DNA of 64,000 bases from Kordia periserrulae (GTDB lineage: Bacteria > Bacteroidota > Bacteroidia > Flavobacteriales > Flavobacteriaceae): assembly GCF_003054265.1 (NCBI RefSeq), contig NZ_QBKT01000003.1, positions 310,001-374,000 of the forward strand. The letters are read 5' to 3'. The position numbers and the translations under genes were made by a program. This document shows, one piece after another, positions 1 to 64,000 of this stretch. How positions within the stretch are numbered: the first letter of the stretch is position 1; the number at the start of each line of letters is the position of its first letter. Under the pieces are notes generated by a model. The model was not told where the DNA came from, did no database searches, and was given only the letters and a program-made list of their open reading frames with translations.

Positions 1-146
1 CGATTAGTATTCTCGCCAATACTATACACCAAACGTACGTTATTCACGGATGTAGTTGCGCCGCCAGCATCTACAGAAGAAATTACAGTTTGTTGTCCAA
101 AACAGCTACTAATACAGAGCAACAGTATTATTTTTATACAATTCAT
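1..146 (-). CDS. Secreted protein, N-terminal fragment (probable T9SS-sorted protein)
   Basis: The frame opens with ATG at 146 and runs off the window start, giving 48 residues. It begins MNCIKIILLLCISSCFGQQ, a signal peptide with a possible lipobox-like Cys, followed by a stretch reading VISSVDAGGATTS and then VYSIGE. This 'V-SS-GG ... SIGE' opening is common at the N terminus of Bacteroidota proteins that end in a type IX secretion sorting domain, but the C terminus lies outside the window so this is inference. The start is 10 bp downstream of the stop of the 157-2505 gene on the same strand, so it is probably the last visible gene of that operon. Confidence 0.6.
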   Translation of the reverse strand, partial: MNCIKIILLLCISSCFGQQTVISSVDAGGATTSVNNVRLVYSIGENTN

Positions 147-156
147 GATGTTGATT

Positions 157-2505
157 TTAGTGTGTGTAATGAATTCGTACTTGTTGTATTGCCATTAATC
201 CGTTGCCTGTCCAACCGCCTGTGCCAGGTTTTACGCGTACAAAAAAAGCTCTCCAAATATTAGTACTGGGAGATACTTGAAAATTGACATTATTTGCCGT
301 AGCAATTTTGTTTGATGGGGGAAAGCTATTCGTATTTAAAGCGGTATTACTAATGGTAAAATTTCCATGAGCATTTGTTGTAGAATTAATTTGATGATAT
401 CCAATACTAAACTCTAAGAATCTGTTTGCTTGTCCATCACTTTCAGAGTACACATATTCGACCTTTTCAATGATAGCTCCTTTTGGTAATTGTATTGGTG
501 CATATATTTCTGCAATATCTCCCGGTACATTTATAAAAGAACCAAAAAATACATCTCTCGTTAAGCCAATTCCATTTTCTTCATTTCCTTTTACGAAATC
601 GAATGCAGAAACAACCAAGATTTCGGTATTGGCAGTTGTATTTGCAATCAAATTACCACTAGCATCAACTTTTACATTTCGTGTACCTGTTCCTGCTAAA
701 TTATTAATATTCACAACACCAGAATTTAATACTTTAAAAGCGGTACTTGTACTTCCAGAAGTTCCATTACCAACTTGAAAAATAGCATTCGGATCATACG
801 TGTTATACAATCCTGTTGCCATTGCTCCTTGTGCATTTACGGTATTACCTAACCCAAATACAGCGGAATACGGGTTGCTTGCCGTATTTGCTTGTCCAAA
901 AACAACGCTATGGTTTCCATCAACAGTATTACTAGAACCTGCGACAAAACCATAATTGGCATTAACTTCCACATTTTCTCCAAAAGATGCTGAATATTGT
1001 CCATTAGCGTCGCTTAAACGTCCAAAAGCAAAGGCAAAACTTTTTGTGGCTCTAGCATTATTTCCCATGGCAAAGCTATATTGGTCAGAAGTTGAGGAGG
1101 AAAGACCTCCTGCAAAACTGTACAAACCTATTGCACTTGTTTGACTTCCAAAGACAAACGAGTGATTACCCGAAGCTTCTGAATCCTCACCAACTGCAAA
1201 GCTAAAATTACCACTAGCAACGGTATTTTTTCCCAATGCTGAACTGCCTTCTCCAGAAGCTGTACTTGCGCCGCCAGCTGCAAACGCATTCTCACCTGAA
1301 GCCGAACTGCCATTTCCCATAGCAGTTGCACCAAAACCTGATGCAGTAGTTACAATTCCCGAAGCAAATGAAGAGTTTCCAGTAGCTCCATAGGTTGTAT
1401 TTGGAAATGTTGTTGTAGAAAGGTCTACAGCGTTGTTTCCAATGTTTCCGAAATTATTAGCATTTTGCCCAATTAATCGCCAACCATTTCCGTTGCCTTC
1501 ATCTAGTTGTTCCAAACCTGTACTTGGCGTTCCTACATTTGCATCTACGTAAGCTTTGGTAACCAATGCATTGCTTTGCGTGATTTCAGCAAGACTTAAA
1601 TCGCTTGCAATAATATTTCCATCTGCTTTTACACTTAAAATATTTTTTCGAGTCATGTTATCCGCGCCGTTTCCAATGATGAGTAGCGCATCGGTTTCTT
1701 CTTCATTCCATTTTCCTAAGACGGTTTGTGCATTGATTTGATTGCTCGAAATGTTTCCAAAACCAGCTACCAACGAGTTGGAGCCGTTGGCTGTATTTTG
1801 TCGTCCCAAAACCGTGGCACCATAGCCAGAAGCTTGGTTGTTTTCGCCAAAAACGGTCGTAGAAATTCCATCAGCCGTATTGTTTCGTCCGCCAGCAAAG
1901 GAATACAATCCGCGGTTGGCGTTGTCCCACTGAGTTCCATCAACCGAACCCGCTCTAAAAGCAACTTTCGATTTGTCATAAAACATTCGGCTGTCAAAAT
2001 TGATGCTGTTTTGATCTTCCGTACTGACGCTTCCTACCACAAAATTGGCATTGGTATTGGCTGCTGTGATGCGATTTGGAGCCGATTCAGAAAACGGACT
2101 CGAAACGCCTGCACTTTCCGCATATAACGCATACGGAACGGTTTTAAATTCGGTAGTGCCAAAATCTACAAAACCACTTCCTGTGTCAATTTCAGTTTTG
2201 ATAAAATGTGTGTCCAATCCCCAAGAAATGCTAGTGAAATTTCCAGAAATGATATTTCCTTCTCCAATATTGACAATGATGATTCCGTTGTCGTCCGTAG
2301 TTGTGGTATGCGATTCTTTGTAGACTTCTGTCGTCATCATATTGCCTTCTAAAATCGTAAACTGCACTGTGACATTCTGATTAGCCAAAGGTGCGCCAGT
2401 GTTGTTTGAAATTAACGCTTTGTAATTGATACCGCGTGTTTGTGCATGATGCATTCCAACATAAAAAATGGACAATAATAATAGGAGTAGATGCCGTGTT
2501 TTCAT
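157..2505 (-). CDS. Secreted protein with YadA-type head repeats
   Basis: This is a 782-residue protein with a signal peptide (residues 1-21, ending HHA). Residues about 22-133 form the N-terminal module seen in many flavobacterial surface proteins (GINYKALI... NVTVQFTI ... VPYALYAES). Residues about 198-255 and 370-560 consist of roughly 14-residue repeats such as SSALGKNTVASGNFSFAVG and ATAMGNGSSASGENAFAAGG. That pattern is the left-handed parallel beta-roll of YadA-like trimeric adhesin heads. Residues about 620-782 look like a separate beta-rich domain. There is no YadA membrane anchor and no obvious T9SS sorting domain, so export and anchoring are unexplained. It lies 5 bp after the ELWxxDGT gene in a minus-strand run. 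A role in adhesion or surface structure is inferred from the fold only. Confidence 0.8.
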   Translation of the reverse strand: MKTRHLLLLLLSIFYVGMHHAQTRGINYKALISNNTGAPLANQNVTVQFTILEGNMMTTEVYKESHTTTTDDNGIIIVNIGEGNIISGNFTSISWGLDTHFIKTEIDTGSGFVDFGTTEFKTVPYALYAESAGVSSPFSESAPNRITAANTNANFVVGSVSTEDQNSINFDSRMFYDKSKVAFRAGSVDGTQWDNANRGLYSFAGGRNNTADGISTTVFGENNQASGYGATVLGRQNTANGSNSLVAGFGNISSNQINAQTVLGKWNEEETDALLIIGNGADNMTRKNILSVKADGNIIASDLSLAEITQSNALVTKAYVDANVGTPSTGLEQLDEGNGNGWRLIGQNANNFGNIGNNAVDLSTTTFPNTTYGATGNSSFASGIVTTASGFGATAMGNGSSASGENAFAAGGASTASGEGSSALGKNTVASGNFSFAVGEDSEASGNHSFVFGSQTSAIGLYSFAGGLSSSTSDQYSFAMGNNARATKSFAFAFGRLSDANGQYSASFGENVEVNANYGFVAGSSNTVDGNHSVVFGQANTASNPYSAVFGLGNTVNAQGAMATGLYNTYDPNAIFQVGNGTSGSTSTAFKVLNSGVVNINNLAGTGTRNVKVDASGNLIANTTANTEILVVSAFDFVKGNEENGIGLTRDVFFGSFINVPGDIAEIYAPIQLPKGAIIEKVEYVYSESDGQANRFLEFSIGYHQINSTTNAHGNFTISNTALNTNSFPPSNKIATANNVNFQVSPSTNIWRAFFVRVKPGTGGWTGNGLMAIQQVRIHYTH

Positions 2506-2510
2506 AATGG

Positions 2511-4172
2511 TTAGTTTTTGAGTAATCTAAATGTTTTTGATGTAGAATTGATAGTTGTTTTCACGATATACCATCCTGAGGAAAGTGTAGAAATATCTAT
2601 GAATGCATTATGATTTTGTAGTGTACCATGTTTAATAATGCTTCCGAGAGCGTTGTATATTTGATAGTTTCCATCTTCCTGAATATTAGTAAAGTAAATA
2701 GTGTTTGAAGCAGGATTTGGATACATTGTACTATTTTGCATATCAAAATTGTTCACACTTAAAACACTAGCATCTGTTAGACTTGTCAATTCATTTCCAT
2801 TGGTTGTTGATGTACCAGAAAACCATAGCTTATTTTGAAAAATTAAAGGACTGCTACTGGATGTAAGGATGATAGGTTCTGAGTTTCCTGTCAACGCTGC
2901 TGTACCAGATGATGTTCCGTCAGTTGTCCATAATTGTTGCGAGTCAAAATAAAAGAGTTTGTTAGCATAGAAAATTGCTTTTGTAAAATCGATAGATACT
3001 CCTGTATCTGTTGCCGTCACAACTTTTACAGTGCCACTTTCTGTTCCATCGGTTTTCCAAAGTTCAAAATCTGAAGTCGTATTGTCGGAAGCTGTAAAGT
3101 ACAGTTCGTTGTTAAAAATGGTAAAGTTTGGCATATTTAATCCGCTGGCAAGATTGTCAGTATCAATGTCTTTAACTAAGCTGGAGAGCGTTCCATCGGT
3201 TTTCCAAAGTTCAGAACCTATAATTTGTCCAGAAGTTCCACTATAGCTTCTAGCTTTGAAAAAGAGTTCATTATTGTAGATTGTCAAATAACTCGGATTG
3301 CTTCCAAAACCAAACGCAGGATTTAAGTTGTTTGGGAAAATATCGTGTTTCAGCACAGTTCCGGCAGGAGTTCCGTCAGTAACCCACAATTCTCTACCTT
3401 CTGGGCTGCTATCATCTCCTGCAACAAAGTACAATTCGTTATTAAAAACGGTCATTTCGGCAATGTTTTTTAAACCGCTTCTTACTATTTCGGTATTGGC
3501 TGTGGTGCCATCCGTTTTCCACAATTCTCCAACACCATTTCTGTTTACATAAAAATATAATAAACCGTTATACACAGCTCCCAAAATGCTTTTATTGCCT
3601 TTGGTAATGTATGTTGGCGCGCCAATATTGGTATCTTCAAAGTTTTTTACAGAAACCGTTCCGCTAGGAGTTCCATCGGTTTTCCAAAGTTCAATAGAAG
3701 TACTCGTACTTCCTCTAAAATATAGTTCACCATTATATTCTATAAAGATGTCTTTGTCTTCATTAAAATTACTATCCAATCCATTGGAAGATCCTGTACG
3801 AACATCTTTTAGTAACATGGTTCCTGCGTCTGTTCCGTCAGTTTTGTATAATTCCGTTCCAATACCTGAAACAAAAGCGGTAAAGTACAATTCACCATTC
3901 ATTACATACAATGATTCTGGAGAGTAGCCTGCGCCACCATTCAAATTACCAGCAACAAGTTGTGTTCCTGCGAGCGTTCCATCACTTTTGTATAATTTTC
4001 TAAATGATGGCGTGATGTCAATGGATTGAAAATACAATTCGCCATTAAATTCTGTGATATATTTTGGAGCACCTCCATTGCTTCCTGACCAAACATCAAT
4101 TTGCTCAAACGTGTATTGCGCATTTAGTTGTATTGCAAAAAGAAATAGGATTCCGAGTAGTATTTTTTTCAT
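2511..4172 (-). CDS. ELWxxDGT-repeat protein with T9SS sorting domain
   Basis: This is a 553-residue protein with a signal peptide (about residues 1-18, ending LNA). At least nine repeats contain ELWKTDGT, ELWVTDGT or LYKSDGT followed by a G-T pair and a YNGELYF/FNNELYF strand, which is the ELWxxDGT repeat family and probably forms a beta-propeller-like array. The last 70 residues hold a type A T9SS C-terminal sorting domain (YPNPASNTIYF ... GWYIVKTTI ... FRLLKN), so the protein should cross the outer membrane and be anchored or released. Its ligand is unknown. It follows the 4191-4742 gene by 18 bp and precedes the YadA-head gene by 5 bp. Confidence 0.88.
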   Translation of the reverse strand: MKKILLGILFLFAIQLNAQYTFEQIDVWSGSNGGAPKYITEFNGELYFQSIDITPSFRKLYKSDGTLAGTQLVAGNLNGGAGYSPESLYVMNGELYFTAFVSGIGTELYKTDGTDAGTMLLKDVRTGSSNGLDSNFNEDKDIFIEYNGELYFRGSTSTSIELWKTDGTPSGTVSVKNFEDTNIGAPTYITKGNKSILGAVYNGLLYFYVNRNGVGELWKTDGTTANTEIVRSGLKNIAEMTVFNNELYFVAGDDSSPEGRELWVTDGTPAGTVLKHDIFPNNLNPAFGFGSNPSYLTIYNNELFFKARSYSGTSGQIIGSELWKTDGTLSSLVKDIDTDNLASGLNMPNFTIFNNELYFTASDNTTSDFELWKTDGTESGTVKVVTATDTGVSIDFTKAIFYANKLFYFDSQQLWTTDGTSSGTAALTGNSEPIILTSSSSPLIFQNKLWFSGTSTTNGNELTSLTDASVLSVNNFDMQNSTMYPNPASNTIYFTNIQEDGNYQIYNALGSIIKHGTLQNHNAFIDISTLSSGWYIVKTTINSTSKTFRLLKN

Positions 4173-4190
4173 GTGTTTGTTTTTGTACTA

Positions 4191-4742
4191 TTATTTTCTT
4201 CTAGATTCGTTAACCGTAAATTCAACTTTTACGGTGGTTTCTACCGTTTTTTCAGATCCATCATCGTTGCGGATTTTGAGTTGTATCGTGTCTTCAAAAT
4301 GTCCAGAAACGGTTCTGCGCTTTTTGACGATGCCGTCTTTCCATGCCGAAACTTTTGTAATGGTTGTTGGCGAACAGCCCGTAAAATCGCCGTCAATTTT
4401 TTTGTACGGCTGACTGTTGTTGCCATCAATAAAATTCAGGCTTCCACAACCTGAAGTGAATTTTTTAGTATCGTGTGTTCCCTCACTTGCTTCGCCTGCA
4501 AAGTGACGATTGATGTAGTGAATTTGAAAACCATCTGCAGTCATCAATTTGGAAGCATTTACATTGCTAGCGCCTTCAAAAAGTTCCAAGTTTGCTTGAC
4601 TCATATAGTTTCCCTTTTCAGGATAAAAAGTATGCGTTCCTTGTAACGGTCCGTCGTTGAATGTAATTTTGATAAAGTGTTTTTTGTTTTGTGAAAACAC
4701 CGTCGTTCCACATAAAAACACTAGAATTAGTAATTGTTTCAT
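4191..4742 (-). CDS. Secreted hypothetical protein
   Basis: I do not recognise this 183-residue protein. It has a signal peptide (residues 1-17, MKQLLILVFLCGTTVFS) and a mature part rich in beta-strand-like segments, with two cysteines (in SGCGSLNF and TGCSPTT) that could form a disulfide in the periplasm. The tail is basic (ESRRK). It sits 11 bp after the DUF4412 gene and 18 bp before the ELWxxDGT gene on the same strand, so it is probably co-transcribed with them. No catalytic motif is visible. Confidence 0.75.
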   Translation of the reverse strand: MKQLLILVFLCGTTVFSQNKKHFIKITFNDGPLQGTHTFYPEKGNYMSQANLELFEGASNVNASKLMTADGFQIHYINRHFAGEASEGTHDTKKFTSGCGSLNFIDGNNSQPYKKIDGDFTGCSPTTITKVSAWKDGIVKKRRTVSGHFEDTIQLKIRNDDGSEKTVETTVKVEFTVNESRRK

Positions 4743-4753
4743 CGTATTATTTT

Positions 4754-5524
4754 TTACATGGAAGTATATTCGTTCGCGTTGATTTTTACGCTAGCATTCG
4801 TATCGATTTTGATGACTTTTACAGAACCACTCTCATTGGCTGCTTTGTAATTGAGTTCTAACACAAAACCTTCAAACGGACCGTCTTTTTTCATTCCGAG
4901 AATAGGCACAAACTTTTGCTTGATTGGGAAGTTTTTGGCAACCCACGCATGCACAGTTCCGCCTTCATTTTTATATACATACTCTTCACAGGAATAACCA
5001 AGAATGGTTTTGGTATTGCCTGTTTTTTCCAAATCGTTGTGTTGAGGTATGTTGTCTGAATAGGCAAGTTGTCCGAGTTCTTCACGAGATACTTTCTTTT
5101 TAATTTTCATGCCTGACATGTCCATAAACATCGTACTTGACGTTGGCGTGATGACTGCGTAGACTTTTCCGCCACTATCATCACCCATATTGTCTAATTT
5201 CATACAGATAACATCCGCATTTTTATTATCGAACAAAAAATCGAGTTGCGCTTTTTCGTTGCCTTCGGTTTGCATTTCGAGCGTTATCATTTGATTGAAA
5301 GTGTATGAATCGCTCGTAGCTTTGTTGGTTGCTTTGGCAGGATTTAATACTTTATCAAGCATTTTGTCAGCGGCTTTTTCCGCTTCTTCCATCGCTTTTT
5401 GTTCTACTTTTTGCGTTGCCTTTTCTTCAACCCTATTTTGAATTCGTTTAAGCAATTGTGCATGTGTCATTTGCGAGGCCAAGAGAAAGCTTACACAAAG
5501 ACTGAGTTTAAAAATTGTTTTCAT
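4754..5524 (-). CDS. DUF4412-like secreted protein
   Basis: This 256-residue protein has a signal peptide (residues 1-22, ending THA), a charged helical segment (residues about 25-65, with repeated EKA/KAADKML motifs) and a C-terminal domain that resembles DUF4412: MDMSGMKIKK, then a segment reading LGYSCEEYVY followed by WVAKNFPI. Such proteins are periplasmic or lipid-facing and of unknown function. It is the first gene of the minus-strand run and is separated by 156 bp from the divergent sigma factor at 5681, so both directions probably share a control region. Confidence 0.75.
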   Translation of the reverse strand: MKTIFKLSLCVSFLLASQMTHAQLLKRIQNRVEEKATQKVEQKAMEEAEKAADKMLDKVLNPAKATNKATSDSYTFNQMITLEMQTEGNEKAQLDFLFDNKNADVICMKLDNMGDDSGGKVYAVITPTSSTMFMDMSGMKIKKKVSREELGQLAYSDNIPQHNDLEKTGNTKTILGYSCEEYVYKNEGGTVHAWVAKNFPIKQKFVPILGMKKDGPFEGFVLELNYKAANESGSVKVIKIDTNASVKINANEYTSM

Positions 5525-5680
5525 GATTATTACGTTTCGTTTCCTCTTTATATATTTACAAGAAGAAAGGTTAACATCGCATGAAAATTATTTTTTAAAA
5601 GCTGTGTAAAACCCAGTAAAAACAAAGGACTACAACTTTTTTATTTTTTTAGTTAACCTTTTGAATTGATTTTAGACTGA

Positions 5681-6220
5681 ATGGATAAACAACAATTAGA
5701 TGTACAATCGCGACTTCGGAATGATGATAAAAAAGCATTGGAAGAAGTGTATGTAACATATAAAGAAGCGTTTGTAAATTACGGATTGCGATTTAATTTG
5801 GATAGAGAAGATTTGATTGATGTGTACCAAGACAGTGTGATTGCCATGTATCAAAATTTTGTCACGAAAAAAACACAGCTTGACAATAGTTCCTTAAAAA
5901 CCTATTTATTCAGTATTGGAAAACATAAAATTTACGACCGTTTAAAAGAGCGCATACAGTTTGTAGGTGCTGTTGTTGTGGAAGACGATTATGAAGAAGT
6001 AAATTTAGGCGAAAGCACGTTGACGAAAGAACAACAATTGTTGCGTCAATATTTTTCCCGCTTGGGCGAAAGCTGTCAGCAGATACTAAAACTATTTTAT
6101 TACCGCAGTTTGAGTATCAAAGAAATTGTACAGAAAACCCATTATAAAGATGAAAACACCGTGAAAAGTCATAAATCACGATGTTTAAAAAAATTAATCG
6201 CATTGATAAAACAAGATTGA
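5681..6220 (+). CDS. ECF-type RNA polymerase sigma factor
   Basis: This 179-residue protein has the two-domain ECF layout. Region 2 is at residues about 25-95 (EDLIDVYQDSVIAMYQNF and SLKTYLFSIGKHKIYDRLKE). Region 4 is at about 120-176, with the helix-turn-helix SIKEIVQKTHYKDENTVKSH followed by KSRCLKKL. It would direct RNA polymerase to a specific promoter set. The stop overlaps the start of the next gene by one base, which implies translational coupling to a putative anti-sigma partner. The surface-protein operon diverging at 5524 is a plausible target, but no shared promoter motif was established. Confidence 0.9.
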   Translation: MDKQQLDVQSRLRNDDKKALEEVYVTYKEAFVNYGLRFNLDREDLIDVYQDSVIAMYQNFVTKKTQLDNSSLKTYLFSIGKHKIYDRLKERIQFVGAVVVEDDYEEVNLGESTLTKEQQLLRQYFSRLGESCQQILKLFYYRSLSIKEIVQKTHYKDENTVKSHKSRCLKKLIALIKQD

Positions 6221-6960
6221 TGGAACCAGAAGAATTGATTCAAAAATATATACAAGATTCACTCAACGAAGCCGAAAAAGTACAGTTTGAAACTTTGCTA
6301 AAAAGCGATGCTGCGTTTGCACAAAAAGTAACTGAATTTGAAAATGTGCATGCAGCTATCAAAGCGAATGAAAAGGCAGAATTAAAGTCACATTTGCAAC
6401 AGTTGGAAGCGAATGAAAATATGTCAAATCCGACGAAAAAGACGGTCAAAAAAAGCATTCGTTTGGCAATCGCGGTAGTAATTTTAGTAGTTATCGGACT
6501 GATTGGAAATTATTTCATGCAGCAAGCCAACTTGAACGAAACCTTGTATGCAACCTATTTTGAACCGTATCCAAATGCGTTGGCACCTGTAACGCGTGGA
6601 CAAGAAACTCCCGCAGAAGCACTTCCAAAAGCGATGCGATTGTATGAAGACGGAAAATATCAAGAAGCATTTGACATGATTTCTGAAATCATCAAAAGTC
6701 AAGAAAATCCTGAAACGGACGTATTATTTTATCAGGCGATGTGTTTGTTGAATTTACAACAAGAAACAGAAGCGTTGAATATTCTCAGAGAAATCAAACA
6801 CAAAGAAACCCGCTTTACACCACAAATTTATTGGTATGGTGCGTTGATTCACATCAAATTTAAAGAAAACGAAAAAGCGTTGAAAGCGTTGCAATATATG
6901 GACGAAATTCAAACGACATTCAAATCGAAAGAACGTGAAATCTTAAAGCAGAAATTGTGA
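6220..6960 (+). CDS. Membrane protein with TPR-like tail, putative anti-sigma partner
   Basis: A start at 6220 (MEPEELIQ, 246 residues) is preferred over an upstream in-frame ATG at 6181, because TGATG couples it to the sigma-factor stop. Residues 1-75 are acidic and helical like the cytoplasmic part of Bacteroidota anti-sigma proteins (YIQDSLNEAEKVQFETLL). One membrane segment lies at about 84-104 (IRLAIAVVILVVIGLIGNYF). The periplasmic C terminus carries TPR-like helices (LYEDGKYQEAFDMI, LFYQAMCLLNLQQETEAL). There is no zinc-binding HxxxCxxC motif, so the anti-sigma role is inferred from position and topology. Confidence 0.75.
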   Translation: MEPEELIQKYIQDSLNEAEKVQFETLLKSDAAFAQKVTEFENVHAAIKANEKAELKSHLQQLEANENMSNPTKKTVKKSIRLAIAVVILVVIGLIGNYFMQQANLNETLYATYFEPYPNALAPVTRGQETPAEALPKAMRLYEDGKYQEAFDMISEIIKSQENPETDVLFYQAMCLLNLQQETEALNILREIKHKETRFTPQIYWYGALIHIKFKENEKALKALQYMDEIQTTFKSKEREILKQKL

Positions 6961-6964
6961 AAAA

Positions 6965-7729
6965 TCACTGAATTTCGTTGTTGATTAAATCAAGAATGGA
7001 ATTCAATTCTTTCAGCAACGGTTTGTAATGCGCTTCGGAAGTAGAATAACTCACCAAGTAAAACATCATAATATTATTTTCAAACTCAAGTGATGCTAAA
7101 AGATTCAAATTACTCACGTAGTTCTCTTTTTGTAAAAACTCAGTTTCTGGACTCGTGGTCGACAGTTGAAAAATAGTTTTGATGCTGTTGGCATTAGTTC
7201 TAAACATATCCAACACTCTAGCTCGTTGCTCGCCAAGTTCGCCTTCTTGCTTTGAAATATCTTTCAAAATAGCTTCCCAATTCGTCAATAATTTGCGCAG
7301 TTTGTCATTAGAAATATCTTTTAAACTTCCCGAATTAATCATTTCATTCAACAGTGAATTGTTGGCATTAAAATACACATCGAATGAAAATGACCGCGAT
7401 AATAACTCAGAAAATTCTTTTTCAGAAAGGTTTTCGTTCGGATTGTTGGTGTAATTGAGAATCGTTTTGGCACCTTCATAATTTCGCTCGTTCACTTCCA
7501 TGAGCTGAATCAGCTTGCGTTTACTGGTTTCAAACTCTTCTTTCAGTCCTTTTAAATAGGTTTGTTCTTTGGCTTCTAAAATGCTTCGTTCTCTGCTATT
7601 ATTGATACCAACCGCGATTAAAATTCCAATCACAACCAACACAATTTCGCCGATAGCATACACAACATATTTTCCTATTTTACTTTTTGAGAGGGAATTG
7701 AGTCTGAATTTTCTAAAAAAACGCGCCAT
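6965..7729 (-). CDS. DUF6090-like membrane protein
   Basis: The preferred start is the ATG at 7729 (MARFFRKFRLNSLSKSK, 254 residues); an in-frame ATG at 7753 adds eight residues that do not match the family's usual start. After the basic N terminus comes KIGKYVVYAIGEIVLVVIGI, the conserved single membrane segment of DUF6090 proteins, then a mostly helical extracytoplasmic part with coiled-coil character. The function is unknown. It converges on the 6220-6960 gene with a 4-bp gap, so transcription from the two sides must overlap or end within the genes. Confidence 0.75.
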   Translation of the reverse strand: MARFFRKFRLNSLSKSKIGKYVVYAIGEIVLVVIGILIAVGINNSRERSILEAKEQTYLKGLKEEFETSKRKLIQLMEVNERNYEGAKTILNYTNNPNENLSEKEFSELLSRSFSFDVYFNANNSLLNEMINSGSLKDISNDKLRKLLTNWEAILKDISKQEGELGEQRARVLDMFRTNANSIKTIFQLSTTSPETEFLQKENYVSNLNLLASLEFENNIMMFYLVSYSTSEAHYKPLLKELNSILDLINNEIQ

Positions 7730-7971
7730 GTTTATATGATATGATAGATTCACTTTTGTGAAAACTAAAGGTATTATTATTTCTTGGATTTCAAAAAGGC
7801 AATTTCAATGTCAAATCGAGTTTTTGGTTTGAAGTATTTTGAAACTATCAATCAGGTCACTTTGATTTCTAAGATAAAAGCAAGTAGTTTTTGTTGAAAA
7901 TTTTAGTTGCTTTATGGGAAGCTGAATCAAGTTTAGCTTGACTAAAATATATTTTCAATTTTAAGTAGAAA

Positions 7972-8213
7972 CCATTAGTACATTTTCAAATTATCAAAAT
8001 GATACATTGAAAAAGTCGTCACTTCGAGTGAAATTCTGAAAGAATTTTGTATCGAGAAGTACTTGGAAACCACAATTTTCAAATGATGAATGCTGAATTA
8101 TTTTTTAAACGTAAACTCCTAAACTTATAAACTCATAAACTAAAAAAGCTTCACAGTAGTTCTCGATACAATTTTCTTCATTTCATTTCGAAAACCACTC
8201 GAACGGACGTTTT
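7972..8213. repeat. Intergenic mosaic repeats downstream of maf
   Basis: The 488-bp gap between 7730 and 8218 holds no convincing gene. Positions 7972-8064 are the reverse complement of a related copy at 15713-15805. Shared parts are a palindrome-like block ending GTATCGAGAAGTACT, a CACTTCGAGTGAAAT block, and a flank reading ATTTTCAAATTATCAAAATG. A diverged half copy (TTCTCGATACAATTTTC ... CACTCGAACGGACG) follows at about 8155-8213. These belong to a repeat family seen again at 15713, 18075, 18225 and 18353. The first part of the gap (7754-7970) shows nothing recognisable. Confidence 0.7.
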
Positions 8214-8218
8214 AGGAA

Positions 8219-8812
8219 TTAAAATAGCTCCTCAATCTCAGAAAAAACTTGATACACCAAATGTGTTGGCAATCCTACAACATTGGTGTACGAACCTTCA
8301 ATACGCGCCACTTTTGTATAGCCAATCCATTCTTGAATGCCGTACGCGCCAGCTTTGTCAAACGGTTTGAAGTTATTGACGTAATACCAAATTTCTTCGT
8401 CGGATATTGGTTCAAACGTAACTTTCGTGACTTCGTGAACGGTTTTTTGAGAAGTCGCTGTCGTAAAGCAAACGGAGGTAATGACATCGTGGGTTTTTCC
8501 GCTCATGGCAGCAATCATTTCAAACGCTTCTTGGGCATTTTGGGGTTTGGCTAAAGAAACACCTTCATGCCAAACTACGGTATCGGACGTTACTAAAATA
8601 TCATTTGCTTTCAATTCATTTACAAAAACAGAAGCTTTCAATTCCGCTAAATAATCCGAGATTTCGTGATGCTGTAAATGTTCGGGATAAATTTCTTCTA
8701 CGGATTTGAGTCGAATTTCAAAATTTAATCCTAAATCTTTAAAAAACTGTTGTCGTCGCGGCGAACCTGAGGCTAAAATGATGTTGTATGTGGAAGAAAG
8801 TGTGTGTAGCAT
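8219..8812 (-). CDS. Maf-family nucleotide pyrophosphatase
   Basis: This 197-residue protein matches the Maf/YhdE family in length. The N terminus carries the signature ASGSPRRQQFFKDLG (residues about 15-29), followed by SDTVVWHEG and KPQNAQEAFEMI, then YGIQEWIG and the closing motif EGSYTNVVGLP. Maf proteins hydrolyse dTTP, UTP or modified nucleotides to monophosphates and act in nucleotide-pool cleaning. It lies 11 bp after the prenyltransferase gene in a five-gene minus-strand cluster that also holds the KdsC-like and DUF2520 genes. Confidence 0.9.
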   Translation of the reverse strand: MLHTLSSTYNIILASGSPRRQQFFKDLGLNFEIRLKSVEEIYPEHLQHHEISDYLAELKASVFVNELKANDILVTSDTVVWHEGVSLAKPQNAQEAFEMIAAMSGKTHDVITSVCFTTATSQKTVHEVTKVTFEPISDEEIWYYVNNFKPFDKAGAYGIQEWIGYTKVARIEGSYTNVVGLPTHLVYQVFSEIEELF

Positions 8813-8823
8813 AAGTTTTTAAA

Positions 8824-9765
8824 TCAAAATAAAATGTATTGAAAAGTCTCTAATTCTATAAAATAATAATACACTACCGTTGAAAGAATTCCAAACAGCA
8901 TGATAAGTTTTAGTAATAAAGACAATACTTGGTATTCACGTTTGGTATCGGCTTGCCAAATTTTCACGATGAAGTAGAGTAGTGGTAGTAAAATTGTCAA
9001 GAGTATATATATTGTTATTACTGTCTGACCTTGTAGATATTCACTGATACAGTATAGCGTGAAAAGTATCGTGATTCCTGCTAGCGCCGCCACAATTTTA
9101 TTGACGCGATTTCTTCCCAAAACAATCGGCAACGTGGTAATATTTGCGTTGAAATCGCCGTTAATATCTTCAATATCTTTCACTATTTCTCGCGTCAAAT
9201 TCATTAAAAAGGCAAAACTTGCATATACATATATGGCAACTAGAGAAAAAGCGTTGAATAGATTCAAATGCTTTCCTCTCATAGTAGGTTCTGTATCAAA
9301 AACAATTAAAATCAGCAAACTGCTTGAAACGAGTAAGGAAACTAAAACATTTCCCAACACGGGAATTCCTTTTACATGTGAACTATACAAAAAGAGTAAC
9401 GCGGAAATGCCGACAAAAACGAGAGAAATCCAACTTTTACCTATCACAAAACCAACATAGCTTCCGAGACCAATTCCCACGAAAGTGAACAAAAAATAAT
9501 AGAAATACGCGCTCTTTTTAGAAATGTGAGTGCCGATAAATAGTTTGTGTGGTTTGTTGATGCGATCGGTTTGTACATCAAAAATATCGTTGATAATATT
9601 TCCACCTGCGGCAATGAAAACGGTTGCTAACACTACAAAAATAAACAGCTTTGAGGAAATATAAGAATCGTCAAAAGGTGCAATCCAATAAACATAAAAA
9701 AGGAATTGCGTCAAGGCAATCATGACCAAGTTTGGAAACCGAACGAGTTGTAGAAATTTAGACAT
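8824..9765 (-). CDS. UbiA-family prenyltransferase, GGGP synthase-like
   Basis: This 313-residue protein has about eight membrane segments. The first aspartate-rich motif is NIINDIFDVQTDRINKP (residues about 56-72), matching NDxxDxxxD, and the second region reads REIVKDIEDINGD. These bind prenyl diphosphate through magnesium. Flavobacterial proteins of this type are usually annotated as geranylgeranylglycerol-phosphate geranylgeranyltransferase; the true acceptor cannot be read from the sequence. Its start overlaps the preceding gene's stop by 8 bp, so it is part of one transcript. Confidence 0.85.
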   Translation of the reverse strand: MSKFLQLVRFPNLVMIALTQFLFYVYWIAPFDDSYISSKLFIFVVLATVFIAAGGNIINDIFDVQTDRINKPHKLFIGTHISKKSAYFYYFLFTFVGIGLGSYVGFVIGKSWISLVFVGISALLFLYSSHVKGIPVLGNVLVSLLVSSSLLILIVFDTEPTMRGKHLNLFNAFSLVAIYVYASFAFLMNLTREIVKDIEDINGDFNANITTLPIVLGRNRVNKIVAALAGITILFTLYCISEYLQGQTVITIYILLTILLPLLYFIVKIWQADTKREYQVLSLLLKLIMLFGILSTVVYYYFIELETFQYILF

Positions 9766-10372
9766 TTTTATTTTTTAAGCGATTCATAATTTCTGAGATT
9801 CCCCACTTTATAATTACAATAAATACAAAGAGAATACTGCTTTTATATATTAAATACGCGGTATATTTCCATAATTGATTATCGGTCATACTATAATCGC
9901 TTGGAAGATAATCACGGTGAAAAGATGTAATAAATATGATGAAATTTTCAATAAAGATACCATGAAAAATAGCAATTAAAAGCATTAAAATAGCGATACT
10001 GTTTCTGTAAAATATAGTTGTACGTACTTTTTTTATCCAAAACAACTGAGATAATGCAAAAAGTACTGGTAATCGCAATAAAATTGCCCAAATAACAAAC
10101 CGTAAGTGCCTACTATGAGTAGTGTTGAAAAAATTATCAAAAGCATCAATAGTTGTGCTAAAATAGCTGATTACATATATGAGAAACCAAATAATTCCAA
10201 TGATTCCAGTAAATTTAATCGTAGTTACTGCATGTTGCAAAAAGTAATTTAAATACGATGTAAATTGCTTTTTTGTAAATAAAATAATGATGCTAATTAC
10301 AATAGTGGTGAAGCCAAATCCAAAAAAGATTCGTTGAATAAAGAAGTCAATATTACTGTTGTATAAACTCAA
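9758..10372 (-). CDS. Hypothetical integral membrane protein
   Basis: This 204-residue protein is not recognised. It contains five or six hydrophobic segments (for example FTTIVISIIILF, FTGIIGIIWFLIYVISYF, IAILMLLIAIFHGIF and SSILFVFIVIIKWGI) and few charged residues. It overlaps the prenyltransferase start by 8 bp and follows the KdsC-like gene by 10 bp, so it is translated as part of the same operon. Its aromatic-rich, low-complexity composition is typical of poorly conserved flavobacterial membrane proteins. Confidence 0.7.
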   Translation of the reverse strand: MSLYNSNIDFFIQRIFFGFGFTTIVISIIILFTKKQFTSYLNYFLQHAVTTIKFTGIIGIIWFLIYVISYFSTTIDAFDNFFNTTHSRHLRFVIWAILLRLPVLFALSQLFWIKKVRTTIFYRNSIAILMLLIAIFHGIFIENFIIFITSFHRDYLPSDYSMTDNQLWKYTAYLIYKSSILFVFIVIIKWGISEIMNRLKNKNV

Positions 10373-10382
10373 AAATAATTAG

Positions 10383-10925
10383 TTAATCATACTTCGCGTC
10401 AAAATTCTCGTCCCACGTGCCTTGTACTTTCATCACTTGACGAATTACGTCGCGAGCTGCACCTTTTCCGCCATCGACATGCGAAATATATTTACACAAT
10501 TCCAACACTTCGTAGGCGGCATCTTGCGGACAACACGACAAGCCAACTTGCTTTAAGACAGGAATATCTGGAATATCATCGCCCATGTACAACACGTTTT
10601 CGAGTTGGATATTTTTCTTGGCGATGTATTCTTGTAATTGTGCTACTTTTTGATGCGCACCTAAGTAAATATCCGTAATGCCCAAACCTTGTAAACGCTT
10701 GCGAACACCTTCATTCGTTCCACCAGAAATAATACACACATTATAGCCTTTTTGTACTGCGACTTTGAGCGCGTAACCGTCTTTAATACTCATACGGCGC
10801 AGCATTTCGCCCGAAGTCGTAACCGTAACTGTTCCGTCAGTAAGGACGCCATCTACATCAAAAATAAAGGTCGTAATATGGTGTAAATATTCTTTATAGC
10901 TTTTCTCTTCCATAGGTTTTTGCAA
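10383..10925 (-). CDS. KdsC-like HAD phosphatase
   Basis: This 180-residue protein matches the 3-deoxy-D-manno-octulosonate 8-phosphate phosphatase group of the HAD superfamily. Motif I is FIFDVDGVLTDGT (residues about 19-31, nucleophile and acid/base Asp), motif II is IISGG, and motif III/IV is MGDDIPDIPVLKQ, with GGKGAARDVIRQV near the end. There is no cap domain, as expected for KdsC. It would release KDO for lipopolysaccharide. Starts at 10925 or at the internal ATG at 10913 are both possible; either overlaps the end of the DUF2520 gene (32 or 20 bp). Confidence 0.87.
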   Translation of the reverse strand: MQKPMEEKSYKEYLHHITTFIFDVDGVLTDGTVTVTTSGEMLRRMSIKDGYALKVAVQKGYNVCIISGGTNEGVRKRLQGLGITDIYLGAHQKVAQLQEYIAKKNIQLENVLYMGDDIPDIPVLKQVGLSCCPQDAAYEVLELCKYISHVDGGKGAARDVIRQVMKVQGTWDENFDAKYD

Positions 10926-11658
10926 TTGATTGCGTGAGCAATGTATAAATTTCTTTGTGAATATCTTTATCGAGTTTTTCTAAATGGTCGTCAATCGTTT
11001 TTTGATCACCTCGTTTTGCTGGTCCCGTTTGTGCCATATACGGCGTGAGTGTGGTTATTTTGTGAGCAGTTTCTTGAATCAACGGATGTAAAATTTGAAA
11101 CGGAACATTGTTCGCTTCGCAAATTTCATGGGCAATTCGGTACAAATGATTGCTAAAATTATTCACAAACACGGCAGAAACATGCAAGGCACGACGCTGT
11201 TCGGAACTTATTTTGTACGACGGACTTCCAATAGCATCCGCGAGTTGTTGTAATACTTTGAAATCAGTCTTTTCGCGTGCTTCCAGACAGAGTGGAATCT
11301 GAGAAAAATCAACTTCTTTCCCTTTAGTAAATGTTTGTAGTGGATAGAACACACCACGACGATTCTTTTTGTGTAAAACATGCATGCTCGCACTTCCCGA
11401 CGTATGGACAACCAAACGATTGGTAAACGGTAATTTGTTAGCAACACTCGCAATGGCATCATCCGCCACAGCGATAATATATACATCTGCGTCGCGCAAC
11501 TCTTTTAAACGTGTCGTTGTAGCAACGTTGGTAAAAGATTGCAACGCTTTTTGGGAACGATTGTACACTTGTACAACTTGTATTGCTTCTGATTTTGTAA
11601 AAACAGTATACAAATGTTGCGCAATATTTCCAGCTCCTAAAATGACCACTCGTATCAT
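10894..11658 (-). CDS. Rossmann-like DUF2520 protein
   Basis: This 254-residue protein begins with a nucleotide-binding Rossmann motif, VVILGAGNIAQHLY (residues 4-17), and has a C-terminal helical domain with ALHVSAVFVNNFSNHLY, typical of DUF2520 proteins related to pyrroline-5-carboxylate reductase and 6-phosphogluconate dehydrogenase folds. Its substrate is unknown. It is the first gene of the minus-strand cluster leading through KdsC, the membrane protein and the prenyltransferase to Maf, a combination often kept together in Flavobacteriaceae. Confidence 0.85.
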   Translation of the reverse strand: MIRVVILGAGNIAQHLYTVFTKSEAIQVVQVYNRSQKALQSFTNVATTTRLKELRDADVYIIAVADDAIASVANKLPFTNRLVVHTSGSASMHVLHKKNRRGVFYPLQTFTKGKEVDFSQIPLCLEAREKTDFKVLQQLADAIGSPSYKISSEQRRALHVSAVFVNNFSNHLYRIAHEICEANNVPFQILHPLIQETAHKITTLTPYMAQTGPAKRGDQKTIDDHLEKLDKDIHKEIYTLLTQSIAKTYGREKL

Positions 11659-11805
11659 TTGGCTAAAATAACAACACTTTGTGGTTTTTGAAACTTTTCT
11701 ATCAATTGATTCATACCATAAAAAAACAAAACATGACCAATATCATATTTTAAAAGCTTTCGGTGACGGATATTTGTAGCATACAAACACCAAAACAATT
11801 ACATC

Positions 11806-12090
11806 ATGACACTATATGCACAATACTACAGAGAGTTTCAAGACAAATACACCATGTATATTCCATTGACCATTATTTTACAAAGTTGTATCGGAGGAAT
11901 TGCAGCCATGTATATTTTAATGAATGGATTGGACACCATTCCTAGTTTGGTGCAATTATTTGTATGTGTCATTATAACATCGTTTTACAATGCGGCTATT
12001 TTAGCACAATTACGTGAAAAATGGGTGTTTAACACCTTATTACTAAGCTTACTATTCAATATCGGATTTATCATATCAAATGCCTTATAG
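11806..12090 (+). CDS. Small integral membrane protein
   Basis: This 94-residue protein is not recognised. It has a short soluble start (MTLYAQYYREFQDKY) and three predicted membrane segments (PLTIILQSCIGGIAAMYIL, VQLFVCVIITSFYNAAIL and FNTLLLSLLFNIGFIISNAL). It stands alone between divergent and unrelated neighbours and is followed by a good intrinsic terminator, which supports it as a real transcribed gene. Confidence 0.7.
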   Translation: MTLYAQYYREFQDKYTMYIPLTIILQSCIGGIAAMYILMNGLDTIPSLVQLFVCVIITSFYNAAILAQLREKWVFNTLLLSLLFNIGFIISNAL

Positions 12091-12139
12091 TTTTTAATAA
12101 CACTTTCATTTTCTTAGTTAATCAATACTAGGGTGTAAT

Positions 12140-12182
12140 GTCAAACTCAGTCATAAAGCGGATTGAGTTTGGCTTTTTTTAT
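12140..12182 (+). terminator. Intrinsic terminator after the small membrane protein gene
   Basis: The stem is formed by TCAAACTCAGTC and its near-complement GATTGAGTTTGG, with a loop of about 8 nt, followed immediately by a run of seven T. It lies 50 bp after the stop at 12090. Confidence 0.85.
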
Positions 12183-12327
12183 GAAAAGAAATAAAAGAGG
12201 AAACGTCTAAAAAGAGTTTTTTAGAATATTCATAAATAAGCCTAAATAGATTGTTAAATAGCCTGTAAATTGTGTAAAATGCCGTACTTTTGCATACTGA
12301 AATTTTGATTCAAAAAGAACACGCTAC

Positions 12328-15300
12328 ATGATAGGTAATTTCATCAAGAATATTCTCTTCTCTACACGATTAATGGCGCTCCTTTTTATTGCATACGCAG
12401 TAGCCATGGCAGTCGGAACTTTTGTCGAAAGTGAATACAGTACAACAACAGCTAAAATATATATTTACAACGCATGGTGGTTTGAATTAATCCATCTCTT
12501 GTTTTTGGTAAATTTCTTTGGAAACATCTTCCGTTATCGCTTATTGCGAAAAGAAAAATGGGCAACTTTGCTCATTCACCTATCGTTTATTTTTATCATT
12601 TTGGGAGCATTTATTACGCGGTATATCAGTTATGAAGGCGTAATGCCTATTCGTGAAGGTGCTACCGAAAATACGTTTCTTTCCGAAAAAACATACATTC
12701 AAGCCTTTGTAGATGGAGAAATTAATGGACAACCAAGAAGACGCATTCTAAAAGGCGACTATCTCATTTCCCCTGAAGCTATTGCGCCAACGACTTGGAT
12801 TCAAGAAAACTTTCCTTGGGAAAAAGACTTTAACGGACAAGAATTCACCATTGATTACAAAGGCTATATTCAAGGAGCTGAAGAAGGAATTGTTCCAGAT
12901 GAAAACGGTGTTGAATACTTAAAAATTGTAGAATCTGGTGGCGGAAATCGTCACAATCACTTTTTAGAAGCAGGTTCAAAACCGCAAAGCGTTCACAATA
13001 TTTTAATGACCTTCAACAATCCTGTGGACGGTGTCATTAACATCATGAGCGACGAATATGGAAATTACACCATCAAAAGTCCGTTTGAAGGCGAAAATAT
13101 GATTATGCAAACGCGCCAAACCAACAAAGTGTATAAAGACAGTTTACAGCGTTTTCAAATTCGTTCCTTATACAACTTAGCGGGATTGCAATTCGTAATT
13201 CCTGAACCCGCAGTGAAAGGAAAAATTGGCGTAGTAGAAACCTCCGAAAAATTAGCTGATCAAGCGAATGCAGTAATTTTAGAAGTCTCTACCAATGGAG
13301 AAACCGAAGAAGTAACTGTGATGGGCGGTAAAGGTTATGAAATGGCACCAATCAAAGTTACCGTTGGCGGACTCGATTTCCATTTGGCGTATGGAGCAGA
13401 CAAACTCAAACTTCCGTTTAGCATCAAACTCAATGATTTTATTGCTGAACGTCATCCAGGAGCAATAAGTCAAGCAAATTATAAATCGTTTATGAGTAGA
13501 GTGACTGTGAATAATAAAGAAGAGTCATTCGATTATGACATTTATATGAATCATGTACTAGATAATGGCGGATATCGTTTCTTTCAAGCACAATTTGACA
13601 GAGATGAAAAAGGAACTATTTTATCAGTGGCTCATGATTTTTGGGGAACGAATATTACCTATTTGGGCTATTTTTTACTTTACTTCGCATTGATGGTGAT
13701 TTTATTTGATAAGAATACACGTTTTGGCGATTTAAAAAAGCAATTGGAAAAAATTAAAAACAAAAAAGCAAAGTTCTTAACTGCGATTGCATTACTGTTT
13801 AGCTTGGGAAGTTTTGCACAAGAAACGACTCAGCAAGTAGATTCTACGCAAGTTGATACGATACAAAAAGTTGAAAAAGGACATGAAGGACACAACCATG
13901 CACCAGGCGAAGGACACAATCATGAAGTCGTAAAACAGACACTCACGGATGCACAAGTAGATTCAATCATCATCGCAAATGCAGTGCCACAAGAACACGC
14001 TGATAAATTTGCCCGCTTGGTCATTCAAGATGCTAATGGGCGTATGAAACCTGCGCATACGTACGCACGTGAGTTGCTTCGTAAATTGAACAAAAGAAGT
14101 AGTTATGGAGAAAACGATGAACTGTCACCAGAGCAAGTTGTTCTTTCCATGATTCAGTATCCGCAAATGTGGTACGATGCGAATATTATCAGCATAAAAA
14201 CCAGAAAACACGATAGTTTACGAAATATTATTGGGATTGAAAAAAGCGATGCTTATGCAAGTATGCTCGATTTCTTTACATCAAAAAACGAATACAAGCT
14301 CAATCCGTACACACAAGACGCGTATGCGACCAACAAGCCAAATCAGTATCAAAAAGCGATTAAAGAATACGATTTAAAACTTGGATTGTTAAGTAGAGCT
14401 ATACAAGGCGATTTATTCAAAATATTTCCACTCCCAAATCATGAAAACAACAAGTGGATTTCTGAAAGGGATTATGAGAACAATCCTGGAGAAGGTTTTG
14501 ATCCAAAATATTCGCAATACGAAAAGTATGTGAAAAACGCCATGAAAGTATATGTGATTCTGCTAAATGAAGCACATAGAACTGGCAATTACACAGAAGC
14601 GGATAATATGGTGGAAAGTTTGCGCAAACGTCAAAAAGAATATGGAAGTGCCGTATTACCGTCAGACTCGAAAATAGAAACCGAAATCATCTACAACAAG
14701 GTCAATATTTTTGAGCGTTTGATGATGTATTATTTATTAGTCGGATTTGTGATGTTTGTCTTTATCATCATGCAAATATTCAGAGATCGAAAATGGATCA
14801 ATTCCGCCATCAATATTTCAAAATGGTTGGTTGTTGGATTATTTGCCTTGCATACGGCTGGACTCGTCGTACGTTGGTATCTATCAGGTCACGCACCGTG
14901 GAGTGACGCTTACGAATCAATGATTTATGTGGCTTGGGCAACGATGTTGTTTGGATTGCTCTTTGGACGAAAATCTGATTTAACCATTTCGGCGACCACT
15001 TTCGTCGTTGCGATGGTATTATGGGGCGCGCACATGAACTGGCTCGATCCTGACATTGCTAACTTACAGCCTGTATTAGACAGTTATTGGTTGTTAATTC
15101 ACGTAGCAGTCATTGTAGCAAGTTACGGACCGTTTGCACTCGCGATGATTTTGGGAGTTGTTTCCTTATTGTTGATTATTCTAACGAATAAAGAAAACAA
15201 AGAACGCATGGAACTCAACCTAAAAGAAATCACCATCATCAACGAAATGGCAATTACGGTTGGTTTGGTCATGTTAACCATTGGAAATTTCCTTGGCGGA

Positions 15301-15645
15301 ATGTGGGCAAACGAAAGTTGGGGACGTTATTGGGGCTGGGATCCAAAAGAAACATGGGCGTTAATTAGCATCATGGTGTATGCGTTTGTCTTACACATGC
15401 GTTTGGTGCCAGGATTGCGTGGACGTTGGTTCTTCAACTGGATGGCAATTGCAGCATTCGGTTCGATATTATTTACCTATTTCGGTGTGAATTTCGTGCT
15501 TAGCGGATTACACTCGTATGCCACAGGAGATGCCGTATTAGGTCCTAAATTTGTGGTGATTACAACGGTTACATGGTTAGCTTATGGAGCGTTGAGTTAT
15601 TGGCGTTATAAAGTGCATTATAAGAAAAAGAAAGCGTTGAAGTAG
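12328..15645 (+). CDS. ccsA: Fused ResB/CcsA cytochrome c biogenesis protein
   Basis: This 1105-residue protein joins both halves of the system II haem-export and ligation machine. The N-terminal half (about 1-475) is ResB-like, with membrane segments at about 12-30, 50-70 and 75-95, a large periplasmic domain and a fourth segment near 445-465. A linker of about 40 residues is rich in histidine (GHEGHNHAPGEGHNHE, near residue 525). The C-terminal half has the CcsA membrane core, including the tryptophan-rich haem-handling motif WGRYWGWDPKETWALI and conserved histidines. It attaches haem to apocytochromes c on the outer face of the inner membrane. A -7-like box TACTTTTG lies at 12285-12292, without a clear partner at the usual distance. 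Confidence 0.93.
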   Translation: MIGNFIKNILFSTRLMALLFIAYAVAMAVGTFVESEYSTTTAKIYIYNAWWFELIHLLFLVNFFGNIFRYRLLRKEKWATLLIHLSFIFIILGAFITRYISYEGVMPIREGATENTFLSEKTYIQAFVDGEINGQPRRRILKGDYLISPEAIAPTTWIQENFPWEKDFNGQEFTIDYKGYIQGAEEGIVPDENGVEYLKIVESGGGNRHNHFLEAGSKPQSVHNILMTFNNPVDGVINIMSDEYGNYTIKSPFEGENMIMQTRQTNKVYKDSLQRFQIRSLYNLAGLQFVIPEPAVKGKIGVVETSEKLADQANAVILEVSTNGETEEVTVMGGKGYEMAPIKVTVGGLDFHLAYGADKLKLPFSIKLNDFIAERHPGAISQANYKSFMSRVTVNNKEESFDYDIYMNHVLDNGGYRFFQAQFDRDEKGTILSVAHDFWGTNITYLGYFLLYFALMVILFDKNTRFGDLKKQLEKIKNKKAKFLTAIALLFSLGSFAQETTQQVDSTQVDTIQKVEKGHEGHNHAPGEGHNHEVVKQTLTDAQVDSIIIANAVPQEHADKFARLVIQDANGRMKPAHTYARELLRKLNKRSSYGENDELSPEQVVLSMIQYPQMWYDANIISIKTRKHDSLRNIIGIEKSDAYASMLDFFTSKNEYKLNPYTQDAYATNKPNQYQKAIKEYDLKLGLLSRAIQGDLFKIFPLPNHENNKWISERDYENNPGEGFDPKYSQYEKYVKNAMKVYVILLNEAHRTGNYTEADNMVESLRKRQKEYGSAVLPSDSKIETEIIYNKVNIFERLMMYYLLVGFVMFVFIIMQIFRDRKWINSAINISKWLVVGLFALHTAGLVVRWYLSGHAPWSDAYESMIYVAWATMLFGLLFGRKSDLTISATTFVVAMVLWGAHMNWLDPDIANLQPVLDSYWLLIHVAVIVASYGPFALAMILGVVSLLLIILTNKENKERMELNLKEITIINEMAITVGLVMLTIGNFLGGMWANESWGRYWGWDPKETWALISIMVYAFVLHMRLVPGLRGRWFFNWMAIAAFGSILFTYFGVNFVLSGLHSYATGDAVLGPKFVVITTVTWLAYGALSYWRYKVHYKKKKALK

Positions 15646-16198
15646 TTTTGGATTATAGGCATTAGGGAATAGTGATTAGGGATTAGTTCAATATTTCACA
15701 TTTCTAGTTTCAAAGCACTTCTCGATACAAAATCTCTACGAGATTTCACTCGAAGTGACGGTATTATCAATGTATCAATTTGATAATTTGAAAATGTGTT
15801 AATGGTTTATTTTTGAAACGTCCTTGCGAGATTTTTTTGAGCTTGCGAAATAAAAAAAATCGTGGCAATCTGTTGCTTCATATAGCAGTTTTGTTATACA
15901 ACAAACAGATTACCGCGCTATTGCTCGTAACGACTAATCTTAGTTTTTTCGTAGAAAAACTGTATCGAGAACTACTTCGAACATTAAACGTTTCTAAAAG
16001 CAAAGCAATTCAACATTCAACATCCAACATTTAGCATTTCAAAGCATTTCAAATTTTGTCACATCGAGCGCAGTCGAGATGGTTTTTTTACACTGTTTTA
16101 CTTGAAGTGACGGTTTGGAGTTTGAAGGCTACACATTTCTAAAAGCGAAGCAATTCAACATCCAACATTCAACATTCAAAATCCAACATTCAAAATTT
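15646..16198. repeat. Intergenic mosaic repeat region
   Basis: This 553-bp gap holds repeats and no convincing gene. It contains a 'TTAGGGA..AGTGATTAGGGATTAG' low-complexity patch at 15659-15687, a copy of the CTTCTCGATACA/CACTCGAAGTGACGG family at 15713-15805, a block with CTTGCGAGATT and CGTGGCAATCTG (15821-15874), a block reading CACATCGAGCGCAGTCGAGATG (about 16059-16081), and runs of AATTCAACATCCAACATTC. A 73-codon open frame at 15813-16034 lies wholly inside these repeats and is not called. Such elements are scattered in flavobacterial genomes and may be REP-like or non-functional. Confidence 0.75.
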
Positions 16199-16963
16199 CT
16201 ACTGTTCCAACCATTTTCGAAAATCAGAAGTTGTTGACGAACTTGTCATAACTTTTTCTTTGATGCCAGTTAGTTGAATTAGTAAGCGATTTTTAAAATG
16301 ACTTTCAATATTTTCGATGTAATCGATATGCGCGATTTGACTCCGATTGATGCGGAAAAACTTCAAAGGATTGAGCATTTGTTGAATATTGCCTAACGTG
16401 TCAGAAATCGGATGTTTTTTGCCTTTATAATCCATCGCCAAGCAGAAATCGCCCGAAGCTTCTATCAAACTAATATCACTCACATTGAGCAACTGAATTC
16501 CGTTCGATTTTTTAATAACAAAGCGTTTTTTGTAACTGGTTTTTTCTTGCTCTAGCGCCGATTTCAATAAATGAATCGTGTCGTTGTGAATGGGTTGATA
16601 GCTTTCGGTTTTAAAAAAAGATTGAAATTTATCCAATGCCTGACGGATATCTTCTTTCGTATACGGTTTTAAAATATAGGCGATTCCGTTGGTACGAAAG
16701 GCTTCAAACAAATATTCGTCATGCGCTGAACAAAAAATGATTGGACAATCAATTTTTACCGTATTAAAAACATCAAACGAAATTCCGTCCAACAATTGAA
16801 TGTCGGAAAGAATAAAATCGTAATTTTCGTGTGCTAAAAAGGCTCGTGCTTTTTCATTGGAACGCGCCCAATCGTGCAGAAACGCTTCTGAAAAATAGCT
16901 TTCCAAATTAGCCAGTAACTTTTCGTAAGCGGGAATTTCATCTTCTAAAATTAATATGCGCAT
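16199..16963 (-). CDS. LytTR-type response regulator
   Basis: This 254-residue protein has a receiver domain at residues 1-120 (ILILEDEIPAYEK, phospho-acceptor Asp54 in LSDIQLLDG, Lys in ILKPYTKED) and a C-terminal LytTR DNA-binding domain at about 150-250 (RFVIKKSNGIQLLNVSDISL ... FFRINRSQIAHIDYIE). It lies 11 bp after the histidine kinase gene on the same strand and forms a LytS/LytR-type pair with it. Its target is unknown; the outer-membrane receptor at 18475-20844 upstream on the same strand is a candidate. Confidence 0.92.
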   Translation of the reverse strand: MRILILEDEIPAYEKLLANLESYFSEAFLHDWARSNEKARAFLAHENYDFILSDIQLLDGISFDVFNTVKIDCPIIFCSAHDEYLFEAFRTNGIAYILKPYTKEDIRQALDKFQSFFKTESYQPIHNDTIHLLKSALEQEKTSYKKRFVIKKSNGIQLLNVSDISLIEASGDFCLAMDYKGKKHPISDTLGNIQQMLNPLKFFRINRSQIAHIDYIENIESHFKNRLLIQLTGIKEKVMTSSSTTSDFRKWLEQ

Positions 16964-16974
16964 AAGGTCTGTAT

Positions 16975-17988
16975 TTACGATTCTTCACTGAGTTTTATAA
17001 TAGGAATTTTTACGGTAAAATCATCTAAAGTATCTATAATTTCAGGTTTTTTATCTGAAAGTAATTGGTAACGATATTTCAAGTTTTTTAATCCCGTTCC
17101 AAACGAATCTTTTTGGTGTTTAATGGTACTTTTCGTGTTTGTAATGGTCAACCAATCTTCGTCAATGGTCACGGTTGCTTTCACGACTTTTCCATGTTGC
17201 GCGCGATTGTGCTTGGCAACATTTTCTAACAACGTTTGAATCGCACCCGTAGGCACAAATTTATTATCTAAAGAAACATTTTTGGTGATGGTAAAGTCAT
17301 AATCGTTTCCGAAACGCGTTTTAATCAAAAAGATATAATTCTCTGCCAAATTCAGTTCTTCGGTCAATTCCATAACTTCCGAGTCTTTGGTTTGAATCAA
17401 ATAACGGTAAATCAGCGATAACCGATTGATATATTCTTTGGCTTTTGCCGTATCGCTGTCAATCAACGCATCCAATGTGTTTAAATTGTTGAATAAAAAG
17501 TGCGGACTGATTTGCGAACGCAGGAGTTTCAATTCGTTTTCCTTTTGTTTTTCTTTAATGCTGCTAAACATAATTTGATTTTCGTAGTATTTTTTCGCAA
17601 GTAACAATCCAAATGGCAAACCAATACTTTGTGCCGTATTTGAAATGTAATTAATTACTTGCTGATACCCGTATTTAAAATGTACCCAATCGCGTCCGCC
17701 ACTATAAAATCCAACCACATCTTCCCAAAAACCTGCTAAAATCAACACTAACAATGCCCAAAATGTAAACTGAAAGTATTTTTTATTATTCAATACATAA
17801 TCGGGCAACAGCCAATACAAAAACATACAAATCACAGAAATATCCACAATCACAAACGACGGAATATCTAACAAATATTCAATCAAATCTTCGTTTTGAG
17901 TCGCGTATTCATAAATAGTCATCAACACAGATACTCCGTAATAAATGGCGAGTAATATGTAATCGGATTTGTTGAGTTTGACGTTCAT
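16975..17988 (-). CDS. LytS-type sensor histidine kinase
   Basis: This 337-residue protein has four membrane segments in residues about 10-145, then the His_kinase motif with the phosphorylated His in LRSQISPHFLFNNLNTLDAL (about 153-172), and an HATPase domain with AIQTLLENVAKHNRAQHG and the glycine-rich FGTGLKNLKYRYQLL. There is no recognisable periplasmic sensor domain, so it may sense membrane or intramembrane signals. The response regulator follows 11 bp downstream. Confidence 0.9.
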   Translation of the reverse strand: MNVKLNKSDYILLAIYYGVSVLMTIYEYATQNEDLIEYLLDIPSFVIVDISVICMFLYWLLPDYVLNNKKYFQFTFWALLVLILAGFWEDVVGFYSGGRDWVHFKYGYQQVINYISNTAQSIGLPFGLLLAKKYYENQIMFSSIKEKQKENELKLLRSQISPHFLFNNLNTLDALIDSDTAKAKEYINRLSLIYRYLIQTKDSEVMELTEELNLAENYIFLIKTRFGNDYDFTITKNVSLDNKFVPTGAIQTLLENVAKHNRAQHGKVVKATVTIDEDWLTITNTKSTIKHQKDSFGTGLKNLKYRYQLLSDKKPEIIDTLDDFTVKIPIIKLSEES

Positions 17989-18474
17989 TTTTTTTGTTGG
18001 GTTTTTGGTGTTGGGTTTTAGGTTTTAGGTTCTTTTTTGTTGTTTGTTGTTTGTTTTTTGTTTATAAGCTTTTCAAAGCACTTCTCGATACAAATTTGCT
18101 GCATTTCGACAAGCTCAATGAGCAGCAAATTCATTCGAAGTGACGGTTTGCGGTTTGATGTGAAAAGTTTCTAAAATCGAAGCAATTCAACATCCAACAT
18201 TCAAAATTCAACATTTAGCATTTCAAAGCACTTCTCGATACAAAATCTCTACGAGATTTCACTCGAAGTGACGGTTTGCGGTTTGATGTGAAAAGTTTCT
18301 AAAAGCGAGACAATTCAAAATTCAACATTCAAAATTCAACATTTATCATTTCAAAGCACTTCTCGATACAAAATCTCTACGAGATTTCACTCGAAGTGAC
18401 GGTTTGTGGTTTGATGTGAAAAGTTTCTAAAATCGAAGCAATTCAACATTCAACATTCAACATTTCAAAAAAAA
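17989..18474. repeat. Three tandem copies of a 130-150 bp mosaic repeat
   Basis: Between 18072 and 18474 a unit is repeated about three times (unit starts near 18072, 18221 and 18351). Each unit has, in order, TTCAAAGCACTTCTCGATAC, a central palindromic part, TTCGAAGTGACGGTTTG, GGTTTGATGTGAAAAGTTTC, and a run of AATTCAACATCCAACATTC type. The central part differs: TTTGCTGCATTTCGACAAGC with its partner in the first copy, AATCTCTACGAGATTTCAC in the other two. At 17990-18060 lies a T/G-rich stretch with GGGTTTTAGGTTTTAGG. No gene or CRISPR structure is present. Confidence 0.85.
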
Positions 18475-20844
18475 CTACTGCTTCGTATTAATTCGGTCTA
18501 CTTCGTCGCCAGCGCCGTTTTTTCTGTTTTTGTCTTTGTTGTATTTCTTTCCAAAACTATAACTCAATTGTAAAAATACATTTCTACGCGGAAAATCACT
18601 GATAATATTCGCATTTACATTGTCATAATTGATGGTTCCGTTGAATTTACGGTCTAAAATTTCTTCTAATTCTACGCTGACTTTTAATTGGTCGTTCATG
18701 AATTTTTTGCTAAACGCGATGTCCAATCCCGCAATCCAATCAAACTCTATTTGCCCTTCAAATCCGCCCGAAGTATAATAGCCTGAAACTTCTGACTGAA
18801 TTCCCCACGGCAATTTGTATTCAGCACTTGTAAACCAGGTCATATTCCACTTTTTATTGTCCAAAACTGGTGTTAATTCTTCTGACATAAATCGGTTGTA
18901 ATTCACAATCACACCCGTGTAGCCGTCCAATCCTTTGACTAAATTTAGTGGCGCAAACAAGCTAAAGCTCCAGTTTTCATTTTTTGATAAGTTAATAACT
19001 GAACGCGAAGTTTCAGAAGTCGCATCATTTTGTGAAATTAACTGAAATAAGGTGTCGTCTGTTTTGTTGTAGCTTACGCTGAAAAAGGGTTGATTCTCGT
19101 AGGTTAAGTTGAAACGAAAACTATTCGTCAATGCTGGGCGCAATGTCGGATTTCCTTGCTCAAACGTAAACGGATCGTAATAATACACAAACGGATTCAA
19201 AGTTTCGTACGACGGACGCTGAATGCGGTAACTATACGCTACATTGGCAGCAATTTCTTCCGTAATATTTCTGGTAATGCTCAAACTTGGGAAAAATTTC
19301 GCAATGGTTCTGTTTAAAGAAGTATTTACGTTTTGCGACGTTCCCACAGTTTCACTTTGTTCCCAACGCAATCCGCCCGAAAATGACCATTTATCTAGTT
19401 TCACGTTTACTTTTGCGTATGCCGCCATAATATCTTCATCAATCAAAAAGCGATTGGTTTGGTTCGGATTGTTGACAAATTCGCCTGAATTTGTTTGTAC
19501 TAAGGATTGCAAATCGCTATCCGAATCTACATTTGCATATTTCAATCCCGCGTGAAGCGAAATCTTGTCATTCAACGTACGTTTGTAATCGGCTTGATAG
19601 GTGTAAATATTGTAATCTGCATCTTGAAAATACCGTTGATTGTCATAAGCAACCATACTTTGCCCAGTCTGAAACAAATTGTTTTCGTTGGTCGATTTGT
19701 AATCTACATAATTAAAATCCAACGTCAATTTGTTCACTTCATCATCATATTCATAATACGGATTAATGACGTACAATTTCCAATCGCGCTCAAAGCGATT
19801 GTCGGTTTCTAGCATGTCTAGCGTGCCATTACTGGTAATATTTGTGACGTTATCCGTCACACGATTGGACGAAGTTTCGGTGCGTCTAACGCTAATTCCG
19901 GTCGTATGTTTGTCATTGATGTAATAATCCAATCCCGCATTCAATCGCAACGTATTTGGGTCAAATGGCGAACGCGAAAACTGATCGTACACATCATCAC
20001 CCACACGACGAATAATTTGCAAATCTTCTCGCCAAGAACCACGCGAATAACTCGCGCCTGCTTGCCAGTTGATTTTTCCTTTAAAACTTGCAATGGAAGC
20101 ACTTTTTCTAAACGTAAAATCGTCCACATAACCAACCATACTTTTCAAACTTCCGTAAGTGCCTAATTTTACATTTTTCTTTAAAATAATATTAATCAAC
20201 GCGCCCGAACCGTCTGCATCGTATTCCGCACCAGGTTGTTGTATCAATTCGATTTTGGCAATATTATCGGCAGGCATTTCACGCAACAGCGTTTGCATGT
20301 CCATATAATTCGTTTGTTTTCCGTTGATGAGAATTCGGATATTGCTTTGTCCTGCATAACTCAAATTGTTTCCCGTAACTAGAACGCCAGGAATTTTTTT
20401 GACAATATCACGCACGTTGGAATTCACCATTTCGGATTTTTCCAAATTCACGACTAATTTTTCAGCATTTTGTGTGATGATAGGTTTTTTGGCAACAATG
20501 ACCACTTCGTCTAAATTTTCAGGAACATCTTCTCGCAACACAAAATCAAAGGTCACTTTTTTGGTCGTATCAATGTTCAATATGATAGAGCGTTCGGTTT
20601 TATAGCCAAATAATGACGCTTCAACAACATAACTTCCATTTTTTACATTGGTAAATGTGTAGGTTCCGTTTTCCTCAACAATCACAGCTTGCAACGGCGT
20701 TTCTGTAGCATTGTCGTATAACACTATGTTTGAAAATGACATCGGTTGTTTGGATGTGTCGGTCACTTTACCAGAAATGGTACTTTGTGCACATAAACTG
20801 TAGCTTGCAAGCAATAAAATAAAAGAGATTAAAGTTTTTAACAT
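18475..20844 (-). CDS. Outer-membrane beta-barrel receptor with carboxypeptidase-like domain
   Basis: The start is placed at the ATG at 20844 (MLKTLISFILLLASYSLCAQ, a clean signal peptide; 789 residues) rather than an in-frame GTG at 20883. Residues about 21-105 form a carboxypeptidase-D-regulatory-like domain (ISGKVTDTSKQPMSFSNIVL). Residues about 120-230 are a TonB-dependent plug-like region (NVRDIVKKIPGVLV, IRILINGKQ). The rest is a large barrel ending in FLQLSYSFGKKY, of the 'outer membrane beta-barrel family' type. There is no SusD partner, so the ligand is probably a siderophore, peptide or metal complex rather than a glycan. A LytS/LytR pair follows on the same strand after 486 bp of repeats. 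Confidence 0.87.
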   Translation of the reverse strand: MLKTLISFILLLASYSLCAQSTISGKVTDTSKQPMSFSNIVLYDNATETPLQAVIVEENGTYTFTNVKNGSYVVEASLFGYKTERSIILNIDTTKKVTFDFVLREDVPENLDEVVIVAKKPIITQNAEKLVVNLEKSEMVNSNVRDIVKKIPGVLVTGNNLSYAGQSNIRILINGKQTNYMDMQTLLREMPADNIAKIELIQQPGAEYDADGSGALINIILKKNVKLGTYGSLKSMVGYVDDFTFRKSASIASFKGKINWQAGASYSRGSWREDLQIIRRVGDDVYDQFSRSPFDPNTLRLNAGLDYYINDKHTTGISVRRTETSSNRVTDNVTNITSNGTLDMLETDNRFERDWKLYVINPYYEYDDEVNKLTLDFNYVDYKSTNENNLFQTGQSMVAYDNQRYFQDADYNIYTYQADYKRTLNDKISLHAGLKYANVDSDSDLQSLVQTNSGEFVNNPNQTNRFLIDEDIMAAYAKVNVKLDKWSFSGGLRWEQSETVGTSQNVNTSLNRTIAKFFPSLSITRNITEEIAANVAYSYRIQRPSYETLNPFVYYYDPFTFEQGNPTLRPALTNSFRFNLTYENQPFFSVSYNKTDDTLFQLISQNDATSETSRSVINLSKNENWSFSLFAPLNLVKGLDGYTGVIVNYNRFMSEELTPVLDNKKWNMTWFTSAEYKLPWGIQSEVSGYYTSGGFEGQIEFDWIAGLDIAFSKKFMNDQLKVSVELEEILDRKFNGTINYDNVNANIISDFPRRNVFLQLSYSFGKKYNKDKNRKNGAGDEVDRINTKQ

Positions 20845-21095
20845 AACTGTTCGTTTTTTATCTGTTCGTTTTTTTTGATGCACAAATATGTTTCAGAATC
20901 TATCTATACAAAAGGAGAATCTGCCGAATTGGGATAAAAAAAAGGTGAATGTGGAATTTTTAGGGTTGAATTTTTTCATGTTATATTTGAAAACAACAAG
21001 AAAGAAAAGCGTAAACGAAAAACAGCAATAACGTTCATTATACAGCTTGAATCTATTGTTTTTACTGGGTTTGAAGCTTTTTTTAATTTTTCGAG

Positions 21096-21914
21096 ATGAA
21101 ATATTTAACTATCATACTACATATCATACTTGTTATTTTCTTAACGATACTCACGCAAATTGGCGGCGTAGCGTATGTGTTATTTTTAGGATTGAAACGT
21201 CACAATCCGCTGTTAGGTTGGAAAAAGAAACTTGTCAATGTTGGAGGTTTTTTAATAGTGTACAGTGTGCTTTCGTTTGTCATATTGCCTGTATTGGCTT
21301 CCAGTTTGTACAACCGAAAAGCATTACCAATTTCGCATGAAGCCTTGAAACCGTTGCGTGCATTTACTTTTTTGATGAATCGGCATTATGTAGATAAAGA
21401 GCTGTACGCTATTTTACTACAAGAAGCCGAAGCGATGCAGCAAGAATTTCCTGAAACGGTCACGTATTATTTGGATGCTTGTTTCCCGCTTGGCGCGAAA
21501 TTTCCTTTATTGCCACATTGGAGTCATAATGACGGACGTAAAATCGATTTGGCGTTTTATTATACAGATGCAACCACTAAAAAATATAAAAATGGAAGTC
21601 CGTCGTGGTTGGGTTACGGCGTGTGTGAATCGCCCAAAGAAGGAGAAGAAAATATGCCAGCATTTTGCGCTGAAAACGGATATTTTCAATACAGTTTTTT
21701 GGAAAAAGTAGTTTCGCAAGGCAACAAAGAAAGTTATGTTTTTGATAGCGAACGCACCAGAAGTTTGATAGAAAAATTGGCAGCATCTTCCCAAATCAAC
21801 AAAATATTTATCGAGCCACATTTACAAAAGCGCATGCAGCTGACGAGTTCAAAAATACGTTTTCACGGTTGTCACGCCGTTCGTCACGACGATCATATTC
21901 ATGTGCAATTGTAA
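21096..21914 (+). CDS. Membrane-anchored putative LAS-type metallopeptidase
   Basis: This 272-residue protein is usually labelled hypothetical. It has two hydrophobic segments (residues about 4-33 and 48-70) and an extracytoplasmic domain. That domain carries His144 and Asp151 in HWSHNDGRKIDLAF, an H-x6-D pattern, and a C-terminal HDDHIHVQL with His267 and His269, an H-x-H pattern. H-x6-D plus H-x-H is the zinc-ligand set of the LAS/MD peptidases such as MepA and D-Ala-D-Ala carboxypeptidases. Murein hydrolysis is therefore a reasonable inference, not shown. Two cysteines (CFPLGAKFPL and CHAVRH) might form a disulfide. The gene is monocistronic. Confidence 0.75.
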   Translation: MKYLTIILHIILVIFLTILTQIGGVAYVLFLGLKRHNPLLGWKKKLVNVGGFLIVYSVLSFVILPVLASSLYNRKALPISHEALKPLRAFTFLMNRHYVDKELYAILLQEAEAMQQEFPETVTYYLDACFPLGAKFPLLPHWSHNDGRKIDLAFYYTDATTKKYKNGSPSWLGYGVCESPKEGEENMPAFCAENGYFQYSFLEKVVSQGNKESYVFDSERTRSLIEKLAASSQINKIFIEPHLQKRMQLTSSKIRFHGCHAVRHDDHIHVQL

Positions 21915-22080
21915 TTTTCATGGGCAAGACTGAATTTCTATAATTCTTCTTCAATTAAAAAAGGCATAATTGTCAGATAATTTTTCGCTAATTTCATAAA
22001 CTTTAGAATATTCATTGTAAAAGTATTCTGTAAAGTGTACATTGTATGACCAAAAATTACGAACCTTTAAATTAGGAATC

Positions 22081-22281
22081 ATGAAAAAACAAATTTTAAG
22101 CATTGGGAAAGTGCTAAGCAAAAAAGAACAAAGAATTATTAGTGGAGGAATAGTAACACCAGAGCCAATTGATTCTCCATGTGAGGAACCTGTATTAGCT
22201 CCACCGCCAGAAGGATGTCGCTATATAAAGATTGCACCATGTAGTTATAGATTAGTATGCTTACAAATTACTCCACTGTAA
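22081..22281 (+). CDS. Double-glycine leader peptide, four-cysteine core (copy 1)
   Basis: This is a 66-residue peptide starting at the ATG at 22081; an upstream in-frame start at 22042 is unlikely because the paralogue begins at the same residue. The leader (MKKQILSIGKVLSKKEQ...) ends in Gly22-Gly23, the usual cut site of C39-type exporters. The core has Cys34, 46, 54 and 60 and the motif APPPEGC. It is a close paralogue of the 22400 gene, and the 32 bp before each start are also conserved. RiPP or bacteriocin-like function is inferred from the leader; no modifying enzyme or exporter gene is next to it. Confidence 0.8.
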   Translation: MKKQILSIGKVLSKKEQRIISGGIVTPEPIDSPCEEPVLAPPPEGCRYIKIAPCSYRLVCLQITPL

Positions 22282-22399
22282 ATTGAACAAAAGAAGCTAT
22301 TTAAGAAAATAATCATCGTAGATTATAAAAAGCAATTTGCCAAATTATTTTCTAAATCACTTTAATACCAAAAATTATCAACCTTTAAATTATTAAATC

Positions 22400-22615
22400 A
22401 TGAAAAAACAAATTTCAAGCATTGGGAAAGTGCTAAGCAAAGAAGAACAAAGAACTATTAATGGAGGTGCGCTTGTTGCTGAACCATTTCCATTTGAATG
22501 TCCAATAGTATTATTAGCGGCTCCGCCAGAGGGTTGTTACTATGTAACAGTTCCAACAATACCATGTCCATCTTACAAGCTAGTTTGCGACGATATTTTT
22601 CCGTATCAAGCGTAA
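22400..22615 (+). CDS. Double-glycine leader peptide, four-cysteine core (copy 2)
   Basis: This 71-residue peptide is a paralogue of the one at 22081. Leader residues 1-23 match at about 19 of 23 positions and also end in Gly-Gly. The core carries Cys34, 46, 56 and 63; the first two are at the same positions as in copy 1, and APPEGC and SYKLVC correspond to APPPEGC and SYRLVC. The core sequence between the cysteines varies, as in natural-product precursors. An intrinsic terminator follows 15 bp after the stop. Confidence 0.82.
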   Translation: MKKQISSIGKVLSKEEQRTINGGALVAEPFPFECPIVLLAAPPEGCYYVTVPTIPCPSYKLVCDDIFPYQA

Positions 22616-22629
22616 GTAACAAGTATGAA

Positions 22630-22664
22630 AAGGCTGTTTTTATTTTTTAGAAACAGCTTTTTTG
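22630..22664 (+). terminator. Intrinsic terminator after the peptide pair
   Basis: Stem AAGGCTGTTT pairs with AAACAGCTTT across a loop of about 11 nt and runs into seven T residues. It closes the transcription unit of the two leader peptides. Confidence 0.88.
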
Positions 22665-22712
22665 TTTTCTATACCTTGTAACTTTGCATTTTTTCGGTTA
22701 ACTAATAATGAT

Positions 22713-22850
22713 ATGAAAGCGTTTATTATCATCTCGATTATTGTATTGGCATTTGGATATGCATATTTTTTCCCTAAAAACGTAAAAATTCTTGGCTTTC
22801 CTGCGGAAATGTTTTTTGGAAAGAAAAAAAATGAAGACGAAGAAAATTAA
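22713..22850 (+). CDS. 45-residue single-pass membrane protein
   Basis: The peptide MKAFIIISIIVLAFGYAYFF... has one N-terminal membrane helix, a short loop and an acidic/basic tail (FFGKKKNEDEEN). The preferred start is 22713; the frame remains open upstream to 22662 but that part overlaps the terminator. Its stop abuts, without any gap, the stop of the convergent CHAP gene at 22851. It resembles in size and layout the 46-residue protein at 23482-23622 on the other strand. The function is unknown. Confidence 0.55.
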   Translation: MKAFIIISIIVLAFGYAYFFPKNVKILGFPAEMFFGKKKNEDEEN

Positions 22851-23438
22851 TCATTCTTTCCGCAACCAACCTACAATTTTAGAATCTTCAATTTTCCAAC
22901 GATTATTTTCTTGAAGCAAATCATAAGTAGCGCGCGAGCTTGAAAACGGACCTGCATTTTGCTGAATGATTGTTACAGTATCATCAGTAACTTCCATCAC
23001 AATGGCAACATGTCCGAAGGAATTATACCAAGTTGCATCAAACACTACTAAATCATTAATTTTAGGTTTTGAAGTACTCGGATTGGTATATTGAGTTAGG
23101 TTTCGCTGAGTATTTACTTCACCATCTTTTACATTTTTATTGAAAAAATCTTTGGCATGTCCGTAGCTATCCGGCATTTTATGTTGTAAATACTCGTAAT
23201 AATAGCGTTTTACAAATTCAACACATTGGTATTGCAGTCCTACATTGTAACCATCTTTCGTAACATTTCGTTTTTCTACATGGTTTACAGCGCCATTGTA
23301 ATACACAGAAACATTGTTAAAACTATCCAGCTCTTCACCAACAGTTCGGAAAGGATTGAGATTTATTTGTTGAGAAAGTTTTAAAACACCAAAAACTACA
23401 GTAATAAGGATGAAAAAAATAACAATTTTTCGTCTCAT
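22851..23438 (-). CDS. CHAP-domain amidase/peptidase, membrane-anchored
   Basis: This 195-residue protein has an N-terminal membrane anchor or signal (residues about 4-22, IVIFFILITVVFGVLKL). A CHAP domain follows, with catalytic Cys72 in QYQCVEFVKRYYYEY and His144 in NSFGHVAIVMEV. CHAP enzymes are NlpC/P60-like cysteine hydrolases that cut peptidoglycan peptides or glutathionylspermidine. The C-terminal part reads WKIEDSKIVGWLRKE. The target is unknown; periplasmic murein is the likeliest given the anchor. Confidence 0.87.
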   Translation of the reverse strand: MRRKIVIFFILITVVFGVLKLSQQINLNPFRTVGEELDSFNNVSVYYNGAVNHVEKRNVTKDGYNVGLQYQCVEFVKRYYYEYLQHKMPDSYGHAKDFFNKNVKDGEVNTQRNLTQYTNPSTSKPKINDLVVFDATWYNSFGHVAIVMEVTDDTVTIIQQNAGPFSSSRATYDLLQENNRWKIEDSKIVGWLRKE

Positions 23439-23481
23439 TGTATAAGTGAATTTCTAGTAAAATATAGAATTCTATGATAAA

Positions 23482-23622
23482 TTAATAAAATAAGTCGCCA
23501 GCATCAGAATCTTCGTTATTATTAAAATTGCCTCGCCTGAATGTATTTGGGAATATGTCAGGAAGTTTATAAATAATAAAACCTATGATAATTGATATAA
23601 TAATTACAAATCCTTTTGTCAT
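23482..23622 (-). CDS. 46-residue single-pass membrane protein
   Basis: A short frame starts with ATG at 23622 and encodes MTKGFVIIISIIIGFIIYKL followed by a polar tail with DIFPNTFRRGNF and an acidic end (EDSDAGDLFY). One membrane helix covers residues 4-18. It lies upstream of and in the same direction as the CHAP gene (gap 43 bp), so the two may be co-transcribed. Support is the coherent hydrophobic-then-polar pattern and lack of another explanation for the interval; no homologue is recognised. Confidence 0.5.
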   Translation of the reverse strand: MTKGFVIIISIIIGFIIYKLPDIFPNTFRRGNFNNNEDSDAGDLFY

Positions 23623-23723
23623 AGTATAAAGATACACAAATCAAATTGTTGTTGGTTAAAAGCGACACTTATATTCTACACGCAAGCAAATTCTTTCGTA
23701 TTTTTACAAAAAAACAATTACGA

Positions 23724-24332
23724 ATGAGAATCTTCATGCTAGTACTACTTGTTTGTTTGATGAGTTGTACATCGAAACCAAAAGAAAAAGAAACTAAAAC
23801 TGCTGATACCGCAGAAAACACCACAAAAACCAAAACCCAAAGCACTATGGAAAAAGGAACCATTCACCAATTTACGGTAAAAGATATTACTGGAAACGAT
23901 TTTAATTTAGCCAGCGTAAAAGGTAAAAAAGTCATGATTGTCAATACCGCTTCTGAATGTGGATTAACACCACAATACGAGCAATTGCAAGACGTATACG
24001 AAACATTTAAAGACAAAAACTTCACGATTATCGGTTTTCCAGCAAACAATTTTGGCGGACAAGAACCAGGAAGCGACCAACAGATTGCCAAATTCTGCAA
24101 AGCTAATTACGGCGTTACGTTTCCAATGATGAGCAAAATTTCTGTAAAAGGTGAGGATATGCATGAAGTGTATCAATTCCTCACGCAAAAATCAAAAAAC
24201 GGCTTGGAAGATTCAGAAGTTGCGTGGAATTTTCAAAAATATCTCATCAACGAAAAAGGCAAATTGGAAAAGGTAATTCCGCCAACGACATTGCCAAACG
24301 ACGAAATGATAGTGTCTTGGATTGAAGAATAA
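23724..24332 (+). CDS. Glutathione peroxidase family lipoprotein
   Basis: The start at 23724 (MRIFMLVLLVCLMSC, 202 residues) gives a lipoprotein signal with lipobox Cys15; an upstream in-frame ATG at 23646 would bury it. After a Lys/Thr-rich linker the GPx domain begins at about residue 48. It has the peroxidatic Cys79 in NTASECGLTPQY (codon TGT, so a Cys rather than a Sec enzyme), FPANNFGGQEPGSDQQIAKF with the conserved Gln, and AWNFQKYLI with the Trp-Asn pair. It would reduce peroxides, probably with thioredoxin, in the periplasm. Confidence 0.92.
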   Translation: MRIFMLVLLVCLMSCTSKPKEKETKTADTAENTTKTKTQSTMEKGTIHQFTVKDITGNDFNLASVKGKKVMIVNTASECGLTPQYEQLQDVYETFKDKNFTIIGFPANNFGGQEPGSDQQIAKFCKANYGVTFPMMSKISVKGEDMHEVYQFLTQKSKNGLEDSEVAWNFQKYLINEKGKLEKVIPPTTLPNDEMIVSWIEE

Positions 24333-24523
24333 TTCAACTTAAAACTCTTAAAAAGAAACAGTTACGAAGTAGTTGGAATGATATATTTCACACTTTTTGA
24401 CTGTTTTTTTATGGAATCGCTTTTGGAAGATTTGCAAAAATCAAAAAAAGGACGATATTTGTATCCTTATGGAACTGTAAGTAATTTTTTTCGGAAACTG
24501 TCGATTGCATTCGACTTGTAGTT

Positions 24524-24547
24524 GTAGCACACTCTTCGCGTGACTAC
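24524..24547. other. Imperfect hairpin ahead of the MATE gene
   Basis: GTAGCAC and GTGACTAC form an imperfect inverted repeat around ACTCTTCGC, 27 bp before the ATG at 24574. It may be another flavobacterial palindromic repeat rather than a regulatory site. Nothing else is evident in the 241-bp gap from 24333. Confidence 0.35.
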
Positions 24548-24573
24548 AAATTTTCATTTATAAAAATTACATC

Positions 24574-25983
24574 ATGTCACAGCACCATACACTATCTATA
24601 AAAAAACTCTATTCCTATTTTAAAGAAGCCTTACAAGGCAAACAAAACGATTTCACCACAGGAAGCATTCACAAGGCAATTTTTATGCTGTCCATTCCGA
24701 TGATTCTTGAAATGTTGATGGAATCGATTTTCGCTATCGTAGATATCGCGTTTGTTTCCAGAGTCAGCACCAATGCCGTTGCCACTATCGGACTTACAGA
24801 ATCTGTCGTAACCTTAGTCTATGCGGTTGCTATTGGCGTCAGCATGGCAGCCACAGCGTTGGTAGCACGTAGAATAGGAGAGAAGGATCCTGACGGTGCT
24901 TCCAAAGTCGCTGTCCAAGCCATCTTTTTAGGCGTTCTTGTGGCAAGTATTATCAGTGTTATCGGAATCCTGTTTCCAAAAGAAATTTTAGGAATGATGG
25001 GCGGCGAAGTCGATTTGATTGAAGAAGGATACGGTTATACACAAATTCTCCTTGGCGGAAATATGACCATTATGCTGCTCTTTTTAATCAACGCGATTTT
25101 CAGAGGCGCAGGAAATGCATCCGTTGCTATGAAAGCTTTGATTATTTCCAATTTGCTCAATATTATCTTAGATCCGCTATTTATTTTTGGTTTCGGACCC
25201 ATTCCTGCTTTTGGCGTAGAAGGTGCCGCTATTGCTACAACTATCGGTCGTGGAAGTGCTGTTTTATTTCAATTGGCAATCTTATTTTATGGCGGAAGCG
25301 TCATTAACATCAAGTGGAAAGATTTGGTATTTAGAGCTGCGATTATGGGCAACCTGATAAAAATTTCCCTTGGCGGGATAGGACAATTCATCATTGGAAC
25401 CTCAAGCTGGATTTTCCTCATGCGTATCATGTCCGAATTTGGAAGCGATGTATTGGCTGGATACACCATCGCCATTCGTGTAGTCATGTTTACCTTATTG
25501 CCGTGTTGGGGAATGAGCAATGCAGCAGCAACATTGGTTGGACAAAACTTAGGAGCTCAACAACCTGAACGTGCCGAAACGTCTGTTTGGAAAACAGGAA
25601 AATACAATGCATGGTTTATGGGAATTGTTTCCATTGCATACTTGGTGTATGCCAAAGAAATCATTCAATTATTTTCAGACAATGCAGTCGTAATTGAAAA
25701 TGGAGCGTTGTGTTTGCAAATCATTGCGGCAGGCTATGTTTTTTACGGATATGGAATGGTCATTATACAATCGTTCAATGGTGCAGGTGATACGCAGACA
25801 CCGACAATTATCAACTTTTTCTGTTTTTGGGTATTTCAATTGCCGTTTGCCTATCTCATGGCAATACAATTCGATTTTGGTCCAAAAGGCGTGTTTTGGG
25901 CAGTTACAGTGACAGAAATTCTTATTGCGATTATTGGAATCATCATCTTCCGTAAAGGAAAGTGGAAAGAAATGAAAGTTTAG
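24574..25983 (+). CDS. MATE-family multidrug/cation efflux transporter
   Basis: This 469-residue protein has twelve predicted membrane segments in two homologous halves, as in NorM/DinF-type transporters. Typical segments are AIFMLSIPMILEMLMESIF near residue 30, VDIAFVSRVSTNAVATIGLT, and GAGDTQTPTIINFFCFWVFQLP in the second half. Such proteins export cationic drugs, dyes or metabolites in exchange for sodium or protons. The gene is single, with no local regulator; a role in exporting the nearby peptides is not supported because MATE proteins do not carry double-glycine leaders. Confidence 0.9.
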   Translation: MSQHHTLSIKKLYSYFKEALQGKQNDFTTGSIHKAIFMLSIPMILEMLMESIFAIVDIAFVSRVSTNAVATIGLTESVVTLVYAVAIGVSMAATALVARRIGEKDPDGASKVAVQAIFLGVLVASIISVIGILFPKEILGMMGGEVDLIEEGYGYTQILLGGNMTIMLLFLINAIFRGAGNASVAMKALIISNLLNIILDPLFIFGFGPIPAFGVEGAAIATTIGRGSAVLFQLAILFYGGSVINIKWKDLVFRAAIMGNLIKISLGGIGQFIIGTSSWIFLMRIMSEFGSDVLAGYTIAIRVVMFTLLPCWGMSNAAATLVGQNLGAQQPERAETSVWKTGKYNAWFMGIVSIAYLVYAKEIIQLFSDNAVVIENGALCLQIIAAGYVFYGYGMVIIQSFNGAGDTQTPTIINFFCFWVFQLPFAYLMAIQFDFGPKGVFWAVTVTEILIAIIGIIIFRKGKWKEMKV

Positions 25984-26030
25984 GTTTATCAATAGCAGTT
26001 TCGTAATTTAGTCACCCTCAAAAATTCAGA

Positions 26031-27188
26031 ATGAAAAAAAAGAATCTAGGACTCAATACGGTTTGTACCCATACGGGAGAAGTAAAAGACACACAATTTA
26101 AAGGTGCGGTTTCGCCCATTTATCTCAGCAGTTCGTACGCATTTGAAGATATTGATGAAAAACGCTATCCGCGATATTTTAATACGCCAAATCAGCAAGC
26201 ACTTTGTAAAAAGGTTGCAGCATTAGAACATACAGAAGACGCATTAATTTTTGGAAGCGGCATGGCGGCGATTAGTACTAGTTTACTAGCGTTTCTTCAC
26301 AAAGGCGATCATATTGTATTGCAAAATGCGTTATATGGCGGCACGATGAATTTAGTATTGGAGGAATTTGACAAATATGGAATCGAATATACGTTTACGG
26401 AAAGTTTAGACATTAAAGATTTTAAGAAAGCGATTCAAAAAAATACCAAGGTCATTTACATCGAAACACCGTCCAATCCATTGTTGAAAGTGACAGACAT
26501 TCGAAAAGTTGCGAAACTTGCTAAGAAACACAAACTCATCACCATGATTGATAATACTTTTGCGAGTCCCGTAAATCAGTTGCCTGCAACCTTGGGAATT
26601 GACATTATAATTCACAGCGCAACTAAATATTTTGGTGGGCATAGTGATATTTTGGCAGGAGCTGTTGCCGCTTCCGCAGAACACATCAATCACATCTTTC
26701 AATTGGCAAAAAACTTAGGAGGAAGTTTAAGTGATTTTACCGTTTGGATGCTCGAACGAAGCATGAAAACAATGGGAATTCGCGTGAAAGCACAAAACAA
26801 AAACGCACTAAAACTGGCAAACTATCTAGAAAAGCATGAAGCCGTTTCCAAAGTATATTATCCTGGATTAAAATCGCATGAAGATTACGAATTGGCAAAA
26901 TCGCAAATGGCTGGTTTTGGAGGAATGATGTCATTTGAATTGAAAGACGAGTATAATGTTTCAAAATTCTTCAAGTCATTGAAATTGATCAAACCGTCCA
27001 TGAGTTTGGCAGGTGTGGAAAGCACTGTTTTGAGTCCGACACAAACCTCACACGCACTACTAACACCCGAAGAGCGAAAAAAACAAGGCATTGCAGACGG
27101 ATTGATTCGTTTTTCTGTAGGAATTGAAGATAAAAAAGACATCATTGCCGATTTAAATCAGGCGATTAAAAAGGCGAAAAAGAAATAG
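26031..27188 (+). CDS. PLP-dependent trans-sulfuration enzyme (Cys/Met metabolism)
   Basis: This 385-residue protein belongs to the cystathionine gamma-synthase / gamma-lyase / methionine gamma-lyase family. The PLP Lys199 is in HSATKYFGGHSD; the cofactor-binding GSGMAAISTSLLAF, ETPSNPLLKVTDI and DNTFASP are all present. The family uses gamma-substituted amino acids to make or break C-S bonds, and which reaction applies cannot be told from motifs alone. The start at 26031 (MKKKNLGLNT) fits the family length. No SAM riboswitch is visible in the 47-bp upstream gap. Confidence 0.88.
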   Translation: MKKKNLGLNTVCTHTGEVKDTQFKGAVSPIYLSSSYAFEDIDEKRYPRYFNTPNQQALCKKVAALEHTEDALIFGSGMAAISTSLLAFLHKGDHIVLQNALYGGTMNLVLEEFDKYGIEYTFTESLDIKDFKKAIQKNTKVIYIETPSNPLLKVTDIRKVAKLAKKHKLITMIDNTFASPVNQLPATLGIDIIIHSATKYFGGHSDILAGAVAASAEHINHIFQLAKNLGGSLSDFTVWMLERSMKTMGIRVKAQNKNALKLANYLEKHEAVSKVYYPGLKSHEDYELAKSQMAGFGGMMSFELKDEYNVSKFFKSLKLIKPSMSLAGVESTVLSPTQTSHALLTPEERKKQGIADGLIRFSVGIEDKKDIIADLNQAIKKAKKK

Positions 27189-27204
27189 ATTTTAGTAGAA
27201 TGTA

Positions 27205-28134
27205 ATGAAAAAGAAATTTGTAGCTATAATTTTTATTTTTTTTCTAATCGTTGGATGTGGTATTTCTAAAAAGAAGATAACCAAAGCAGATTTTCAACAA
27301 GCTGAGAATTATTATTTTAAAGCATATGCTATCTTAAATAATACGACAAACAATGCACTTTCAAAAGCATTGGTCACAGAAGGATTAGAGTATATCAATA
27401 GCGCTATTTCTATAGACAATACAAAATCAGAATATCATCGAGTTAAAGGTAGCTTATTCTTACACCAAAAAGAATACAAAAATGCTTTTACAAGTTTTGA
27501 AAGATCATTAGCACTCAATCCAAATAATTCTTTGGCACATATGGGAATAGGAATTGCCTATGAGCTTACAGGAGAGTTTAAATTGGCTGAGAAGAGTTAC
27601 TTAAAAGCACTGCAAGATCAAACAATATCAATATCAGTTAATTTTAATCTTGGATTACTATATAATAAATGGGGAAAACTACCAAAGTCTATTGAACAAT
27701 ACGATAAAGTAGTTGCTTCTGCACCTAATTTGAAAAGTGCATATTTAAATCGTGGCAAAGTAAAACTAAGTTTGAAAAAATATGAAGAAGCGATTAAGGA
27801 CTTTAATAAAGCAATTAGTTTAGTTCCAAATGATAAAGTTTCTATAAATAACCTAGGTTTGGCATTATTTTATTTAAAGCGATATGAAGAAGCTATTGTT
27901 AATTTCAAAAAGGCGTTAAGCATCAATCTAGGCAACTCTTTTGATGAAAACTTTGATACTGATGCATACGCCTATAATAATATGGCAAATTCATATTTTG
28001 CATTAGGAAAGCTAAATCATGCTTGTTTTTATTGGAAGGAAGCTGTTGACTTTGGATATGTGTATAAAGATGTATGGAAAGAAGAATACAATATCGAAGA
28101 TCCTGTAAAATTAATTCAAAAGCACTGTAACTAA
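27205..28134 (+). CDS. TPR-repeat lipoprotein
   Basis: This 309-residue protein has a lipoprotein signal (MKKKFVAIIFIFFLIVGCG, lipobox Cys18) followed by about six tetratricopeptide repeats, for example AFTSFERSLALNPNNSLAHM, NLGLLYNKWGKLPKSIEQYD and GLALFYLKRYEEAIVNFKKA. TPR lipoproteins act as scaffolds in the periplasm or outer membrane. It starts 16 bp after the trans-sulfuration gene and may be co-transcribed, but no functional link is evident. Confidence 0.85.
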   Translation: MKKKFVAIIFIFFLIVGCGISKKKITKADFQQAENYYFKAYAILNNTTNNALSKALVTEGLEYINSAISIDNTKSEYHRVKGSLFLHQKEYKNAFTSFERSLALNPNNSLAHMGIGIAYELTGEFKLAEKSYLKALQDQTISISVNFNLGLLYNKWGKLPKSIEQYDKVVASAPNLKSAYLNRGKVKLSLKKYEEAIKDFNKAISLVPNDKVSINNLGLALFYLKRYEEAIVNFKKALSINLGNSFDENFDTDAYAYNNMANSYFALGKLNHACFYWKEAVDFGYVYKDVWKEEYNIEDPVKLIQKHCN

Positions 28135-28171
28135 TAAATAATGTAAATTTGTTAGACGAAAAACGTAACAT

Positions 28172-28888
28172 ATGAAATTAGACATATTAGCTATTGGCGC
28201 GCATCCTGACGATGTAGAATTGGGCTGTGGCGCTACGATTGCTAAAGAAATATCCAAAGGAAAGAAAGTAGGTATTCTCGATTTAACGCGTGGTGAATTG
28301 GGAACACGCGGTTCTGCCGAATTACGAGATAAAGAAGCCGCTAATGCTGCAAAAATTTTAGGTGTTTCCGTACGAGAAAATCTAGCGTTTGCTGATGGTT
28401 TCTTTGTGAATGACAAGCAGCATCAACTGGAAATTATCAAAATCATCCGTAAATATCAACCAGAGATTGTATTGTGCAATGCGATTGACGATCGCCATAT
28501 CGATCATGGAAAAGGCAGTACATTGGTGAGCGATGCTTGCTTTTTAAGTGGTTTGCTGAAGATAGAAACCGAATTGAATGAAAAACCGCAAGAAAAATGG
28601 CGTCCGAAGCATGTATATCATTATATTCAATGGAAAAACATTGAACCTGATTTTGTCGTAGACGTTACGGGATTCATTGAAAAAAAGCACGAAGCAGTGA
28701 TGGCATACAGTTCACAATTTTACAATCCAGACAGCAACGAAGCAGAAACGCCCATTACAAGTAAAAACTTTATTGATAGTATTCACTACCGTGCTCGCGA
28801 CTTGGGTAGATTGATCGGAACGGAATATGCAGAAGGGTTTACCGTAGAGCGTTATGTAGCGGTAGACTCGCTGGATGACTTGATATAG
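28172..28888 (+). CDS. bshB1: Bacillithiol biosynthesis deacetylase BshB1
   Basis: This 238-residue protein matches the BshB1 group of LmbE-type zinc deacetylases. The metal site is GAHPDDVELGCG (His11, Asp14) plus the later HIDHGKGS with a further His, and the family-typical LTRGELGTRGS follows. It removes acetate from GlcNAc-malate to give GlcN-malate, the second step in making bacillithiol, the low-molecular-weight thiol of many Bacteroidota. It lies directly upstream of tRNA-His. A -7-like box TAAATTTG is at 28144-28151. Confidence 0.93.
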   Translation: MKLDILAIGAHPDDVELGCGATIAKEISKGKKVGILDLTRGELGTRGSAELRDKEAANAAKILGVSVRENLAFADGFFVNDKQHQLEIIKIIRKYQPEIVLCNAIDDRHIDHGKGSTLVSDACFLSGLLKIETELNEKPQEKWRPKHVYHYIQWKNIEPDFVVDVTGFIEKKHEAVMAYSSQFYNPDSNEAETPITSKNFIDSIHYRARDLGRLIGTEYAEGFTVERYVAVDSLDDLI

Positions 28889-28950
28889 ATAGTTAACTAT
28901 TTAGGCATCAATCAACTAAAAAGCTTTAAAAAATAAATCAAAAAAATACT

Positions 28951-28980
28951 TTGGATGGAAAGTGAAATAATGTATATTTG
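28951..28980 (+). promoter_or_regulatory. Promoter of tRNA-His (Bacteroidota type)
   Basis: A -33 TTG at 28951-28953 and a -7 TATATTTG (consensus TAnnTTTG) at 28973-28980 are separated by 19 bp. The mature tRNA begins 17 bp after the -7 box. The same spacing recurs at the two alginate-locus promoters. Confidence 0.8.
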
Positions 28981-28996
28981 CATCCGCAAAACAAAT

Positions 28997-29071
28997 GGTG
29001 ATTGTAGCTCAGTTGGTTAGAGCGCTGGATTGTGGTTCCAGAGGTCGCCGGTTCGAACCCGGTCTTTCACC
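28997..29071 (+). tRNA. tRNA-His (anticodon GTG)
   Basis: The cloverleaf is clear: D stem GCTC/GAGC, anticodon stem CTGGA/TCCAG with loop TTGTGGT giving anticodon GTG, and T stem GCCGG/CCGGT around TTCGAAC. The extra 5' G (G-1) typical of tRNA-His is encoded at 28997 and faces C73 at 29071. CCA is not encoded. The acceptor stem reads GTGATTG on the 5' side and CTTTCAC on the 3' side, leaving T-T oppositions at pairs 5:68 and 6:67, which is unusual. An intrinsic terminator follows at once. The 3' part of this gene is repeated at 50781-50820. Confidence 0.93.
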
Positions 29072-29077
29072 CTTTAT

Positions 29078-29106
29078 AAGTCGCTCATTTTGAGCGACTT
29101 TTTTTG
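29078..29106 (+). terminator. Intrinsic terminator of tRNA-His
   Basis: AAGTCGCTCA pairs with TGAGCGACTT across a short loop and is followed by seven or more T. A diverged homologous terminator lies at 50941-50968 at the same distance from a tRNA-His 3' remnant. Confidence 0.9.
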
Positions 29107-29417
29107 TTTTTTGGATGTTTTTGTACTCCTTAAAAGTTATTCGAAATGGTACTCCAGTTTTTTCGTTATTTATTTAAAGTATTGATTGTTAGTTAATTGT
29201 TTGCGGCGACTTCTGGATTGATTCTTTTCAAATGAAAGACATCCTTAAAACGGCTAAAAACGTGTCATTTTTTGTGAAATTATTTTCTGTGATTTCAACT
29301 TAAATAGCAAAACATTAGTTAGTTATCTTTAGCACTGAATGATAGATTCAAGCCTTATGACAATCACATGTATATCAAAGTTTTCAATTTTAGGAAAGCT
29401 GTCGTTGTAGAAACTTG
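29107..29417. other. Non-coding stretch at the left island edge
   Basis: This 311-bp stretch shows no gene. It contains GGTACTCCAGTTTTTT at 29148-29163, whose counterpart at 51011-51027 lies at the same distance (76 bp) from the right-hand tRNA remnant, so the flank as well as the tRNA end is duplicated. The rest (29165-29417) shows nothing recognisable. Confidence 0.6.
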
Positions 29418-30173
29418 CTATAAATCCAGCCATTTTTTAAAATCTGAACATCGTTCTCGAGAAACAATAATCTTATCATCTTCATCAGGATTTAATTTTA
29501 GCAATAATCTACTATTAAAGTACTGATGAATTTCCCCAACCGCATTTAGCTGCACCAAGTATTTTCGGTTAATCCGAAAGAAATCCAGCGGATTCAAGAT
29601 TTCCTCTAGTTGATCTAAGGAATATTCTAATGGAAATTTATTCCCTTTGTGGTCTTTTAAAAAAATAATACCAGCATCCGAAAAGAAATAAGCGATGTTT
29701 TCAACTTTTACAGAATTGAAATGATTGCCCACTTTCACCATAAATCTTCGTTTGTAATCTTTGGAAAGTAAGGTTTTAAATTCTTCCAGTTTTGGAATGA
29801 TATCAAAGCTTTTATTTTTTGAGTTATCTCGATACTTATTCATTGCAATGGCAAGATCTTTTTTATCAATAGGCTTGAGTATGTAATCGATGCTGTTGTA
29901 TTTAAAACCCTTTATCGCATACTCATTATACGCTGTGGTAAAGATAACTGGTGGATGCTTTTTGAGTTTATCGAGAATATCAAAGCCGTAGCCATCATTT
30001 AGTTGAATATCTAAGAAAATTAAGTCGGGAACAGGATTATTACCCAGCCAATTTAAACTACTTTCGACAGAAGCCAATTGCGCTTGCACTTCAATATCTG
30101 GTACAAGTTCTTCTAAGACTTTTTTTAAACGTTTAGAAGCAAAAGCTTCATCTTCTATTATTACAACTTTCAT
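29418..30173 (-). CDS. LytTR-type response regulator (island)
   Basis: This 251-residue protein has a receiver domain (VVIIEDEAFASKRL, phospho-acceptor Asp55 in IFLDIQLNDG, Lys in ILKPIDKKD) and a LytTR DNA-binding domain (RFMVKVGNHFNSVKVENIAY ... FFRINRKYLVQLNAVG). It follows the sensor kinase gene by 2 bp on the same strand. The pair diverges from the TonB-dependent receptor gene at 31483, a natural target. Confidence 0.92.
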   Translation of the reverse strand: MKVVIIEDEAFASKRLKKVLEELVPDIEVQAQLASVESSLNWLGNNPVPDLIFLDIQLNDGYGFDILDKLKKHPPVIFTTAYNEYAIKGFKYNSIDYILKPIDKKDLAIAMNKYRDNSKNKSFDIIPKLEEFKTLLSKDYKRRFMVKVGNHFNSVKVENIAYFFSDAGIIFLKDHKGNKFPLEYSLDQLEEILNPLDFFRINRKYLVQLNAVGEIHQYFNSRLLLKLNPDEDDKIIVSRERCSDFKKWLDL

Positions 30174-30175
30174 TA

Positions 30176-31240
30176 TTAAATAGCCTTCAAAGGCTCGATT
30201 TTCATTTGTATATCTTTATTAAGAATAGGTAAGGATACTCTAAAAAAAGAGGTTGTTTTTTCTTGCTTCACTTCTTTATTGGTGTAATATGCAAACCTAC
30301 TTTTAATGTTTACCAACCCAACACCTGTTGATACTTTTTCCTTGCGCTCTTTTAAGGTATTCTCAACTACCAAATAGCCTTCTTTATCATAAACTCTAAT
30401 CAACAGCGGAGATTCTACAGAATAATAATTATGCTTTAATGCATTCTCAACAACCATTTGCAAAGACAATGTTGGTATGGTATATTCTGATGCCTTCAGC
30501 GCTACTTCAGATGATATTTGTAACGACATTCCGTGTCGTACGCTCATCATAAATATAAAGCTATCCAAAAAACTCAATTCTTTTTCAAGGGAAATTAGTG
30601 GTTCATTTCTATGGTCTAAAATGTAGCGATAACAGGAGCTCAATCGTGTTACAAAATCTGAGGCTAAATCTCGGTCTTCATACATCAAAGATGTCAACGT
30701 ATTTAGACTATTAAATAAAAAGTGAGGACTGATTTGATTTTCTAAATTGTGATATTGCGAAACAGCCATTTCTTTTTCAAGCTTGTAAAGTCGTTTCTCC
30801 ATTTCCTTTCTAATCTTACTGGCGTAGTAGAATAAATTAAAAATAATAACGGTTATCGCCAATAGGGAAGCTCTTAAAAAATCGGTTCTGAATTGAAGCC
30901 AGGGTTTATCAGTTTCGCAATCTAAAAACTCAGCAAATTGAAAGGTTCCAAGATAATAAACAATCGCAAAAAGTGGCGTTGTGAGGAGCAAGGTCTTTCC
31001 CAAAATTTTCAAGCCTGAAAACCAATCTAAAGCAGCAAATTTGTCTTTATCTGTATGTTTTTTTATGAAGTAATCGTTCCATTCCCAAGTAATGATAAAA
31101 AAAGACAAAGCCGTTAAGAAGTAGTAAAGACTAGTTCTGCTAAAAAACTCAGAAAACGAAGTATCAGTAGTAAGTTTTATACAGATAAAAATGACCACAG
31201 TAACTCCTAATCGTACAATAAATTTCCTTAGCAACATCAT
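30176..31240 (-). CDS. LytS-type sensor histidine kinase (island)
   Basis: This 354-residue protein has four membrane segments in residues about 8-145 and then the His_kinase motif with the phosphorylated His in NQISPHFLFNSLNTLTSLMY. The HATPase part contains LSLQMVVENALKHNYYS and the glycine motif GVGLVNIKSRF. Start MMLL allows ATG at 31240 or 31237. It is the partner of the response regulator 2 bp downstream and resembles the pair at 16199-17988. Confidence 0.9.
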   Translation of the reverse strand: MMLLRKFIVRLGVTVVIFICIKLTTDTSFSEFFSRTSLYYFLTALSFFIITWEWNDYFIKKHTDKDKFAALDWFSGLKILGKTLLLTTPLFAIVYYLGTFQFAEFLDCETDKPWLQFRTDFLRASLLAITVIIFNLFYYASKIRKEMEKRLYKLEKEMAVSQYHNLENQISPHFLFNSLNTLTSLMYEDRDLASDFVTRLSSCYRYILDHRNEPLISLEKELSFLDSFIFMMSVRHGMSLQISSEVALKASEYTIPTLSLQMVVENALKHNYYSVESPLLIRVYDKEGYLVVENTLKERKEKVSTGVGLVNIKSRFAYYTNKEVKQEKTTSFFRVSLPILNKDIQMKIEPLKAI

Positions 31241-31482
31241 TGCAAATTAATTTAAGATATAAAGGTAACAAAGTGATTGTGAATAAATTTGAATTACACT
31301 CTAAACTGTCAATTAATCTTCTGAACTGTTATAATTGACTCTTAAATTGAAATTACACCATTTTAAACGTCAAAAACAATTGAAACTTCTATTGCTACAA
31401 CCGAGGCGAAAAATTAACGATTAAAAAGAAACCCTTTTAACCAGATTGAATTGTTTTGCACTTTTGAGAAAAATCAAAAAAC

Positions 31483-33870
31483 ATGAAACATCTTATTTTT
31501 ATAATGCTATTTTCTGTGTTGGGTTTACAACACATAAGTGCCCAAGGAATCATTAAAGGAAGAATTGTTGATGAACAATCCGAACAGCCAATCTTAGGAG
31601 CGAATGTAATCCTCATATCACAAGAGTTGTCAATTGGTGCAATTACCGATGTAGAGGGTTATTTTAGAATTGAAAATGTTCCTCTAGGAAGACAATCGGT
31701 TCAAATTAGTTTTTTAGGATACGAAACCATTACGGTTCCTAACATCGTAGTTACTTCTGGGAAAGATGCTGTTATTAACGTAACCTTGAAAGAGTCGCTT
31801 GGTGAGTTGGATGCAGTGGTGTTAAACATTGCAAAGAGAAAAGATGCTCCAATCAATACACTTTCATCGGTATCCGCCCGACAATTTAGTGTAGATGAAG
31901 TTCAACGTTTTTCTGGTGGACGAAGCGATGTTGGAAGACTAGCAGCTAATTTTGCAGGTGTAAGTGCACCTGATGATAGCAGAAACGATATTGTAGTAAG
32001 AGGAAACTCTCCTACAGGATTGCTGTATCGCTTGGAAGGCATTCCAATACCCAACCCAAATCATTTTACAACAGTTGGAACCACAGGAGGTGCGGTTTCC
32101 GCTATCAATCCAAATTTGTTGAAAAATTCAGATTTTTTTACTTCTGCTTTTCCCTCTGAATATGGAAATGCTTTGGGTGGAGTTTTTGACTTAGGTTTTA
32201 GAGATGGAAACAAAGATGATTATGAATTTACAGCGCAGGTAGGTGCTTTTACTGGAGTTGAAGCATTAGCTGAAGGACCACTTGGAAAACAAAACGGTTC
32301 ATTTTTAATAGGAGCAAGATACTCTTTGGTTGGCTTATTAGGTGTCGGTGCAGGAGGAACGGCTGCAACGCCAAATTACTCAGACCTTTCTTTTAATATC
32401 AACTTAGGGAAGCTTGATTGGGGAGAATTCTCTGTATTTGGAATATTAGGTACTTCTGATATTGATTTTTTAGGGAACGATATTGACGAAGATGATTTAT
32501 TTGCTGCTGAAGATGAAGACCTTTTTGTAAAATCAAACTTTGGAGTCGTCGGACTAAAACACAGAATATCCATTGGTGATGCTTCATATTTGGAGACCAT
32601 ACTATCCAGTTCATTTTCTAACGACGCAATTCAATCCAATAGATACATCAATAAAGACCAAGCCAACGAACGTGTGATTCTTTACACGGAAACTGACAAT
32701 ACCGAAAACCGTTTTTCAGCGTCAATACTATTCAACAGTAAACTCAGCTCAAGATTAACTTTAAGAGCAGGAGCCTTGCTAGAACAATACAACGTTGATT
32801 ACCTTTTAAGAGACCGTGAGGAACAACCTGATACGAACAATGATGGTGATCCAGACCTTTTTACTTTTATCGATACAGAAGAGAATTACCTCATAGCGCA
32901 ACCGTATACACAACTTCAGTATAGAATAACAGAAAAACTAAAGTTAAACATAGGAGCGCACAGTCAGTACAGTAATCTAAATAAACAATTTGTATTTGAG
33001 CCAAGAGCAGGTGTTCAATACCGTATAAATAATAAAAATCAGTTGAGTTTTGGTTATGGATTGCACCATCAATCTATTCCATCGCCGGTATTATTTCTTT
33101 TTGAAGATATAAACGGTGAATTTGTCCAAACCAACCGTGATTTAGATTTTGTAAGAAGTCACCACTATGTTTTGGGATATGATTTGAGATTTGCAAGCGA
33201 TTGGCGTATGAAATTGGAAATGTACTATCAAGATATAGACAAAGCGGGAGTACAACCATTCCCCTCAAGCTATTCAACACTTACTGAAGGAGCTGACTTT
33301 GATTTTGACAACGATAGAGTTTCTCTTGTCAACGAAGGAACAGGTTTCAACCAAGGAATAGAACTTACTGTAGAAAAGTTTTTTAGTGATGGCTATTACG
33401 GACTATTTACAGGCTCTTTGTTTGAAAGTAAATATAAAGGGAGTGATGTTATTGAGCGAAATAGTCCTTTCAATAATGGTTACGTAGCTAATTTTTTGGC
33501 TGGACGTGAATTTAAAATTGGTGCTCGGCAACAAAATGTCATATTTGTTGATACACGATTATCAATTGCAGGAGGAAGGTATTATACACCTGTTGACTTA
33601 GAAGCCTCACAAAATGCAGGTTTTGAAGTTTTAAGAGACGATACTGCTTTCAGCGAACAATATGATAACTATTTGCGTTGGGATTTAAAACTTGGATTTA
33701 AAATCAACCTCTCTGAACGCAAGCAATCTCATCAGTTTTATGTTGACATCCAAAATGTAACTAATAGAGACAATGTGTTTGCAAGACGTTACAACAGACT
33801 TACAAATAATGTAGATGTAGTAAATCAAATTGGATTTTTCCCTGATGTGGGATATCGATTCCAGTTTTAA
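31483..33870 (+). CDS. TonB-dependent receptor with carboxypeptidase-like domain
   Basis: This 795-residue protein has a signal peptide (residues 1-20, ending ISA), a carboxypeptidase-D-regulatory-like domain (about 23-110, IKGRIVDEQSEQPILGANV), a plug domain (about 120-240, NDIVVRGNSPTGLLYRLEGI) and a barrel ending in DVGYRFQF with a terminal aromatic. No SusD gene follows; a DUF1569 lipoprotein gene starts 11 bp after its stop and is probably co-transcribed. Divergent LytS/LytR genes suggest two-component control. The ligand is unknown and a link to alginate is not shown. Confidence 0.9.
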   Translation: MKHLIFIMLFSVLGLQHISAQGIIKGRIVDEQSEQPILGANVILISQELSIGAITDVEGYFRIENVPLGRQSVQISFLGYETITVPNIVVTSGKDAVINVTLKESLGELDAVVLNIAKRKDAPINTLSSVSARQFSVDEVQRFSGGRSDVGRLAANFAGVSAPDDSRNDIVVRGNSPTGLLYRLEGIPIPNPNHFTTVGTTGGAVSAINPNLLKNSDFFTSAFPSEYGNALGGVFDLGFRDGNKDDYEFTAQVGAFTGVEALAEGPLGKQNGSFLIGARYSLVGLLGVGAGGTAATPNYSDLSFNINLGKLDWGEFSVFGILGTSDIDFLGNDIDEDDLFAAEDEDLFVKSNFGVVGLKHRISIGDASYLETILSSSFSNDAIQSNRYINKDQANERVILYTETDNTENRFSASILFNSKLSSRLTLRAGALLEQYNVDYLLRDREEQPDTNNDGDPDLFTFIDTEENYLIAQPYTQLQYRITEKLKLNIGAHSQYSNLNKQFVFEPRAGVQYRINNKNQLSFGYGLHHQSIPSPVLFLFEDINGEFVQTNRDLDFVRSHHYVLGYDLRFASDWRMKLEMYYQDIDKAGVQPFPSSYSTLTEGADFDFDNDRVSLVNEGTGFNQGIELTVEKFFSDGYYGLFTGSLFESKYKGSDVIERNSPFNNGYVANFLAGREFKIGARQQNVIFVDTRLSIAGGRYYTPVDLEASQNAGFEVLRDDTAFSEQYDNYLRWDLKLGFKINLSERKQSHQFYVDIQNVTNRDNVFARRYNRLTNNVDVVNQIGFFPDVGYRFQF

Positions 33871-33881
33871 AAATTGTAAAG

Positions 33882-34439
33882 ATGAAAAAAGTAGTCATGC
33901 TTATTCTTACACTGCACTTTGTTTCTTGTGCGCCTAAAAAAATAACGTTGGGAATGGGAACCGAATTTTTACATAATGAGTTGAAAGAAATCGAAAATTA
34001 TATTCAAGATTTTAAAAGTGTCAATTCCAACGTTTCCAAAGTAAGCGTTGGATGGCATTTGGAACATCTCTTGTTGACCATTACTAAGATTTACGAGAAA
34101 ATGGAAAAATCAAATCCTAAAGAGTATCGAAATCGGTTCAACTTTACCAAAATGATGATATTTAGTTCAAATCAAATTCCAAGAGGGAAGGCAACAGCTC
34201 CTACAATAGTAACACCTTCTGAAACGATTGAATTGGTGTCTATAAATAAAAAAATTATACTAGCGAAACAGCTTGCATCAAAGATTGATAATTTACCTGA
34301 GAATACTTTTTTTAAGCATCCAAGTGCTGGTTATCTAAACCGAGATGATGCCAAAAGATTTCTAAAAATACATACAGAGCATCACTTAAAAATTATTCGA
34401 GATATTTTACATGAACCTAGTTCTAATAAAACAAACTAA
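33882..34439 (+). CDS. DUF1569/DinB-like lipoprotein
   Basis: This 185-residue protein has a short lipoprotein signal (MKKVVMLILTLHFVSC, lipobox Cys16). The domain resembles DUF1569, a DinB-superfamily four-helix bundle: GWHLEHLLLTITKIYEKM with histidines, IPRGKATAPTIVTP, HPSAGYLNRDDAKRFLKIHT and EHHLKIIRDIL. DinB proteins bind a metal through three histidines; the histidines seen here could serve that role. Its placement in the periplasm next to a receptor is unusual, since most DUF1569 proteins are cytoplasmic. Confidence 0.78.
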   Translation: MKKVVMLILTLHFVSCAPKKITLGMGTEFLHNELKEIENYIQDFKSVNSNVSKVSVGWHLEHLLLTITKIYEKMEKSNPKEYRNRFNFTKMMIFSSNQIPRGKATAPTIVTPSETIELVSINKKIILAKQLASKIDNLPENTFFKHPSAGYLNRDDAKRFLKIHTEHHLKIIRDILHEPSSNKTN

Positions 34440-34497
34440 GTTTTTCTCATCTTATACTGTTAGACTTTGTACTCGATAATCGAGATTAAAAATGCTC

Positions 34498-34561
34498 CGA
34501 CGCTTGCGTCGAAATGTTTCAATAGTTTCTACTCAATGCTTCGTGGGCTTGCCCCGAAGCA
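34498..34561. repeat. Two palindromic intergenic hairpins
   Basis: CGACGCTTGCGTCG at 34498-34511 is a six-bp stem with a two-base loop. At 34537-34561 a longer hairpin forms from TGCTTCG/CGAAGCA with an inner GGGC/GCCC stem around TT. Neither has a T-run, so they look like REP-type repeats rather than terminators. They lie in the gap between the DUF1569 and SDR genes. Confidence 0.65.
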
Positions 34562-34619
34562 GTTGACTGTAGTTGTACTTACAAAAATCATAAAAACACT
34601 TAATTAAAATTCAACAACA

Positions 34620-35450
34620 ATGGCATTACCAAACAAACTTCGCATTAGACTCAAAAAAAAATATAGAGGATATGCGTTGGTTACAGGCGCTAGTTCTGGT
34701 ATCGGACAGGAATTGGCAAAAGAATTAGCAACATCAGGATTTGATCTTATTCTCTGTGCACGCTCGGAAGACAAATTGAATTCGCTTAGTGCTCAATGGC
34801 GAGGACAGCAAAAAATCAAAATTGAAGTCATTGCAACTGACCTTGCTAAAACGGAAGGAGTACTTTCTCTTTTAGAACAAATTGAAGACAAAGAAATAGG
34901 AATGTTTATAGCTGCTGCAGGTTTTGGTACTTCGGGGAACTTTATAGACAATTCCATAGAAGAAGAAGTTAACATGCTTAGGTTGAATTGTGAAGCTGTG
35001 GTTATGCTTACGCATCAGTTAGCCATACGTTTTAAAAAACAGGTATTTGGTGGTATTGTATTGTTTAGTTCCTTGGTTGCTTTTCAAGGTACTCCGTATG
35101 CTGCCAATTATGCAGCGACCAAGGCTTTTATTCAAACTTTTGCAGAAGGTATTGCTGTTGAACTAAAGTCACATCATGTAGACGTATTAGTCGTAGCTCC
35201 AGGACCAGTAAAAAGTGGGTTTGGCAATCGTGCAAATATGAAAATGGACGGTGCAACACCTGTAGAAAAGATTGCTGTGCCTATTTTAAGTGCGCTTGGC
35301 AGATCTTCTACCGTCGTCCCAGGGGCACAAGGAAAATTTCTAACCTATTCCTTGCGACTGCTTCCAAGGTTTGGAAAAATAAAAGTGATGAAAATTGTGA
35401 TGGGCGCAATGACAAAACATCAAAGAACTTACGAAAACATAAATTCATAG
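34620..35450 (+). CDS. Short-chain dehydrogenase/reductase
   Basis: This 276-residue protein has the classical SDR cofactor motif GASSGIG (residues 23-29), a strand ending IAAAGFG, the catalytic Ser in LFSSLVAF, and YAANYAATK with Tyr164 and Lys168. Family members of this type (DltE/YqjQ-like) act on lipid-like or unknown substrates. It stands alone, 180 bp after the DUF1569 gene and before a pseudogene; a role in alginate use is not suggested because a separate SDR sits in that operon. Confidence 0.87.
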   Translation: MALPNKLRIRLKKKYRGYALVTGASSGIGQELAKELATSGFDLILCARSEDKLNSLSAQWRGQQKIKIEVIATDLAKTEGVLSLLEQIEDKEIGMFIAAAGFGTSGNFIDNSIEEEVNMLRLNCEAVVMLTHQLAIRFKKQVFGGIVLFSSLVAFQGTPYAANYAATKAFIQTFAEGIAVELKSHHVDVLVVAPGPVKSGFGNRANMKMDGATPVEKIAVPILSALGRSSTVVPGAQGKFLTYSLRLLPRFGKIKVMKIVMGAMTKHQRTYENINS

Positions 35451-35490
35451 CATTGGAATACTTAAATTAAGCAATTGAAATTCCACTTTT

Positions 35491-35765
35491 TTATAGACCT
35501 AGACTTATGATTTTACGTTTTCTAAATTCTGTTGGATTGCAACTTTTTACCTTTTTGAAAGTTCTGTTAAAGTGACTCAAGCTTTCAAAACCACAGTTGA
35601 AAGCAATATGCTGAATGCTATGATTGAACGTCAATAAATTTTGAGATACTTTTTAAATCCGTGCTGTATTGATAAATGTAACAAAAGAATGACCCGAATG
35701 TTTTTTAAACCAGTAACAAAACAATTGCGGTACCATGTTGGTGTAGAAAGCCATCTCAAGTAGAT
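35491..35765 (-). pseudogene. AraC-family regulator, C-terminal remnant with in-frame stop
   Basis: Reading the minus strand gives an AraC DNA-binding domain: MVPQLFCYWFKKHSGHSFV, then TFINTARI, an in-frame TAA, then KVSQNLLTFNHSIQHIAFNC and GFESLSHFNRTFKKVKSCNP followed by TEFRKRK, ending at the TAA at 35491-35493. These match the two helix-turn-helices and the closing signature of AraC proteins. The N-terminal sensing domain is missing and one stop interrupts the remainder, so the gene is dead. It lies just outside the alginate promoter and may be a relic of an earlier regulator. Confidence 0.8.
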
Positions 35766-35811
35766 TAAAATAATTACAATCAAATTTTCAAAGAATTAAA
35801 ATACCTAAAAT

Positions 35812-35862
35812 TTGCAGCTTTAAAAAATATACCTATATTTGGTAAACCAATCTGGTAAACCA
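35812..35862 (+). promoter_or_regulatory. Promoter with two TGGTNNACCA operators, upstream of tandem PL7
   Basis: A -33 TTG (35812-35814), 19 bp, and a -7 TATATTTG (35834-35841) form a good Bacteroidota promoter. Two palindromes TGGTAAACCA lie at 35840-35849 and 35853-35862, the first overlapping the -7 box, with centres 13 bp apart. TGGTNNACCA fits the half-sites of uronate-responsive GntR/FadR-type repressors (UxuR/ExuR-like), so the GntR at 45528 is the proposed binder. The position predicts repression by blocking the promoter. Confidence 0.78.
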
Positions 35863-35877
35863 ATTTTTAAAAACGAG

Positions 35878-36006
35878 ATGAAAAGTTCCTTCCCAATGAC
35901 TATTTTAAAGAGGTGCTTACTATTATTAGTTGAAATTCAATTTTATAATTGCTTTAAAAATGAAGAATTAGTTTCTCCAACATCAACTATTACAATCTTT
36001 ACATAA
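35878..36006 (+). CDS. Short ORF directly after the operator, possible gene remnant
   Basis: ATG at 35878 opens 42 codons (MKSSFPMTILKRCLLLLVEI... NCFKNEELVSPTS), starting 15 bp after the second operator. The hydrophobic stretch followed by NCFKNEE looks like a decayed lipoprotein signal, so this may be what remains of a surface-protein gene, or a leader ORF. It is followed at 36018 by a second short frame. Weakly supported. Confidence 0.3.
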   Translation: MKSSFPMTILKRCLLLLVEIQFYNCFKNEELVSPTSTITIFT

Positions 36007-36017
36007 CTCACTAAAGC

Positions 36018-36242
36018 ATGAAAAAGGAATTACGTATACTTTACATTTTGGCAATCAATATAATAGCTAGGGCTCAAAACCTTGTCATTAACAATATCAT
36101 GGTAAATCCTTTAGAAAAAATGGTACATTCCAAAAGTATAAATCTTAATCGTATAGATATAAGTTTGTTTATAAGAAGTATGTATTTTTCAAAAATAAAA
36201 ACTGACGCCGAGAATACTATCAAAAAAATAATCACCAATTAA
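36018..36242 (+). CDS. Short hypothetical ORF ahead of the tandem PL7 gene
   Basis: A 74-codon frame (MKKELRILYILAINIIARAQ...) begins with a possible signal peptide ending ARA and then reads like the start of a T9SS tail (NNIMVNPLEKMVHSKSINLN). It ends 10 bp before the lyase start. It may be a broken fragment of a larger secreted protein; composition alone does not prove expression. Confidence 0.35.
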   Translation: MKKELRILYILAINIIARAQNLVINNIMVNPLEKMVHSKSINLNRIDISLFIRSMYFSKIKTDAENTIKKIITN

Positions 36243-36252
36243 TCACCTATTC

Positions 36253-38256
36253 ATGTCTAAAAATCATTCTTTCATTATTTTAATTTCTTTCTGTGTCATT
36301 GCTCTCAATTCGTGTGAAACACAGTTAAAAATCGCTACACCAAATGAGGTGATTCCATTTTTTCAGCATTGGAATTTAATCTTGGGAGATGGTTCCAACG
36401 CTGGAAAAGCTACAAACTTCAAACACGAAAACTTCTTTTACACAGCAAATGATAGCAAAGGAGATTGGGTAGTTTTTAAATCACCAAATGCAGGAAACAC
36501 ACACGGAACTTCCAACAATACAAGGACTGAATTGGCACAACTAAAAAAATGGTCGCCAACAACAGATGCAAAAATGAATGCTACGCTAAAAGTGATGAAT
36601 GTTGCAACAACAGGTGATGCGCGTGTGGCAGCAACATATTCAGTAGTAGTTGGTCAAATTCATAGTGCAGACGGACATGAAAATGAACCGCTAAAAATAT
36701 TTTACAAAAAATTTCCAGGTCATACCAAAGGTTCTGTTTTTTGGAATTATGAAATTAATACTGCAGGAGACGACAATTCAAAAAGATGGGATTATTCTTA
36801 TCCAATTTGGGGTTATGACTTTTCTGTGGTCGGAACAGATAAAAATACATATCCACCTGAACCAGAAGACGGAATTGCTTTAGGAGAAGAATTCAGTTAT
36901 GAAGTTGAAGTAAAAGATGGTATCATGTACCTTACATTTTCAAGTGAAGGACACGAAACCAAAACCTTTACTAAAAATCTGATCGCTTCCGAATATACCA
37001 AAGATTCAGACATTCCGAAACAGGTTCAAAATTTATTTGTGCCAATTGGTCAAGATGGTGTTGAACGTGTAAAAGCGTATGCAGGTGAGGGACTTTTCTT
37101 TAAATTAGGTTGTTACAATCAAACAAACGGGAAAGATCCTAAAGTAAACAAAGTTTGGTGTTCTGGAGCAGAAACGCATGGTGGAGACATTATTAAACAG
37201 TATGCTGATGGAAATTATGCTGAAGTTTGGTTTAAATCCGCAAGTATTGAAATCAGCGATGATGCAATCTCTAATGAAGGATATTTCAAAGCAAACGATG
37301 GTTTAAACAAAAAAATAGTATATCCAAATGAGGTTATTCCTTTTATGGATAAATTCAAAATCTTAATGGGTGATGGAACCAATGAAGACAATCTTATCAA
37401 CTTTCAAGATGAAAACTTTTTTTACACTGTAATTGACGGAACCAGACGCTGGGTAGTTTACAAAACACCAAACTCAGGAGTTACCTCAAAAAATTCAAGC
37501 AATACAAGAACAGAATTACACGAAAAACGCGAATGGACACCAGAACAAGGTGGAAAACTCACGGGTACTTGTAAAGTAATGCAAGTTTCAGTCTCTGGTG
37601 ATGCTAGAGTTGCAGCTTCTTACGCTACAGTAGTAGGACAAATTCATAGTGGAGAAGGACATGAAAACGAACCGCTAAAAATATTTTATAAAAAATTCCC
37701 AGGACATACCAAAGGTTCTGTTTTTTGGAACTACGAAATAAACACTGCGGGCGATGACAACTCAGGACGTTGGGATTATTCTACTGCCGTTTGGGGAAAT
37801 GACATGTCAGTCATCGGAAAAACCAAAGACGATTACCCTGCAGAACCTAAAGATGGAATCGAACTAGGAGAAGAATTCAGTTATGAAGTAAACGTGTACA
37901 AAGGAATCATGTATCTCACGTTTAAGAGTGAAGGTCACGAAACCAAAACGTTCACTAAAAACCTTATCAAATCTGAATATGTAACCAAATCAGACATACC
38001 AACACAAGCACAAAAACTATTTGTACCCATTGGACAAGATGGTACCGAGCGTGCTACTGCCTACAGTGGAGAACTAGGGTATTTTAAGCAAGGAGCATAC
38101 AATCAAACTAACGGGAAAAGTCCTGAAAAAAACATGGTTTGGTGTGCAGGAGCAGAAACCTATGGAGGCGATATTGCTAAGCAATACGAAAATGGTTGTT
38201 ACACAGAAGTATGGTTTAGAGAAGCTACCGTTGGACCAGGAACAGCACCGAAATAA
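36253..38256 (+). CDS. Tandem two-domain PL7 alginate lyase lipoprotein
   Basis: This 667-residue protein has a lipoprotein signal (MSKNHSFIILISFCVIALNSC, lipobox Cys21) and two complete PL7 (alginate lyase 2) domains, about residues 30-335 and 352-660. Each has the substrate-binding RTEL motif (91-94 in the first), the QIH motif (135-137) and the C-terminal block with CYNQTNG or AYNQTNG. QIH is linked to guluronate-containing substrate preference in PL7. The domains are very alike, including long runs such as EPLKIFYKKFPGHTKGSVFW shared at both protein and nearly at DNA level. It cleaves alginate by beta-elimination at the cell surface. Confidence 0.93.
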   Translation: MSKNHSFIILISFCVIALNSCETQLKIATPNEVIPFFQHWNLILGDGSNAGKATNFKHENFFYTANDSKGDWVVFKSPNAGNTHGTSNNTRTELAQLKKWSPTTDAKMNATLKVMNVATTGDARVAATYSVVVGQIHSADGHENEPLKIFYKKFPGHTKGSVFWNYEINTAGDDNSKRWDYSYPIWGYDFSVVGTDKNTYPPEPEDGIALGEEFSYEVEVKDGIMYLTFSSEGHETKTFTKNLIASEYTKDSDIPKQVQNLFVPIGQDGVERVKAYAGEGLFFKLGCYNQTNGKDPKVNKVWCSGAETHGGDIIKQYADGNYAEVWFKSASIEISDDAISNEGYFKANDGLNKKIVYPNEVIPFMDKFKILMGDGTNEDNLINFQDENFFYTVIDGTRRWVVYKTPNSGVTSKNSSNTRTELHEKREWTPEQGGKLTGTCKVMQVSVSGDARVAASYATVVGQIHSGEGHENEPLKIFYKKFPGHTKGSVFWNYEINTAGDDNSGRWDYSTAVWGNDMSVIGKTKDDYPAEPKDGIELGEEFSYEVNVYKGIMYLTFKSEGHETKTFTKNLIKSEYVTKSDIPTQAQKLFVPIGQDGTERATAYSGELGYFKQGAYNQTNGKSPEKNMVWCAGAETYGGDIAKQYENGCYTEVWFREATVGPGTAPK

Positions 38257-38302
38257 ATTGACTTTAAAAATCTGAATAAAAAAAATATAAAGTAAAATAA
38301 TT

Positions 38303-38650
38303 ATGAAAACATTTGGAGCAAGCAAAGAATTTATACTAGACAAAGACCTCGAATGGGAAGTTGTGGGCGAAGGTGTAAAACGTAAAATTATGGGTTATGA
38401 TGATAAAATCATGCTTGTTAAAGTACATTTTGACAAAGGAGGAATAGGATACAAGCACGAACACTACCACAGTCAGGTTACCTATGTTGAAAGTGGAACA
38501 TTCGAATTTTCAATTGGAGAAGAAACACGTGTTGTAAAAGGGGGTGATACTGTTTATATTCCGCCACACGTGTTACATGGAGCTATCTGCACAGAAGAAG
38601 GAATTTTAATAGACGTTTTTAGTCCAATACGAGAAGATTTTATGGAATAA
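38303..38650 (+). CDS. kdgF: KdgF-like cupin (unsaturated uronate linearisation)
   Basis: This 115-residue single-domain cupin has the metal motif HEHYHSQVTYVESGTFEF (motif 1: His-x-His...Glu) and the motif 2 region DTVYIPPHVLHG. KdgF proteins convert unsaturated monouronate from lyases to the open-chain ketouronate (DEH) before reduction. It lies 46 bp after the PL7 gene and 73 bp before the susC promoter, so it is probably in the PL7 transcript. The cytoplasmic location is inferred from the absence of a signal peptide. Confidence 0.87.
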   Translation: MKTFGASKEFILDKDLEWEVVGEGVKRKIMGYDDKIMLVKVHFDKGGIGYKHEHYHSQVTYVESGTFEFSIGEETRVVKGGDTVYIPPHVLHGAICTEEGILIDVFSPIREDFME

Positions 38651-38694
38651 AATGTGGAAAAATTAACAATTATTTAATAAAATTTACGAAAACG

Positions 38695-38745
38695 TTGTAA
38701 ATCTCAAAAATTTATATATATTTGGTAAACCAATCTGGTCAACCA
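38695..38745 (+). promoter_or_regulatory. Promoter with two operators, upstream of alginate susC
   Basis: A -33 TTG (38695-38697), 19 bp, and a -7 TATATTTG (38717-38724) repeat the layout at 35812. Operators TGGTAAACCA (38723-38732) and TGGTCAACCA (38736-38745) overlap or follow the -7 box with the same 13-bp spacing. The two operator regions are nearly identical over about 30 bp, so one regulator should act on both. Confidence 0.8.
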
Positions 38746-38761
38746 ATTTTTTAATCAAAAG

Positions 38762-38880
38762 AAAAGGACAGGTGCACGCCTATCCTTTTTGGAATATTAC
38801 TTCTTTGGAGGGAAGTAAAATTATACATAATTACTTACAGTAACATGCATATTGCAAAAATACAAAAAAAATGCCAGTAG
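38762..38880 (+). promoter_or_regulatory. Leader element of susC: terminator-like hairpin, conserved motifs, short ORF
   Basis: The predicted transcript begins near 38730 and would carry a hairpin at 38762-38790 (AAAAGGACAGG, loop TGCACG, CCTATCCTTTTT), which resembles an intrinsic terminator inside the leader. Downstream follow GGAGGGAAGTAA (38807-38818), TTATACA (38821-38827) and a short ORF ATGCATATT... (38845-38880, 11 codons). The same elements in the same order lie ahead of the MFS transporter gene at 46238-46327. Attenuation or a structured RNA is an inference. Confidence 0.55.
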
Positions 38881-38932
38881 AAGTAAAGCTTTAAGTGATT
38901 AGTAGAATATTAACTAATTAAAAAAACTAATT

Positions 38933-41900
38933 ATGAATTTAAAAACAAAGCTTACTTGTATTGTAATGCTTCTCTTGTGCATTTCAATGTACGCTCAGGA
39001 GTCCTATCTCCTCAAGGGAAAAGTAGTTGACAAAGCAGACAACCAACCTATTCCTGGTGCAAACGTTCAGGTGGTTAAAACATCAAAAGGTACTACTACA
39101 GATTTTGATGGCAATTATCAAATTTCAGTTACAAAAGGTTATGTGTTACAATTCTCTTATGTTGGTTATGCTTCACAAACAGTTATTATTGATGCTCAAA
39201 AAACGATAAACATTACGTTAGTTGAAGATGCAAATGCTTTAGATGAAGTAGTTGTAATTGGATATGGAACACAAAAGAAAAGCAACCTTACTGGTGCAAT
39301 GTCTACATTAAATGTAGAAAAGAAAGGATTAGATAAAATAGCTGTTTCCAGATTAGACGATGCGCTTGTAGGACAAGTAGCAGGTTTAAATGTTGCAGCT
39401 ACAGAAGGTGAAGCAGGTTCAGATCCAACCATTCGTATTCGTGGTGTTGGTTCCTTAAATGGAGATTCTGCTCCTTTAATTGTAATTGACGGATTGGTAG
39501 TAGATAGCGATTTTCTTGGAAACTTAGATATGAACGAAGTACAAACGTTTGACATTCTCAAAGACGCGGCTTCTACATCAATATATGGTTCTCGTGGTGC
39601 AAATGGTGTAATCCAAATTACAACAAAACAAGGTAAAGATGGTAAAACATCATTTTCTTACAATTCTTTCTTTGGTTTTAAAGAAGCAAGACAAAGTGAC
39701 GATTACTACTTTACAGTAGCAGAAACTGTTGCTGCAGAACGTGCTGCAACAGGAACACTTTCCAACAGAACAGCTTACAAGCAATTACTTACACAAACAA
39801 CTGGTATTGACAGGGACTGGCAAGATGAGATCTTTGAAGGCGGAACTATTACAACGCATTCATTTAACGCTCGTGGTGGAAACAAAAATACAAAATTTAG
39901 TGCTTCCTTAGGTTACAATCATGATGAAGGTGTTTTACTTACAGATGATTACAAACGTTACAATGCTAGATTAAAATTAGATACAAAACTAAGCGACAAA
40001 ATAAAATTAGGGGTAAACTTTGCGCCATCTTACACAAGAAGAAGACGTTTTGATGGTTCTACACACGATATTTTAAGGCAAACGCCGTGGTTGCCTTTAT
40101 ACCACGACGCCAATTCAATTCAGTTTGTTGATACCGCAACGTATCCAAACGTTCAAATAGGTGATTATGCTATTCAAAGACACTTCGACAACTATGATTT
40201 ATTTGGTGATGGTTCTGTTTTACAAGACATCAGTAATACATCTAACACAAACCCAGCTGCAAAAGTATTAGAGCGCGATCGTAACGATTACAAATTTAAA
40301 TTAGCAGGACTTTTTTATGGTGAATATAAAATCATTGATGGTTTACGATTCAGAGCTACCTTAGGAGGTGATTACCAAAACACATTTAGAAATAGGTGGC
40401 AAGGTGTTCTATCTAACAGAAATGGTGCTTCGGCAGCAAGTTACTTTGAATCTAACGAAAACAGAATTCACACACTATCAGAAGGATATTTTACATATGA
40501 TAAAGCTTTTGGCGGACACGCGTTCAATGTAGTTCTTGGCGCATCTGCTGAAAAGTGGGAATGGCAAGGAGACAGCGCACTCGGCTCTGGTTATACATCA
40601 GATTTAGTACAAACACTAAGCGCAGCTACTGTTTTAAATGAAATTACCTCATACAAATACGAAGAAGGATTCTCCTCTTTCTTTGCAAGAGTAAACTATT
40701 CTTACGAAGACAAATACTTAGCATCTTTAAGTTTTAGACGAGATGGTAGTTCAATCTTCGGTGTAGATAACAAATACGGTAATTTCCCTTCTGCTTCGGT
40801 AGGTTGGGTAGTATCGCAAGAAGATTTCTTGAGGGAAAGCGAATTACTAAGCTCATTAAAACTAAGAGCAAGTTTTGGAGTTACTGGTAACAAAGATATT
40901 GACACAGGAAGCAATCTTACAGATTTATATCCTTCAATATCATTACTTGGAACAGACAATTACAACTCACAAGCAGCTTTTGTAGCGTTAAACATTGCAA
41001 ATCCTGAATTACAGTGGGAAAGATTAATTGAATTTAACCCAGGAATCGATTTCGGATTTTTTAACAACAAAATTACAGGTTCTGTAGATTACTACACAAG
41101 AACAAGTGATCAACTCTTATTATTCAACCCAGTTGCATCTTCAACAGGTTTTTCTGCAGCATTAGAAAACTTAGGAGAAGTGAGAAACTCAGGAATTGAA
41201 TTAGAAGTTACTTCAAGAAACGTTGCTACAGAAGATTTCAGATGGGGAACAACATTAATTGCTTCTCACAACAAAAATGAATTATTAGACTTTGCAGACT
41301 CTAACGGACAAATTCAAAATGTAGACAGTAAAAGAGCTGCAGAATGGATCAACCTCGTAGGAAATCCTATTTCATCATACTATGGTTGGGTAGTAGATCG
41401 TGACATTCCTTTAGAATTTATCAATGATCCATACCATCCAGCTGGTGGACAAGCACAAGATGTATATGTAAGAGATTTAAATGGAGACGGATTGATTGAT
41501 GATGATGACAAAACGATTCTTGGGAATCCTTATCCAGACTTAGTATGGAGTATCACAAACAATTTCAGATACAAAGATTTCGATCTAAGCTTCATGTTTC
41601 AAGGAAGTCATGGTGCCGAAATACGTAACATGGGAGACCAATACTTGTTCAACCACTTTAACAGCGGGCAAGATTTTAATACGGCTACAACACCAAATCA
41701 AGGTTTCATAAAAGAAAAAATCTTTACAGATGCCATCATTCAAGACGCAAGTTACATTGCACTTCGTAACCTAACAATTGGTTACAATCTTCCTGAAGAC
41801 ATCGCTAACAGATTTGGAGCATCATCATTCAGGCTCTATGCAACAGGTCAAAACCTGCTCTATTTTACAGCGAGTGATTACACAGGTTTCAATCCAGAAT

Positions 41901-41995
41901 CTATCAACGATACAAGTGCAACAACATATGGTTACCAACTTGCTGGTTCGCCAATATTCAGTACGATATCATTAGGGTTAAACTTACAATTTTAA
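38933..41995 (+). CDS. susC: SusC-type TonB-linked alginate oligosaccharide transporter
   Basis: This 1020-residue outer-membrane protein has a signal peptide (residues 1-21, ending MYA), a carboxypeptidase-D-regulatory-like domain (about 26-105, LKGKVVDKADNQPIPGANVQ), the SusC/RagA signature region (DEVVVIGYGTQKKSNLTGAM), a plug (about 120-235, IRIRGVGSLNGDSAPLIVID) and a long barrel ending ISLGLNLQF. With the SusD protein encoded 25 bp downstream it should bind and import alginate oligomers using TonB energy. It begins its own operon under the operators at 38723-38745. Confidence 0.94.
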   Translation: MNLKTKLTCIVMLLLCISMYAQESYLLKGKVVDKADNQPIPGANVQVVKTSKGTTTDFDGNYQISVTKGYVLQFSYVGYASQTVIIDAQKTINITLVEDANALDEVVVIGYGTQKKSNLTGAMSTLNVEKKGLDKIAVSRLDDALVGQVAGLNVAATEGEAGSDPTIRIRGVGSLNGDSAPLIVIDGLVVDSDFLGNLDMNEVQTFDILKDAASTSIYGSRGANGVIQITTKQGKDGKTSFSYNSFFGFKEARQSDDYYFTVAETVAAERAATGTLSNRTAYKQLLTQTTGIDRDWQDEIFEGGTITTHSFNARGGNKNTKFSASLGYNHDEGVLLTDDYKRYNARLKLDTKLSDKIKLGVNFAPSYTRRRRFDGSTHDILRQTPWLPLYHDANSIQFVDTATYPNVQIGDYAIQRHFDNYDLFGDGSVLQDISNTSNTNPAAKVLERDRNDYKFKLAGLFYGEYKIIDGLRFRATLGGDYQNTFRNRWQGVLSNRNGASAASYFESNENRIHTLSEGYFTYDKAFGGHAFNVVLGASAEKWEWQGDSALGSGYTSDLVQTLSAATVLNEITSYKYEEGFSSFFARVNYSYEDKYLASLSFRRDGSSIFGVDNKYGNFPSASVGWVVSQEDFLRESELLSSLKLRASFGVTGNKDIDTGSNLTDLYPSISLLGTDNYNSQAAFVALNIANPELQWERLIEFNPGIDFGFFNNKITGSVDYYTRTSDQLLLFNPVASSTGFSAALENLGEVRNSGIELEVTSRNVATEDFRWGTTLIASHNKNELLDFADSNGQIQNVDSKRAAEWINLVGNPISSYYGWVVDRDIPLEFINDPYHPAGGQAQDVYVRDLNGDGLIDDDDKTILGNPYPDLVWSITNNFRYKDFDLSFMFQGSHGAEIRNMGDQYLFNHFNSGQDFNTATTPNQGFIKEKIFTDAIIQDASYIALRNLTIGYNLPEDIANRFGASSFRLYATGQNLLYFTASDYTGFNPESINDTSATTYGYQLAGSPIFSTISLGLNLQF

Positions 41996-42020
41996 TACAC
42001 CATTCTAAAAACATTTAATT

Positions 42021-43445
42021 ATGAAACAATTAAAATATATAGGTTTTTTGATGTTAGTAGTGATAAGTCTTCAGTCTTGTCACAAAGATCTCTTAGAACC
42101 AATTCCAGAAGCAGCAGTAAGTAGCGAAAACTACTTTCTAAACGATCAACAAATTGAAACTGGTGTTATTGCTATTTACGATGCGATACAAGGAGTAAAT
42201 TCTACAAATCTAAATGACAATCGTGGTATACAACACGAATATTACGTAACTGAAATGCGTAGTGACAATACCAGAACTAAAAATCAAGAAGGTGAAGCAG
42301 CACAATTTGAAAGCTATGTAATTACACCAAACAACGGTATCGTAGAAAACTATTACAGAAGCTGTTACAGTACAATCTTTAGATCTAATTTAGTATTAGA
42401 AAACCTCGCAAATGCCTCAGAAACAATGGCGCCCATCTTTGAAGGTGAAGCAAAATTCGCAAGAGCCTACAGTTACTTTAACTTAGTACGCCTTTTTGGA
42501 GATGTTCCTCTAATTGACAGAACAATCTCGCCACAAGAAGACGAAATTGCATTCACAAGAGTGGCTACAGCTACCATTTATGATTTAATTGTGAGTGACT
42601 TAGAAACTGCCGCTGCAAATCTTAGTAATGGTGAATACACAAGAGCTTCAAAAGCTGCTGCAGAAGCACTATTAGCAAAAGTACATCTAACATTAGGAAA
42701 CTATCTTGAAGCACAAATTCTTTGCGAAAATGTAATGGGATATGGATATACTTTAGAACCAAACTTCAACGACATCTTTTACAATGAAGGAAACAACGAA
42801 GTTATTTTTGTAATTGCATACACACAAGGTATAGAAGCTGATAGTCAAGATTTTTCTGCAGAATTTATGAATGGTGTAGGACGTACCGTAGGTGTAAACT
42901 ACGTAACAGAAGATGCTGCAGCATTCTTAGATGCTAACGGAGGAAACAGAACAGAATTCTCATACCGAATCGATCCATTACAACCGACTCAAAGACAAGT
43001 TGTAAAATATTTACCAAATGGAGAAGATGGTGGCGATAACGGAAATGTATTCACGTCAGATGCAACACTTTCAGGAAACGATTGGGTAGTATTGCGCTAT
43101 GCAGATGTATTACTTATGCACACAGAAGCAATCTTAGCAGGAAATCAAGAAACAACCAATGCGGCAGCAATCGCGTCATTCCAAGCAATTCGAGACAGAG
43201 CCGGATTGACAGATGCAGTAACTTCTATCACGAAACAAGAACTGTTAGACGAAAGACGTGCTGAATTGGCATTTGAAAATCAACGACTATTTGATTTGTT
43301 ACGTTTTGGAGAAGCGCAAAGTGTACTATCTGATTTATCAGCAGCAAACAATTATAGCTTTACTTCTACAGATTTATTATTGCCAATGCCACAGCGAGAG
43401 ATAAATCTTAGTAATGGATTAATGACGCAAAATCCTGGGTATTAA
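42021..43445 (+). CDS. susD: SusD-type alginate-binding lipoprotein
   Basis: This 474-residue lipoprotein (lipobox Cys20 in SLQSCHKD) has the SusD/RagB fold: an N-terminal segment with AAVSSENYFLNDQQIE, the helical TPR-like region (EGEAKFARAYSYFNLVRLFG), and the C-terminal RagB/SusD block with VVLRYADVLLMHTEAIL and LLDERRAELAFENQRLFDLL. It caps the SusC barrel and captures oligosaccharide. The gene lies between susC (25 bp) and a PKD lipoprotein gene (14 bp). Confidence 0.94.
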   Translation: MKQLKYIGFLMLVVISLQSCHKDLLEPIPEAAVSSENYFLNDQQIETGVIAIYDAIQGVNSTNLNDNRGIQHEYYVTEMRSDNTRTKNQEGEAAQFESYVITPNNGIVENYYRSCYSTIFRSNLVLENLANASETMAPIFEGEAKFARAYSYFNLVRLFGDVPLIDRTISPQEDEIAFTRVATATIYDLIVSDLETAAANLSNGEYTRASKAAAEALLAKVHLTLGNYLEAQILCENVMGYGYTLEPNFNDIFYNEGNNEVIFVIAYTQGIEADSQDFSAEFMNGVGRTVGVNYVTEDAAAFLDANGGNRTEFSYRIDPLQPTQRQVVKYLPNGEDGGDNGNVFTSDATLSGNDWVVLRYADVLLMHTEAILAGNQETTNAAAIASFQAIRDRAGLTDAVTSITKQELLDERRAELAFENQRLFDLLRFGEAQSVLSDLSAANNYSFTSTDLLLPMPQREINLSNGLMTQNPGY

Positions 43446-43459
43446 AATTTAAAAAATAT

Positions 43460-44443
43460 ATGATGAAAAAAACACTAAAAATAATTGGTACGGCTTTCCT
43501 ACTTGTAGGAACACTCATATATCAATCATGTGATATTGACAAATTTGAACCGCTAGAAGCAAACTCAATTGCCGATGCTACACCACCAGAAGCTAACTTT
43601 ACTTTTACACAAGGACAAGGAGCAGCAGAAGAGTGGAAAGATTATACATTTGCCAATCTGTCAACAAGTGCTACCATGTACGCATGGAATTTTGGAGATG
43701 GAAACACCTCAACAGAAGTTGATGGGGCAAATACTTATCCAGGCGAAGGAACGTATACGGTAACACTTACGGCCTCTGATGCACTTGGCGTAACAAGTAC
43801 ATTTACACAAACAATAGAAGTAATAGAACCAGAAGCACCTTTAGTTGCTGATCCAGTATTAGTCAATGCAGATTTTGACAAACTTCCAAAATCATCTGGT
43901 TCAGACTGTTGTTGCGCAGGTTGGATCAATAAAGACTTGGGAGATCAAGGAGAATCTAGTTCAGGGAACGGAGGTTCTGACAATGTTGTAAAATTTGACA
44001 ACAACGAACCAGATCATGTATACCAAGAATTTGCGGTAACACCAAATGCGGATTACACAATTACAATTGTAACTTCGTTCAAAAACCTAACTGGCGGATC
44101 ATTCCCTAGCGAGCTAGAATTAAGAGTATTAGCAGGTTCAGGGTATATTGATGGGTATTCTCCAACATATTACACCAATACAGTTGATTTTCCACAAGAG
44201 GATTGGGGATACACTACAATTGCTCAAGTAGAAGATCCAGCAAACAACTTGCTGCTTGAAGTACAAACAAATCCATCTGACGACAGTTACTTCTCATACA
44301 CATACTCTTTCAATGCAGGTGCAAACGACAGCGTTGCCTTGTTCATCAGAGGTATTGGAGGAGACAGTATTGGAGACTTTAATTATACAAGTGGAGACGA
44401 AGAAATACGTGCAGATTCTGTAGTAATTACTGCGGTTAACTAA
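43460..44443 (+). CDS. PKD-domain surface lipoprotein of the alginate locus
   Basis: This 327-residue protein has a lipoprotein signal (about residues 1-24, lipobox Cys24 in YQSCDIDKFEP), a PKD domain at about 44-122 (FTFTQGQGAAEEW ... YAWNFGDGNTSTE) and a C-terminal beta-rich domain (about 130-327) that begins after a CCC cluster (SDCCCAGWINKD) and resembles a carbohydrate-binding module. It occupies the SusE/F position, so surface glycan binding is the likely role. Start is ATGATG at 43460 or 43463. The next gene begins 8 bp after its stop. Confidence 0.85.
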   Translation: MMKKTLKIIGTAFLLVGTLIYQSCDIDKFEPLEANSIADATPPEANFTFTQGQGAAEEWKDYTFANLSTSATMYAWNFGDGNTSTEVDGANTYPGEGTYTVTLTASDALGVTSTFTQTIEVIEPEAPLVADPVLVNADFDKLPKSSGSDCCCAGWINKDLGDQGESSSGNGGSDNVVKFDNNEPDHVYQEFAVTPNADYTITIVTSFKNLTGGSFPSELELRVLAGSGYIDGYSPTYYTNTVDFPQEDWGYTTIAQVEDPANNLLLEVQTNPSDDSYFSYTYSFNAGANDSVALFIRGIGGDSIGDFNYTSGDEEIRADSVVITAVN

Positions 44444-44451
44444 TACGATTT

Positions 44452-45360
44452 ATGACAATACGAACACTATTTATAGTATTTTTTGCTTTTAGTCTAAGCG
44501 TTGGATATACACAATCTAGTGATAGCAACAGTGCAGAAAACGTACAGAAAGAACGAAAGAAAAAGAAGCGAAAAAAACGTAAAAAGAAATATAAATTAGC
44601 TGATATAGATTTATCTCATTGGAAGGTGACAACTCCAGCGGGCAACGGAAAAAAGCCGCTGGAAGTGTCTCCACCCGAAATATTGGATTATGCAACAAAT
44701 GAAGACTTAAAACCATTTATGTACAATGACTCTGTACGCGGTGCTATTGTTTTTCATGCGTATCCGAGTAAAGCCACCACAGCCAATACCAAATACTCAC
44801 GTTCAGAATTGCGTGAACAAATGGTGCCTGGCGAAAACAATGTCAATTGGACCTTTAAGCAAGGTGGCATTATGAAAGGAAAATTGTCGATTGATGAAAT
44901 TTCTCGTGATGCAGATGGAAAATATCACAAAGTCATCATCATGCAAATTCATGGCCGTTTAACCAATGAACAGCGAGATTTAATTGGTCAAAAGGACAAC
45001 AATGCGCCACCAGTACTAAAAATTTATTGGCAAAATGGTAAAATTCGGGTCAAAACTAAAGTCTTAAAAAACTTGAATGCAACTCAAACAGAATTACTAC
45101 ATGAAGATGCTTGGGAAGATGACAAAGGATACACATTCAAAGAAAAAGTAGGCTTTAGAAAATTTAGACTCGAAGTAAGAGTTAGTGAAGGAAAAATGAC
45201 TGTAGTATTAAACAATAACGAATTTAAAACCTATGAAAACATTCACATGAGAAAATGGGGAATCTTTGAAAATTATTTCAAAGCAGGAAACTACTTTCAG
45301 ACACGTGATGAAGGTTCATATGCAAAAGTTCGATACTACACGTTAGAAGTAACGCATTAA
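44452..45360 (+). CDS. PL7 alginate lyase with polybasic N-terminal tract
   Basis: This 302-residue protein has a signal peptide (about 1-20, ending GYT). Residues 35-46 are twelve consecutive Lys/Arg (start RKKKKRKK), and the PL7 domain covers about 50-302. PL7 motifs are RSEL (117-120), QIH (165-167) and the C-terminal NYFKAGNYFQTRDEG block. It cuts alginate into unsaturated oligomers. There is no lipobox, so it is periplasmic or released. The basic tract could bind polyanionic alginate or membrane. It is the last gene of the susC operon, followed by a 13-bp perfect inverted repeat. Confidence 0.92.
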   Translation: MTIRTLFIVFFAFSLSVGYTQSSDSNSAENVQKERKKKKRKKRKKKYKLADIDLSHWKVTTPAGNGKKPLEVSPPEILDYATNEDLKPFMYNDSVRGAIVFHAYPSKATTANTKYSRSELREQMVPGENNVNWTFKQGGIMKGKLSIDEISRDADGKYHKVIIMQIHGRLTNEQRDLIGQKDNNAPPVLKIYWQNGKIRVKTKVLKNLNATQTELLHEDAWEDDKGYTFKEKVGFRKFRLEVRVSEGKMTVVLNNNEFKTYENIHMRKWGIFENYFKAGNYFQTRDEGSYAKVRYYTLEVTH

Positions 45361-45401
45361 TAATGAAGTTAATTTATATTTGAATAGAAGCCTTTAATTG
45401 G

Positions 45402-45432
45402 ATTTTACTGATCTATAGCAGATCAGTAAAAT
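45402..45432. other. Perfect 13-bp inverted repeat after the PL7 gene
   Basis: ATTTTACTGATCT (45402-45414) and AGATCAGTAAAAT (45420-45432) form a perfect stem with a 5-base loop, 41 bp after the lyase stop. It lacks a T-run, so it could be a bidirectional or weak terminator, an RNA-stabilising hairpin or a protein-binding palindrome. Confidence 0.6.
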
Positions 45433-45500
45433 TCATGTAAAGATTTCACAGAATGTTAACGTATATTCACTATTAATTTTTAAATTTAACATACAAAATC

Positions 45501-45510
45501 TGGTTAACCA
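45501..45510. promoter_or_regulatory. Single TGGTTAACCA operator, upstream of gntR
   Basis: TGGTTAACCA ends 17 bp before the ATG of the GntR gene. It shares the TGGTNNACCA pattern with the four sites at 35840-35862 and 38723-38745, and predicts autoregulation. No clear -7 TAnnTTTG box was found beside it. Confidence 0.65.
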
Positions 45511-45527
45511 ATTACAGTTGCTTACGT

Positions 45528-46229
45528 ATGAAATTAGATATCTTAACAAAAACAGAAACACTTGACATTCAAAAAACGATTATCTCAAAAATCAGAGACC
45601 TAATCAATGCCAAAAATTTGGAGCCAGGTGACAAACTTCCCTCAGAACGTATGTTATCTGAAAAGTTTGAAGTAACACGTAGCAATGTTAGAGAAGCAAT
45701 TCAAAAACTTGAATTCTACGGTTTATTAAAATCAATTCCACAAAGCGGAACCTTTGTAGCAAACATTGGAGTTACAGCAATGAATGGAATGATAGAAGAT
45801 ATCTTACGTTTAGAAGAACCAGATTTTAAATCGTTGGTAGAAACTAGAATTTTGTTAGAATTAAAAACAGCACGACTAGCGGCTTTGCGAAGAACTGACG
45901 ACGATCTTTTAAAAATGAAAGAAGCCTTAGATGCTTATACAGAAAAAGTACTCAATGGTGAAGATGCAGTACAAGAAGATTTACTATTTCATTTAGCTAT
46001 TGCCAAAGCTAGTGGAAACAGTACGATGAATACATTTATGCTAATCATTACACCAGAAATTATCACAAACTTTGAAAAATATCACGTGTGTGATAAAGAC
46101 TTAGCTCAGTCTGGAATCATTGAACATCAAAGTATCTTTGATGCAATAAAAGATCAAAAACCACAATTGGCAAAACAAAAAATGAAAGAACACTTTAGCG
46201 TATTGTATCAATACTGTTACAATATCTAA
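45528..46229 (+). CDS. GntR/FadR-family repressor of the alginate locus
   Basis: This 233-residue protein has an N-terminal winged helix-turn-helix (about 15-80, LPSERMLSEKFEVTRSNVRE) and an FCD ligand-binding domain (about 95-225) with metal-site residues in LLFHLAIAKASGN and EHQSIFDAI. Such proteins bind uronate-derived metabolites. KDG or DEH would be the expected inducer here. Palindromes TGGTNNACCA ahead of this gene and at the PL7 and susC promoters are its proposed targets. The MFS gene follows after a 186-bp leader. Confidence 0.9.
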   Translation: MKLDILTKTETLDIQKTIISKIRDLINAKNLEPGDKLPSERMLSEKFEVTRSNVREAIQKLEFYGLLKSIPQSGTFVANIGVTAMNGMIEDILRLEEPDFKSLVETRILLELKTARLAALRRTDDDLLKMKEALDAYTEKVLNGEDAVQEDLLFHLAIAKASGNSTMNTFMLIITPEIITNFEKYHVCDKDLAQSGIIEHQSIFDAIKDQKPQLAKQKMKEHFSVLYQYCYNI

Positions 46230-46237
46230 AAAAACAC

Positions 46238-46327
46238 CAGTTTTGAAAATGCACGAATTCAAAACTGAAAAATACGGAGGGAAGTAATTTTATACAGAAA
46301 AACGTCATGCACATTTCTTCTCGTTAA
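46238..46327 (+). promoter_or_regulatory. Leader element of the MFS transporter gene, matching the susC leader
   Basis: A perfect 10-bp stem CAGTTTTGAA/TTCAAAACTG (46238-46267) has TGCACG in its loop. Then come GGAGGGAAGTAA (46276-46287), TTATACA (46290-46296) and a short ORF ATGCACATTTCTTCTCGTTAA (46307-46327, Met-His-Ile start). Order and the 2-bp gap between the two central motifs equal those in the susC leader at 38762-38880. It begins 9 bp after the gntR stop, so it is probably transcribed with that gene. Confidence 0.55.
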
Positions 46328-46415
46328 ATTACAGACAACATCGAGCAAATTTGCTCAAAAATCTACATACATGCACTTGTGTTTTCAAGGAGTTTGTATC
46401 TATGAATCATAAAAT

Positions 46416-47687
46416 ATGAAAATAAGAGGTCTCAGATGGTGGATAATAGGCTTAGTATGTCTTGCTACCATTATTAACTATATTGATAGATCTGCATTAG
46501 GAATAATGTGGCCAGAAATGAGTAAAGACTTAGGACTTACAAAACAAGACTACTCCTGGATAATCAACATCTTTACCATTACGTATGCGGCGGGTAAATT
46601 TATCTCAGGAAAAGTATATGACAAAGTAGGTACAAAAATTGGTTTTGTACTATCTATCTTTTTCTGGTCGTTGGCTTCTGTATTACACTTCTTTGCAAAA
46701 GGAGCAGCATCACTTGGAATTTTTAGAGGATTACTAGGTGTAGCCGAAGCAGGAAATTGGCCAGGAGCAGTAAAAAACAATGCAGAATGGTTTCCAATAA
46801 AAGAACGTGGCTTGGCACAAGGAATTTTTAATTCTGGAGCAGCAATAGGATCCATTGTAGCTGCGCCAGCGGTCTCTGAACTATTTGGAGCCTACGGTTG
46901 GCGAGTAACATTTATCATTATTGGTGTATTAGGTTTTCTATGGATAATTCCATGGTTAATCTTCAATAAAACTCAACCAAAAAACCACCCTTGGATTACC
47001 GAAGAAGAAAAAGAACATATAGAATCTGGACGATTGGAAAGTCGTAAAAATGTAGAAGATGACAAAAGCCTAACAGTCATACAAATTCTTTCCAAAAAAG
47101 AATCATGGGGCGTAATTGCAGCGCGATTCTTTATCGAACCTATTTGGTGGCTATTTGTATTTTGGATGCCTATATACCTATTTGATGAATTCGGATTCGA
47201 TGTTAAAAAAATTGGACTATACGCATGGTTTCCATATATAGGAGCTATGATTGGTAGTCTAGCTGGCGGTTGGTATGTAAAACAATTAATGAACAAAACA
47301 ACACTTGACAAAGCTCGAAAAAAAGTGATTGCCATCGGCGGAATCATTATTTTCTTAGGAATCATTGCAGCGATACTCTTTGCAGATACACCAGAAAAAT
47401 TTGTCTCCTTTGTATTTATCGTATTATTTGGATTCCAATTTTCAATCAGTAATATCCAAACAATTCCGAGCGACTTGCTAAATGGAAAATCAGTAGGGAC
47501 TTTAGCTGGTTTGGGGGGAAGTATTGGTGCTGTTTCAGTAATAATAATGAACTGGTTAATTCCAATTATTACCAAAGATTCTTACACGCCAGCATTTATC
47601 ATACTCGCAATACTAGCGCCGTTGGCAGTATTGTCAATTTACCTTTTAATTAAAGAAATAAAACCTATAGAAAATAACATAAACTAA
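46416..47687 (+). CDS. MFS transporter, hexuronate/DEH type
   Basis: This 423-residue protein has twelve membrane segments and begins RWWIIGLVCLATIINYIDRS, the N-terminal segment of the anion:cation symporter (ExuT-like) MFS group. A cytoplasmic loop after segment six is charged. It should move unsaturated uronate or DEH from the periplasm into the cytoplasm. The order MFS, DEH reductase, KDG kinase, KDPG aldolase is that of known flavobacterial alginate operons. It starts 186 bp after gntR and 18 bp before the SDR gene. Confidence 0.9.
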   Translation: MKIRGLRWWIIGLVCLATIINYIDRSALGIMWPEMSKDLGLTKQDYSWIINIFTITYAAGKFISGKVYDKVGTKIGFVLSIFFWSLASVLHFFAKGAASLGIFRGLLGVAEAGNWPGAVKNNAEWFPIKERGLAQGIFNSGAAIGSIVAAPAVSELFGAYGWRVTFIIIGVLGFLWIIPWLIFNKTQPKNHPWITEEEKEHIESGRLESRKNVEDDKSLTVIQILSKKESWGVIAARFFIEPIWWLFVFWMPIYLFDEFGFDVKKIGLYAWFPYIGAMIGSLAGGWYVKQLMNKTTLDKARKKVIAIGGIIIFLGIIAAILFADTPEKFVSFVFIVLFGFQFSISNIQTIPSDLLNGKSVGTLAGLGGSIGAVSVIIMNWLIPIITKDSYTPAFIILAILAPLAVLSIYLLIKEIKPIENNIN

Positions 47688-47705
47688 ACAAAAAAACATT
47701 TTAAT

Positions 47706-48470
47706 ATGAGTAACAATAAAGGAAAAGTTGCCATTGTTACTGGCGCCACTGGTGGAATTGGTTTCGAAGTTGCAAAAAGATTAGGTAACGACGGATATAC
47801 CGTAATTTTAAATGGAATAAACGATGAAGCTGGTGCTGAAAAACTTAAAGAATTAACAGACGCAGGAATTACTGCAGAGTATTATGGTTTTGATGTAACA
47901 CAAGAAGATCAAGTAACTAAAAATATTACCGAAATTGGAGAAAAATACGGTAAAATAGATGTACTTGTCAACAACGCAGGTGGATTAGGCGGAAGGTCTC
48001 GATTTGAAGAAATGACAACAGAATTCTACCGTTTTGTCATGGCATTAAATCTTGACTCTGTATTTTTTGCTTCCAGAGCAGCAATACCATTTCTTAAAAA
48101 AGGGGAACATCCTTCTATCATAAACTATACATCAAATGCAGGATGGACAGCAGGTGGACCAGGTGCAGGAATCTACGGAACATCAAAAGCAGGTGTTCAC
48201 GCAATTACAAGAGCATTGGCAAAAGATTTAGCAGAATATGGAATTCGTGTAAATGCAGTATCGCCAGGTACGATTGATACACCATTTCACGCACAAATAA
48301 AATCAACAAAACCAGAAGTTTTCGCTTCTTGGGCAAACAATATTATGTTAGGACGATTAGGACAACCAGAAGATATAGCTGGTGTTATTTCATTCTTAGC
48401 AAGCAAAGATGCTTCTTTCATAACTGCTGAAACGATTCAAATTGGCGGTGGACAAGCACTTGGAATATAA
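47706..48470 (+). CDS. dehR: SDR-type DEH reductase
   Basis: This 254-residue protein is a classical SDR: cofactor motif GATGGIG (13-19), the strand VLVNNAGGLGG, catalytic Tyr and Lys in YGTSKAG, and a C-terminal motif with FITAETIQIGGGQ. In alginate loci this enzyme reduces 4-deoxy-L-erythro-5-hexoseulose uronate (DEH) to 2-keto-3-deoxygluconate (KDG) with NADPH or NADH. It sits between the transporter and KDG kinase genes, which supports the assignment; an ordinary 3-oxoacyl reductase role is less likely in this setting. Confidence 0.87.
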   Translation: MSNNKGKVAIVTGATGGIGFEVAKRLGNDGYTVILNGINDEAGAEKLKELTDAGITAEYYGFDVTQEDQVTKNITEIGEKYGKIDVLVNNAGGLGGRSRFEEMTTEFYRFVMALNLDSVFFASRAAIPFLKKGEHPSIINYTSNAGWTAGGPGAGIYGTSKAGVHAITRALAKDLAEYGIRVNAVSPGTIDTPFHAQIKSTKPEVFASWANNIMLGRLGQPEDIAGVISFLASKDASFITAETIQIGGGQALGI

Positions 48471-48509
48471 ATTGTATTTTAATAGAAATTTGATTTTATA
48501 TTTTTACAC

Positions 48510-49532
48510 ATGCAAAAAGTAGTCACATTTGGCGAAATAATGTTACGACTTTCTACAGAACGTTTTTTACGATTCTCTCAGTCAAAGTCTTTCAATGCCA
48601 TGTATGGTGGCGGCGAATTCAATGTAGCTGTTTCGTTGGCAAATTTAGGGATACAAAGTGAATTTGTAACGCGATTACCCGATAATGAAATAGGTGAGTG
48701 TGCTTTAATTGAGATGCGAAAACGCAACGTAAACACAAATAATATTTCTTTCGGAAAAGATCGTTTGGGAATCTACTTTTTGGAAACTGGCGCAGGAACA
48801 CGAGCAAGTAATGTTGTATATGATAGGACGCATAGCGCCATGGCAAATTTAGAAAAAGGAACTTTCAACTGGAAGGAAATTTTAAAAGAGGCTACATGGT
48901 TTCATTGGAGCGGTATTACTCCTGCTATTTCACAAGGAGCTGCTGAGGAATGCTTAGAAGCTATCAAAGCAGCGCATGAATTAGGAGTTACTATTTCTTG
49001 TGATTTGAATTATCGATCTAAATTGTGGAAATACGGAAAAGAACCGTACGAAGTTATGCCAGAAATGCTGCAATATAGCAACATCATTTTGGGTGATATA
49101 GATACGGCATATTTTATGTTAGGACATAACAAAGTCAACCCAAACTATCAAGATGTAAAATCGTTGCCAACTTTGTACAATCGCATTTTTGAATGGTGTC
49201 CAAATTTACAAACCATTGCCACTACACTTCGCTATTCGGTGAGTGCTTCACATCAACGTATTGGAGGAATTTTATATGATAAAAAACATATTTACGATGC
49301 GGATATTAAAGAAGTTACGCCAGTTGTGGATAGAGTAGGAAGCGGAGATGCGTTTATGGGCGGATTGATTTACGGATTAATGGAATATCAAAATGACATA
49401 CAAAAAGCCATCAATATTGCTGTTGCATCTTGTTGTCTAAAACACACGATATATGGCGATTACAACTTAGTATCAACAACGGATATCAACAATTTCTTAG
49501 CAGGAAATAATAACGGAAAAGTATCAAGATAA
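48510..49532 (+). CDS. kdgK: 2-keto-3-deoxygluconate kinase
   Basis: This 340-residue PfkB-family sugar kinase begins MQKVVTFGEIMLRLS, has the N-terminal GGGEFNVA substrate motif and the C-terminal PfkB signature VGSGDAFMGGLIYGL with catalytic Asp near residue 280. It phosphorylates KDG to KDPG using ATP. The start at 48510 lies 39 bp after the SDR stop. The kdgA gene follows 2 bp later, giving a tight kinase-aldolase pair. Confidence 0.92.
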   Translation: MQKVVTFGEIMLRLSTERFLRFSQSKSFNAMYGGGEFNVAVSLANLGIQSEFVTRLPDNEIGECALIEMRKRNVNTNNISFGKDRLGIYFLETGAGTRASNVVYDRTHSAMANLEKGTFNWKEILKEATWFHWSGITPAISQGAAEECLEAIKAAHELGVTISCDLNYRSKLWKYGKEPYEVMPEMLQYSNIILGDIDTAYFMLGHNKVNPNYQDVKSLPTLYNRIFEWCPNLQTIATTLRYSVSASHQRIGGILYDKKHIYDADIKEVTPVVDRVGSGDAFMGGLIYGLMEYQNDIQKAINIAVASCCLKHTIYGDYNLVSTTDINNFLAGNNNGKVSR

Positions 49533-49534
49533 TT

Positions 49535-50203
49535 ATGGCAACATTTACACGGATAGCAGTCGCACAAACTATGAATCAAACGGGATTAGTACCACTTTTT
49601 TATCATCATGATATTCAAATTGCTAAACAAGTTGTAAAAGCTTGTTACGATGGTGGCGCTCGTTTGTTAGAATTTACTGCACGGGGTGATTTTGCTCACG
49701 AAGTTTTTGGACAACTTAGTTTATATGTTCGAGAAGAACTTCCAGAAATGATACTAGGTGTTGGTTCAATAACCGATGCAGCTTCGGCTTCGTTGTATAT
49801 GTCGCTTGGTGCGAATTTTATTGTAACACCTGTGTTGCGAGAAGATATTGCGGTAGTTTGTAATAGACGAAAAGTATTATGGTCGCCAGGTTGCGGTTCA
49901 TTGACAGAAATTGCCAAAGCAGAAGAATTGGGTTGTGAAATTGTGAAACTATTTCCAGGAAGTATGTATGGTCCTGAATTTGTAAAAGCAATTAAAGGAC
50001 CACAACCGTGGACAAGTATTATGCCCACAGGAGGCGTATCTCCTACACAAGAAAATTTAGAAGCTTGGTTTGCTGCTGGTGTCATGTGTGTGGGAATGGG
50101 TTCCAAGTTGATTCATAAAAAAGAAAACGGAGAATTTAATCTTATTAAAATAAAAAGTACAATACAAAACATGCTAAAAATCATAAAAGAATTAAAGACA
50201 TGA
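49535..50203 (+). CDS. kdgA: KDPG aldolase
   Basis: This 222-residue class I aldolase has the Schiff-base Lys138 in CEIVKLFPGSMYGPEF, the Glu in LLEFTARGD (E46) and the closing block MPTGGVSPTQENLEAW. It splits KDPG into pyruvate and glyceraldehyde-3-phosphate, the end of alginate breakdown. Its stop overlaps the start of the LacI gene by 4 bp (ATGA), so the two are co-translated. Confidence 0.93.
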   Translation: MATFTRIAVAQTMNQTGLVPLFYHHDIQIAKQVVKACYDGGARLLEFTARGDFAHEVFGQLSLYVREELPEMILGVGSITDAASASLYMSLGANFIVTPVLREDIAVVCNRRKVLWSPGCGSLTEIAKAEELGCEIVKLFPGSMYGPEFVKAIKGPQPWTSIMPTGGVSPTQENLEAWFAAGVMCVGMGSKLIHKKENGEFNLIKIKSTIQNMLKIIKELKT

Positions 50204-50733
50204 GCCTGTCTCAATCTTCATCAATTACATTAAAAGAATTATCAAAACTTTCTGGCTTTTCAATTTCTACGGTTTCCAAAGCACTAAATAATAAATTTGA
50301 TATTAGTAAAGATACGCGAAAAGCAATACAGAAAATAGCCTTAAAATATAATTATGTACCTCATAATTATGCAGTTGCTTTACGCAAAAAACAAACCAAA
50401 ACAGTAGCGATTATCATTCCGCAAATTAATAAAAGTATCTATGGTTTGTTTGTGTATCATATTGAAAAAGTAGCTTCAAAATTTGGCTATCGTATTATTT
50501 TGTTTCAATCTTTTGAAGAAACCAAACGTGAAAAAGATTGTTTAAAAAGTATTCTTGACGGGAGTGTGGATGGTGTAATTATATCCTCGGCAAAACCTTC
50601 TCATGTATATTATAAAAAAATAAAAAATCAATTTCCCATAGAGCATATATGCCTATCAAAAGAAGTGCAAGAGCAACAATTAAAAGACTTATCAATTCAT
50701 ACGTTTTCAAAATTACTTTCTAATTTCGATTAA
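50200..50733 (+). pseudogene. LacI-family regulator, truncated at the island edge
   Basis: This 177-codon frame begins with a complete LacI helix-turn-helix (ITLKELSKLSGFSISTVSKA, then YNYVPHNYAVALRKK hinge) and continues into the first half of the periplasmic-binding-like domain (TKTVAIIIPQINKSIYGLFV, SVDGVIISSAK). It ends after residue 177, where full proteins have about 335-345, and the last 20 residues do not look like the family. The stop is 47 bp before the start of the 40-bp direct repeat at 50781. It could still bind DNA but would lack most effector contacts and dimer interface. Confidence 0.8.
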
Positions 50734-50741
50734 TTTATCAA

Positions 50742-50820
50742 AGTGAAACTGGCTTTTTAATAAAGCGACCTGCTAGATTTTGGTTCCAGAGGTCGCCAGT
50801 TCGAACCCGGTCTTTCACCC
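50742..50820 (+). pseudogene. Decayed tRNA-His copy (island right repeat)
   Basis: Positions 50781-50820 equal 29033-29072 of tRNA-His with one mismatch, covering part of the anticodon arm, T arm and 3' acceptor strand. The upstream part (GTGAAACTGGC ... AAAGCGACC) only weakly follows the 5' half. D and anticodon stems cannot form, so it is not a functional tRNA. It matches an attachment-site remnant or a dead tandem tRNA. Confidence 0.75.
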
Positions 50821-50826
50821 AAAAGC

Positions 50827-50854
50827 AAACCTCTCAATTTCGAGAGGTTTTTTT
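50827..50854 (+). terminator. Terminator after the decayed tRNA-His copy
   Basis: AAACCTCTC pairs with GAGAGGTTT around AATTTC and ends in seven T. It differs in sequence from the terminator after the intact tRNA-His, so this remnant has its own history. It may now end the alginate operon. Confidence 0.85.
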
Positions 50855-50917
50855 GTGCAATTGTTTTTTAGATATATGTAATTAAGGGGAGAAGTTCACG
50901 CTGAGTGAAGACGAAGT

Positions 50918-51028
50918 GAACCCAGTCTTTCACCCTTTATAAGTCGCTGAATTTCAGCGACTTTTTTTGTTTTTAAGATGGTTTTGTTCTTCTGAAAAAA
51001 TGTTAAAAACGGTACTCCAATTTTTTAT
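50918..51028 (+). repeat. Second tRNA-His 3' remnant with homologous flank and terminator
   Basis: GAACCCAGTCTTTCACCC and the following TTTATAAGTCGCT match 29055-29085. The terminator AAGTCGCTGA/TCAGCGACTT (50941-50968) differs from the first in its upper stem by compensating changes. GGTACTCCAATTTTTT at 51011 matches 29148 at the same 76-bp distance. So about 110 bp of tRNA-His end plus flank is duplicated here, marking the likely outer edge of the island. The 50855-50917 interval shows nothing else. Confidence 0.75.
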
Positions 51029-51141
51029 AAAGATTTTAAATGATTGATAGCATAGATTACAATAAGATTCGAATTTTTAATGATTTTGAAACAAATAATT
51101 TTTGTGAATTTAATGGATAGTAATAAATTTATAATCTATTA

Positions 51142-52800
51142 ATGCTTAATCAATTTTATATCAAACAATTACGCTATATATTCACTTCATTCGTGATCTT
51201 TTCTTTTCAAGTTTCACTATTTGCCCAAAACCTAGATTCCCTATTCATCGCACTCGATGCTAAAATGGAGAAACGCGAACTATTCGACAAACAAAAAGAA
51301 GTACGCATTCAACAATTACTGGAAAAAGCAACGCAAACTTCCGATTTAGAAAAAAAATACCTACTTCATGATGAAGTCATTGACGAATATCAATTTTACA
51401 GTTTCAACAAAGCATTAAATTATATTGAACAAAATATTGAAATTGCCGAAACGCTCAACAACAGTTTGTTTCTCAACAAAAGTAAGCTGCTTTTGAGTAT
51501 GTTGCTTATTGATTCTGGACGCTATAAAGAATCGATTGACGCGCTCAACGAAATCAAAAGAGATTCGCTGCCAACACAATTACTCAACGACTATTATATT
51601 GCGTACAAAGAAGGATATTCCGGACTTTCCTTCAACACAACTGTCAAAAGTAGCAAAGCTTTGTATTCGCAATTGTACGATGCTTACCAAGATTCCTTAT
51701 ATAATCGGTTAGATCCGAATTCGGAAGAATTATTGCGACTCAAGGAAAAGAATTTACGTGATAATCGCAAGTTAGACGATGCCTTAAAAATCAATTCCCA
51801 ACGATTGGAAGCTGTAAAAATGGGTGTCAGAGGTTTTTCATTAATCACTTTTGAACGCTCGCTGTTATACGAATTAATGAACGACAAGGAAAAGCAAAAA
51901 CAATACTTAATACTTTCCGCAATATCAGACATTGAAGCGTCTGTAAAAGACAATGCTTCTATGGGAACGCTGGCTAAAATTATGTTTGAAGAAGGCGATA
52001 TCGATCGCGCACACAGGTATGTAAACTTTTCCTTTGATGATGCCGAATTCTACAATTCGCAACTTCGTTTTGTAAACATTGCAAACAGTTTGCCTATGAT
52101 TTCCAAGGCGTATGAAGAACGTAGCGAAAAGCAAAAAGAAAAACTACAACAATCGCTCATCTTTATAAGCATCTTAGCAGGATTTTTACTCATAGCTATC
52201 TACATTGTATTTCAACAAGTTAAAAAAGTATCAGAAGCGCGCAACAAACTCAAAACTGCCAATGAAAAATTGCAAGAATTCAATGAAAAACTCAACGCTT
52301 CTAATGAAGATTTAACACGATTATACCAAGAACTTTCAGAATCGGATAAAGTCAAAGAGCAATATATTGGAACGTTTCTAAATCTCTATTCTGAATACAT
52401 TACGAAATTGGATACCTACCGAAAATTGGTGCGTAAATATGTAAACACTAATCAAATGAAGTCGTTACTAGAACTCTCCAAATCCAAACAATTCATAGAA
52501 GAAGAACTAGAAATCTTCAACAAAAACTTCGATGGTTCATTTCTTCATATCTATCCTGACTTTGTAAAGTACGTCAACGAGTTGCTCAAACCAGACGCGC
52601 AAATCATCCTAAAAAATGACAAAAAATTAAATACAGAGCTTCGTATTTTAGCACTCATTAAACTGGGAATTACAAGCAGCTCACGAATTGCAAAAATACT
52701 GCGCTACTCCGTCAATACCATATACAACTATCGCGCAAGCATTAAAAGTTCTGCAAAAAACAAAGACACTTTTGAGGATATGATAAAAAATATCCAATAA
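51142..52800 (+). CDS. DUF6377-type membrane regulator of the glucan locus
   Basis: This 552-residue protein has a signal peptide (about 1-29, ending LFA), a helical TPR-like periplasmic part (about 30-330), one membrane helix (SLIFISILAGFLLIAIYIVF, about 337-356), a coiled coil (about 365-410) and a C-terminal helix-turn-helix (LGITSSSRIAKILRYSVNTI). This layout matches DUF6377 proteins, which sit beside SusC/SusD pairs and are thought to sense glycan fragments in the periplasm and bind DNA in the cytoplasm. It lies upstream of the second SusC gene and is the likely control protein. Confidence 0.85.
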   Translation: MLNQFYIKQLRYIFTSFVIFSFQVSLFAQNLDSLFIALDAKMEKRELFDKQKEVRIQQLLEKATQTSDLEKKYLLHDEVIDEYQFYSFNKALNYIEQNIEIAETLNNSLFLNKSKLLLSMLLIDSGRYKESIDALNEIKRDSLPTQLLNDYYIAYKEGYSGLSFNTTVKSSKALYSQLYDAYQDSLYNRLDPNSEELLRLKEKNLRDNRKLDDALKINSQRLEAVKMGVRGFSLITFERSLLYELMNDKEKQKQYLILSAISDIEASVKDNASMGTLAKIMFEEGDIDRAHRYVNFSFDDAEFYNSQLRFVNIANSLPMISKAYEERSEKQKEKLQQSLIFISILAGFLLIAIYIVFQQVKKVSEARNKLKTANEKLQEFNEKLNASNEDLTRLYQELSESDKVKEQYIGTFLNLYSEYITKLDTYRKLVRKYVNTNQMKSLLELSKSKQFIEEELEIFNKNFDGSFLHIYPDFVKYVNELLKPDAQIILKNDKKLNTELRILALIKLGITSSSRIAKILRYSVNTIYNYRASIKSSAKNKDTFEDMIKNIQ

Positions 52801-53063
52801 AATTTAAATTTTCTCTTTTTCAAGCTTCTTAATTTACTATTTGAAGAAAATTCACGACGTTTTTAGGAAAATAAACGCTATCAAAATCCACTTATTTGTT
52901 TTGTTAAAATGGTTTTAAGTTGCTTATAAACAATTATTTATAAATTTATAAGCTCTTTAAGAATCCACTTTTAAAAACACACTTGTTCAAAAAGCCTGCG
53001 TTTCGAAGTAAATTGCTACAACGTTTTCGAAAACTCAAAAACGAAGCAATTCACAAAAGAAAA

Positions 53064-56012
53064 ATGATTATACAACCACTAAAACGCATCGCAATTTTTT
53101 CCATATTATTAGTATATGGAATCTGCGCAACCGCACAAAACAAAATATCAGGAACAGTAACCGACACAAGCGGCGTACCAATTCCAGGAGTTTCCGTCAT
53201 TATTGAAGGAACAAGTAAGGGTGACAGTACTGATTTTGATGGAAAATATGACATCACTTATAACTTTACTGAAAATACAGTGATAGTGTTTAGCTATGTT
53301 GGACTCAAAACAAAGAAAATCACGTTTAACGGACAAACAGAAATCAATGTTCAACTAGAAGATGACCTCAATGCATTGGATGAAGTTGTGGTTGTTGGAT
53401 ATGGTTCGCAGCTCAAAAAAGACATCACAGGTTCGGTGGCAATTATTGACGGAGAAGCATTTGAATCACGTCCCAATACACAAGTTGGCGCACTAATTCA
53501 AGGACAATCCGCAGGTGTGCAAGTATTGTCAAGTTCAGGAAAACCTTCAGAAGGATTCAGCATCCGAATTCGTGGAACCAATTCCATCAACGCAGGAAGC
53601 GAACCTTTATATGTTGTGGATGGAGTTCCTACAACGGATACACGATCTATCAATCCAAGCGATATCGACACTATTACTGTATTAAAAGATGCGTCGTCTA
53701 CAGCAATCTACGGAGCGCAAGGTGCCAATGGCGTTGTAATTATTACAACGAAACGTGGAACCACGGAAAAGCCAAAAATCAGTTTGGACATGTACACAGG
53801 TTTCTCGCAAGTCTGGAATACTCTGGAAGTTTTGAACGGGGAACAATATCGAGACTTAATGACCGAATTGGGATTAAGTACCGATTGGGACAGTTTTACC
53901 GCACGAACCGATTGGCAAGATGAAATATTTCAAAACGGTTTCTCCCAAAACTATCAAATATCCGTTTCTGGTAAATCCAATAATACCAACTACTTTGTAT
54001 CGGCAGGATATATTTCGCAAGAAGGCGCGGTAAGAAGTGCAGAATTAGACAGAACCAACTTCAAAATAAACTTAGATCAAGACATCAATGATTGGTTGAA
54101 AATCGGTTCAAGAATTGCCTACACACGCTACCGAGACGTGGATGTAAACGATAATAACAATGTAAATCAAGGTGGTGTTTTGCTCGGAGCCTTAACAACA
54201 CCTTCTATCATCGGTGTATTTAATGAAGATGGAATGTTTGCTAGCAATCCTTTCCAAAACTGGGAAAATCCATTGGCAAGTACAGACGGACTCGACCGTG
54301 AGTTTAATAGTCAGCGTTTTTTGGGAAATCTCTATGCAGAAGCAAAATTCTTAAAAAATTTCAAATACAAAATCAATTATGGAATTGACAACAGCAACGG
54401 TATTTTTGACTCGTTTCTAGATGCTTCTCGAACAGGTTTTGGGGTAGCAATTGGCGGACAAGCTATTAACAACACTAACAAAAACTCCTATTTCATTTTA
54501 GAAAATACAATAAGCTATACCAACGTATTCGGAAAGCATTCTTTAGAAGCGTTGGTGGGTTCTGTAAATCAAAAATTTCTCTTTGAAAACAGCTCTATCC
54601 AAACTAGAAACTTTGCAAGCGCTGCGGTGACGACACCAAACGGCGGTTCAGAATTATTCAATGCTACGGCATTCAAATCAGAACGTGCCAATTCTTCTTT
54701 TCTAAGTAGAATCAATTACAATTACGATGATACATATTTGTTAACCGTGAATTTTCGTGCGGACGGTTCCAGTGCTTTTGGACCTAACAAACGTTGGGGA
54801 TATTTTCCATCGTTCTCACTGGGTTGGCGAATCTCCAAAGAAAAATTTATTCCTGAAGAATCTATCATTAGTGACTTAAAACTAAGAGCAGGCTGGGGAA
54901 TTGTAGGGAACGACCAAATAGCAAACTACGCGTATTTAGGGAGAGTAGGAAATGGTGCCAACTATCCATTTGGAGGTGTTGTGCAACCTGGAACCTTTCC
55001 TGCGTCTATCGAAAACTTAGAACTCAAATGGGAAGAATCCGAGCAAATGAACGTCGGAATTGACCTTTCGTTGTTTGATAACAGAATTAGCCTTACTGCG
55101 GACGCATACATCAAAAATACGCGTGATTTGCTACTTAACGCACCGCTACCAACCGCAACAGGTTTTGACAGCGCCATCCAAAACATTGGTGAACTGAGAA
55201 ATAAAGGACTCGAATTTGCGGTGAACAGTATCAATATTCAAAAAGAAAATCTGTCATGGAGAACGAGTTTCAACATCTCTTTCAACGAAAATGAAGTCAT
55301 CGATTTGGTGGGGCAGGAAATTCTGCAAGGTGGTATTGCAGGCGGAAGAGGCGAGGCGAGTATTGTGCGCGAAGGTGAACCCTTAGGTTCGTTGTACGGA
55401 TATATCTTTGGTGGCGTTGATCCAGCAACAGGAAATGCGTTTTACATTGATAGAAACGGAAATTCAACCTTTACGCCAAGTCCAGACGACAGAACCATTA
55501 TTGGTGATGCCAATCCCGATTTTTTCTATGGAATCACAAACACCATCAATTACAAAGGATTTGGATTATTCATCTTTTTGCAAGGTTCGCAAGGAAATGA
55601 TTTACTCAACGCTACACGTATAGAAACCGAAGGTATGATTGATCCTAAAAATCAGTCAACAGCTGTATTAAACCGTTGGCGTCAACCTGGTGATATCACG
55701 AATATTCCACGTGCAAGTTTCGGAAATAGCGACAATTCCAGAGTCTCTACACGATTTATTGAAGATGCGTCATATCTGCGATTCAAGGCAATCACGCTAA
55801 GTTACAACGTGCCTTCTCGATTTTTAGAAAAATTACACATTAGCAGTTTGAAACTCTACGCTACGGGCGAAAATATCTTTACGATTACCGAGTATTCGGG
55901 ATTTGATCCAGAAGTAAACGCTTTCGGCGGAAGCAACACGGTTCGAGGAATTGACTTCGGAACCTACCCACAAACCAGAAACCTAATCTTCGGACTCAAT
56001 GTTCAATTTTAA
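53064..56012 (+). CDS. susC: SusC-type TonB-linked transporter (second locus)
   Basis: The start at the ATG at 53064 (MIIQPLKRIAIFSILLVYGI..., 982 residues) is preferred over an in-frame TTG at 52983 because it opens a normal signal peptide ending ATA. The carboxypeptidase-like domain follows (NKISGTVTDTSGVPIPGVSV), then DEVVVVGYGSQLKKDITGSV, the plug (IRIRGTNSINAGSEPLYVVD) and a barrel ending LIFGLNVQF. It should import oligosaccharides with the SusD encoded 11 bp downstream. Confidence 0.93.
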   Translation: MIIQPLKRIAIFSILLVYGICATAQNKISGTVTDTSGVPIPGVSVIIEGTSKGDSTDFDGKYDITYNFTENTVIVFSYVGLKTKKITFNGQTEINVQLEDDLNALDEVVVVGYGSQLKKDITGSVAIIDGEAFESRPNTQVGALIQGQSAGVQVLSSSGKPSEGFSIRIRGTNSINAGSEPLYVVDGVPTTDTRSINPSDIDTITVLKDASSTAIYGAQGANGVVIITTKRGTTEKPKISLDMYTGFSQVWNTLEVLNGEQYRDLMTELGLSTDWDSFTARTDWQDEIFQNGFSQNYQISVSGKSNNTNYFVSAGYISQEGAVRSAELDRTNFKINLDQDINDWLKIGSRIAYTRYRDVDVNDNNNVNQGGVLLGALTTPSIIGVFNEDGMFASNPFQNWENPLASTDGLDREFNSQRFLGNLYAEAKFLKNFKYKINYGIDNSNGIFDSFLDASRTGFGVAIGGQAINNTNKNSYFILENTISYTNVFGKHSLEALVGSVNQKFLFENSSIQTRNFASAAVTTPNGGSELFNATAFKSERANSSFLSRINYNYDDTYLLTVNFRADGSSAFGPNKRWGYFPSFSLGWRISKEKFIPEESIISDLKLRAGWGIVGNDQIANYAYLGRVGNGANYPFGGVVQPGTFPASIENLELKWEESEQMNVGIDLSLFDNRISLTADAYIKNTRDLLLNAPLPTATGFDSAIQNIGELRNKGLEFAVNSINIQKENLSWRTSFNISFNENEVIDLVGQEILQGGIAGGRGEASIVREGEPLGSLYGYIFGGVDPATGNAFYIDRNGNSTFTPSPDDRTIIGDANPDFFYGITNTINYKGFGLFIFLQGSQGNDLLNATRIETEGMIDPKNQSTAVLNRWRQPGDITNIPRASFGNSDNSRVSTRFIEDASYLRFKAITLSYNVPSRFLEKLHISSLKLYATGENIFTITEYSGFDPEVNAFGGSNTVRGIDFGTYPQTRNLIFGLNVQF

Positions 56013-56023
56013 AAAGCTTTGTT

Positions 56024-57499
56024 ATGAAAATCTATAAAAACATATTCATTCTCTTGATCGGAATCATCACGATTTCCTGTAACGATTTCCTAGAATTAGA
56101 TCCGATATCAGAAGAAACGAGTGGAAATGCCTACGAATCTGCAAGTCAAATAGAAGCAGCCTTAGTAGGTGCGTACGAGTCGTTTCAATCCTCCGAGTAC
56201 TATGTGTGGGACAACATTCTCTTTCAAGATGTACGATCAGACAATGCGTATGCAGGTGGCGACAATCCAGAAATATTTCAAATCGACTTTTTAGACATCG
56301 CGCCAACGCATTCACGCTTATTCACACATTGGTCCAACATTTACAATGCAATCTCAAAAGCCAATTTGGTATTAGAACGTGTAGATGGAATCAACGATCC
56401 ATTACTCACAGAAGAACGCCGAAATCAAATCAAAGGCGAAGCGTACTTTTTACGTTCGTATCACTATTTTACTTTGGTAAAATTGTGGGGCGGCGTTCCA
56501 CTAATTCTAAACACAATCACCTCAACCGATAGTGAAAGTGTCAACATTCCACGTGCAACGGCAACAGAAATTTACACACAAATTACCTCCGATTTAGAAC
56601 TCGCAGCAACATTATTGCCAGATGTGTACGGAAATGATGCCAGCATTAACAAAGCTAGAGCAACTTCGGGAGCAGCACATGCCTTAGCAGCAAAAGCGTA
56701 TGCACAACAACCTATGCCAGATTACAACGCGGTTTTGTCACACATTGAAGCGGTAGAAAATAGTACGGCAAACTATCAACTAATTGCATACCCACAACTT
56801 TTTGATGGCAACAATTACAACAATGCAGAATCAATTCTAGAAGTACAATATTTAGGAGGAAACGAAGGAAACTTTGGTCCGCAACTCTTATTGCCGCCTT
56901 CCATCAGTGGAGATACGTGGCGAAAATTTGTCACGCCTTCGGTAGATTTGGTCAATGCGTTTGATGCAGAAGGTGATGTCATCAGAAAAAACACGGCAAT
57001 TCTCTTCGAATCTGTGCAATGGGTAGATGAATACTGGGGAAATGCGCAAGGAAGTGCGATTCCTTTTAGTTACAAATGGAAAAATGCCAACGGTTTTGCA
57101 AGCGCAGACAATACATACCTTTTACGCTACGGCGACATTGTGTTGTTGAAAGCAGAAGCGTACAATGAATTGAATCAACTTGGAAATGCAGTAACAGAAG
57201 TCAACCGAATTCGCAATCGTGCAGGTTTGCCTGATTTGACGATGGCACAAAGCAATTCGCAACAAGTATTGCGAGAAACGATCTTAAAAGAACGCCGATT
57301 GGAACTCTTTCAAGAAGGACAACGTTGGGACGATTTGGCACGCTACAATCAATTAGTCAGCACCATGAACAATCTCAACGAAATAGATTTACGCAACGGA
57401 AGTCCTGTGAATTACAATATGACAGAAGCAAAAAAACTATTACCAATTCCACAGCAGGAACTCGATAGAAATCCTGCGCTAGTTCAAAATCCACTATAA
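56024..57499 (+). CDS. susD: SusD-type glycan-binding lipoprotein (second locus)
   Basis: This 491-residue lipoprotein (lipobox Cys19 in ITISCNDFLELDPI) has the SusD/RagB layout: SEETSGNAYESASQIEAALV near the N terminus, GEAYFLRSYHYFTLVKLWGG in the helical core and ILKERRLELFQEGQRWDDLA in the C-terminal block, ending ELDRNPALVQNPL. It partners the SusC upstream. Followed after 17 bp by a SusE-like gene. Confidence 0.93.
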   Translation: MKIYKNIFILLIGIITISCNDFLELDPISEETSGNAYESASQIEAALVGAYESFQSSEYYVWDNILFQDVRSDNAYAGGDNPEIFQIDFLDIAPTHSRLFTHWSNIYNAISKANLVLERVDGINDPLLTEERRNQIKGEAYFLRSYHYFTLVKLWGGVPLILNTITSTDSESVNIPRATATEIYTQITSDLELAATLLPDVYGNDASINKARATSGAAHALAAKAYAQQPMPDYNAVLSHIEAVENSTANYQLIAYPQLFDGNNYNNAESILEVQYLGGNEGNFGPQLLLPPSISGDTWRKFVTPSVDLVNAFDAEGDVIRKNTAILFESVQWVDEYWGNAQGSAIPFSYKWKNANGFASADNTYLLRYGDIVLLKAEAYNELNQLGNAVTEVNRIRNRAGLPDLTMAQSNSQQVLRETILKERRLELFQEGQRWDDLARYNQLVSTMNNLNEIDLRNGSPVNYNMTEAKKLLPIPQQELDRNPALVQNPL

Positions 57500-57516
57500 T
57501 CTAAAAAAATGAACAA

Positions 57517-59241
57517 ATGAAAAAGAAGTATGTACAAATCATTACGTTATTTGTAATCGCGCTTGTCGGTTTGATTTCTTGTCAGAAGGAAGAAAATCTG
57601 CAACCAGAAGGTGAGTGGACGTTAAGTGCGCCAGTAATTACCGCGCCAACCGAAACAACTTCCATTATTTTGGATGAAACAACACCAAACGAAACCATCA
57701 CATTTACTTGGGACGCTGCGGAATCATCTGCAGGCTATGCTGTCACCTATGAAGTGATGATTGATACCTTAGGAACCACAGATTTTAGCACGCCAATTTT
57801 AGCAACAGCTTCGTCCAATAACGGAACGGAAACATCAGTTTCGATTACGTATGAAGCGATCAATGAAGCGTTGGCGTATGGAGGATATCCAGCAAACTCA
57901 GAAGCAACTATATCTTTTGCTGTAAAAGCGAACAGTTTAAGCAAAAGTAGCATCGCAACTGGCGATATGAGTGTCACACGGTTTGAAAATGAAATCGTTC
58001 CGACGAAGCTTTACATTTCTGGAACAGCAACCGAAAATAACAACAATCTGGCGGAAGCCATTGTCATGAGACGACTCACCGACACAAACGGATTGAATGC
58101 AAACATTCATGAAGTTTACACAAGTTTAATTGGCGGCGAAACGTATAAATTTTACAGTGAGCGCAGTTTACCAGCATTGGTATACGGTGGAAGTGAAGGA
58201 AACTTAGAACTCTTTGGTGATGGAATCGTAGCAGAAAATGACGGACAATACAGAATCCGAATCAATTTAGATACCAATACGTACGAACTCTTACAAATCA
58301 ACTATTGGGGAATGGTTGGATCGCCTGTACAGGGCGGTTGGGGCGGAGATGAACCGTTGCAATACCAAGGAAACGGAATCTGGCAGGCCTCTATCAATCT
58401 TGAAAATACGGGTGGATTTGTCTTTAGAGCGAATGGTGACTGGGCGTATTTGCTAAAACGTGTCGTAGGAACGCCAAATACATTAGTATTGGAAAACGAT
58501 GCAACCAATCAAGGACTTTCTATTGAAGATATTCCAAACGATCTTACAGGATTGTACATTGTCACCTTAGACCTTTCGGCAGAAAATTATTCTTATTCGT
58601 TTGAAGAAGACAATACAGTCATATATCCGATTGCAACGCCAAGTCAATTATTTCTTTTTGAAAATGGTACAATGATTTATGAATTTTCTAAAGATGGTGA
58701 TGTGTTCAGTTCTAACGAATTCATTCCAATGCAAGCAAGCAATTCATATACGCTTAACAGTGCCATGGACGGTTCTGGAGTTTCATATTCCGTAAATGCA
58801 AATCTTGCAGAAACCGTAAATGCTGACGGCGATCGTGTTTCGGACGACTTGACCTTGTTTGAAAACAGTAATACGTTTACAGTATCAAATGATCGTGCGC
58901 TGCGTTTCAGTATTGACTTTAGTGTGCCACAACTCAATTGGACATTCTATAACTTTAAGCTATTTCATTGGCAAATTTGGGATGATCGCGTAGAAACACA
59001 AATGAACTATTCGCATCCAAACACGTATACCATTACTGTGGATTTAACGGCAGGATACGACAGTAAATTTATAAGTCCGTGGGATTTTGATTTAGGAAGT
59101 GACAATCCAAGCGCACTTTCAGGAAATTTAATAAATGGAGGTGGTTCCAATTTGGTAAATATAACCACTGACGGAACTTATACAGTAACCATCATACTAG
59201 CCAACGATTACCAAACAGGAACCTACGAATTTGCTCCCTAA
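57517..59241 (+). CDS. SusE/SusF-like surface glycan-binding lipoprotein
   Basis: This 574-residue lipoprotein (lipobox Cys22 in GLISCQKEE) begins with a SusE-type fibronectin-like domain (about 30-155, ITFTWDAAESSAGYAVTYEV) and continues with two or three beta-sandwich starch/glucan-binding-like domains (about 160-280, 280-390 and 400-574). Aromatic-rich segments (NYWGMVGSPVQGGWGGDEP and FHWQIWDD) could stack on sugar rings. It is exported to the surface and helps hold the glycan near SusC/D. The next gene starts 12 bp later. Confidence 0.85.
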   Translation: MKKKYVQIITLFVIALVGLISCQKEENLQPEGEWTLSAPVITAPTETTSIILDETTPNETITFTWDAAESSAGYAVTYEVMIDTLGTTDFSTPILATASSNNGTETSVSITYEAINEALAYGGYPANSEATISFAVKANSLSKSSIATGDMSVTRFENEIVPTKLYISGTATENNNNLAEAIVMRRLTDTNGLNANIHEVYTSLIGGETYKFYSERSLPALVYGGSEGNLELFGDGIVAENDGQYRIRINLDTNTYELLQINYWGMVGSPVQGGWGGDEPLQYQGNGIWQASINLENTGGFVFRANGDWAYLLKRVVGTPNTLVLENDATNQGLSIEDIPNDLTGLYIVTLDLSAENYSYSFEEDNTVIYPIATPSQLFLFENGTMIYEFSKDGDVFSSNEFIPMQASNSYTLNSAMDGSGVSYSVNANLAETVNADGDRVSDDLTLFENSNTFTVSNDRALRFSIDFSVPQLNWTFYNFKLFHWQIWDDRVETQMNYSHPNTYTITVDLTAGYDSKFISPWDFDLGSDNPSALSGNLINGGGSNLVNITTDGTYTVTIILANDYQTGTYEFAP

Positions 59242-59253
59242 ACGCTATAAAAT

Positions 59254-60699
59254 TTGAAAATGAACATACAAAACATACAAACCATGAAATTTTTGTTACT
59301 AGCAATGTTATGTTGCTTGAATTCTGCATGCAGCGATGATGAAATGCCTGTATACAATCCGCCTGCACAAGCGGAAGTGAACGTAGATTTCTATCTTACA
59401 ACGCCAGACCAATCTAGCTTAATTACGTTACAGCAAAGCAATGTATTTCCGTTAGTGACCAACAACAATCCAACAATTAGTATAAACGAAAACGAAACTT
59501 TCCAAGAAATGGATGGTTTTGGATTTACGCTCACGGGCGGAAGTGCACAACTCATTAATAACATGTCGTCAGGTGCGAGAAGCAGTTTGTTAAACGAATT
59601 GTTTGGTAATGGAGAAGATGATGTAGCCACTTCGTATTTGCGTATCAGTATTGGCGCTTCTGATTTGGATGCGACGGTTTTTAGTTACAACGACTTATCA
59701 TCAGGTCAAACCGATGTGAATTTGGACAACTTTAGTATCAATCCAGATCAAGCGAATTTAATTCCAGTGTTACAAGAAATTTTAGCCATCAATCCCAACA
59801 TAAAAATTCTCGCTACGCCTTGGTCCGCACCTTCGTGGATGAAAACCAATCAAAGTTCAGTTGGTGGAGAATTACGCACAGAATATTACGGAACCTATGC
59901 AAATTACTTCGTAAAATATATTGAAGCCATGCAAGCAGAAGGAATTACTATTGATGCGATAACGGTACAAAACGAACCCGAAAATCCATTCAACAATCCA
60001 AGCATGGTCATGTCTGCAGCACAACAAATAGATTTTATTGGAAATCATTTAGGTCCAGCGTTTGCTTCGGCAAATATTAGCACAAAAATTATTGCCTTTG
60101 ATCACAATCCAGACAATACCAATTATCCAATTGCTGTTTTGAACAACGCAACTGCAAACAGTTTTATTGACGGTTCTGCTTTTCATTTATACGCGGGACA
60201 AATCAACAATTTGAGTTTGGTGCACAACGCGCATCCTGATAAAAATATCTACTTCACCGAACAATGGATTGAAGCGCCAGGAAATTTTCAAGAAGACATT
60301 CGTTGGCATTTTAGAGAACTCATGATTGGAGCGCCGCGAAATTGGAGTAAAAACGTATTGGAATGGAATTTAGCCGCAAACCCAAACAACGGACCGTTTA
60401 CAGATGGAGGTTGTACAAATTGCTTAGGAGCGATTACGATTGACGGAAATAATATTACTCGAAATTCAGCCTATTACATTGTAGCGCAAGTTGCCAAATT
60501 TGTTCCTGTCGGTTCCGTTCGAATTGGTTCAAATTATTTAACAGATTTGCCAAATGTTGCTTACAAAACCCCGAATGGAAATGTAGTTGTCCTTGTATTA
60601 AACAATACGGACACACAGAAAAATTTCAATATAAACGTACAATCAGAACCTATAACTACCATTCTGCCAGCTGGCTCCGTAGGAACCTATGTTTGGTAA
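59254..60699 (+). CDS. GH30 glycoside hydrolase lipoprotein
   Basis: This 481-residue protein has a lipoprotein signal (lipobox Cys26 in LNSACSDDE); ATG at 59284 is an alternative start with the same lipobox. The GH30 domain covers about 70-480. Acid/base Glu241 is in TVQNEPENP and nucleophile Glu336 in IYFTEQW; EMDGFGFTLTGG and TPWSAPSWMKTN are family motifs. GH30 enzymes cut beta-1,6-glucan or related beta-glucosides. It probably attacks side branches of laminarin-like glucan at the cell surface. Confidence 0.9.
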   Translation: MKMNIQNIQTMKFLLLAMLCCLNSACSDDEMPVYNPPAQAEVNVDFYLTTPDQSSLITLQQSNVFPLVTNNNPTISINENETFQEMDGFGFTLTGGSAQLINNMSSGARSSLLNELFGNGEDDVATSYLRISIGASDLDATVFSYNDLSSGQTDVNLDNFSINPDQANLIPVLQEILAINPNIKILATPWSAPSWMKTNQSSVGGELRTEYYGTYANYFVKYIEAMQAEGITIDAITVQNEPENPFNNPSMVMSAAQQIDFIGNHLGPAFASANISTKIIAFDHNPDNTNYPIAVLNNATANSFIDGSAFHLYAGQINNLSLVHNAHPDKNIYFTEQWIEAPGNFQEDIRWHFRELMIGAPRNWSKNVLEWNLAANPNNGPFTDGGCTNCLGAITIDGNNITRNSAYYIVAQVAKFVPVGSVRIGSNYLTDLPNVAYKTPNGNVVVLVLNNTDTQKNFNINVQSEPITTILPAGSVGTYVW

Positions 60700-60714
60700 T
60701 AAAACACAATAAAC

Positions 60715-62199
60715 ATGAACATAAAATATATCATCCCAGTCGTAGCAGGATTGCTATTGGCCTCATGTACTACTGTCGAAACGAAACCAAAGAAAAATAC
60801 TGATTTGTTAGCAGAAAATGTTGAAAAAGAAGTGTTTAATTTGAAAAAAGCAACTGTATATACAACGGCGGAAAACACAAATCTACGTTTGACCAACGAA
60901 GTTGATAAAACGTTTTCAAAAGCAGCGCAACCGTTGGAAACTGAAGTTGCTGTGTTTGTAAATCCACACAAAAAATTTCAAGAATTTTTAGGAATTGGTG
61001 GCGCTATTACGGATGCTTCCGCAGAAGTGTTCTCTAAACTTTCTGCTGATAAACAAGAGGAATTACTCAACGCATATTATTCTGAAAATGGCATCAATTA
61101 CAACATCATTCGCACAAGTATTCACAGTAGTGATTTTGGTTTGGGAAGCTACACGTATATTGAAGAAGGCGACGAAAAACTAGAAACTTTTTCCATCACA
61201 AAAGACAAAGAAAAACGCATTCCAATGATTAAACGTGCCACAAAAATGATTGCTGATGATTTGGTGTTTTATGCGAGTCCGTGGAGTCCGCCTGCATTTA
61301 TGAAAACCAATAAACACATGTTGCGCGGCGGAAAATTATTACCAGAATATTACCAAACTTGGGCAGATTATTTTGTGAAATTTATCAAAGCATACGAAGC
61401 AGAAGGCATTCCTGTTTGGGGCGTAACCATTCAAAATGAACCGATGGCGACACAACGGTGGGAATCGTGTATTTATTCGGCGGAAGAAGAGCGTGATTTC
61501 TTAAAAAATAATCTTGGTCCAACCTTTGAGAAAAATGGATTGAGCGATAAAAAAATAGTAGTTTGGGATCATAATCGTGACCTAATTTCGCACAGAGCTA
61601 ATACTATTTTTGAAGATGCAGAAGCTGCGAAATACGCTTGGGGAATTGGGTTTCATTGGTACGAAACTTGGACTGGTGGCGATGCCAAATATGAAAACTT
61701 AGGAAACATAAACACGTCCTTTCCAACGAAGAATTTGTTGTTTACCGAAGGTTGTCAGGAAAAATTTGATGAAAAAGCCTACCAACGTTGGTCGAATGCA
61801 GAACGTTACGGAAACTCCATGATCAATGATTTCAATCATGGAACGGTTGGTTGGACAGACTGGAATATTTTGTTGGATCATACTGGTGGACCGAATCATG
61901 TGCAAAATTTCTGCTTTGCGCCGATTCACGCAGATACGAGAACCAACGAGTTAATTTATACACCTTCGTACTATTATATCGGTCACTTTTCAAAATTTAT
62001 CAAGCCGAACGCAAAACGCATTAGTACTACTACGAGCAGAAGCACGTTGGAAAGTACCTCCTTTCAAAACCCAGATGGAAGCATCGTAACTGTTGTGATG
62101 AACTCAACCGATGAAACCATTGGTTACAAACTGTTGGTAGCACATAAAGAAGTACAACTTTCCATCGCGCCACACGCGATTCAATCTATAATTTATTAA
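60715..62199 (+). CDS. GH30 beta-glucosidase-like lipoprotein
   Basis: This 494-residue protein has a lipoprotein signal (MNIKYIIPVVAGLLLASC, lipobox Cys18) and a GH30 domain resembling the glucosylceramidase-type subgroup. Glu242 in VTIQNEPMA is the acid/base and Glu345 in LLFTEGC the nucleophile; FLGIGGAITDASAEVF and YASPWSPPAFMKTN are family motifs. It is different from the neighbouring GH30, so the two probably act on different linkages or ends of one glucan. It starts 15 bp after that gene. Confidence 0.9.
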   Translation: MNIKYIIPVVAGLLLASCTTVETKPKKNTDLLAENVEKEVFNLKKATVYTTAENTNLRLTNEVDKTFSKAAQPLETEVAVFVNPHKKFQEFLGIGGAITDASAEVFSKLSADKQEELLNAYYSENGINYNIIRTSIHSSDFGLGSYTYIEEGDEKLETFSITKDKEKRIPMIKRATKMIADDLVFYASPWSPPAFMKTNKHMLRGGKLLPEYYQTWADYFVKFIKAYEAEGIPVWGVTIQNEPMATQRWESCIYSAEEERDFLKNNLGPTFEKNGLSDKKIVVWDHNRDLISHRANTIFEDAEAAKYAWGIGFHWYETWTGGDAKYENLGNINTSFPTKNLLFTEGCQEKFDEKAYQRWSNAERYGNSMINDFNHGTVGWTDWNILLDHTGGPNHVQNFCFAPIHADTRTNELIYTPSYYYIGHFSKFIKPNAKRISTTTSRSTLESTSFQNPDGSIVTVVMNSTDETIGYKLLVAHKEVQLSIAPHAIQSIIY

Positions 62200-62216
62200 T
62201 CTTAAATTTTTTTGAT

Positions 62217-63050
62217 ATGAAAAAAAACTACATAACTATTTTACTAACGTTGGTCATCATTTTTGCGTGTTGTACGATTGCTTCCGCACAAATTATCGCA
62301 GACGGAACGTATAAGATTTTCAATACCGTAAATACGGAAGTCATGAGTGTAAACACTATTCCGCAAGGCAATCCAGGAAATCCAGACAACTTAATCATAG
62401 GAAGAGCACGCATGGCATCACAAGATGCAAACGACGATTTGCAACTTTGGACATTCACGCATCAAGGAAATGATATTTACACGATTCAGAATGTGGGCGA
62501 TAACACTTACTTAGGTGTTAAAGATGGTTGGTGTGGTGTTTTTGGTGATGTTCAAGTGGGTTTTGCCGATACGAGCGATTGGATATTTTTTAAAGTTTCT
62601 GCCACAGGAATTACAAACAAATATACCTTAGAAATTGCCTTTGACGCTGCTTGTAATTTTGGTTCGACTAATGTTCCTGTAAAAGCATTTGATATTGACG
62701 GCGGAAATTCAGAAGCGAAAATTCAAACATTTGATGTTGATGGAATGAATCAGAATCAGCAGTTTGAAATTGTGACTCCCGCAAGTTTGAGTATTGATGA
62801 AGTTGCCAAAAATGATGTTAAAGTTATTTATAATCCACAAGAACGCAGTGCAGTATTGACACAGGCAAACGCTGTTAATGCAGCGACTACGGTTACAATT
62901 ATTGATGTGAGTGGAAGACAAGTTCGTTCCCCAAAAAAAGTGCATTCCCAAGAACTACAGATAGATTTCAACGGATTAACCAACGGATTGTATTTCATTC
63001 AAATAGAAAATCAAAACAAACGACAGATTCAAAAAGTACTTGTTTTTTAG
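62217..63050 (+). CDS. Beta-trefoil carbohydrate-binding protein with T9SS sorting domain
   Basis: This 277-residue protein has a signal peptide (about 1-24, ending ASA), a ricin-type/fascin-like beta-trefoil domain (about 28-190, DGTYKIFNTVNTEVMSVNT ... DIYTIQNVGDNTYLGV) and a C-terminal T9SS domain (about 205-277, TVTIIDVSGRQV ... NGLYFIQIEN). It should be placed on the cell surface or released and bind glucan. No catalytic residues are seen. It starts 17 bp after the second GH30 gene. Confidence 0.85.
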   Translation: MKKNYITILLTLVIIFACCTIASAQIIADGTYKIFNTVNTEVMSVNTIPQGNPGNPDNLIIGRARMASQDANDDLQLWTFTHQGNDIYTIQNVGDNTYLGVKDGWCGVFGDVQVGFADTSDWIFFKVSATGITNKYTLEIAFDAACNFGSTNVPVKAFDIDGGNSEAKIQTFDVDGMNQNQQFEIVTPASLSIDEVAKNDVKVIYNPQERSAVLTQANAVNAATTVTIIDVSGRQVRSPKKVHSQELQIDFNGLTNGLYFIQIENQNKRQIQKVLVF

Positions 63051-63244
63051 AGTTGCTTCTATAATTAGGGATTAGGCATTTGGTACTTGGCATTAGGAGT
63101 CAAGAATCAAGAATTAAACATTAAAATTCAACCATCAATAACCATTAGCCAAAAGCTAAAGGCTAGGAGCAAACACCCAAAACCAAACACCTAAAACCTA
63201 AAACCTAAAACCCAATCAAATAAACCACCAAAAACCAAAAAATT
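63051..63244. repeat. Low-complexity intergenic repeats
   Basis: This gap contains short tandem-like units (GGCATTTGGTACTTGGCATTAG, AGTCAAGAATCAAGAATT, CCTAAAACCTAAAACC) similar in style to those at 15659 and 17990. No hairpin terminator is evident, so the GH5 gene may be transcribed with the genes before it. Confidence 0.7.
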
Positions 63245-64000
63245 ATGAAAACTAAAAATTATGTACCAAGAATAAGACTCGCTTTGATTGTCTTTTGTTT
63301 CGCGACAAGCATAGCGTTTGCACAATTATTAACCGTTTCCAATACTGGAGGTAAAATACTCAAGGACGGAAATCCCATTACATTACGAGGCGTTAATTTT
63401 GGAAACTGGCTCTTGTGGGAAGGTTACATGATGAATTTAGACAAAGAAGGTATCAAATCGCATTCACAAATTAGAGCAGGATTGAAAGATTTGCTGGGAA
63501 ATAGCGAAACAAAAATTTCAAACTTTGAAAACAATTGGCGATATAATTATATTACAAATTCGGATTTTGCCAAAGTGAAAGAACTTGGTTTCAACGTAAT
63601 TCGCATTCCATTTCATTATAATATGTTTTGGGATGATGCTACGGGAACTACTAAAAACGACGGATTTACTTGGTTAGATCTTGCGTTGACATGGGCAAAA
63701 AACAACAATGTGTACGTCATTTTTTGCATGCATGCCGCGCCTGGATATCAAAATCCAGATCATCATTCTGACAATCCAGGAACGAGCGTAAATTTTTGGA
63801 AAAGTGATTGGAGTAATGTAAATATTGCCAAAGAAGTATGGAAACATGTAGCAGGAAGATATGCTAACAGGTCAGGAAACGAATGGTTGGCAGGATACGA
63901 TTTGCTAAATGAACCTGTGTTAGATAATAATAAACATCGTTTGATGCAAGCGTACAAAGAAATGACTTCCTTTATTCGTCAAGTAGATACACGACATTTG
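63245..64000 (+). CDS. GH5 glycoside hydrolase, 5' part (cut by window end)
   Basis: The frame opens with ATG at 63245 and is still open at 64000, giving 252 residues. A signal peptide (about 1-26, ending AFA) is followed by a GH5 (cellulase A) barrel: ITLRGVNFGNWLLWEGYMMN, VIRIPFHYNMFW, YVIFCMHAAPGYQNPDH and the acid/base Glu223 in GYDLLNEPV. The nucleophile Glu and C terminus lie outside the window. GH5 enzymes cut beta-glucans; with the two GH30s it would complete a glucan-degrading set. Confidence 0.9.
   Translation, partial: MKTKNYVPRIRLALIVFCFATSIAFAQLLTVSNTGGKILKDGNPITLRGVNFGNWLLWEGYMMNLDKEGIKSHSQIRAGLKDLLGNSETKISNFENNWRYNYITNSDFAKVKELGFNVIRIPFHYNMFWDDATGTTKNDGFTWLDLALTWAKNNNVYVIFCMHAAPGYQNPDHHSDNPGTSVNFWKSDWSNVNIAKEVWKHVAGRYANRSGNEWLAGYDLLNEPVLDNNKHRLMQAYKEMTSFIRQVDTRHL

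What the first reader, a model, noticed from the sequence alone, without database searches (positions are those of the whole stretch)
38762..46327. Shared leader motif set in front of both importer genes of the alginate locus
The susC leader (38762-38880) and the MFS leader (46238-46327) carry the same elements in the same order: a hairpin with TGCACG in its loop, GGAGGGAAGTAA, exactly 2 bp, TTATACA, and a CATGCA-N-ATT that starts a short ORF (Met-His-Ile in both). The hairpin stems have unrelated sequences while the loop is kept, which suggests selection on structure. The loop TGCA could pair with the downstream TGCA to form a pseudoknot. The element sits only ahead of the outer- and inner-membrane importers, so a cis-acting RNA or leader-peptide control of transport is plausible. 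I know of no described riboswitch with these motifs.
Basis: partly seen in the sequence, partly recalled or inferred. Interest (0 to 1): 0.75.

Follow-up and report, generated by a model that had tools for sequence, protein, structure and literature searches.

The report
Antisense small RNA linking alginate importers
Next to the seaweed-sugar (alginate) genes of a marine bacterium lies what looks like a small RNA gene, read backwards across the start of the outer-membrane importer gene and carrying two patches that match the inner-membrane importer message, so one small RNA may keep the two importers in step.

Summary
The susC copy is best explained as a minus-strand sRNA gene (window ~38850-38757) antisense to the susC 5'UTR: TAnnTTTG promoter box, three predicted hairpins, terminator with U-tract. 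Its loop CGUGCA and its CCCUCC are complementary to a plus-strand site between gntR and MFS: hairpin loop UGCACG, then GGAGGG. Of 74 related Flavobacteriaceae loci with both leaders, 44 have both copies intact, 30 neither, 0 only one (criteria set after viewing). The loop is identical in both leaders in 44/44, including variants TGCACA (10), TGTACG (1), TACACG (1); the core agrees in 39/44. MFS stems covary strongly. G.U pairs assign the susC copy to the minus strand (45 against 2) and the MFS copy to the plus strand (49 against 18). The promoter box stands on the antisense strand in 32/44, on the sense strand in 0/44. Closest known: DonS-type antisense RNAs of Bacteroides; the coevolving trans site at the inner-membrane importer is the new part. 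Expression, pairing and sign of regulation are untested.

The parts
38757..38850 (-). predicted sRNA, antisense to the susC 5'UTR (ends approximate)
   Evidence: antisense promoter box, fold and terminator in relatives; covariance model R1 finds it once in the own genome, minus strand
38855..38862 (-). -7 promoter box of the sRNA (TATTTTTG read on the minus strand)
   Evidence: antisense TAnnTTTG in 32/44 relatives, sense 0/44, shuffles mean 3.3, max 9
38824..38849 (-). SL1, 5' hairpin of the sRNA
   Evidence: fold of the window sequence; a 5' hairpin in most individual folds; not in the consensus fold, where this part is poorly aligned
38797..38818 (-).
38762..38789 (-). SL3, terminator hairpin with apical loop CGUGCA (38778-38773), U-tract 38765-38757 (interrupted by one C here)
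   Evidence: G.U 34 against A.C 1 on 39 aligned rows, 37 against 2 on all 44; A-run longer than T-run in 71/76 named loci
38717..38724 (+). TATATTTG, putative -7 box of the susC operon promoter
   Evidence: sequence
38723..38745 (+). double TGGTnnACCA, putative operator of the GntR regulator
   Evidence: near susC in 44/44, near gntR in 36/44
38933..41995 (+). susC, TonB-dependent outer-membrane importer
   Evidence: Pfam Plug, CarbopepD_reg_2, TonB barrel; SusD follows
45528..46229 (+). gntR (FCD-type GntR; AusR-like)
   Evidence: Pfam
46238..46267 (+). trans target 1: hairpin with loop UGCACG (46250-46255) between gntR and MFS
   Evidence: covariation score 0.684 against 0.228 shuffled, 0/500
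46276..46281 (+). trans target 2: GGAGGG, complementary to CCCUCC of SL2
46416..47687 (+). MFS inner-membrane importer (target gene)
   Evidence: Pfam

Best explanation
The pair of motifs is an sRNA gene and its target. Supported by comparative evidence: (1) a ~94-nt sRNA is encoded on the minus strand inside the susC 5'UTR, with its own TAnnTTTG promoter box and an intrinsic terminator; (2) its terminator loop CGUGCA and its CCCUCC match, in order and spacing, UGCACG (a hairpin loop) and GGAGGG in the gntR-MFS intergenic RNA, and the two places change together. Inferred: the sRNA binds the MFS mRNA by a loop-loop (kissing) contact plus a CCCUCC:GGAGGG duplex; without alginate the GntR regulator holds the susC promoter off, the sRNA is made and holds MFS down; when alginate induces susC, transcription through the antisense gene and the complementary susC 5'UTR remove the sRNA and release MFS, so the outer and inner importers rise together. 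Repression (rather than activation) is a guess at about 0.6.
For: Concordance: 44 both intact, 30 neither, 0 discordant of 74 loci; loop identical in 44/44 (32 TGCACG, 10 TGCACA, 1 TGTACG, 1 TACACG); core identical in 39/44, GAAGGG in both in 6/6. Independent pairs on well-supported branches all agree for presence: 16/16 (concatenated tree), 6/6 (GntR), 14/14 (MFS), 17/17 (SusC); for loop variant: 9/9, 6/6, 8/8, 11/11. MFS stem covariation; without a stem criterion 45 sites average 7.7 of 9 pairs against 3.7 at random positions. Strand by wobble pairs (SL3 on all 44: G.U 37, A.C 2). Antisense promoter box 32/44 against 0/44 sense; in loci taken by the hairpin alone 48/56 against 0/56, of which the 32 not seen before give 28/32 against 0/32; susC is the first recognised gene in 71/76. 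Spacing between loop and core: 22-41 nt in MFS, 26-34 nt in the sRNA; both loops predicted open, 0.93-0.94. In G135 (L046) susC, susD and the lyase are missing from between the sRNA gene and gntR, yet sRNA gene and MFS target persist. Searching both complements in two same-genus genomes with different loops gave no other place alike in both; only the antisense of the MFS leader recurred.
Against: No expression data: no mapped start, no northern blot. 12 of 44 intact loci have no exact antisense TAnnTTTG in the counted stretch (by eye ten are one base off, L137 is two off, L096 has an exact box just outside the stretch); no -33 box was tested; the window's own U-tract is interrupted (TTTTCTTTT). 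The core differs between the leaders in 5/44 (four at the first base, one at the last), and on the GntR tree its independent pairs do not support it (0.9 of 3 agree). Intactness was defined after seeing the table. TGTACG and TACACG are single genomes each. SL1 is not in the consensus fold, and L137 folds weakly. GRAGGG in the MFS leader is only 46% open by prediction. The target lies 109-230 nt upstream of the MFS start, so simple blocking of translation start is not obvious, and no conserved terminator was seen (3/44). 11 of 33 loci judged not intact also have the antisense box.
Confidence: 0.85

Rival explanations
1. Both copies are cis-acting plus-strand leader elements (riboswitch or protein-binding site).
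For: Both lie ahead of importer genes and share loop and core; MFS stems covary on the plus strand.
Against: The susC hairpins keep pairs as minus-strand RNA (G.U 45 against A.C 2), with an antisense promoter box and a longer antisense U-tract. Matching single-base loop changes in both leaders point to a dedicated partner.
Confidence: 0.07
2. Both copies are targets of a third, separately encoded sRNA or RNA-binding protein that coevolves with them.
For: Would also give shared loops and joint loss.
Against: No third place alike with both complements within 30 nt in G077 and G297 (exact patterns, two genomes only). Does not explain the minus-strand promoter, terminator and wobble pattern.
Confidence: 0.05
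3. The minus-strand RNA exists but acts only in cis on susC (DonS-like); the MFS site is a separate element.
For: 14 of 33 loci judged not intact keep a hairpin with an A-run of 6 or more, 11/33 keep the antisense box, and model R1 still finds one such locus (G352, E 1.2e-5).
Against: Among the 74 loci, loop plus GRAGGG are intact at susC only when the MFS site is present, and the loop is then identical.
Confidence: 0.06
4. DNA-level dispersed repeat or operator.
For: Near-palindromic stem in the susC copy.
Against: Few copies per genome, at fixed places, unrelated stems in the MFS copy, wobble-biased pairing.
Confidence: 0.02

Closest known systems
DonS family of PUL-associated cis-antisense RNAs (Bacteroides)
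   Same: Short antisense RNA encoded divergently to a susC homologue of a polysaccharide utilization locus; 78-128 nt; the canonical sigma-ABfr promoter goes with 52% of cis-antisense candidates in B. thetaiotaomicron (PMC7366714 passages)
   Different: Flavobacteriaceae, alginate locus; has a conserved second site in trans (MFS leader) that coevolves with its loops; no sequence comparison with DonS was made
FopS/GibS sRNAs (B. thetaiotaomicron)
   Same: FopS sRNAs bind susC mRNAs of PULs (PMC11697453 passages)
   Different: FopS: 14 members, 9 intergenic, 4 antisense, 1 from a 3'UTR; single-stranded 5' seed at the start codon; here one copy, antisense, hairpin-loop contact far upstream of the start codon
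AusR (GntR) control of alginate genes in Zobellia galactanivorans
   Same: Likely the same regulator and operon logic (review PMC8286568 passages; original paper not held)
   Different: Transcription-level repressor; the RNA layer is additional
Kissing-loop antisense RNAs of plasmids (ColE1 RNAI, CopA; recalled)
   Same: Loop-loop recognition with complementary hairpins
   Different: Here the second hairpin is at a remote gene with an unrelated stem, so only the loop and a second patch match

Membership tests
DonS-type PUL antisense RNA | Encoded antisense to the 5' region of a susC homologue in a PUL | tested here: met
   susC first recognised gene in 71/76 named loci; sequence only
DonS-type PUL antisense RNA | Own promoter and short length (78-128 nt) | tested here: met
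   antisense TAnnTTTG 32/44, predicted 84-107 nt; predicted from sequence only
DonS-type PUL antisense RNA | Expressed as a discrete RNA | not testable with these tools
   no RNA data at hand
DonS-type PUL antisense RNA | Represses its susC | not testable with these tools
   needs mutants
DonS-type PUL antisense RNA | Homologous in sequence to DonS | not tested
   no DonS sequence was compared; R1 hits outside Flavobacteriaceae are weak
Known Rfam RNA (riboswitch or other) | Match at gathering score | tested here: not met
   window: only a tRNA elsewhere; three relatives' loci: none; leaders at E up to 10: only hits far below gathering scores
   susC copy is minus-strand by wobble pairs
Leader-peptide (uORF) control | Conserved start codon and short ORF | tested here: not met
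   CATGCANATT 0/44 in either leader
Trans-acting base-pairing sRNA | Compensatory change between sRNA and target | tested here: met
   loop identical 44/44 with four types; 6-11 independent agreeing pairs by tree

The most novel reading that the evidence does not exclude
A single antisense RNA overlapping the outer-membrane importer gene acts in trans, through a loop-loop contact plus a second patch, on the inner-membrane importer mRNA of the same catabolic locus, and the susC 5'UTR doubles as its antidote; transport across the two membranes is balanced by this RNA, a layer found across marine Flavobacteriaceae and repeatedly lost as a unit.
Probability: 0.6. Interest if true: 0.85.

Novelty: new variant of a known kind. 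Interest (0 to 1): 0.76.

Why it matters
sRNA-target pairs are rarely provable from sequence alone; here matching changes, joint losses and wobble-strand evidence make a strong case for one, in a group (marine Flavobacteriaceae, known alginate degraders) for which my searches of the held library found no described trans-acting PUL sRNA. It gives a directly testable model for how outer- and inner-membrane uptake of a polysaccharide are matched, in genera with cultured strains (Kordia, Zobellia).

Tried and rejected
Rfam for the leaders at E up to 10: only hits far below gathering scores. TGCA pseudoknot and uORF: not conserved. Direct kissing between the two leaders through palindromic TGCA: rejected because loops are identical, not complementary, and TACACG (L118) is no palindrome. 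Complement of the loop elsewhere in the locus: positions differ between the 12 variant loci looked at. Third-locus sRNA with both complements: none alike in two genomes. Terminator in the MFS leader: 3/44. MFS promoter of its own: sense TAnnTTTG in 0/44 MFS leaders. Phylum search with R1: of 395 genomes, 5 at E below 1e-13 and two more at about 1e-5, all in the family; five weak hits outside it at E 1.1e-4 to 9.6e-4, not followed. Library searches found no published account; Cao 2016 (DonS) and Dudek 2020 (AusR) were not read, only seen cited in passages of other papers.

Rows dropped before counts: of 119 GntR matches listed I fetched 80 larger regions (the better-scoring ones, leaving out genomes already seen), so the set leans to nearer relatives of this GntR. 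Of these 80, 6 lacked a usable susC leader or MFS leader (L117, L122, L123, L146, L156, L160), leaving 74. Borderline rows counted as 'neither': L134 (TGCACG loop but GGAAGG, no MFS site), L147 (TGCTCG, GAAGGG, no MFS site), L098 (TGCGCG), L158, L159 and L168 (GGAGGG kept, loop lost). L122 (TGCTCG) and L123 (TGCACA) could not be judged: no MFS within the stretch. A stem score of at least 5 was used to call MFS sites; one search repeats without it. In one search, 76 of the 80 listed loci gave a row; the 4 others are two non-Flavobacteria records and two with the hairpin close to the locus end; the promoter box was judged in the 56 with a recognised core, of which 24 are stretches already seen and 32 new. 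A4, the consensus fold and the strand test use 38 of the 44 predicted sRNAs plus the window's; L096, L114, L136, L137, L142 and L154 were left out, and repeats the SL3 and SL2 counts on all 44 (SL2: G.U 3, A.C 1).
Full report
WHAT IS THERE. The match between the leaders is beyond chance (0 of 400 shuffled pairs reach it), and the own genome has no further exact copy. The locus is an alginate locus: PL7 lyases, cupin (KdgF-like, name recalled), SusC (TonB-dependent receptor), SusD, PKD protein, FCD-type GntR, MFS, SDR, PfkB-type kinase, KDPG aldolase.

CONSERVATION. TGCACG-N10-40-GGAGGGAAGTNA occurs in 31 of 397 family genomes, 40 places, reversed control 0 in the rows shown. Two places (L037, L039) have no window-type gene after them and look like chance; one (G135) lies ahead of gntR because susC is missing there; the other 37 lie ahead of a susC homologue or the MFS gene. 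GntR relatives occur in 102 of 397 genomes at E up to 1e-50. I fetched 80 regions of 119 listed matches, of which 74 have both a usable susC leader and a gntR-MFS intergenic region.

COVARIATION BETWEEN THE TWO LEADERS. In 74 loci, 44 have both copies intact, 30 neither, none only one (criteria set after looking at the table, borderline rows listed under Tried and rejected). In the 44, the six loop letters are identical in the two leaders every time: 32 TGCACG, 10 TGCACA, 1 TGTACG, 1 TACACG. The six core letters agree in 39 of 44 (31 GGAGGG, 6 GAAGGG, 2 AGAGGG); the five others differ by one letter, four at the first base and one at the last. On four trees (concatenated, GntR, MFS, SusC) every phylogenetically independent pair on well-supported branches agrees for presence (16, 6, 14, 17 pairs) and for loop variant (9, 6, 8, 11 pairs); for the core variant, about 7 to 8 of 9 to 10 agree on three trees, but only about 1 of 3 on the GntR tree. 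So the two places answer to one another or to one partner.

WHICH STRAND. The stems of the MFS hairpin are free in sequence and covary: 84.7% of cells paired against 59.7% shuffled; covariation score 0.684 against 0.228, 0 of 500 shuffles; slid versions at most 0.302. Without selecting for a stem, 45 sites average 7.7 of 9 pairs against 3.7 at random places. Wobble pairs tell the strand: read on the minus strand, the susC hairpins hold 45 G.U and 2 A.C cells (A.C would be G.U on the other strand) in 39 rows; the MFS hairpin read on the plus strand holds 49 G.U and 18 A.C. On all 44 predicted sRNAs SL3 holds 37 G.U and 2 A.C, SL2 3 and 1. So the susC copy is structured as minus-strand RNA, the MFS copy as plus-strand RNA; for the MFS copy the contrast is smaller.

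THE sRNA GENE. On the minus strand, 24 to 44 nt beyond the core, stands TAnnTTTG, the Bacteroidota -7 box (consensus, and the lack of an identified -33 motif in Flavobacterium johnsoniae: PMC7366714 passages): 32 of 44 intact loci in the counted stretch, against 0 of 44 for the sense motif and for two reversed motifs, and 3.3 (at most 9) in 500 shuffles; 11 of 33 in loci not intact (Fisher p 0.001). From there the minus strand folds, in most loci, as SL1, SL2 (presenting CCCUCC) and SL3, whose loop is CGUGCA and which is followed by a U-tract; predicted length 84-107 nt; antisense fold lower in energy in 34 of 44. The plus-strand T-run after the stem is mostly 2-5, the A-run before it (the U-tract of the minus-strand RNA) mostly 6-9. 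In the window the box is 38862-38855, the RNA about 38850-38757; the covariance model finds it once in the own genome, at the same place. The U-tract of the window's own copy is interrupted by one C.

TARGET. CGUGCA and CCCUCC are complementary to UGCACG (hairpin loop) and GGAGGG in the gntR-MFS RNA, in the order needed for antiparallel pairing, with like spacing (22-41 nt in the target, 26-34 nt in the sRNA); both loops are predicted open (0.93-0.94), CCCUYC 0.82, GRAGGG 0.46. The longest run of perfect complement averages 10.0 nt for own pairs, 8.7 for sampled pairs of different genomes, 7.5 against the rest of the MFS leader. GRAGGG often pairs with a downstream pyrimidine-rich stretch in predicted folds, so the sRNA could also act by opening a structure. 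No MFS leader of the 44 has a sense TAnnTTTG, so the target is probably read through from gntR. G135 is a natural experiment: susC, susD and the lyase are missing between the sRNA gene and gntR, yet sRNA gene and MFS target are kept.

HOW IT MAY WORK (inference). The GntR operator TGGTnnACCA overlaps the putative susC promoter in the window and stands near susC in 44/44 and near gntR in 36/44 intact loci; in Zobellia galactanivorans the GntR repressor AusR holds most alginate genes down until oligosaccharides appear (review PMC8286568 passages). I propose that the sRNA is made when susC is silent and holds MFS down; induction of susC removes the sRNA by transcription through its gene and by pairing to the complementary susC 5'UTR. 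The sign of regulation is unknown.

KNOWN KINDS. [quoted passage not shown] this is the nearest kind. FopS sRNAs act in trans on susC mRNAs (PMC11697453 passages). A conserved second target of a susC antisense RNA at an inner-membrane importer was not found in my searches of the held library. Hence: a new variant of a known kind.

Noticed in passing
L046 (G135), 300-1060: In a relative, susC, susD and the neighbouring lyase are missing from between the susC leader and gntR; the sRNA gene, both operators and the MFS target are kept.
   Followed up: partly
L116 (G373) and L146 (G036): Loci with two susC genes: in L116 both susC leaders keep GGAGGGAAGTAA but the second has lost the TGCACG hairpin; in L146 a second susC with a TGCACA hairpin (as read) stands after gntR where MFS usually is.
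   Followed up: no
window 50734-50970: Intergenic stretch with two copies of an 18-nt sequence (94% alike) and of terminator-like hairpins about 115 nt apart, resembling 3' ends of a tRNA by eye; ARAGORN finds no tRNA there.
   Followed up: partly
window 50200-50733: A short (177 aa) LacI-family ORF after the KDPG aldolase gene, holding the HTH and only the first part of the ligand domain.
   Followed up: no
loci judged not intact, e.g. L092, L097, L113, L120: 14 of 33 keep a GGA-type hairpin with an A-run of 6 or more ahead of susC though loop or GGAGGG have drifted, and R1 still finds one (G352): perhaps the RNA lives on as a pure cis-antisense RNA.
   Followed up: partly
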